IMG/VR virus record: IMGVR_UViG_3300030101_002074
Location: 1-25,071 of that record
Reading direction: 5' to 3' (one strand)
Source: a virus
Length of the DNA: 25,071 nt
How positions within the stretch are numbered: position 1 is the stretch's first letter; every line of letters begins with the position of its first letter. The position numbers and the translations under genes were made by a program. This document shows, piece after piece, positions 1 through 25,071 of the stretch. The notes below the pieces were generated by a model. That model was not told where the DNA came from. It did no database searches and saw only the letters and a program-made list of their open reading frames with translations.

Positions 1-137
1 AGTCTCTAGGCCGTCGACTGTACGCGTCTATGTAAACTAATTAAATTATACAGTGATTTTTTTATACACTAGTTTTTAGTAGAGTGCAAGAGAGCCTGTA
101 GTGTGGAGTGAATTTTTCCAACGATGTAGCTTTTTGT

Positions 138-365
138 TTAAGTAGCTACGGAAACTTGCGGAGCAGCGCCTTCCACTTTATTACGCAAGTGTTCTTTTTG
201 CGCTTCTGCCATCTTAATATGACTTAAAACATCTCTAACTTTTCGATCTATTTTAACCATATTGAGAGTATATCTACCCTCTTTAAGATGCTCTTGCTCC
301 CACTGTAAGTCTAGACCCCTCTTTTGTTGGTAAAGGTCGTTTAAGTGTTGCATCATTTTTTCCAT
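138..365 (-). CDS. Small charged helical protein, last gene of the late unit
   Basis: A protein of about 75 residues, rich in Lys, Glu, Gln and Met, with a heptad-like pattern suggesting a long helix or short coiled coil. I do not recognise a family. An upstream in-frame ATG exists at 380, but the sequence between them holds a strong Shine-Dalgarno GAGGAGG about 6 nt before the ATG at 365, so 365 is the better start. The 3' end of the gene at 283-555 overlaps it in another frame by about 80 nt. It lies just after the capsid genes, so a virion or head-completion role is possible but unproven. A 6-bp stem (126-131 with 144-149) straddles its stop codon, with no T-run after it. Confidence 0.6.
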   Translation of the reverse strand: MEKMMQHLNDLYQQKRGLDLQWEQEHLKEGRYTLNMVKIDRKVRDVLSHIKMAEAQKEHLRNKVEGAAPQVSVAT

Positions 366-555
366 CGATAACCTCCTCATAGGTTATTCTGTTTATCTTG
401 TTATCATAAGATATTCCAAGATATTCCCAAACTATACTTTTTTCTCCCAACTTGTCAAGTATAGCTTGTTCTAGTGAGGCTGGGTTATCATTAGCCAAAA
501 CATTAAATTTAGCGTGATGATCATACGCCCAGATATTTACTAGAAATTCTACCAT
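283..555 (-). CDS. Hypothetical protein downstream of the capsid gene
   Basis: About 90 residues. The first 60 look like a folded alpha/beta domain (start MVEFLVNIWAYDHH), while the last 28 overlap the next gene in another frame. The track of in-frame ATGs gives 570 or 555. GAAAG sits 5 nt upstream of 555, and nothing comparable precedes 570, so I chose 555. Function is not recognised. Its position directly behind the major capsid protein gene suggests a head or neck accessory protein. The long overlap with its downstream neighbour makes the exact C-terminus the least certain part. Confidence 0.55.
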   Translation of the reverse strand: MVEFLVNIWAYDHHAKFNVLANDNPASLEQAILDKLGEKSIVWEYLGISYDNKINRITYEEVIDGKNDATLKRPLPTKEGSRLTVGARAS

Positions 556-612
556 TATTCTTTCTTTCATACAATTGTGGCGGAACTATGTCCCGCCACA
601 AAATTCTTACGA

Positions 613-1521
613 TTAACTTGCTCCTGAAGATCCGAAGATACCTCTAAAGTCAGATACACCAAATCTGTATCTTTCTCTAGCTTTGTATCTTACGTTTCCA
701 GTATCAAAATCACCTTCCATAGCTGTTCTAATAGGTGTTCTTTCAAAATACTTCATACCGTTAGGTACATCAGTAATGAAGAAGTACGCATTAGGATCAG
801 TTAAGAAATTGTTCACTCTGTAACCTTGAGGAACCATTCCCATAGAAACGATTGCATTGATATCATTGTCAGCAGTGCCAGTTCTACCTTGAGACTTCAT
901 AAGTCTTTCAGCTTGGAATTGAAGCTCAGAAGGAACGATCATTTTCATTCCTCTAGCAGCAATTTTTAGACCTCTCTCATCTGTGAAAGCATTGATGTCA
1001 ATTAAAGACTGCTCCAAAGATGTTTCGTTAAGGTCTGCCTGTGTAGCCAAAGTATTTGACACAGTTCCAGCGATCGTTGGGTGAGAAGTTGCAAACAAGT
1101 TGCTTCCATCTCCAGAAGTGAAACCACCTCCGAAACCATTGATCAAAGGATTAACCGCTTTGATTTGTTTAGTGTTCGCCATAGATCTAGCTAACGCTTT
1201 TGTATATCTAGACGCAAGTCTATCATACAGGTTGTCCTCAATCGCTTCTTCAGTGATTGCGAACGCTAGCGCAACAGTTTCCATAGTGTATCTAGCTGTG
1301 TAAGTCTCTTGAGCATTGTCAAAAGTTACGCCAGAACCTTCAGGTTTAACTGCAGCATTAGCAAAACCAGATAACATAACTTCTTCTTCAAACGCTCTGT
1401 CTGAAGTTTCTGTTGTGTAGATCTCAGCATGCTGATTCTCATAACGTTTATATTCCAGTCCGAATAGTGCATTCAGGCCTGGTTCTAGTTCTTTAACTAG
1501 TTGTCCTCGTGATATAGCCAT
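613..1521 (-). CDS. Major capsid protein
   Basis: A 302-residue protein with the composition of an HK97-fold phage major head subunit. The N-terminus carries an alternating charged helix (residues 1-35). A Gly-rich stretch near residues 128-140 precedes a mostly alpha/beta body, and the C-terminal segment is rich in Arg and aromatic residues (about 265-300, KARERYRFGVSDFRG). AGGAG lies 8 nt before the ATG. It follows a scaffold gene and two structural genes, the standard head-module order. The length is typical for small tailed-phage capsid proteins without a delta domain. No frameshift or internal stop is seen. The assignment rests on context plus sequence style, not on an alignment. Confidence 0.82.
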   Translation of the reverse strand: MAISRGQLVKELEPGLNALFGLEYKRYENQHAEIYTTETSDRAFEEEVMLSGFANAAVKPEGSGVTFDNAQETYTARYTMETVALAFAITEEAIEDNLYDRLASRYTKALARSMANTKQIKAVNPLINGFGGGFTSGDGSNLFATSHPTIAGTVSNTLATQADLNETSLEQSLIDINAFTDERGLKIAARGMKMIVPSELQFQAERLMKSQGRTGTADNDINAIVSMGMVPQGYRVNNFLTDPNAYFFITDVPNGMKYFERTPIRTAMEGDFDTGNVRYKARERYRFGVSDFRGIFGSSGAS

Positions 1522-1543
1522 GTTTTTTCTCCTATTCTAACTA

Positions 1544-2116
1544 TTATATTCCTGCCGTAGCAGAGTTGTAGATGTGTTCGTTAATCATCACAACCCAATT
1601 TAAATAACCAGCGCCAACTGTACTGTTGTCGATGTCATTTGATGGACCTATGATTTTTAACTGACCACTTACTGTTGATAGCGTATTGTCATCTAACATT
1701 GAGTTAGAAACAAAGTTCGCTGAAACACCAGCTGAAACAACGATATCCGCATTCATGAATACATCAGTCTGCGCTGAAGCAGTTGATATATCAGTTTGGA
1801 TTTCGAATCTTTCATAAGGGTCATCACTTACGAATGCTACTATGTCAGAAGCGTTAACTCTTGCATAGTGGTTAGCAAACGTAGGTTTACTTGTAGTTGG
1901 GTCTGTGTAGAAAACACCATTAAGTGATCCAAGTAATCTGTCACCAGCTGCGGCTTGTTCAATAGTTCCGCCAGCTACTGGTTTTACAGCATCTTGGAAA
2001 AAGATAGTAGTCGCATAATCTGCAGCGATACTATATTCACTTAAACCTTGGTTGTCTCTATTTTGACCAACTTTTCCGATCGCTCTTAGACCGAAAGGTG
2101 CGTTTGTATTTGCCAT
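1544..2116 (-). CDS. Probable virion structural protein (head decoration-like)
   Basis: A 190-residue, Lys-poor, Thr/Ser/Ala/Asn-rich protein with the beta-rich look of capsid decoration or stabilising proteins. It begins MANTNAPFGLRAIGKVGQNR, a start I associate with a structural protein next to the capsid gene in many marine phage contigs. Repeated short beta segments separated by Gly/Asp turns fill residues 30-190. It has a good AGG-type ribosome site (GAGGCC upstream) and sits 22 nt upstream of the capsid gene. It could be a decoration protein, or a second capsid-like protein as some marine phages have. Exact role not determined. Confidence 0.7.
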   Translation of the reverse strand: MANTNAPFGLRAIGKVGQNRDNQGLSEYSIAADYATTIFFQDAVKPVAGGTIEQAAAGDRLLGSLNGVFYTDPTTSKPTFANHYARVNASDIVAFVSDDPYERFEIQTDISTASAQTDVFMNADIVVSAGVSANFVSNSMLDDNTLSTVSGQLKIIGPSNDIDNSTVGAGYLNWVVMINEHIYNSATAGI

Positions 2117-2194
2117 AGAGGCCTCCTTATAAATGTACCTGCCCTTGCGGGCCTCCAGTACGGGTTAAATGAACTTTAATGGTTAGGAAATTGT

Positions 2195-2659
2195 TTAAGA
2201 TTTCTTTGAGCCACCAAAAGTTACACGAGTCTGTCTATCAATATCGATAGGCATACTTGGGTGCTCTTCCTTCATGAGATCGTTATCCATAGCTTTGACC
2301 TTCTCATTATGCTGGTTAGCATAATAGTCTTGTCTCTGCTTAACTAACTCTTCAGGTATCCTAGCGAGCAGTAGGCCGCCAACTCCGATCACTCCTGAGT
2401 ATCTCCCGTCTTCAATGACTGGAAATTGTGAATCTGGGTATTCATCGGCACGAACTAATTCGTAACCTTCTCTTAACGTAGCAGATACATTTTTTGTATC
2501 TTGGAATCCCATTGATTCAGCTCTAATCCATCTGTGTTTAAAACCTGATGGAGCAGGTGGTGCATCTAAAGGTGATGGTGGAGTCCAAACTTTTTTATGA
2601 GTTGTTTTTTCTCTTGTTTGACTCGCACGTGAGGTTTTCTTATCTATTGTATTTTCCAT
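2195..2659 (-). CDS. Phage head-region hypothetical protein
   Basis: 154 residues. The N-terminal 25 residues are basic and Thr-rich, followed by a Pro-rich linker (VWTPPSPLDAPPAPSG), then a globular domain with a hydrophobic Gly-rich core segment (about residues 85-105, GVIGVGGLLLARIPEEL), and a charged C-terminus. It lies between scaffold and decoration genes, 4 nt after the scaffold stop, so it is translated with the head module. The layout (flexible basic tail plus small domain) would suit a capsid-associated protein. I cannot assign a function. Confidence 0.65.
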   Translation of the reverse strand: MENTIDKKTSRASQTREKTTHKKVWTPPSPLDAPPAPSGFKHRWIRAESMGFQDTKNVSATLREGYELVRADEYPDSQFPVIEDGRYSGVIGVGGLLLARIPEELVKQRQDYYANQHNEKVKAMDNDLMKEEHPSMPIDIDRQTRVTFGGSKKS

Positions 2660-2663
2660 ATGC

Positions 2664-3647
2664 TTATCCCTCCTTCGTGATATTTAATTGTTTCGCATAC
2701 TCTTCAAGTGGCACACCTAATTTTTTGGCGATTGTAACCTGTGATGGTGTGAGCCTCACAGTTTTGCGACCAGATTTGGTACTTCGCTTCGCCGAAGCTA
2801 CTGTTTGTACCGGAGCAGGTCGTGTATCTTCTCCCGAACTACTATTATTAGCAAATTTGTGCGGGAATTCAAGTCTTATTCTTTTATCTATTTCAGAATA
2901 ATACTCATCACTTGATGGGTCAAAACCCTCTTGTTCAGTTAACTTTTTATGAAGATCAAAAGCTGTGTAAGTCATAGCCGTATCTTGACCAAACCATGTA
3001 TTTCTTTCACTCCATGCTTCAGCTTTAGGATCAGGTGTACCTTGCGCTGCTTGTTGTCTTCTTAAATTAACCTCAGGTTTTGCTTGTGGTTGTTTTTCTA
3101 GATTCTCTCTAGCGAGTTTAGCTTCTTCTAGCCTAGCTTTCTTAACTCCTAATTCAGAGATAGCTGCCATTGCATCTGCTTCAGCTCCTAGATCATTTGC
3201 TTCTCTAGCTGCTGCAAGTTTTGCTTTTGCTGCTTCAACACCTGAAGTAATACTTTCTTCAGTTACAGAAAGAAAATTAGGTTCTATTTTTTTTAATTTT
3301 TCTTCTGTTTGTTTTTTCTCTTTGATAGTTCTTTCAGCGTAAGATAAAGCTTCATCTTTTTGTCTTTCAGCTTCTCTCCACTTCTTAGTTAATTTAGCTA
3401 TTCTTTTTTGTACACTATCACTGTACTGTTCTAATTCTTCTTTATTTTCTTTCTTGTCGTCAAGTTTGACTTCTCTTTCATTTTCGTAAGTTTTATCCTC
3501 TGCTACAGGTCTTACACTCGGATTTTCTTCTTTTACTTCCGGTTGTTCAACTTCTGCAACATCTTTTTCTTCAGGTACATCGACGTCCATTGCTGGACCA
3601 GAGGTATCAATGTCAACTGTTTTTTTCACTTCTTCAGTGTCTGGCAT
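2664..3647 (-). CDS. Capsid scaffolding protein
   Basis: 327 residues, strongly charged and mostly helical. There is an acidic, Pro/Val-rich N-terminus (1-70), a long predicted coiled coil (about 75-185, rich in Lys, Glu, Ala and Arg), a Gln-rich linker, and a basic C-terminal part (about 285-327) ending in a small Ser/Thr/Arg-rich motif. A long coiled coil with a basic C-terminal capsid-binding segment, located two genes upstream of the major capsid gene, is the classic scaffold pattern. AAGGAGA lies before the ATG. No protease gene is seen nearby, so any scaffold removal would be by exit rather than by an adjacent protease, as in P22-type phages. That last point is inference. Confidence 0.75.
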   Translation of the reverse strand: MPDTEEVKKTVDIDTSGPAMDVDVPEEKDVAEVEQPEVKEENPSVRPVAEDKTYENEREVKLDDKKENKEELEQYSDSVQKRIAKLTKKWREAERQKDEALSYAERTIKEKKQTEEKLKKIEPNFLSVTEESITSGVEAAKAKLAAAREANDLGAEADAMAAISELGVKKARLEEAKLARENLEKQPQAKPEVNLRRQQAAQGTPDPKAEAWSERNTWFGQDTAMTYTAFDLHKKLTEQEGFDPSSDEYYSEIDKRIRLEFPHKFANNSSSGEDTRPAPVQTVASAKRSTKSGRKTVRLTPSQVTIAKKLGVPLEEYAKQLNITKEG

Positions 3648-3665
3648 AGTGTTCTCCTTCTATGT

Positions 3666-4133
3666 TTAATATTGATGAAGTATATCTTCAGGGTTTTCGA
3701 TTGTAGCTAATACTTCATCATCATTTAGCAATCTAACTTCACCCCCGTCAATTTGTATACGGCTCCCTGCATATCTTGCAAAGACCACCCAATCACCCTT
3801 TTTGCACCAAGGGCCTTCTGGAAATTTTTCTTTGTCATAACAATGTGGACCCATTGCTAAAACCAAACCGCATTGAGATGCAACTTGTTGTCTTTCCAAA
3901 GTCTCTTGTCCAAGAAATAATCCACCTTTAGTTTTTTCTTTCATCTTGAAAGGGAGAAGTAACATTCTCCAACCAGTAGGTTGAGGTAATTTATCTGATT
4001 CTTTAGATTTTAATCTATCGTAAGTTTTTTGTTCTTTATCTTCTTTTGCTTTATCTTCTTTTTCGTATTTGTCCGCCAAAGCGTATTTAATCTTTGGGTT
4101 CTCCGAATTTGATAACTGTTCCTTTTTCGTCAT
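3666..4133 (-). CDS. Phage GroES-like co-chaperonin (Cpn10 family)
   Basis: 155 residues. About 50 highly charged N-terminal residues precede a Cpn10-type domain. The domain keeps the family order: P52-TGWRMLLLP (first strand), a GroEL-binding mobile-loop-like segment KTKGGLFLGQ (67-76), the VLAMGP turn (91-96), KKGDWVVFARYAG (111-123), and a final strand after the acidic turn DDEVLATI (138-145). Phage co-chaperonins such as T4 gp31 replace host GroES so that GroEL can fold a bulky capsid protein, and the location beside scaffold and capsid genes fits this. Cys88, Cys98 and Cys110 are unusual. The N-terminal extension is absent from bacterial GroES. The start overlaps the 4087-4320 gene by 47 nt. 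Confidence 0.85.
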   Translation of the reverse strand: MTKKEQLSNSENPKIKYALADKYEKEDKAKEDKEQKTYDRLKSKESDKLPQPTGWRMLLLPFKMKEKTKGGLFLGQETLERQQVASQCGLVLAMGPHCYDKEKFPEGPWCKKGDWVVFARYAGSRIQIDGGEVRLLNDDEVLATIENPEDILHQY

Positions 4134-4320
4134 GTCGCTCCTTATTGTTTAGCAGGTTAGAGATATCCTGTGATATTTTATAATAGGCATGTGCCTGTCC
4201 CATCATATACTTATATTTTTCCATATTGTCAACACTACCAGAAATCATAGCATCACCAATTTGTTGATATTGTTCTTTCAGTTCTCTCTGTATTTTAGTT
4301 ATTAATGTTAGTTCGTCCAT
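4087..4320 (-). CDS. Small helical hypothetical protein
   Basis: 77 residues, helical, with a Met/Tyr/Gln-rich middle (residues 20-55) and a short basic C-terminus ending KFGEPKD. The last 47 nt overlap the start of the co-chaperonin gene in another frame, and its own start lies inside the 4295-4480 gene. This tight nesting suggests translational coupling of the three. Function unknown. The position and helical nature would suit a small head-assembly or connector protein, but nothing in the sequence proves that. Confidence 0.6.
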   Translation of the reverse strand: MDELTLITKIQRELKEQYQQIGDAMISGSVDNMEKYKYMMGQAHAYYKISQDISNLLNNKERHDEKGTVIKFGEPKD

Positions 4321-4480
4321 TTGCTTTTTTACCTTTGTTTATACCTTTCTTAATAATGTAATCTTGTGTTCCATTCGCACCTGTTTCAACTTCTTTTCTA
4401 AGATTTTTAAACAGACTTTTTTGTTTTTCTTCTTTTTGTTTTTCTATTGAAAAAGCTTCCAATTTTTTCGTATCCCTCAT
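4295..4480 (-). CDS. Small Lys-rich hypothetical protein with its own promoter
   Basis: 61 residues, very rich in Lys, Glu, Gly and Asn. No recognised domain. The ATG lies 7 nt after a candidate -10 box, and no Shine-Dalgarno is visible, so the mRNA may be leaderless or nearly so. It overlaps the next gene by 26 nt. It marks the point where the row of basic small proteins gives way to the head-assembly genes, and the internal promoter may raise expression of co-chaperonin, scaffold and capsid relative to genes upstream. Confidence 0.5.
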   Translation of the reverse strand: MRDTKKLEAFSIEKQKEEKQKSLFKNLRKEVETGANGTQDYIIKKGINKGKKANGRTNINN

Positions 4481-4487
4481 AACATAT

Positions 4488-4516
4488 ACTATCTATTTTT
4501 ACTGATAAATTGTCAA
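4488..4516 (-). promoter_or_regulatory. Sigma70-like promoter inside the late unit
   Basis: On the minus strand TTGACA (4511-4516), 17-nt spacer, GATAGT (4488-4493). Only 7 nt separate the -10 box from the ATG at 4480. The spacing is ideal and the -35 is perfect. The gap 4481-4542 is the only sizeable intergenic gap inside the structural row. Confidence 0.6.
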
Positions 4517-4542
4517 GACTACTAAAGAATTTGTATACTAAT

Positions 4543-4815
4543 TTATCTAGCATTTCTTATAGCCTCTTTTCCTTTTTTAAATATAGAAGCAACTTTTGCC
4601 TTACCCATAACTTTAGCACGTTGTTCTCCAACAGTTAAAATCTGTATTTTTCTAGCAAATGGTTTGCTAATACGTTTTACTTTTGCAACAGTTTTTCTAG
4701 CGTCTGCAGGTGTAGCAAATTTTATACCAACTGTGTCCTTAGGATTTTCGTCAGTATAAAGTCTTCTGCCAGAACCTTTAGGTTTTTTTCCTGTTCCCTT
4801 TTTTGGATCTGCCAC
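4543..4815 (-). CDS. Small basic protein (row of Lys/Arg-rich proteins)
   Basis: 90 residues, with about a quarter Lys plus Arg. It starts with a Gly/Lys/Pro-rich tail (MADPKKGTGKKPKGSGRR) followed by a compact part with alternating hydrophobic and basic residues (about 25-85). The tail-plus-small-domain design resembles nucleic-acid-binding or capsid-lumen proteins. The gene is followed by the 62-nt promoter gap. Its 5' end overlaps the 44-aa gene at 4778-4912. Function unknown, though the start is one I associate with marine phage contigs. Confidence 0.6.
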   Translation of the reverse strand: MADPKKGTGKKPKGSGRRLYTDENPKDTVGIKFATPADARKTVAKVKRISKPFARKIQILTVGEQRAKVMGKAKVASIFKKGKEAIRNAR

Positions 4816-4912
4816 TAATAACTCCTTTTAACGTTTTAGCTTGTGCTGCATGTAATTTAGATGCTTTTTTTAAACCTTTAATTACACCTTTTATTTTTTT
4901 CTTTTTTAACAT
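4778..4912 (-). CDS. 44-aa basic peptide
   Basis: 44 residues, about one third Lys or Arg. The core KGVIKGLKKASKLHAAQ is an amphipathic helix candidate with a His. A strong ribosome site (AAGGAG, 6 nt before ATG) supports real translation despite its small size. It overlaps the 4543 gene by 38 nt in another frame. It also overlaps the end of the 4906-5187 gene by 7 nt. No function is known to me. The amphipathic cationic helix could bind DNA or membranes. Confidence 0.55.
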   Translation of the reverse strand: MLKKKKIKGVIKGLKKASKLHAAQAKTLKGVISGRSKKGNRKKT

Positions 4913-5187
4913 TTCCATCTCCTTCTTGCTTGTCTTAATCTTGAATTAGGATCTTTTGCTGCTTTTGGAAACTTTTTCATTTGCCCTGCTGATCTTGCAC
5001 AATACGACTTACGTCTGTTTGCATCTTTAGAACCAGGTTTTACTTTACCAGTTACAGCTGTTTTTAATTTAGATCCAGGATTTTTTCTTCTATAAGCAGC
5101 TACGCCAGCCTTAGTCATACCTGCACCTTTTTTAGTAGGTCTAAAATTTTTTTTATTTCTAGCAGGCATGTTATCTTGTTTCCTCAT
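4906..5187 (-). CDS. Basic Cys-containing protein, PTKKGAGMTKAGV type
   Basis: 93 residues, highly basic. Motifs are PTKKGAGMTKAGVAAYRR (about 17-34), NPGSKLKTAVTGKVKPGSK (about 36-54), RKSYCARSAGQMKKFP (about 59-74), and an Arg-rich end RLRQARRRWKC. GGGAGG lies 6 nt before the ATG at 5187, and a second ATG six codons on lacks a good site. It overlaps the upstream gene by ATGA. I recognise the motif string as recurrent in phage small basic proteins, but no function has been established that I know of. Two Cys (one terminal) could form disulfides or bind metal with neighbours. Confidence 0.65.
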   Translation of the reverse strand: MRKQDNMPARNKKNFRPTKKGAGMTKAGVAAYRRKNPGSKLKTAVTGKVKPGSKDANRRKSYCARSAGQMKKFPKAAKDPNSRLRQARRRWKC

Positions 5188-5462
5188 ATCAAACCTCCCA
5201 TGCTTACTTTTTTTCTTTTTGCAAATGTTGCAGCTCTACTAGGTGTAGGGCCTGTATTCGCTTTCGCTTGTTTTCTTCTTACGGCACCCGCACGCTGACC
5301 TTTGGTCATCCGTCTTGCTTTTGCAATGGGCACGCATTTTGGATATTTTTTTCTTTTTTCGCCACCACTTCTTCCACACTTCGGGTATGAGCCATCCGGT
5401 TTTTTGTTTGCAATATCGACCCAATTCTCTTGTACCCATGATCTTAAACCTTTCTTAGCCAT
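5184..5462 (-). CDS. Basic Cys-containing protein, GLRSWVQENWVDI type
   Basis: 92 residues. An N-terminal amphipathic helix (KKGLRSWVQENWVDIANKK, 3-21) is followed by CGRSGGEKRKKYPKCVPIAKARR (about 29-51), then a Lys/Arg/Ala-rich tail. The two Cys spaced by 13 residues, set in Lys/Arg, look like a small basic zinc or disulfide knuckle. The motif recurs in phage genomes near structural genes, with unknown role. Start and stop are shared with its neighbours: TAATG at 5462 with the gene upstream and ATGA at 5184-5187 downstream. Confidence 0.65.
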   Translation of the reverse strand: MAKKGLRSWVQENWVDIANKKPDGSYPKCGRSGGEKRKKYPKCVPIAKARRMTKGQRAGAVRRKQAKANTGPTPSRAATFAKRKKVSMGGLI

Positions 5463-5659
5463 TAAACATCAACCATCATCGTTAAATCTTCATCAACGAT
5501 TAGACCTCCGTTAGCAGCTTTTTTTCTTTTTCCTTTTTTACCACCTGGAGTAATTTTACCAGAGCACACACCGGACGCGTACATGTTTGCGTACGCTGAA
5601 GGGTAAACTTTGAATTTACGCTTCGCTGCTGCTTTTCCTTTTGGACATAATTTAGCCAT
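5462..5659 (-). CDS. Basic Cys-containing protein, KVYPSAYANMYAS type
   Basis: 65 residues. MAKLCPKGKAAAKRKF is followed by KVYPSAYANMYASGVCSG (about 17-34) and a Lys/Gly tail, ending with an acidic, hydrophobic stretch (VDEDLTMMVDV). Cys5 and Cys32 flank the YPSAYA motif, which I associate with a recurrent phage and environmental small-protein family of unknown function. AAAGGAG precedes the ATG. One base is shared with each neighbour (TAATG), so the genes are probably translated by re-initiation. Confidence 0.65.
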   Translation of the reverse strand: MAKLCPKGKAAAKRKFKVYPSAYANMYASGVCSGKITPGGKKGKRKKAANGGLIVDEDLTMMVDV

Positions 5660-5904
5660 TAGATTACTCCTTTGTAATATTTTTTATAACTAGGGTTACC
5701 AACTTCTACTCCACCAAGATCTCCTGAAATGTAACTTCCATTATAATCCCTTTGAGCTTGTCTAACCATATCGTTTTCTCCAGTACCTTTAGAAAAAAAT
5801 TTTCTACCTTTAAGAGCCTCTGTTCTTGCATCAAGCTTCTTAGGTTTTTTCTTTTTCTTAGCAGCCATTTGCTGCATAAGTTTCTGAAGTTTTTGTTTAG
5901 ACAT
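5659..5904 (-). CDS. Small basic protein
   Basis: 81 residues. The N-terminal 30 are helical and extremely Lys-rich (LQKLMQQMAAKKKKKPKK). The remainder is Gly/Tyr/Asp-rich and likely extended, ending in SYKKYYKGVI. It shares the stop/start TAATG with both neighbours. It has no clear Shine-Dalgarno, which fits translation by coupling from the upstream gene. Unknown function. Confidence 0.55.
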   Translation of the reverse strand: MSKQKLQKLMQQMAAKKKKKPKKLDARTEALKGRKFFSKGTGENDMVRQAQRDYNGSYISGDLGGVEVGNPSYKKYYKGVI

Positions 5905-6242
5905 TACTTATTGATCTTACCGCTTTTTTTAGCTTTAGAACCAAACTTACCATAAGACTCATCTCTTGATGCTTTCAATTGTTTTGGAGTTCTTTTCTTT
6001 TTAATTCTCATTGCAATTGACTCATCTTTTCTATCTTTGTAACCTTGTTTTTTCTTACCAACTTTTTTCACGCTTCCTCCTTTTTTATACATAGCTCCGC
6101 CTTTCATACCCATGTCGTCTTTATAAAAACCAGATGCCATATCTTTTCTAGCAGTAGACATTCCACCACCCATTTTCATTGCTCTTCCACCTACTTTGTA
6201 TCCTTTAGGTGTTACTTGTTTATTAAATCTATTGTTTGCCAT
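5904..6242 (-). CDS. Basic Gly/Met-rich protein
   Basis: 112 residues with a low-complexity Gly/Met/Lys middle (about 15-60, repeats like MKMGGGM and MKGGAMYKKGG) and a basic helical C-terminus (70-112). GGAGG lies 8 nt before the ATG. Gly/Met/Lys repeats of this kind are frequent in the small basic proteins of marine phages. The region could be disordered in the capsid interior. Function unknown. Confidence 0.55.
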   Translation of the reverse strand: MANNRFNKQVTPKGYKVGGRAMKMGGGMSTARKDMASGFYKDDMGMKGGAMYKKGGSVKKVGKKKQGYKDRKDESIAMRIKKKRTPKQLKASRDESYGKFGSKAKKSGKINK

Positions 6243-6628
6243 TATTTTTTACCTCCGTTTTTAAAAATTTGCGTCCCCTTTATACCATAAATACTCGCAA
6301 CGACAAGGATCCACAAATTTGTGAACCATGACGGGAGCGACTGGAAATGGTCGAAGAACACTTTTATTTTATCCATCGCTTGCACGTCGTCAGAAAAGAC
6401 TCCATAAGCGAGCACCAGAATGGGCAACGTGAGTATGACCAAAACCGCCTCGTCCTTGTAATCTGCTTGTCTTGCTTCTAGCAATTTACCTTGGTAAGCT
6501 TCTTCACCTCGGGCTTGTCTTTCAGCATGCAATAGTTGAGCATCAGACATTGCGACCTTTGCCTTCTGCTTGTTAGCATAAATTTTACTACCAGCAGATA
6601 CGGCTAATTTAATTGCCGAAAACCACAT
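6242..6628 (-). CDS. Two-TM membrane protein, holin candidate
   Basis: 128 residues. A helical N-terminal part (1-55, Ala/Gln/Lys-rich) precedes a hydrophobic segment at about 61-79 (AVLVILTLPILVLAYGVFS), an acidic loop (DDVQAMDK), a second amphipathic stretch, and a second hydrophobic segment at about 102-120 (WFTNLWILVVASIYGIKG). The short basic end is GGKK. This layout resembles the GTA/phage holin family with a DE-x-LV hydrophobic helix followed by WF and YG motifs. It would form membrane lesions that release endolysin. The location in the late row and the partial endolysin at the right edge are compatible. An ejection-channel membrane protein is the main alternative. Confidence 0.5.
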   Translation of the reverse strand: MWFSAIKLAVSAGSKIYANKQKAKVAMSDAQLLHAERQARGEEAYQGKLLEARQADYKDEAVLVILTLPILVLAYGVFSDDVQAMDKIKVFFDHFQSLPSWFTNLWILVVASIYGIKGTQIFKNGGKK

Positions 6629-6629
6629 G

Positions 6630-6821
6630 TTAGTACCAAGTTGCTGTTTTCTTTTTGTCTTTTAGCATTCTTTTAGTTCCTCTAACCTCAGTTTTGTCTC
6701 CAGTTGGTATGTAGTTTCTTGGCATACCATTTGCAGTCGTAACAGATCTCGGATCCAACTCAATATTTTGAGAAGGAATGCCTATTTCAGACGCTTTAAA
6801 AGATTCTTCTTTTTTAGCCAT
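6630..6821 (-). CDS. Small hypothetical protein
   Basis: 63 residues. The first 40 look extended (Pro/Ile/Thr), followed by a basic end VRGTKRMLKDKKKTATWY. A good site, AAGGAG, lies 6 nt upstream. Unknown function. It is part of the row of small basic genes between portal and scaffold. It lies 9 nt downstream of the 6831-7016 gene and 1 nt before the holin-like gene. Confidence 0.55.
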   Translation of the reverse strand: MAKKEESFKASEIGIPSQNIELDPRSVTTANGMPRNYIPTGDKTEVRGTKRMLKDKKKTATWY

Positions 6822-6830
6822 AGTTTCTCC

Positions 6831-7016
6831 TTATTTTTTCTTCAACTTTTTTAATGTTATAGCAAATCTTGCTCTTTGTCCAAGCTTTCCTGGTTTCTTA
6901 GCTGCTGCTTTTAGTTTTGAAGCAGGAATTGTTTTGCCTTTTTTGATTCCAAGAGATTTTCTTAGAGATCCCGGTTTTTTTATCGCTTTTTGGATAAATT
7001 TTTTGTCTTTTTTCAT
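6831..7016 (-). CDS. Small basic protein, FIQKAIKKPG type
   Basis: 61 residues, more than one third Lys/Arg. It shows FIQKAIKKPGSLRKSLG (7-23), then KKGKTIPASKLKAAAKKPGK (25-44), then QRARFAITLKKLKKK. Two similar helix-PG units suggest an internal duplication or a two-helix DNA-binding hairpin. It overlaps the portal stop by 4 nt (ATGA) and has a GGAG site. I recall the motif set in marine phage small proteins, but the role is unknown. Confidence 0.6.
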   Translation of the reverse strand: MKKDKKFIQKAIKKPGSLRKSLGIKKGKTIPASKLKAAAKKPGKLGQRARFAITLKKLKKK

Positions 7017-9517
7017 CTATTTTCTCCTTCATACTTTTCGATCTCTACACTTGGCATCATTTTATCTACATTTGGTATTGATTTACTAAGAATTGTTTTT
7101 TCAATTGATGTTTCAGCTCTCATTTTTGCTAAATCTGCGTTTTGATCTAGCTTATCTTCGTGTTCACGCTGGTTCATCATTGCTTTCATACGATCAAGAT
7201 TGATTCTTTCTTGACCTTCTTTTCTTTTTCTCTCATTATCTTGTGCTCTTAGGTCTAATTCTCTTGCTCTTAACTTAGCAATTGGATCATCACCAAAACC
7301 AGAAGTAACTTCTCTCTCTTCTTTTAAGAATTCTTCCATCATTTCAGCAATCAAGACAGCTTTTCTTGCTTCAATCTTTTGACTTAGTTGTTGTGCTTGT
7401 TGTGCAATCTGTGGATTAGCTTGAGCCATCTGATTCATCTGAGCTAATTGTTGTAACTCTGCAGGAAACTCTAATTCAATTTGTTCTTGAGCCATTAAAC
7501 TAATGTGTTCAAAAATATTTTTTTCCATTGCAGCCATGACAACAGGATTATTTCTAGCAATGTTAGTTGCCATAAAATTTAAATGGGAAGTTATGTGTGC
7601 TCTGTGATCTTGACCAGGGAAAGCTTGAAAATTTTTACCACTTAATGCCATAATATTTTCTAAACTTGGGTCCATTGGTTGTGGCTGTTCAGGTTTAACT
7701 AATAACGTGTCAATATCTTTTACACCTAGTGCTTCATACATATTTCTATACGCTTGATACATGTTGTGCATCTGTGGATTAGAAGTTGCCAGCTGCAACT
7801 CTGTTTGTGCGAGGGAAATACGCTGAGTTTGAGAAAAGATGTTGGGATCAGCAACTGGCAATATATCTACTCTGTCATCAAAGTCTGTTTGTTTAACTGT
7901 TCTTTGACCCCCAACTACGTCATACGGATATTCCGGTGGTAGATATAACTTGAATACTCTTGCTAATAATTTGAATTCTTGTTTTAGCGAAGAGTAAATT
8001 CTTTTGTGAATAGCTGACATTGTTCTACTGCCACGTTCTAGTAAAGCGACTGTAGTTCCAACTGCAGCTTGTTGATTACCATCACCAACTTGTAGATCAG
8101 CAATCGATGCAAATCTTTGACCAGCATTAACTACAATACCCATAAGGTTTAATAATGTAGCTGATGGCTCTTTGAATGGTAACATCATAAATGAATCTTT
8201 TAAATTTCCACCCGGTGCATCTACGTCTCTAAATTCACCTGGTTGAATAGATTGTGCATCATCTCTGATTCTAATGCCACGCATTTTAAATCCAGCCGGT
8301 AAGTTAGATAAAGTTCCTGCATCCAATAACTGACGGAGTGCTGCAGTTGCAGTTCTGCTCAATCCGCCAATCATATGGATTAAACCAAAGCCATAAAAGC
8401 CTAGTCCTGGAAGAAACTTAAAATGAGTAAAGTATGGTATTTTAGTTTTATCTGGATCACCTATTTCATAATTACGTCTAATAGATAAAATTTTTCTTGT
8501 GCCTTCATCAACTGTTACGATGTATGGAATTTTAATTCCTGAAGGTTCGCCTGTATCATCAGTATCTTCAAAACCTTCTATATCTAAATTAACATGACAT
8601 TCTAAAAGAGTATAGACATCATCGTCTTGAGTTTTTCTTTGACCTTCTAACTCTCTTTCTTTTTTCTCAACGTCATCTGATTCTGAAGTAGGATCACCTA
8701 ATTCAACGTCTAAATAAAAACCTGCCACTTGTTGTTTTCTTAAATCGTTTTTAGAAATTTTTACCCGATGGATGATTGCCTCTGCATCGTCTAATGAGGT
8801 AGCCGTGTAGGGAACAATCAAATCATCTGCCGGTACGAACTTTGATGTCGCTTTCTTAGTCAACTCATCGTAATAAGTTTTCTTAAAAGCTGACCCTGCA
8901 AGAGGAAGATAAAAGAGCAGTTGATCAAAGTCGGGCTCATAGTCTTTCATTTTTTCCATGAGCTCGTAGTTCATAAAATCTTTAACACGTTGTGCTTGTT
9001 TAGCTTTCTCTTCACTTGGTGCACCAATCACAGCTGTTCTAACTGGACCATCTGCTGGAAGTAATTCTTTGTAAGCTAAAGCTTGAAACTGAGTAACAGC
9101 TTCTGCAAGAACTGGGTGAGTTGCACCACTAGCTCCTTGAAAAGGTTCTGTTCTCATATCATATTTGAAACCTAATAAATCTAAACCTTGAGTATAAGAT
9201 TTTTCCCATTCTTTTCTACCTGCTTGGTAGTCTTGATATTTTTGAGAAAGGTCTGCACCCATCTCTTGTAAAACTTCTTCTGGTAAAAACTCTGCTAAGT
9301 TTGCGTAGTGTTCATCTCCACCTTCCGGTTGAGCTGCCATTGGATCAAAATCTATTTGTACTGATCCATCTTCTAATTCTGTTGTTTCTATGGGCCCTGG
9401 TGCCTGTTGCTCTTCTATTACTTCTTGTTCAATTGCTTCAGTGATTTGTTCTTCACCCGGTATAACCGCCGAGCCTCTTGGACCTTGCGTCAGGGACTTG
9501 TCTATTTTGTCTGCCAT
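7013..9517 (-). CDS. Portal protein (P22-like)
   Basis: 834 residues, the size of P22-type portals. A variable acidic N-terminus (1-110) leads to the conserved opening of large portals (about 127-200, FQGASGATHPVLAEAV and LLPADGPVRT), and a body with GLGFYGFG and IGGLSRTATAALRQLLDAG motifs (about 395-430) typical of the portal wing and stem helices. The C-terminal third is a long Gln/Met/Glu/Arg-rich helix (about 680-820), like the P22 barrel. The portal is the dodecameric ring through which DNA is packaged and ejected. GGAG precedes the ATG. It sits downstream of TerL in the head unit. The start overlaps a small ORF in another frame. Confidence 0.85.
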   Translation of the reverse strand: MADKIDKSLTQGPRGSAVIPGEEQITEAIEQEVIEEQQAPGPIETTELEDGSVQIDFDPMAAQPEGGDEHYANLAEFLPEEVLQEMGADLSQKYQDYQAGRKEWEKSYTQGLDLLGFKYDMRTEPFQGASGATHPVLAEAVTQFQALAYKELLPADGPVRTAVIGAPSEEKAKQAQRVKDFMNYELMEKMKDYEPDFDQLLFYLPLAGSAFKKTYYDELTKKATSKFVPADDLIVPYTATSLDDAEAIIHRVKISKNDLRKQQVAGFYLDVELGDPTSESDDVEKKERELEGQRKTQDDDVYTLLECHVNLDIEGFEDTDDTGEPSGIKIPYIVTVDEGTRKILSIRRNYEIGDPDKTKIPYFTHFKFLPGLGFYGFGLIHMIGGLSRTATAALRQLLDAGTLSNLPAGFKMRGIRIRDDAQSIQPGEFRDVDAPGGNLKDSFMMLPFKEPSATLLNLMGIVVNAGQRFASIADLQVGDGNQQAAVGTTVALLERGSRTMSAIHKRIYSSLKQEFKLLARVFKLYLPPEYPYDVVGGQRTVKQTDFDDRVDILPVADPNIFSQTQRISLAQTELQLATSNPQMHNMYQAYRNMYEALGVKDIDTLLVKPEQPQPMDPSLENIMALSGKNFQAFPGQDHRAHITSHLNFMATNIARNNPVVMAAMEKNIFEHISLMAQEQIELEFPAELQQLAQMNQMAQANPQIAQQAQQLSQKIEARKAVLIAEMMEEFLKEEREVTSGFGDDPIAKLRARELDLRAQDNERKRKEGQERINLDRMKAMMNQREHEDKLDQNADLAKMRAETSIEKTILSKSIPNVDKMMPSVEIEKYEGENR

Positions 9518-9638
9518 TTTTTATTTTCTCCAGTTTCACTGTCTTAACAGTATTATAGTTAATATTCAACCCTTGAGGCGTGGGTCCTGATTCAGGCGGC
9601 AGGAGCCAGGTTTTAGGGTACGTATGTTTCGGTTTCAT
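9453..9638 (-). CDS. Small hypothetical protein bridging two virion genes
   Basis: 61 residues. It opens with a Pro-rich segment (TWLLPPESGPTPQGLNI) and becomes basic. It fills the 95-nt gap between the 669-aa gene (overlap 26 nt) and the portal gene (overlap 65 nt), each in another frame. AAAGG lies 8 nt before the ATG. The PP-ESGP-PQGL stretch looks protein-like. The 3' part, read through the portal start region, is less convincing. The true product may be shorter in evolution, with the overlap as a run-on. Moderate to low confidence. Confidence 0.4.
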   Translation of the reverse strand: MKPKHTYPKTWLLPPESGPTPQGLNINYNTVKTVKLEKIKNGRQNRQVPDARSKRLGGYTG

Positions 9639-11622
9639 CTTTTACACCTTTGTTTTCTTCTATCGTCTCTCTAAATCTTGCAGGGATATTCTCCAGCATA
9701 GACTCGAGGCCTTGTCTTCTCTCCATTGCATTTTTTAAAAATTGTTTTTCTTCACTTAGTGCAGCTTGCTCTAAAGCAACGTTTGCCATTTTACCAATAT
9801 TAGGATTGTTCATAAACATAGATCCTGCACTTGCAGCAGCCTGAGTAAGAGGAGCTCCAGACATATACATCATTGGAAAGTCTATTGCAGCAGCTATTGC
9901 ATTATCTGCTCTACCAGGAAAAGCAGTTGTAAAAGCATCTATGCCAGGTCTAATACTTTTATAGGCGTTACCTGCATTTTTTATTTTTTGATTAAAAGAA
10001 TCAAATAAATTTCTTATCTTAGATTTTTCTGGTTGTTCTACTTTATCTGCAGTGGTTACACCAGGGATATTTGGGTTTGGATTTATTTTAAGTAATAACG
10101 TATCTGGTATATTCATCTTTTTTAAAGTTCTATAAATGTGAGGAAACTGACCTGTCTTAGAATCATAAGCTACACCCATATCAGCTCCTATTCTTCCAAC
10201 ATCTTCAATGTCTACACGCACACCTACGTCATTTAAAAAATTACTTATCTTATTTAATTTTTCAGTGTCTCCATGAAACTTTCCACCTTTTTTAAAAAGT
10301 TTATTTACTTGTCCTTCTATGAACGCACTATTAAACTGACCTGGAGTAATATTTAAATTAGTTGCAAATTTAGTGCTTCGTTGTCCTTTTGATATTTTAT
10401 TAATATCAAAGATATCAAATATCTTTCCTTTCTCTGCTAAATTTCTATAATACTCATCATTTAAAGTGTTTCCTTTTGAATCTGTTTTTCTTCGTATTAT
10501 ATTTCCATCTTTATCAAGTCTAGTTTCCATTAATATTTTTATTCTTTCACCAAACTTTGTATTATTAATTGCATCTGGATTGTTTATAAAAAATTTATTT
10601 AAATCTTTTTTCTGTTCTCTAACAGTGTTAAATCTTAACATGTCTTCTGAACTAGCATATTTTTTTCCTGGAGCTTCTTTTTCAGCTCTTGTTTTTTTAT
10701 ATAACTGACCTCTTTTTTTTAATTCCTCATCCGTAAGTCTTCTTTCATTGCCTCCAAACTCTAATGCTCTTTCAGATCTTATTTTTGGATCTACTTTACC
10801 TCCAGGTCTTTTAGAATCTAATTCTAATAATTCTTGTTCGGTTCTACCTGTTACTTTTATCAACTCTTTAAACAAATCAGAACCTGGTCCTGCTTCCATG
10901 GCTTTATTAAATTTACCTAAATATTGTTGAGGGACTTTTCCACCAAGATTAATTCTTGTTTTACCTTTTCTTTCTGCTGCTGCAACAGTGCTAGGTTGTA
11001 ATTTTATTTTAAAATTTTCAAAATCTCCTTTTGCAAACGTATCATCAATCAAAGCTTTTAGGGTTTCTTCACCTTGTTGTTTTGCAGGATTTACTTTTGT
11101 TTTTACACTCTCTGCTGTAAATTCTTTTCTATCTGAAATTAATTTTTCTATTTCTTCTTTAGTTCCAAAATGTGTTCCTACAAATTTATCAGGATATGTT
11201 GGAGCATTACTTTTACCAGCAAATTTAACTTTGTATTTACCTTTGTTAGGGCCTTCAGTAACTAACGCTCCTTTATAAAATTCAGTTCTCTCTTCTACAG
11301 ATGGCAAACTAATAGGACCGTCAGTAGTTTTACTTTTTTCTAATAGATAATCGTCGTAATATTTTTTTCTGCTTTTAATAAACTCAAGGCCTTCTTGCAT
11401 TGTAACAACACCTTCTTCAACAGCCTTGTCTAATTCTTTCTGCATTAAGTCTACAAGAAAAGCATTAGAAGATTTTCCTGTTCCATATACACCTTGTAAT
11501 AAAGTATCTGTTTTCTTTTTAAACTGAAGTGCGTTGTAAGGTTTTGGTGGAGGTGAGCCGTCAGCAAATTTTTCTCGACGCGTAAGATACGCCATCATCT
11601 CGTTGTACTCGTGGAGTTTCAA
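9613..11622 (-). CDS. Large probable internal virion or ejection protein
   Basis: 669 residues. The N-terminus (MKLHEYNEMMAYLTRREKFA) is a short helical tag that I associate with many marine phage large proteins. The body (30-560) is charged, Lys/Glu/Asn-rich and mixed alpha. Near 575-625 is a Gly/Ala/Met/Phe-rich hydrophobic segment (AAAIDFPMMYMSGAPLTQAA) that could insert in a membrane, then a charged helical tail. No catalytic motif is visible. The combination of large size, location between TerL/EF-hand protein and portal, and a late hydrophobic patch suggests a pilot or ejection protein. This is inference, and a tail-associated structural protein is also possible. Confidence 0.6.
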   Translation of the reverse strand: MKLHEYNEMMAYLTRREKFADGSPPPKPYNALQFKKKTDTLLQGVYGTGKSSNAFLVDLMQKELDKAVEEGVVTMQEGLEFIKSRKKYYDDYLLEKSKTTDGPISLPSVEERTEFYKGALVTEGPNKGKYKVKFAGKSNAPTYPDKFVGTHFGTKEEIEKLISDRKEFTAESVKTKVNPAKQQGEETLKALIDDTFAKGDFENFKIKLQPSTVAAAERKGKTRINLGGKVPQQYLGKFNKAMEAGPGSDLFKELIKVTGRTEQELLELDSKRPGGKVDPKIRSERALEFGGNERRLTDEELKKRGQLYKKTRAEKEAPGKKYASSEDMLRFNTVREQKKDLNKFFINNPDAINNTKFGERIKILMETRLDKDGNIIRRKTDSKGNTLNDEYYRNLAEKGKIFDIFDINKISKGQRSTKFATNLNITPGQFNSAFIEGQVNKLFKKGGKFHGDTEKLNKISNFLNDVGVRVDIEDVGRIGADMGVAYDSKTGQFPHIYRTLKKMNIPDTLLLKINPNPNIPGVTTADKVEQPEKSKIRNLFDSFNQKIKNAGNAYKSIRPGIDAFTTAFPGRADNAIAAAIDFPMMYMSGAPLTQAAASAGSMFMNNPNIGKMANVALEQAALSEEKQFLKNAMERRQGLESMLENIPARFRETIEENKGVKDETETYVP

Positions 11623-11623
11623 T

Positions 11624-12373
11624 TTAAACTCCTAGTATTGCTGCTAGACCGCCTGATTGTTTTTCATCTCTATCGATAACACCTTTACCAATTAAGATAT
11701 CTTTTTGAGTGATTTGTCCGTCACCAGATAGATCAGGAAAAGATCCACCAGCTAAAGTAATTCTAGTTTTATCATCTTCAACTAATTCTTTAACAACTTC
11801 CATTCCAGGATCTCTACTAGCTGTACCCATTCTTAATTCATAAAATTCTTTTAGTTCATCTAATGAATTTGGTTTACGTCCTTTTTCTCTAATAAATTCT
11901 TTTACAACTTCTTCAATTCTAACTTCAGGTCTTATAGCAGCCATATCACTCATAGCTTCTCTTCTGAAACTATCAAAGTCCATAGGCTCTAAACCTTGTT
12001 CTAACATATCGAATCTGTATTTTTGATATTCGTCTTCTAGAGGATCTAAATCTACGTCTGCCATTTGCATGATGCCTGTATCCTGAGCCCTGACTTGTTC
12101 ACCCATAGGCACGCCTTGGTCTTTCATTAATTCAATTGTGTCTAAGTCTTCTTCTTGAAACTCTTCGACTTCATCACCTTGTGCATAAAAATTTCTCATG
12201 ATTCCTCCGTCAGCTTTTTTAGCTACTTTTCTTAGATCTTCTAAAGGAGACATTTCAATCTCTTTAATTTTTATATTATTCCTTTTTATATAATCTGTCA
12301 ATGAAATGCCTCGAAGCTTTTCACTACTAGAATTATATGAATCAATTACATCTTGGTATGTTTCTTCTTCCAT
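11624..12373 (-). CDS. EF-hand-loop-bearing phage protein
   Basis: 249 residues, acidic overall. The N-terminal half has a basic helix at about 28-55, and the middle is Glu/Asp/Met-rich. Near residues 215-226 there is a canonical calcium-loop pattern DLSGDGQITQKD, with ligand positions D1, S3, D5, T9 and D12 of an EF-hand/dockerin loop, followed by helix ILIGKGVI. A single loop of this kind could bind Ca2+ and stabilise a virion contact. The stop is 1 nt from the 669-aa gene's start region, and its ATG overlaps the TerL stop (TAATG). Role unknown, likely structural or tail-related. Confidence 0.65.
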   Translation of the reverse strand: MEEETYQDVIDSYNSSSEKLRGISLTDYIKRNNIKIKEIEMSPLEDLRKVAKKADGGIMRNFYAQGDEVEEFQEEDLDTIELMKDQGVPMGEQVRAQDTGIMQMADVDLDPLEDEYQKYRFDMLEQGLEPMDFDSFRREAMSDMAAIRPEVRIEEVVKEFIREKGRKPNSLDELKEFYELRMGTASRDPGMEVVKELVEDDKTRITLAGGSFPDLSGDGQITQKDILIGKGVIDRDEKQSGGLAAILGV

Positions 12374-13851
12374 TAATAATATGTCCTCTGTTGTGGAGGC
12401 ATTTTATCCTCCTCGTAATCTTCAGGGTGATTAATTAAACCTCCCTGTCTAAACCTCATAACAGCTTGGGTCATTGAGTCCACTAGATCATCATGGTCTC
12501 CATAAGGAAAAGCTGCACATTCCTCGATGACTTCTTGAGCGAAGTCCATTTCTTTGGGCGCCCATATCAGTCCCGACTCAAAGAGCGGAGATACTGCGTT
12601 TACCCTCGTGTGTTTATCGTTACCACGCGAAGGTGAGAAATTTATAACAGGAATACCCATCTTACGCAACTCATAAGTTAAAGGTAATCCTGATGCCTTA
12701 CTCTCGATTATAACTGTTTCCGGATTCCAGTAGCCGTATTGCTCCATCGCTATTCTACGAAGCTCAGGAAATTCATACCTACCTTTTAATGCATCAACTA
12801 AAATTAAACTTGGTGGTGAGTCTTCATTTTCTTGAAACACGCCCCAGGTGGTTATAGCAGAATAGTCGGCAGTTTCTTTTTTCATAAAAGCTGTATCATA
12901 AGATTGTATAATATGTTGAAGCGGTGGCATCTCATCTTCTTCCCAATCTCTCCACCATTCACGTTTTATTAATGCACCTTCTTCTGAAGTTGGATTTTGC
13001 ATATATTGTGCATTCCATTTAGTCAGAGGAATACTAGCTTTAACAGATTCTAAATCTTCTAACTTCCAATACTCTGGCCAAACAGGTTTGCCTGATGGAA
13101 GTATTGCAGGAAATTCTATAACCTCCCACTGATCTGCTTTAACTCCTTTTTGAGCATTTAATAATCTACCTGTTAAATCTTTTTCATTCCATCTTGTCAT
13201 GATTACAACAATTGATCCACCAGGTTGAAGACGTTGTCTAGGTCCTGATGTGTACCATTCATAAGTTCTTTCAAGAGCTTGATTATTCATTGCATCTTGT
13301 TCAGTGTGTGGGTCATCAATAATTAGTAAATCAGCTCCCCGTCCTGTAATAGCAGAACCAACACCAGCTGCATAATATTCACCACCTTGTTCGGTTTCCC
13401 ATTTACCAGCAGCTTGAGAATCAGGATTTAATCTAGTTTTAAAAACTTGTTTGTATTCTGCTGAATCCATTAAAGATTTAGCCTTACGACCAAACCTTAC
13501 AGATAATTCAGTTGTGTTAGTTGACTGAATAATTTTTAATTTAGGATTTCTGCCAACCATCCATGCAGGTAAAAGATAAGAGCCAAATTCAGACTTAGTA
13601 TGTCTAGGAGGCATATTAATAATTAATCTTTTAATTTTACCTTGAGCAAGTCTATCAAACTTATCTGCAATTTGTTTATGGTGTTTACCTTCAATAAAAT
13701 CTGGCCAAACATGTTTTACAAAATCCATGAAATTATTTTGTATACCAGCAGTCTTTTTCTTCTCACCATACTGATTAGCTAATAAGGAGAATTGTCTTCT
13801 TACGTCAGCAGGTAATTTATCAAAGTTCTTTAGTTTATCTTTATCTATCAT
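12373..13851 (-). CDS. terL: Terminase large subunit
   Basis: 492 residues. The packaging ATPase motif sits at 79-88 (NMPPRHTKSE, a deviant Walker A in which R/H replace the usual Gly pair). The Walker B is LLIIDDPH (175-182, acidic DD), and the coupling motif is near 215 (VVIMTRW). The nuclease domain is marked by SYDTAFMKKETADYS (about 317-331) and a further acidic cluster near AAFPYGDHDDLVDS (about 450-463). Standard length. It translocates DNA into the prohead with the portal and cuts the concatemer. It is the first gene of the late unit. No Shine-Dalgarno is obvious before the ATG at 13851. Small terminase is not adjacent (see 18576-19166). Confidence 0.93.
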   Translation of the reverse strand: MIDKDKLKNFDKLPADVRRQFSLLANQYGEKKKTAGIQNNFMDFVKHVWPDFIEGKHHKQIADKFDRLAQGKIKRLIINMPPRHTKSEFGSYLLPAWMVGRNPKLKIIQSTNTTELSVRFGRKAKSLMDSAEYKQVFKTRLNPDSQAAGKWETEQGGEYYAAGVGSAITGRGADLLIIDDPHTEQDAMNNQALERTYEWYTSGPRQRLQPGGSIVVIMTRWNEKDLTGRLLNAQKGVKADQWEVIEFPAILPSGKPVWPEYWKLEDLESVKASIPLTKWNAQYMQNPTSEEGALIKREWWRDWEEDEMPPLQHIIQSYDTAFMKKETADYSAITTWGVFQENEDSPPSLILVDALKGRYEFPELRRIAMEQYGYWNPETVIIESKASGLPLTYELRKMGIPVINFSPSRGNDKHTRVNAVSPLFESGLIWAPKEMDFAQEVIEECAAFPYGDHDDLVDSMTQAVMRFRQGGLINHPEDYEEDKMPPQQRTYY

Positions 13852-14229
13852 TTGAAAAAAATTTTCTGAAAAATTTTTACACTATTTTTTTGAAAAGTAA
13901 AAAAGTATTCTAAGGCTTTAAATGTATGAAAGCTGGCATAAATACAAAACTTTGGGACCCCTTTTGTAAAAATAAAAAAACCTTTTTGTAAAAAAATTTA
14001 AAAACCGGAACCGGTCTGGTACCTCTATCATATCAACCCAGCTGGTTTCCGTGCACGTACTCCCAGCCGAGCAAACTCCAGGTCCCTACCCTTGCGGGTC
14101 ATTGGTAACGTCCAGGGAAATGCCAGCGGCTAGATGTGTACGCCCTTGAGCTTTCAGTTCAATTCTCTTGATGCCCGGCGCACAACCTATGCTTGTATGC
14201 AAGGATTGCATAGGATGTGCGCTTGGCTA
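13852..14229. other. Non-coding gap with GC-rich structured part and hairpin
   Basis: No convincing gene in 378 nt. The left 150 nt are AT-rich (possible late promoter region, although no strong TTGACA/TATAAT pair was found before TerL). About 14005-14229 is clearly richer in G+C than the surroundings and has many small inverted repeats: ACCGG-AA-CCGGT near 14003, CCAGCTGG, CGTGCACG, ACCC-TTGC-GGGT, and a 15-bp-arm hairpin 14178-14192 with 14208-14222 (GCGCAC..., one mismatch, 15-nt loop). The hairpin lies just downstream of the minus-strand gene at 14230, so it may end the early transcripts, but no T-run follows. Confidence 0.5.
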
Positions 14230-14499
14230 CTAGTCTAACAGAACGTAGTATTCATCAACGAAGTTCTTTTGGAACCACGTCAAACCTTTTTGCATTGTAG
14301 TATAATCCTCGGTACGTTCTGCACCAATGATTGTATCATAGATCGCTACAGCAAATGCCGGTAGCTTTGCTGACTGGCTAAATGTTTCATCGCTGAATCT
14401 ATTAAAGATTGTCATTTCTTTAGTAGGCTCTGCACCAAAGTAACATTGATCAAATGGTTTTGGTATTGTGTATGTTTTATTTTTGTATTGTATTTGCAT
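14230..14499 (-). CDS. Small hypothetical protein, early-type
   Basis: 89 residues, acidic to neutral, mixed alpha/beta. It begins MQIQYKNKTYTIPKPF and has a FNRFSDE stretch and a C-terminal segment ending EYYVLLD. I recall very similar small proteins in marine phage early regions, with no function assigned. The shared leader (AGAAAGG, 6 nt, ATGCAA) and near-consensus promoter directly upstream indicate early expression. The stop is followed by the 14178-14222 hairpin. Confidence 0.65.
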   Translation of the reverse strand: MQIQYKNKTYTIPKPFDQCYFGAEPTKEMTIFNRFSDETFSQSAKLPAFAVAIYDTIIGAERTEDYTTMQKGLTWFQKNFVDEYYVLLD

Positions 14500-14523
14500 T
14501 TCTACCTTTCTGTTATGTGTAGG

Positions 14524-14552
14524 ATTATATATTATTCTCCTACTTTTGTCAA
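14524..14552 (-). promoter_or_regulatory. Strong sigma70 promoter before 14230-14499
   Basis: Minus strand: TTGACA (14547-14552), 17-nt spacer, TATAAT (14524-14529), both perfect to consensus. It lies between the upstream gene's stop (14566) and the ATG (14499). Inverted repeat GTAGGA/TCCTAC (14519-14524 with 14538-14543) overlaps the -10, as a possible operator. Confidence 0.8.
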
Positions 14553-14565
14553 ATGTTTTTTTGTA

Positions 14566-14907
14566 CTATTCTGTCACACCCTCAACCCTTTCAATTTGAT
14601 AGTATGCACCCCAACTATTCTCGCTCTTTACTTTCTCATAACCATGACTCTCTCGTCTGTGTCTGATAAACTCAATCGGTCGACCATGTTCAATGTTTTC
14701 CATATTAAGTTCTAGCCATTCAAACTTACATTTTTGAGAACAGAAATATCTATCCCCACTCATTGCAGTATAACCCCACGAGTTAGGTGTTTTATCCATA
14801 TTGGCATATGCATAACGACCTCGGATTACACCTCTAGATTTTAAAAATCTATCTTGTGTAGTTTGTTCATGGCATGTCGGTCCTTGGCAAAAATGTTTGT
14901 TACTCAT
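14566..14907 (-). CDS. Cys-containing hypothetical protein (zinc-finger-like)
   Basis: About 113 residues from the start at 14907. The start is set by an ATGA overlap with the 23-aa membrane peptide upstream, while a longer in-frame start at 14955 lacks this coupling. C7 and C12 (CQGPTC), then CSQKC near residue 55-60, form a probable zinc knuckle. The rest is a charged helix with a Tyr-rich end. Known phage families with such CxxxxC/CxxxC pairs include small zinc proteins, but I cannot assign a reaction. Confidence 0.55.
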   Translation of the reverse strand: MSNKHFCQGPTCHEQTTQDRFLKSRGVIRGRYAYANMDKTPNSWGYTAMSGDRYFCSQKCKFEWLELNMENIEHGRPIEFIRHRRESHGYEKVKSENSWGAYYQIERVEGVTE

Positions 14908-14975
14908 GCTACTACCACCAATCCCATAATTAAACCGAAGAAACCAACGCAACAATAAAATTCGAAGTCTGTCAT
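14904..14975 (-). CDS. 23-aa membrane peptide
   Basis: A complete ORF of 23 residues, MTDFEFYCC followed by VGFFGLIMGLVVVA. That is a single transmembrane helix with a short acidic N-terminus. GAGG lies 7 nt before the ATG. Its stop overlaps the start of the next gene as ATGA, and its start is next to the stop of the 14977 gene. The coupling on both sides supports translation. Single-TM peptides of this size are often membrane modulators or leader peptides. Function unknown. Confidence 0.45.
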   Translation of the reverse strand: MTDFEFYCCVGFFGLIMGLVVVA

Positions 14976-14976
14976 T

Positions 14977-15168
14977 TTACAGCCTCACTTTCCAACTGCC
15001 TTTGGCAGTTCTATAACCTTGTGCGTCATCATCAAAATATGTCATCAACTTTGCACCAACTTTTGAAGTCCAATATTTAGACTTGTCTGTCCATGTTCCA
15101 TTTCTTGTAATGTGTTTCTTATCCTTGTTAGAATAGTATGTGATTTTAAATTTAGTGTTTTCTTGCAT
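14977..15168 (-). CDS. Small basic hypothetical protein
   Basis: 63 residues with strand-rich, Lys/Tyr/Trp/Thr-rich sequence (ITYYSNKDKK, TRNGTWTDK, WKVRL) that suggests a small beta barrel or OB-like fold. It has a perfect copy of the shared leader (AGAAAGG before ATGCAA) and the strong promoter below. I do not recognise a family. Early expression is likely. Confidence 0.6.
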   Translation of the reverse strand: MQENTKFKITYYSNKDKKHITRNGTWTDKSKYWTSKVGAKLMTYFDDDAQGYRTAKGSWKVRL

Positions 15169-15192
15169 TTATACCTTTCTGTTATGTATGGG

Positions 15193-15221
15193 AGTATATA
15201 CTATTACTCCCATACTGTCAA
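15193..15221 (-). promoter_or_regulatory. Strong sigma70 promoter with 11-bp operator palindrome
   Basis: Minus strand: TTGACA (15216-15221), 17-nt spacer, TATACT (15193-15198), one base off consensus. A perfect 11-bp inverted repeat, GTATGGGAGTA at 15186-15196 and its complement at 15205-15215, covers the -10 and spacer. This is the position of a repressor site. Confidence 0.8.
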
Positions 15222-15224
15222 CCC

Positions 15225-16190
15225 TTAATTTATACTTTCTTCATATTTTTTTCTAGCCAATATCTTCGCCTCTCTTGATTGATGTTTATTCTTCATGCCT
15301 TTAATCATACTTGCAAGATTACTTGGATTATAGATTGTAAGACCTGTTGAGTTAGTTCTAATTAACTCTGCCTCATCAACTTGTATTCCAAGTTCTGTTG
15401 CCAACTCAATACCCTCTGATAAATACCTGTATGCTTTCAATCCAATTTTTAATTGATCGCATTGTTTCATAATTGTATCAATCCATTGTTGATGTTTAAC
15501 AACCAGATTACCTTTTGCAATTCGCCAAGTTTCAAATGCCTCGTATTCATCTTTAGTACAAGCAATAGCACGTGAACGACAGTAAGATGTTCCAATTACA
15601 TCAAGATAGTATGGTTCATTAAAAGTTTTAGCCATACCCATATCATCACTATTTCTATAATTACTGCTACTATATCCGAGTGCTTTCATACACGCGTCAA
15701 CATGTTTTGTTTTGTGTGGGTTGTCCTTGTTGTCATTTTGTTGTGCATAGATATCTGGGTTGCAATCCATAGCTTTTAGTTCTTCTCTAAAATATGCAGT
15801 TGCAAACTTTCTACCCTCGCTATCGTGGTATTCACTTCCGTCAAGATTACCAAACAAACCAAAATCAAAATGTGATTTTGTTTCTTTTGTTTCGCCGTCC
15901 TCATCTAAATCTTCATTGTGTGCAAAATAAAAACATTTATCTTTTGCAACAACATCACAAGGGTTGCCATACTTCTTTTTAAAGTGTCTTAAAGTTGCAA
16001 CATCTTCTGTTGGGTATGCTCTTTCAACAACTTGCTTTGCAAGTTCACTTGCCATTGTATATTGTTGATCAACAATTTCCCTTGCCTGTAAGTATGCCTC
16101 TCGTTCTTGAGTGTCCTCATTCTCAAAGACATCTTTTATTTTATTAAAGAGTTTATTTCGCAACTCTGTATTCATTCGTATTTTTTGCAT
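15225..16190 (-). CDS. 321-aa hypothetical early protein
   Basis: About 321 residues from the ATG at 16190. That start is chosen because it carries the AAAGG site and the ATGCAA leader shared with the other two early genes, whereas the longer start at 16217 lies within the promoter footprint. Sequence is highly helical and charged, with Cys-containing middle segments and a Lys/Arg-rich end. No motif is recognised. Function unknown, and a DNA-replication or take-over protein is possible only by context. Confidence 0.65.
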   Translation of the reverse strand: MQKIRMNTELRNKLFNKIKDVFENEDTQEREAYLQAREIVDQQYTMASELAKQVVERAYPTEDVATLRHFKKKYGNPCDVVAKDKCFYFAHNEDLDEDGETKETKSHFDFGLFGNLDGSEYHDSEGRKFATAYFREELKAMDCNPDIYAQQNDNKDNPHKTKHVDACMKALGYSSSNYRNSDDMGMAKTFNEPYYLDVIGTSYCRSRAIACTKDEYEAFETWRIAKGNLVVKHQQWIDTIMKQCDQLKIGLKAYRYLSEGIELATELGIQVDEAELIRTNSTGLTIYNPSNLASMIKGMKNKHQSREAKILARKKYEESIN

Positions 16191-16223
16191 TTGTGCCTTT
16201 CGTGTTTTGTTAAACATACTCCT

Positions 16224-16252
16224 AATATATCCTATATTATATATCTTGTCAA
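16224..16252 (-). promoter_or_regulatory. Strong sigma70 promoter before 15225-16190
   Basis: Minus strand: TTGACA (16247-16252), 17-nt spacer, TATATT (16224-16229). A palindrome TAATATA-TCC-TATATTA (16223-16239) covers the -10 and spacer. The predicted start of transcription falls near 16217, exactly at the alternative ATG. Confidence 0.75.
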
Positions 16253-16303
16253 ATTGTTTTTTTGAGTGTGCTTTGGATATTATATTCCCGACCTCCCACC
16301 CCT

Positions 16304-16332
16304 ATTATATAGGATAATTTAGGATATGTCAA
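16304..16332 (-). promoter_or_regulatory. Upstream tandem sigma70 promoter
   Basis: Minus strand: TTGACA (16327-16332), 17-nt spacer, TATAAT (16304-16309), both perfect. No ORF starts between it and the 16224-16252 promoter. It either adds transcript to the early genes or makes a short RNA running through a G-rich stretch (16277-16303). Confidence 0.7.
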
Positions 16333-16399
16333 GAAAAAAAAATAAATTTATTTTTGTATGTGCCTTAGTTCTGCCACATTATCCTATTATACTTAGGAC

Positions 16400-16564
16400 A
16401 TGATTACAAAAACTAAAACAGAACAAATACATGAACGATTAATACTACAAGCGAAGAAACTCGCTTTGGTAGAGTTACAACTTAAGATAACAGAAGAAGT
16501 AGAAAAAATAAACAATGAATTAAATTGCATAGATACTGAAGAGGAGGACTCTATACCATTTTAA
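16400..16564 (+). CDS. 54-aa coiled-coil protein with SSB-like C-terminal tip
   Basis: 54 residues: a continuous charged helix (MITKTKTEQIHERLILQAKK to NNELN) followed by an acidic tail CIDTEEEDSIPF. Bacterial SSB proteins end in an acidic tip whose last residues are DDDIPF-like, and this tip binds many repair and replication proteins. Here the tip is EEEDSIPF. The protein has no OB fold, so it would be a tip on a helix, possibly a competitor or a tether. The ATG lies 6 nt after a TATACT -10 box. No Shine-Dalgarno. This reading of the tip is inference. Confidence 0.55.
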   Translation: MITKTKTEQIHERLILQAKKLALVELQLKITEEVEKINNELNCIDTEEEDSIPF

Positions 16565-16699
16565 AGAATTCCCATAGCCTGAGTCGGAATTAAAAAACTC
16601 ATTCAGGCACGGGACTTGCACCGGAAAAAGCAAGTAGGATCAAACGGTAGCGTTTCTAGTAGCTAAAACTTTACCGGGTTAAAGCTTATACCTACCGTG

Positions 16700-16776
16700 C
16701 TGATCCCTGGTCCATTAATTAAAGTAATGGAAGAACCCGCAGTGGAATTACCTCTGCTTGATGGACCTGGGATCAG
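16700..16776. repeat. Long hairpin, copy 1
   Basis: 16-nt arms 16700-16715 and 16761-16776 (CTGATCCC-T-GGTCCAT and partner) with one central T-T mismatch and a 45-nt loop. The loop itself contains shorter stems. Confidence 0.8.
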
Positions 16777-16896
16777 TTCACAACCGGGAACGAATTGGTT
16801 GGGAAATAGTGTAGGGCACTGTGTGGGTAGCTGGTATTCCAGGGTACTCTGAGACAACTCAAACTGACGGAAGTTGAACAGTCCACAATCACCCTA

Positions 16897-16953
16897 CTGA
16901 TCCCTGGTCTATTGCAAGCGCAATTGGTATTACTGTGATAGACCTGGGATCAG
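16897..16953. repeat. Long hairpin, copy 2, with compensatory change
   Basis: 16-nt arms 16897-16912 and 16938-16953 (CTGATCCC-T-GGTCTAT and partner), same T-T mismatch at the centre, 25-nt loop. Relative to copy 1 one C-G pair is replaced by a T-A pair, both arms changed together. Confidence 0.8.
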
Positions 16954-17010
16954 TCAACCTAAGGTTGTACAACTTGAGGTTGTGTCTAGTTTGTTTGTTT
17001 TGAGTCAGGG

Positions 17011-17056
17011 CTCAAGCTTCAAGCAGCAAGCCACAAGCGACTTGACAAGCTCAAGC
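17011..17056 (+). repeat. Heptad CAAGC repeat array, left copy
   Basis: Six units of period seven, each ending CAAGC (CTCAAGC, TTCAAGC, AGCAAGC, CACAAGC, then degenerate units and CAAGC). The first 16 nt plus preceding GG (17009-17024) are repeated exactly at 17909-17924. Confidence 0.85.
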
Positions 17057-17070
17057 AATTGGTGTATAGG
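17042..17070 (+). promoter_or_regulatory. Likely promoter for the gp88-family gene
   Basis: TTGACA (17042-17047), 17-nt spacer made of the repeat array, TATAGG (17065-17070). The AAAGGA site lies 8 nt before the ATG at 17089. The -35 is perfect, the -10 is weaker. Confidence 0.5.
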
Positions 17071-17088
17071 ATTATAAAGGATTAAATT

Positions 17089-17682
17089 ATGAAAGTAACA
17101 GAAGCAAGAAAGATAACAGACTCATTAACAAGAACCTCAAAAATGCCTGGCCTAAGTTACAGCCTGCCAGCGTGGGAGTGTAAGACAGGCTCGAAGCTTA
17201 GAAAAATTAAGGGCTCAGTTTGCAGCGCCTGCTACGCCCTGAAGGGTAACTATACAAGATACAAAGCAATTAAGATTGCACAATACAGAAGACTTGCAGC
17301 AATCAAGCTTGAAGGATGGACGCGAGCTATGGCTGCGCAAATCATCAGGCAGAAATATTTCAGATGGCATGATGCAGGAGATGTACAAGATCTAGATCAT
17401 TTAAATAAAATTTATGAAGTATGTAGACTCACACCTGAGGTGAAGCACTGGATGCCAACGCGTGAAGCGTGGGTAAAAAAATATTTAGGCAGCAAACCAG
17501 CTAACCTAGTGATCAGGTTCTCCCCTCCAATGATTAACCAACGCAATGACAGCTGGCCTAACTCTTCAATGGTTGTAGAGACTGGCGCCACGTGTCCAGC
17601 CCCTGCACAAAATAACAGCTGCGGTGACTGCAGAGCCTGCTGGGATCCGCTGGTAAAAGTTGTATCATATGGTAAACACTAA
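17089..17682 (+). CDS. Gp88-family phage protein
   Basis: 197 residues. The motif FRWHDAGDVQ (91-100) and WMPTRE (121-126), with early Cys cluster C45-SAC48-Y and a C-terminal CGDCRACW (178-185), match what I know of the phage gene product 88 family (mycobacteriophage-type gp88 domain). Cysteines 31, 45, 48, 169, 178, 181 and 184 could bind zinc or an iron-sulfur cluster. Biochemical role unknown. The gene is in the opposite direction to its surroundings, has G+C-richer codons, and is bracketed by two CAAGC repeat arrays, so it looks like an acquired cassette. AAAGGA site present. Confidence 0.8.
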   Translation: MKVTEARKITDSLTRTSKMPGLSYSLPAWECKTGSKLRKIKGSVCSACYALKGNYTRYKAIKIAQYRRLAAIKLEGWTRAMAAQIIRQKYFRWHDAGDVQDLDHLNKIYEVCRLTPEVKHWMPTREAWVKKYLGSKPANLVIRFSPPMINQRNDSWPNSSMVVETGATCPAPAQNNSCGDCRACWDPLVKVVSYGKH

Positions 17683-17683
17683 T

Positions 17684-17884
17684 ATGCATGAATTTAAACA
17701 TCCAAACTATTATAAAGAATTACGCAAGCGTAATAAATCGGATCAGGCCATTAGCAAACCCGACAATCGCGAAGTCGTTGATAGCGTGCGTCCTGGTCCG
17801 GGCCACAAGCAAGAAGACTCAAGCGACAAGCAACAAGCAGCTGAGGCTCAAGCCTCAAGCTACAAACGCTCAAGCCACAAGTAA
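17684..17884 (+). CDS. Small hypothetical downstream of gp88
   Basis: 66 residues from the ATG at 17684, 1 nt after the gp88 stop codon (17680-17682). The first 40 residues look protein-like (HEFKHPNYYKELRKRNKSDQ and VDSVRPGPGHKQ). The remaining 26 are translated CAAGC repeat (Ser/Lys/Gln/Ala-rich). A rival reading in a second frame (17688-17945) is almost entirely repeat. Whether the tail is meaningful is unclear. Low confidence. Confidence 0.35.
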   Translation: MHEFKHPNYYKELRKRNKSDQAISKPDNREVVDSVRPGPGHKQEDSSDKQQAAEAQASSYKRSSHK

Positions 17885-17938
17885 CAAGCCTCAAGCCCTA
17901 GGGCGCAAGGCTCAAGCTTCAAGCCACAAGCGTCAAGC
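17804..17938 (+). repeat. Heptad CAAGC repeat array, right copy
   Basis: About 19 units of period seven, mostly NNCAAGC, with three units of eight or degenerate. The unit string GGCTCAAGCTTCAAGC (17909-17924) is identical to the left array (17009-17024), and both continue CACAAGCG, the left copy having one extra unit. Because seven is not a multiple of three, the array encodes a 7-residue repeat in each frame. Confidence 0.85.
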
Positions 17939-18228
17939 TCCATAATATCCTTCCCCTCATAAAGTTTTACAAGGTTAAGGGAGAGGGCCTTAACCAGAAT
18001 AAATGAATGGTTTGGATGTTTTACATGAAACGCAAATTGATGAGGTGAGAAGCGTACCTTGTTGGTTTTTGTAGCTTTCAGTTCCAGTGTAAAAAAGTGC
18101 CCACTAGAATTATAGCCCAGTAGATCGGGAGTACCGAAAGAGCCAGTATTTTCAATCCTAGTCCACGATATTTTAGGTGTATATTTTTTAAGTTCATGCC
18201 ATAGTTTCCGTTCAGGTTTGACTGACAT
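17860..18228 (-). CDS. VRR-NUC-like PD-(D/E)XK nuclease with repeat-derived tail
   Basis: 122 residues. The nuclease core has E12 after W10, then the GTPD motif (32-35, with G32 and D35), FTLELK (46-51, catalytic E49 and K51) and a closing SPHQ (61-64), the expected order for VRR-NUC/Holliday-junction-type nucleases. It would cut structured DNA. The last 26 residues (from about 97) are coded by the CAAGC array on the opposite strand and have a periodic Leu/Glu/Cys/Gly pattern (ACGLKLEPC, CALGLEAC). The natural C-terminus was probably shorter and extended by the repeat. ATG is the first in frame. Confidence 0.75.
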   Translation of the reverse strand: MSVKPERKLWHELKKYTPKISWTRIENTGSFGTPDLLGYNSSGHFFTLELKATKTNKVRFSPHQFAFHVKHPNHSFILVKALSLNLVKLYEGKDIMELDACGLKLEPCALGLEACYLWLERL

Positions 18229-18236
18229 TTTTAATA

Positions 18237-18461
18237 CTACAGCTTCTTAATGACTTTGCCCATTTTCCATTGTTCAGGAGTAATTGTAAATACCAATCGA
18301 TGAGATTCTCTTACTCCTAATAATTTATTTTGCAAGAGCTTTACACCATCAATGTCATAAAATTCTCCGTTAGGTAACACGACTTGCACTCTAGCCTCTT
18401 GAGCAGCGGGTGACGTAGTAAATTTATCTACGATCTGTTTTAATAACTTTCCAGTAAACAT
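18237..18461 (-). CDS. Small hypothetical protein
   Basis: 74 residues: an N-terminal helix (FTGKLLKQIVDKF), a beta-rich middle (ARVQVVLPNGEFYDIDGV) and a basic end. Compact alpha/beta fold, unknown role. It has a perfect-spacing promoter upstream (18469-18497) and its ATG lies 7 nt after the -10, without a ribosome site. It is 8 nt upstream of the nuclease, so the two are probably cotranscribed. Confidence 0.6.
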   Translation of the reverse strand: MFTGKLLKQIVDKFTTSPAAQEARVQVVLPNGEFYDIDGVKLLQNKLLGVRESHRLVFTITPEQWKMGKVIKKL

Positions 18462-18464
18462 AGG

Positions 18465-18497
18465 TTGATTTATAGTTTAAGTTGTATTAAATATCAA
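18465..18497. promoter_or_regulatory. Overlapping divergent promoters
   Basis: Minus strand: TTGATA (18492-18497), 17-nt spacer, TATAAA (18469-18474), 7 nt to the ATG at 18461. Plus strand: TTGATT (18465-18470), 16-nt spacer, TTAAAT (18487-18492), 7 nt to the ATG at 18500. The 38-bp gap holds both promoters. Confidence 0.55.
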
Positions 18498-18499
18498 GT

Positions 18500-18661
18500 A
18501 TGAAAAAGGAACAATGGGATGGCAGATCAAGACCTAGTACAAACAAATACAAACAAGAATGGAACAGGATATTCAATGGGAGTACCAAAGAAACTAACAG
18601 AGAGACAGATGAAGTTCGCCCACGAGATAGTGACGAACGAAGGCAGGAAGACAGCAACTGA
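18500..18661 (+). CDS. 53-aa overlapping hypothetical protein
   Basis: 53 residues: MKKEQWDGRSRPSTNKYK then a helix EWNRIF and a charged tail of Arg/Asp/Glu. The motif WDGRSRPST-YK resembles small proteins I recall beside small terminase genes in marine phages. It overlaps the small terminase gene in another frame by about 86 nt. The ATG follows the plus-strand -10 box by 7 nt, without a ribosome site. The overlap could mean that translation of terminase is coupled to it. Alternatively the longer terminase start at 18519 is right and this is chance. Confidence 0.45.
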   Translation: MKKEQWDGRSRPSTNKYKQEWNRIFNGSTKETNRETDEVRPRDSDERRQEDSN

Positions 18662-19166
18662 ATGTGCTGTTGATGCAGGTTTCGAACCAGAGTTTGCTAG
18701 ACAATATGCAAGTAAACTTCAGAATCCAAAACTATATCCGTTAGTTGTAAAATATATTGGTGAGCTAAGAGAAGAGTGGCAGAAAAAATATGAAGTCACT
18801 TATGATAGACACATATCAGAGCTAGGTAAGATACGACAGCAGGCTCTTAACAAAGGAGCATGGTCAGCTGCGGTGAATGCTGAAGTAGCAAGAGGGAAAG
18901 CGGCTGGTTTATATATTGAGCAGAAGATAATACGAACTGGAAAATTAGAAGATTTAACAACAGAAGAATTAGAAAACAGAATGAAACAAATAATTGATGA
19001 TTACTCACCAATCCTAGAAGATGTGCCGTTTGAAGAAATAAAAGAAAAATTAAAAACAGATAAAGACCAACAAACCAGTGAGCATCAACAAGAACCATCT
19101 AATGAATCTTCGTTATCTTCTTCACACAAGAAGTCGGAAAAACAGAACGCTCAGAAAAGTGAATAG
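18576..19166 (+). CDS. terS: Terminase small subunit
   Basis: 196 residues from 18576 (a longer start at 18519 is in frame). AGGA lies 6 nt before 18576. The DNA-recognition helix-turn-helix is LTERQMKFAHEIV then ATECAVDAGF (about 7-37), as in small terminases of the Terminase_2-type. A helical oligomerisation core (50-130) follows, and the C-terminus is Gln/Ser/Lys-rich and disordered. Its job is to find the packaging site and hand DNA to TerL. It is on the opposite strand from and 4.6 kb away from terL, which is unusual. It overlaps its antisense neighbour by 68 bp at the 3' end. Confidence 0.8.
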   Translation: MGVPKKLTERQMKFAHEIVTNEGRKTATECAVDAGFEPEFARQYASKLQNPKLYPLVVKYIGELREEWQKKYEVTYDRHISELGKIRQQALNKGAWSAAVNAEVARGKAAGLYIEQKIIRTGKLEDLTTEELENRMKQIIDDYSPILEDVPFEEIKEKLKTDKDQQTSEHQQEPSNESSLSSSHKKSEKQNAQKSE

Positions 19167-19410
19167 AGCCATCATCATCAATATCATAACCAGCAAAGAT
19201 TCTTACAGTTTCTTTGTCTTTACTAAATAGCCAGCCTTCACTTACAGGTGTAGCTAGTTTCATATTCTTAAACTCACGTTCAGAACCCCAGCCGCCTTCA
19301 GTGATGATATCAATCCAGTCGATACGCACACGCTTATATGGAAACTTAACCTGCTGCTTCACAGTCTTAGGTTTAGTGTAAGTATTGATGCTTCTAGATT
19401 TCTTTGCCAT
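19099..19410 (-). CDS. Hypothetical protein antisense to terS end
   Basis: 103 residues: basic N-terminus, then a strand-rich domain (about 25-95) with RIDWIDIITEGGWGSE, EGWLFSKDKE and FPTSCVKKI motifs, an SH3- or Tudor-like barrel in appearance. I recall similar proteins in marine phage contigs without assigned role. It converges with terS, overlapping by 68 bp at 3' ends. Weak ribosome site at 19410. The TTGTAACA repeats lie 75-165 bp upstream of its start. Confidence 0.55.
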   Translation of the reverse strand: MAKKSRSINTYTKPKTVKQQVKFPYKRVRIDWIDIITEGGWGSEREFKNMKLATPVSEGWLFSKDKETVRIFAGYDIDDDGSIHFSERSVFPTSCVKKITKIH

Positions 19411-19485
19411 CTCTAAACCATAGAGTTTTTATTTTGAAAAACAAGTTTTTTAAAAAAGGTAAAAAGGTTTCTTCGCGCAGGGAAT

Positions 19486-19577
19486 TTGTAACACCTTGAA
19501 ACACATTGTAACAGCATTGTAACAGCACTTTATTTAATAATATCAACACTTTAAAGCCATTGTCACATTGTAACACC
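19486..19577. repeat. TTGTAACA repeat cluster (iteron-like)
   Basis: Four copies of TTGTAACA (19486, 19506, 19517 and 19568 starts, approximate) plus one degenerate copy (ATTGTCAC at 19559-19566). Two copies form a perfect tandem of 11 nt (19505-19515 and 19516-19526, ATTGTAACAGC). The gap 19411-19617 between genes holds no other clear gene, only a doubtful 73-codon reading over these repeats. Confidence 0.7.
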
Positions 19578-19617
19578 CTCTCCACGCTGAAAAAAATATT
19601 TAATATCATTTTCAAAT

Positions 19618-20385
19618 TTAAACTACTATGGGTCCCTTGGTTCCTGATGCCTGGTTCTTGTAATATAGGTCAACTCTTCTTAACCATTCGAACATAAAGC
19701 CTTGAAATTCCTTACCTTTTGATACATATTTTAATATAGTTCCATCTTTAACGCTAATTAGAATCACTCCAGAGTTAATATTAGAGCCATAGACATGGTT
19801 ATGAGCCACGGCATAAGCCGCAGTTTGTATGAAATAATCGTCAATCCATTCACGTTTCTTAAACTTATTCGATTGTTTAAAATCCATTATAGCCTCTTCA
19901 CCTTCATATACTCCAGCGATGTCACAGGCACCAGCGTACAGCCCAGGGTAGTACATCATCATCTCCATGCCCCAAAGCTCGTCTATGGAGTCCTTAAAGC
20001 CACTATCGATTAAGTTTTGAGCCATGATACCTGCCTCTTGTCCAAGGTCAGTAAGATCCATATGACCTTCTCCTTTCAGATATCCTTCTAGGATTCTGTG
20101 CATAATAGTCCCTCTAGCTGCTGCGTTGTCTCTTATTTTGTCTGCCTCAATTTCGCCAACTTTCTGCCTCCATTTTGCCAAAGAAGCTTCCTTCTCTTTC
20201 GAGCGCGTAGCAGATAGTATAGTCGTAACACTCGGTAGCTTCTCATTATTAGCAGAATAAACTCTTCCGTCAGGGCCATCAACGCGGACAGGATCCAGAT
20301 AATTATATTTTTTATTCCATTTAATATTTTTATGCATGTTTTTTTCCAGTTCATGATACTCCTTTACGTCTTCATCGTTTACCAT
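19618..20385 (-). CDS. Cas4/RecB-type PD-(D/E)XK exonuclease
   Basis: 255 residues. The nuclease order is GTIMHR (92-97, with H96), then AGACD (151-155, catalytic D155), MDFK (167-170, with D168 and K170), then the Q187 helix (YFIQTAAYA). This is the RecB/Cas4-like family, as in phage exonucleases used for recombination or DNA degradation. N-terminal 60 residues are a charged helical domain with LPSVTTIL. It overlaps its upstream neighbour by one base (TAATG). No Cys cluster for an iron-sulfur centre was seen, which separates it from true Cas4. The next gene upstream is an HNH protein. Confidence 0.82.
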   Translation of the reverse strand: MVNDEDVKEYHELEKNMHKNIKWNKKYNYLDPVRVDGPDGRVYSANNEKLPSVTTILSATRSKEKEASLAKWRQKVGEIEADKIRDNAAARGTIMHRILEGYLKGEGHMDLTDLGQEAGIMAQNLIDSGFKDSIDELWGMEMMMYYPGLYAGACDIAGVYEGEEAIMDFKQSNKFKKREWIDDYFIQTAAYAVAHNHVYGSNINSGVILISVKDGTILKYVSKGKEFQGFMFEWLRRVDLYYKNQASGTKGPIVV

Positions 20386-21125
20386 TAGTTATCTTTCCTC
20401 TCATCTTTAAATAACTCTATCATTTTTTCTATGTATTCATGTTGTAATTTTACATCATGTTTTGCGTCTTCAATTATAGCAGCAATAATTTCAATATCAT
20501 CACCAAAACGTCTTCTATGTAGATTATTTAATTTAGTAAGTTCAAACTCAGTTATCTTTCTACAATACTCAGATTTATTAACAAATTCTAAATATCTAGT
20601 TGCAAGATAAGGTGTAACATTTCCCTTTTCATTATTAGCTTTCCAGGAAATAAACATAATATTCTTAGGTCCATAGGGCATAGAAGATAAGATTCTATCT
20701 TTTGATATATTAGTATCAGTCGCTTTACCCGTGCCTTTAATTCTAGTCATTTGAATTGAAGGATAGTAAGGACAGTTTAATCCATATATTTCTTTTTGTT
20801 TCTCCCAGCAATCTAAAAACTCTTCATAAGATTTAAAGTTATTTCCATGTGTAGATCTTTCAATACTACTGTATAACTCTTTAAAGTAACCTGTTTTAGT
20901 TTCTTTGTATTTTATATCAGCTTCACGTCTTCTCTCTTTGTTTTCATCTTTCCATTTACGACTTCTTTTATTACTACACTCAATACATTCATTGTAATAT
21001 TCTACAGAATTTATTAAGGAGCCATGTTTTTTTGCGTAAAAATATTCTTCTGTTCTTGGATATGTATTACCACACTTATTACAAGTTTTTTTCATTTCTT
21101 TTTTATGTTTTCTTCTTAATGTCAT
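20385..21125 (-). CDS. HNH-type endonuclease with N-terminal zinc finger
   Basis: 246 residues. An N-terminal CNKC (15-18) pairs with CIEC (47-50), a treble-clef-like zinc site. The C-terminal half has CPYYPSIQMTRI (about 117-128), then NISKDRILSSMPYGPKNIMF (about 138-157), followed by ISWKANNEKGN. This is the SLDRIxxxxGYxxxN...NxxK pattern of many phage HNH enzymes, here as SKDRILSSMPYGPKNIMF. A classical HNH first His is not evident, so activity is uncertain. Overlaps its upstream LAGLIDADG neighbour by ATGA. It could be a mobile homing enzyme or a packaging-type nuclease. Confidence 0.7.
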   Translation of the reverse strand: MTLRRKHKKEMKKTCNKCGNTYPRTEEYFYAKKHGSLINSVEYYNECIECSNKRSRKWKDENKERRREADIKYKETKTGYFKELYSSIERSTHGNNFKSYEEFLDCWEKQKEIYGLNCPYYPSIQMTRIKGTGKATDTNISKDRILSSMPYGPKNIMFISWKANNEKGNVTPYLATRYLEFVNKSEYCRKITEFELTKLNNLHRRRFGDDIEIIAAIIEDAKHDVKLQHEYIEKMIELFKDERKDN

Positions 21126-21562
21126 TCTACTCCTAGTTCTTTAGCTACTCTATATTCCGTTAAGTCTACCACATTTTCTCTACCATTGGTAGTGTAGTGC
21201 TGTATTACCTGTTGTATTTTAGGTAACTTAGTATGTGCCCAAGGCCAGATTAGGCAACACACATAGAAAGCATCACGGAACGTACAACGCCATCTATACT
21301 GTTTTAGATATGGCGTACCATCAACCCGTTTTCCTTTTCGCGGCTTGTCAGTCAGTGTACCAACACCTAAAATTTCATGGACCCAAATAAGAACAGATCT
21401 ATCAGTCATGGTTATTTCCATAGACAGACGCAAACTATTTGACATCCTGTATCCAGGTCTACCTTTATGTTTTTTCTTTTTCTCCATACCCCGTTTAAAA
21501 TGTATTGAGCCTTCGCCATCAAATAAGCCAGCGATATAAGCCTTGTCTGTATCTGGTATCAT
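21122..21562 (-). CDS. LAGLIDADG-type homing endonuclease (single motif)
   Basis: 146 residues with one LAGLIDADG-like motif, YIAGLFDGEGSI (9-20). The metal-binding acidic residue should be E17. The domain beyond follows the usual beta-strand DNA-binding saddle (Lys/Arg-rich SNSLRLSMEITMTDR, YRWRCTFRD). Single-motif enzymes act as homodimers, and the length fits. Free-standing copies like this one home into related phage genes. No intron was found around it. It is coupled to the HNH gene by ATGA. Start at 21562 lacks a strong ribosome site. Confidence 0.78.
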   Translation of the reverse strand: MIPDTDKAYIAGLFDGEGSIHFKRGMEKKKKHKGRPGYRMSNSLRLSMEITMTDRSVLIWVHEILGVGTLTDKPRKGKRVDGTPYLKQYRWRCTFRDAFYVCCLIWPWAHTKLPKIQQVIQHYTTNGRENVVDLTEYRVAKELGVE

Positions 21563-21605
21563 ATTTGTATTACCACCATTATAGATAAAAGCATCAACAC
21601 TATTA

Positions 21606-22193
21606 TTATTTTTTCTCCAAACATATTTTTGTATCCCCCATCTCTATTGTCTTAAAATCAAAATAAGTTAAGACATGGGCAATAACGCTTGTTTCCATCT
21701 TATCTGTATCATCGATAACTATTCTAGTATGAGGCGCCGAACGATTAGCAAACCACACAGCTTCAGTAATCACATCTTTAGTCATGTGAGGACCATCTAA
21801 ATATACAAACGCATAAGTCTTTTCATTCCAATCAGGATGACACATAAACATGGTGTCAGTCATGTTAGCTAAAACAAACTTACCATTGTTTCTATACTTA
21901 TATAGATCTTTCAACATAGTATCTCTCATCTCATCAGTATAATCTGCTGAAAAAGAACCTCTAAAAAATTCAGGCCAACCTTTTGTAAAGATTCGATCGT
22001 GATGTTGATATTTAAGCTCACCATATGGATCCACGCCCACATGCATATAACTGTTACGAACGTTATCCATGATAATTTGGGAGCCCAATCCTTTTCTAAC
22101 TCCAACTTCACAGCTGTAATGACCTTGGCAATCAAAGTCTTTAGCCCATTTAGTAAGTAGTTCATACTCTTTACCATCACCTTCGATTGTCAT
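21606..22193 (-). CDS. Class I SAM-dependent methyltransferase-like protein
   Basis: 195 residues. The glycine-rich SAM loop is CEVGVRKGLGSQ (28-39), then an acidic turn VGVDPYG (52-58), and the later YLDGPH and IVIDDTD motifs, the order of class I (Methyltransf_24-like) enzymes. Substrate unknown. It could be a sugar, a protein or a DNA base. It overlaps the upstream gene by four bases (ATGA) and lies among nuclease genes, compatible with nucleic acid modification, but the fold is often used for sugars in phage glycan clusters. Confidence 0.65.
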   Translation of the reverse strand: MTIEGDGKEYELLTKWAKDFDCQGHYSCEVGVRKGLGSQIIMDNVRNSYMHVGVDPYGELKYQHHDRIFTKGWPEFFRGSFSADYTDEMRDTMLKDLYKYRNNGKFVLANMTDTMFMCHPDWNEKTYAFVYLDGPHMTKDVITEAVWFANRSAPHTRIVIDDTDKMETSVIAHVLTYFDFKTIEMGDTKICLEKK

Positions 22194-22363
22194 TTTTTCA
22201 TCCTCTTCATTCTTTTCATCTCTGAATAAAGTTCTTGCATTTGAAACTGATTACAGTTCATTACAAAAAAAGCTAGCTCATCTCTCATAGCTTTTTGTTG
22301 TTCATGTGCTCTTGCTTTATTTCTACTTATTACTTCAAAGTGTTCATCTCTTAGCTCTGCCAT
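22190..22363 (-). CDS. 57-aa helical protein
   Basis: 57 residues, almost entirely charged helix with a hydrophobic middle (LAFFVMNC near 30-37). AGGA lies about 8 nt before the ATG. Its stop overlaps the methyltransferase ATG by four bases, and its start lies inside the end of the 22344-22634 gene. The double overlap supports it as a real gene. Role unknown. Confidence 0.5.
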   Translation of the reverse strand: MAELRDEHFEVISRNKARAHEQQKAMRDELAFFVMNCNQFQMQELYSEMKRMKRMKK

Positions 22364-22634
22364 TTTTTTCCTTTCTAAAATATTCTTTTGCTTTCATTCT
22401 TATGTATTCATGATCAAAGCCGGCAAAAGTACACACCGCCTTAAAATCTGCGTTAGGTTCGGTAAACCATCTACGTGCTGAGTCATTATAATTTCTATAA
22501 GACATTCCGTAGGATTTAAAACCTTTACCAAGTGCATCTTCAAGAGCAACAATCAATACGTTTCTCCATAAAGATTTAATTGGATCTCTATGTTCGCCTG
22601 CTATATCAAGCGCTTTTAGTTTTAAGCTTTCCAT
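22344..22634 (-). CDS. Hypothetical phage protein
   Basis: 96 residues, helical, with RRWFTEPNADFKAVCTFAG and DHEYIRMKAKEYF (about 54-87). This W-F...VC..AGF.HEY.R pattern is one I recall from phage early genes, but it has no assigned role. It overlaps the RHH gene by 29 nt and the 57-aa gene by 20 nt. Confidence 0.6.
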   Translation of the reverse strand: MESLKLKALDIAGEHRDPIKSLWRNVLIVALEDALGKGFKSYGMSYRNYNDSARRWFTEPNADFKAVCTFAGFDHEYIRMKAKEYFRKEKNGRAKR

Positions 22635-22785
22635 TTAGTTTCTTAACTTTCTCTTCTACCAACATTCTTATTACTTGTGCTCTAGACAGAGTGACCCCTG
22701 GTGCCAGAACCTTTGCTAACTTATCGATGTTACCGTAACAGGTATGATCAACAGCTAGACTTTTATATTTACTTATATCAGTCAT
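22606..22785 (-). CDS. Ribbon-helix-helix-like DNA-binding protein
   Basis: 59 residues. An N-terminal strand segment (YKSLAVDH) is followed by helix A (NIDKLAKVLAPG, about 19-30), then VTLSRAQVIRMLVEEKVKK (31-49), the helix-B pattern of Arc/CopG/MetJ-type regulators where SRAQVIR is the usual strand-to-helix element. It would dimerise and bind short palindromes. AAAGG site before the ATG at 22785. Directly upstream is a promoter with an overlapping palindrome (ATAATC-N6-GATTAT), so it probably regulates itself and the divergent 22851 gene. Likely transcription regulator. Exact family not verified. Confidence 0.6.
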   Translation of the reverse strand: MTDISKYKSLAVDHTCYGNIDKLAKVLAPGVTLSRAQVIRMLVEEKVKKLNGKLKTKSA

Positions 22786-22808
22786 TAGTATATCCTTTCG
22801 ATTTATAT

Positions 22809-22851
22809 ATAATCATATAGGATTATTATATTTAATTACAAGGTCTGTCAA
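22809..22851. promoter_or_regulatory. Divergent promoter and candidate RHH operator
   Basis: Minus strand: TTGACA (22846-22851) with TAATAA 17 nt away (22823-22828) or TATAAT 15 nt away (22825-22830). Palindrome ATAATC/GATTAT (22809-22814 and 22821-22826) overlaps the -10. The plus gene's ATG begins at 22851, inside the -35. Confidence 0.55.
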
Positions 22852-23096
22852 TGGAATTTTTATTAACATTATTTATATGCACTGGAATAGGCAATACCTG
22901 TCTACCGGTTACTCAAGATATGCACACATATCAGATGAATCATACTACATTTAGTAGTTGTATCAAAGATGGTTTAGGTCAGTCTTTTGAAGTATTTTAT
23001 AATAGTGAATTAATAACAGATGAGCAAATAGATAAAAGCAGGCTTTATCCTAAATTTGTTTGTGAGCCATATACTCCGGAACAGGCAGAGACTTAA
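22851..23096 (+). CDS. Small exported-type Cys protein
   Basis: 81 residues. It begins with a hydrophobic segment (MEFLLTLFICTGIG, 1-14), like a short signal peptide or membrane anchor. The remainder is hydrophilic with four Cys (10, 17, 37 and 71), so disulfides outside the cytoplasm are possible. AAGG lies 7 nt before the ATG. I recall similar proteins in marine phages but no role is known. Expression is probably controlled with the divergent RHH gene. Its stop codon touches the next gene's stop (23096 and 23097). Confidence 0.6.
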   Translation: MEFLLTLFICTGIGNTCLPVTQDMHTYQMNHTTFSSCIKDGLGQSFEVFYNSELITDEQIDKSRLYPKFVCEPYTPEQAET

Positions 23097-23243
23097 TTAT
23101 ATTCTACCGCGAGCTCGTCGGCCTTGGCCAATATATTTTTTATGATGTGTTCTTTCATTTTTATTTAATCTTTTCTTGTGACGTCGAGGCCGTTTCTTAG
23201 GCTTATCTCTGGGAACGAAATGCGTAAATTTTTGTTTAGCCAT
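23097..23243 (-). CDS. 48-aa Arg/Lys-rich peptide
   Basis: 48 residues, about 40 percent Arg or Lys. KPKKRPRRHKKRL (14-26) is a dense cationic stretch, then RTHHKKYIGQGRRARGR. It opens MAKQKFTHFVPRD. Likely nucleic-acid-binding. It overlaps the end of the zinc-ribbon gene by 8 nt, with AAAGGA before the ATG, so translation is coupled. I associate this pattern with marine phages but no role is established. Confidence 0.6.
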   Translation of the reverse strand: MAKQKFTHFVPRDKPKKRPRRHKKRLNKNERTHHKKYIGQGRRARGRI

Positions 23244-23445
23244 TATCCTTTATAAATTTTTTATCGCTTTCACTTAATCTTAAATATCTTATACTACCAT
23301 TAATGTGTTGTCTAGTATCTGCTCCACAGTTGGTGCATCTATAAAAATCTGAAACGATTGCAACTAAAATCGTATTTTCTTCGCACTCTTCACAGATACC
23401 ATGCACTGTATCTATTTTGTTAAATAATTTAAACTTATTACTCAT
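23236..23445 (-). CDS. Zinc-ribbon protein
   Basis: 69 residues. Two Cys pairs, CEEC (18-21) and CTNC (37-40), with a beta-ribbon pattern (VAIVSDFYRCTNCGADT), form a rubredoxin-like zinc ribbon. It resembles transcription- or ribosome-associated small proteins, though the partner is unknown. The start overlaps the carbamoyltransferase C-half stop by four bases (ATGA). Confidence 0.7.
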   Translation of the reverse strand: MSNKFKLFNKIDTVHGICEECEENTILVAIVSDFYRCTNCGADTRQHINGSIRYLRLSESDKKFIKDNG

Positions 23446-23969
23446 GGTGTATATAAATAATTTATCTCGCTATTTTGTAAAGTTAATAAAGCATCATTAA
23501 ATGTTTCAACAATTGGCCAACCCTTTAAATTAAAAGATGTATTAAGTAAAATAGGAACACCTGTTTTTTTATAAAATAAATTTATTAAATCATAATAATT
23601 AGGATTTTGTTCACGTTTTAAAGTTTGAAATCTACAAGTGTTATCCGCATGTACGCATGCAGGAACTTCATCAATAGCTTTTTGTTTAGCATCAATTGCA
23701 AAAGACATATTAGGTGATTCATCTAAAGTATGCATATCAAGATATTCATGTCTATATTCATATAATATAGTAGCTGCTGTTGGTCTCCACCACTGCCTAC
23801 CCTTTATTTTATTTATTATTTCTTTTGCATTTTTATTTCTAGGATCAAATAACATAGAACGATTGCCTAATGCACGTGCCCCCCATTCAGAGTGTCCCTG
23901 AAATATAGCAACAACCTGTTGATCTAATATTTTTTCTATTGCTTCTTCTTTTTTATGTATAATTTTCAT
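23442..23969 (-). CDS. O-carbamoyltransferase, C-terminal half
   Basis: 175 residues. The motif QGHSEWGARALGNRS (24-38) with FDPR (41-44) is the signature of the C-terminal (YrdC-like) domain of NodU/CmcH/TobZ carbamoyltransferases. That domain makes carbamoyl-AMP from carbamoyl phosphate and ATP, while the N-terminal half transfers it. Here it is a separate gene beginning inside the end of the N-half (17-nt overlap, different frame). The last part, PILLNTSFNLKGWPIVETFNDALL, matches the family's closing region. Likely modifies a sugar of the host surface, a small molecule or DNA. Which is not visible. Confidence 0.85.
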   Translation of the reverse strand: MKIIHKKEEAIEKILDQQVVAIFQGHSEWGARALGNRSMLFDPRNKNAKEIINKIKGRQWWRPTAATILYEYRHEYLDMHTLDESPNMSFAIDAKQKAIDEVPACVHADNTCRFQTLKREQNPNYYDLINLFYKKTGVPILLNTSFNLKGWPIVETFNDALLTLQNSEINYLYTP

Positions 23970-24885
23970 GATAATATACTATTCCTACTGCTGTTCCTCC
24001 ATCATAAGGAATTGGATCTACAAAAAAATTAAGATTTGAAAAATGTTTTACCAATTTAAAATTATTTGCGCAGTTTAAATGATAACCCCCTGTTAATATT
24101 ATATTTTTACAATCACTATAGGTTAATGCTTTTTCAATTAATTCTATTCTATCTTGTAAAGTTTCTTCTTGTGCTTTATGTGCTATTTCTAAAACATTCT
24201 TATCTATATTAGTATTCTTATTTTTATAGGCAGCTACTCCCATCATTTGTCCTTCTTCTTTAGGATTAAAACCTGCTTTTCGTAAATACTTTATATATTT
24301 TATACCCCCAATATTCCCATTAGTTAATTTTACATCCACCATATCATTTAGCCAATCTTTCTTATCATATTTTGTTTTAACTTCTCTATCGTCAAACCAA
24401 AAATCTTCACGCACATTAGTTGCAGCCTGATAACATTTTTTAAAAGTATTATCATCAACTTTAATAATAGATTCTACTGTTTGAAAATTATTATTTACAA
24501 TTCTTTCCCCACCTCCATCTGTTACTACAGCTATGGCTTCTTTAAACTTACTAAAATAATAACCACACATTGCATGAGATAAATGATGTTCTTTTTGATA
24601 AAAAATAGAATCTTTAAATTTTATTTGTTCTAAAATATTATCCACATATGGTTTTTCTATTAAATGATGACCTCTATCATAAGATATAATAACCACGTTG
24701 TCGAAAATAATGTCTTTAAATTTTTTTAGTCCTTCGTATTTATATTTTTTATAAAAAGGATCAGGAGGTACAAAATGTTTAACTTTATTAAATCTTTCTT
24801 CTTCGTAATACTCTTTTAAAACACCATCTTCAAAATAAGCGAACGAACAATTATGTGATATATTAACACCTAGTATCTTTCTCAT
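23953..24885 (-). CDS. O-carbamoyltransferase, N-terminal (Kae1-like) half
   Basis: 310 residues. GVNISHNCSFAYFEDG (6-21) starts the ASKHA fold. HHLSHA (100-105) supplies the metal-binding His pair, VTDGGGER (121-128) the nucleotide-binding loop, and TGGYHLNCANNFKL (about 265-278) and DPIPYDGGTAVG (about 292-303) the family closing motifs. Transfers the carbamoyl group to a hydroxyl. Phage copies usually form one chain of roughly 500-600 residues with the C-half, and here the total is 485 over two genes. Upstream is the endolysin; the stop lies 11 nt from this start. An AGAAAG site precedes the ATG. Confidence 0.87.
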   Translation of the reverse strand: MRKILGVNISHNCSFAYFEDGVLKEYYEEERFNKVKHFVPPDPFYKKYKYEGLKKFKDIIFDNVVIISYDRGHHLIEKPYVDNILEQIKFKDSIFYQKEHHLSHAMCGYYFSKFKEAIAVVTDGGGERIVNNNFQTVESIIKVDDNTFKKCYQAATNVREDFWFDDREVKTKYDKKDWLNDMVDVKLTNGNIGGIKYIKYLRKAGFNPKEEGQMMGVAAYKNKNTNIDKNVLEIAHKAQEETLQDRIELIEKALTYSDCKNIILTGGYHLNCANNFKLVKHFSNLNFFVDPIPYDGGTAVGIVYYHENYT

Positions 24886-24896
24886 TTAACTTTCTA

Positions 24897-25071
24897 TTAT
24901 ACTAAATCTTTTGCCTTTCCTATTACAGGTTTGTATTTAGTTTTACCTTCTGATTTAAATGCGTGTAAAAATTGTTTTCTAGGTTGTTCAGTTGTAAAGC
25001 TACAGTGGATCCAGCCCGAATTGGGTTCGCCAGGAGTGTAGAACTCGAGTATCAATTGATCAAATTCTAAG
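24897..25071 (-). CDS. Endolysin, M15-type peptidase, C-terminal fragment (cut by window edge)
   Basis: 57 codons of an ORF whose beginning lies beyond the window. EFDQLILEFY (2-11), then NSGWIHCSF (17-25) and RKQFLHAF (31-38) match the C-terminus of phage peptidoglycan peptidases of the M15 type (L-Ala-D-Glu or D-Ala-type carboxypeptidase), where the WxH motif gives the last zinc ligand. It would cut the peptide of the cell wall at lysis. Only the end is visible, so the domain is inferred from those motifs. Confidence 0.6.
   Translation of the reverse strand, partial: LEFDQLILEFYTPGEPNSGWIHCSFTTEQPRKQFLHAFKSEGKTKYKPVIGKAKDLV

Follow-up and report, generated by a model that had tools for sequence, protein, structure and literature searches.

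An array of exchangeable hairpins upstream of gp88 points to a large, probably self-associating RNA in pelagiphages

Positions 16565-17010 of the viral record IMGVR_UViG_3300030101_002074 (25,071 nt; this whole stretch is called the window here) are dense in inverted repeats, which raises the question of whether they belong to an RNA, to a DNA element or to nothing functional at all, and, if to an RNA, to what kind. An initial annotation had proposed a large structured phage noncoding RNA. This proposal is supported by very strong covariation in homologues; the feature turned out to be larger than described, and a repeated constant-base hairpin, the exchange of modules and palindrome switching had been missed.

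Because its terminase large subunit (12373-13851, minus strand) shares 95% identity with the Pelagibacter phage HTVC027P protein (61% with that of HTVC023P), the window is assigned as a fragment of an HTVC027P-like pelagiphage. As had been annotated, the region lies within a plus-strand island beside gp88; it is bounded by a minus-strand gene (15225-16217) and by gp88 (17089-17682), which is located downstream on the same strand. The gp88 product is only 61% identical to its HTVC027P homologue, compared with 95% for the terminase, and by this measure the island adjoining the RNA is mosaic. The small ORF preceding the RNA was also found by alignment in the close relatives L001 and L003; it had no PHROG or Pfam match and belongs to no known family. 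Two sigma70-type promoter matches on the minus strand (16332-16304 and 16252-16224; 12/12 and 11/12) point away from the RNA and lie upstream of the gene at 15225-16217. Far from the region, two overlapping minus-strand ORFs (23442-23969 and 23953-24885) resemble, by eye only, the two halves of a NodU/CmcH-type carbamoyltransferase.

Anatomy of the region and its homologues

The inverted repeats previously noted (at least eight, of 5-16 bp) are present, and the strongest have arms of 19 nt (16700-16718/16758-16776, 89%) and 17 nt (16896-16912/16938-16954, 94%); others include 16955-16968/16969-16982 and 16644-16650/16692-16698. The G+C content is indeed higher than in the surroundings (0.43-0.49 vs 0.26-0.40 in the gene to the left). 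On either strand, the region folded more strongly than each of its 100 dinucleotide shuffles (z = -4.7 for plus, -5.3 for minus); as both strands fold beyond their shuffles, folding alone cannot assign the strand. Both of the strongest repeats belong to the same type of hairpin (repeat families D1 and D2), with tips that are unrelated. They share a base stem consisting of CUGAUCCC, a U·U mismatch and GG, followed by seven more pairs, and are called constant-base hairpins here. For practical purposes, the RNA can be taken to run from about 16566 to about 17000 in the window (Table 1).

Table 1. Features of the RNA region and its neighbours in the window
Feature	Position	Strand	Sequence or remark
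Small ORF, 54 aa	16400..16564	+	From the ORF listing; stop codon just 5′ of the pseudoknot
5′ H-type pseudoknot	16567..16608	+	S1 AATTCC 16567-16572 / GGAATT 16586-16591
Pseudoknot stem S2 (within 16567..16608)	16577-16584 / about 16601-16608	+	
GGGAC, then hairpin	16611..16634	+	CTTGC(ACCGGAAAAA)GCAAG; conserved in relatives
Variable hairpin V1	16644..16698	+	Stem ACGGTAG/CTACCGT; a single base separates V1 from the hairpin after it
Constant-base hairpin C1	16700..16776	+	CTGATCCC-U-GGTCCATTAA ... TTGATGGACC-U-GGGATCAG
Compound variable module V2	16777..16896	+	Between C1 and C2; similar copies in relatives
Constant-base hairpin C2	16897..16953	+	CTGATCCC-U-GGTCTATT ... GTGATAGACC-U-GGGATCAG
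3′ double hairpin	16955..16983	+	CAACCTAAGGTTG, ACAACTTGAGGTTGT; 10-nt palindrome GTTGTACAAC at 16964-16973
Promoter-like site for downstream gene	17042..17070	+	TTGACA, 17 nt, TATAGG
gp88 homologue	17089..17682	+	Pfam PF17338, 89.9 bits (cut-off 24.4)

Homologues were collected through a scan for gp88 relatives (80 viral loci) and through hairpin pattern scans, which gave a fetched set of 335 sequences. These hold at least 388 distinct constant-base hairpins in at least 310 viral loci, with 1 to 5 per array and a span of 50-128 nt in all. The isolate HTVC027P has one element in its whole genome (MN698241.1, 18050-18099, where the gp88 strand is the minus strand) and 023Pt_psg01 one within the 8.3-kb stretch examined; there was none in the stretches adjoining the terminase of HTVC023P and DSL-LC04. 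Among 84,980 cellular genomes there was neither a match to the full hairpin pattern nor a convincing copy, and a looser pattern yielded 14 matches, by our estimate about the number expected by chance, the stems of which do not continue. Judged by these searches, the hairpin element is virus-specific. In DNA similarity searches against named phages the window's array found nothing, and that of HTVC027P only itself and chance matches.

The Rfam search suggested in the initial annotation yielded nothing for the region alone, even with E values up to 10 allowed. At gathering scores, cmscan of the window and 20 further loci placed no family over the array, and at permissive thresholds only sub-threshold chance matches fell there, with matches to Flavobacterium-1 RNA (RF02976) located elsewhere. 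In the window, the latter lies at 14036-14153 on the minus strand (90.3 bits), flanked by the terminase large subunit gene and a small ORF, and it occurs in L001 as well (923-1040, minus strand, 88.2 bits). The open-access literature searched, with incomplete coverage, held no description of such an RNA. By these comparisons, no described RNA family matches it.

The individual elements of Table 1 recur in relatives. For the pseudoknot, simple alignment left the stems poorly aligned, and a stem search with shuffled controls was used, in which high-scoring H-type pseudoknots were found for 51/82 relatives vs 7/82 shuffled sequences. Some 25 relatives share the GGGAC/CTTGC 5′ element, and in these the first constant-base hairpin lies about 60-80 nt downstream of it. 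Variable hairpins finish 0-2 nt 5′ of constant-base hairpins in the relatives' arrays, and helices ending 1 nt upstream were found in 261 of 362 cases vs 82/362 in the control. Copies of V2 with 86-91% identity exist in L117, L075, L108, L148 and L240, and a related copy of the 3′ double hairpin in L290/L003 has GGTTGTACAACC. Within 220 nt after the last hairpin, 121 of 245 loci have the motif CTGGTC, compared with 10 in shuffled sequences. Single-sequence folds suggest that this motif pairs with the 5′ GGGAC; both sides of this pairing hardly vary, so covariation is non-informative here.

Compensatory changes and strand

The covariation analysis that had been proposed as a check came out clearly: stems are conserved by compensatory changes, beyond both shuffled and slid controls. 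In 60 distinct hairpins, 96.6% of the stem cells are paired, and changes on both sides affect 129 cells vs 35.8 in shuffles and 15-31 in slid versions. Among 242 cluster representatives, paired positions reach G = 444 vs 56 for the best unpaired combination; stem positions 11-18 covary strongly, and there is nothing comparable off the diagonal. Sequences around a conserved loop tell the same: for GATACACAGACAA, exchanged and still complementary stems were found in 13/13 contexts, and for TCACAC..CGTCTT in 39/41. Compensatory changes were also observed in relatives for the window's own elements, namely V1 (ACAGTAG/CTACTGT in L061, G-C to A-U), the inner stem of V2 (AACT/AGTT to CGCT/AGCG in L075 and L240) and S2 of the pseudoknot (CCTGA/TCAGG to CCTGG/CCAGG in L011, with the stem kept). 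At pairs 10-19, the 242 representatives have 217 G·U and 27 A·C combinations. As a G·U on the plus strand is an A·C mismatch on the other, this asymmetry indicates that the plus strand is selected as RNA. The substitution patterns thus show RNA-level structure and its strand.

These data bear on the simplest alternative, that there is no functional RNA and the region consists of chance inverted repeats or decaying coding sequence. Isolated short ORFs within the stretch would fit such a view; hundreds of covarying homologues and the folding beyond all shuffles contradict it already, and we give it a negligible probability.

Module exchange and palindrome switching

The arrays are replaced quickly. 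Between the window and L001 the gp88 proteins are 96% identical and the flanks similar, and the arrays are different; of 260 pairs whose gp88 genes are 85-95% identical in DNA, 230 had less than 30% of the array in common. The 367 hairpin cores make up 244 clusters, and cores that recur have different neighbours. The module C1 recurs in L108 and L290; in L108 it occupies another position in the array and is preceded by V2, which is the opposite of the order in the window. Ends of matches lie within the constant arms at a frequency of 0.49 vs 0.19 expected, which is partly a consequence of these arms being conserved everywhere. As read from these arrays, modules are shown to be swapped among phages.

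This shuffling could itself be the function, if the hairpins were a DNA-level element, folded as single-stranded DNA or cruciforms for site-specific recombination in the manner of integron attC sites. The latter have conserved hairpin ends, variable middles and cassette shuffling, and act as folded DNA, the single-stranded substrate of an integrase. The array resembles them in its hairpins with conserved ends and variable middles, here shuffled among phages, and in the excess of match ends in the constant arms. It differs in its conserved arms (CTGATCCCTGG/CCTGGGATCAG) and in the strand-specific tolerance of G·U described above, which is expected of RNA and not of DNA; moreover, a DNA element gives no role to the conserved loops and palindromes within the tips, and promoters are found upstream of the arrays. 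We therefore consider this explanation very unlikely.

The tips contain 8-nt palindromes more often than expected (103 in the cores vs 34, sd 5, in shuffles). In one module, all 10 distinct copies have such a palindrome, with four different sequences: GCTCGAGC, ACCGCGGT, GCCATGGC and GCCCGGGC. Replacement of one palindrome by another accounted for 41 of 116 cases, a count that takes in overlapping windows and related sequences; this was the highest count for any of the 105 pairings of the eight positions, the others averaging 3.1, and those in second and third place (24 and 17) consist partly of shifted palindromes. As many as five different palindromes occur at one site. An earlier palindrome test (50/472 vs 15/410) included coding sequence and had a weak control, and it was replaced. 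By these counts, palindrome switching is shown for the array family. The window's own palindromes, TTAATTAA and GTTGTACAAC, are weak examples, and TTAATTAA is not kept in L108.

Palindromes are present once per array in 469 of 475 cases, so any pairing partner would have to be in another molecule. In a cryo-EM study, palindrome switching supported symmetric intermolecular contacts in OLE and GOLLD (PMC12286853). We infer that the RNA probably self-associates, forming homo-oligomers via self-complementary loops. Alternatively, a palindrome within a hairpin may form a short stem with a self-complementary tetraloop and never dimerise.

The base stem is near-invariant in sequence, and not in pairing alone: 6 of 18 pairs never vary. 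This, and the quick replacement of the array, would suit a scaffold or decoy RNA whose invariant 8-bp stem, with its U-U mismatch, is the binding site of a protein from phage or host, antagonistic pressure driving the change in the tips. To our knowledge no partner protein has been described, and palindrome-to-palindrome switching would be left unexplained. We regard this explanation as unlikely when taken by itself; it is compatible with self-association, and both could hold.

Transcription, gp88 and comparison with known RNAs

Of 245 loci, 147 have a sigma70-type promoter 5′ of the first hairpin, mostly about 110 nt from it, compared with 10 in reversed controls; where present, the pseudoknot comes shortly after this promoter. 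In the window, a strict consensus scan detected neither a strong sigma70 site upstream of the RNA on the plus strand nor an intrinsic terminator; hence the RNA may here be co-transcribed with the 54-aa ORF. From the sequences we infer promoter use and a separate transcription of the RNA in the phage of the window. The same scan missed the promoter-like site of the downstream gene (Table 1) since its TATAGG departs from TATAAT, and a similar site lies upstream of gp88 in 129 of 245 relatives.

Downstream of 270 arrays follows gp88 on the same strand at a median distance of 318 nt, a linkage count that is biased because loci were partly fetched through gp88. Taken at face value, this favours a cis-acting 5′ leader controlling gp88, such as an attenuator, riboswitch or thermosensor. 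Against it, the loci just mentioned have a separate promoter-like site for gp88 beyond the array, the same kind of array precedes other genes in long loci without gp88, and a regulatory switch fits poorly with the wholesale replacement of modules. Furthermore, the distant gp88 genes of HTVC033P, CRP-171 and Seuss lack such an element, the exact hairpin pattern being absent. A leader function appears quite improbable to us, and the idea of gp88 as an obligate partner was dropped, as arrays precede other genes too.

As to gp88 itself, its invariant cysteines (C31, C45, C48 and C169, C178, C181, C184) suggest a metal or iron-sulphur site. Its predicted fold (mean pLDDT 62.8) had no PDB match below E 0.001 and yielded no partner function. 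Tracts rich in CAAGC/TCAAGC repeats lie on either side of it in the window (17008-17058 and about 17780-17945), and tracts of this type are found upstream of gp88 in many relatives. In HTVC027P, where a site of the TTGACA-N17-TATATT type lies near the array, the gp88 homologue gp33 and gp34 are downstream of the array; gp34 (L081 3760-3900), a small gene, separates the array from gp33 and has a promoter-like site of its own. In the course of infection, gp33 and gp34 were grouped into a temporal cluster of their own, highly expressed at 6-9 h (PMC12753301). In the text of that study, no occurrence of "non-coding" or "intergenic" was found. Strand-specific RNA-seq of the HTVC027P infection of SAR11 HTCC1062 is public (PRJNA1253180).

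The best explanation, to which we assign a probability of roughly 0.6, is a phage RNA that is transcribed separately, assembled combinatorially and probably self-associating. The region would encode the main part of a large plus-strand noncoding RNA, in which the pseudoknot is followed by the GGGAC/CTTGC hairpin and by variable hairpins alternating with constant-base hairpins, ending before the gp88 promoter. It has no single fixed fold; instead, each phage carries its own assortment of hairpin modules, drawn from a shared pool through recombination. Self-complementary loops that are exposed would probably pair copies of the same RNA into a homo-oligomer, and our best guess for its role is a structural or host-interaction function during infection. 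More tentatively, lineage-specific palindromic loops on a reassembled RNA could make each phage's RNA prefer its own copies, a combinatorial self-recognition that would possibly tell it from the RNA of a co-infecting relative; we find this conceivable and rather doubtful.

GOLLD often lies near tRNA islands; the 25-kb window contains no tRNA, hence none near the array. Like the array, GOLLD is a large, ornate and partly variable RNA of phages and prophages; unlike GOLLD, the array has no Rfam match, showed no universally conserved 3′ domain and consists of exchangeable hairpins with a common base stem. Palindrome switching supports intermolecular symmetric kissing loops in GOLLD, and ROOL, likewise large and ornate, assembles into a homo-oligomeric cage that has kissing loops (PMC12286853). 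The array differs from ROOL in matching no Rfam family, in its variable hairpin number and in having no fixed secondary structure across members. Thus, the likeness to GOLLD and ROOL noted at the outset holds for the general character, a large ornate phage RNA with signs of self-association, and not for membership, as the array belongs to neither family. OLE is a bacterial RNA with one conserved fold, unlike this array of phage modules. Its dimer contact was supported by switching between palindromic tetranucleotides (PMC12286853). A possible likeness of the array to all three in homo-oligomeric assembly is drawn from palindrome switching and single copies of palindromes at the level of sequence.

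A new RNA family as such is not unusual; what sets this one apart is its combinatorial build. Known structured RNAs are families with one conserved, slowly varying fold, whereas conserved here is a construction kit of a constant base stem and recurring loop modules in phage-specific order. If the palindromes drive self-pairing, the arrays would amount to a natural and widely sampled set of interfaces for RNA assembly, present in viruses that rank among the most abundant known, whose hosts, SAR11, are the ocean's commonest bacteria. With HTVC027P, an isolate carrying one such element and covered by published strand-specific infection RNA-seq, this is directly testable.
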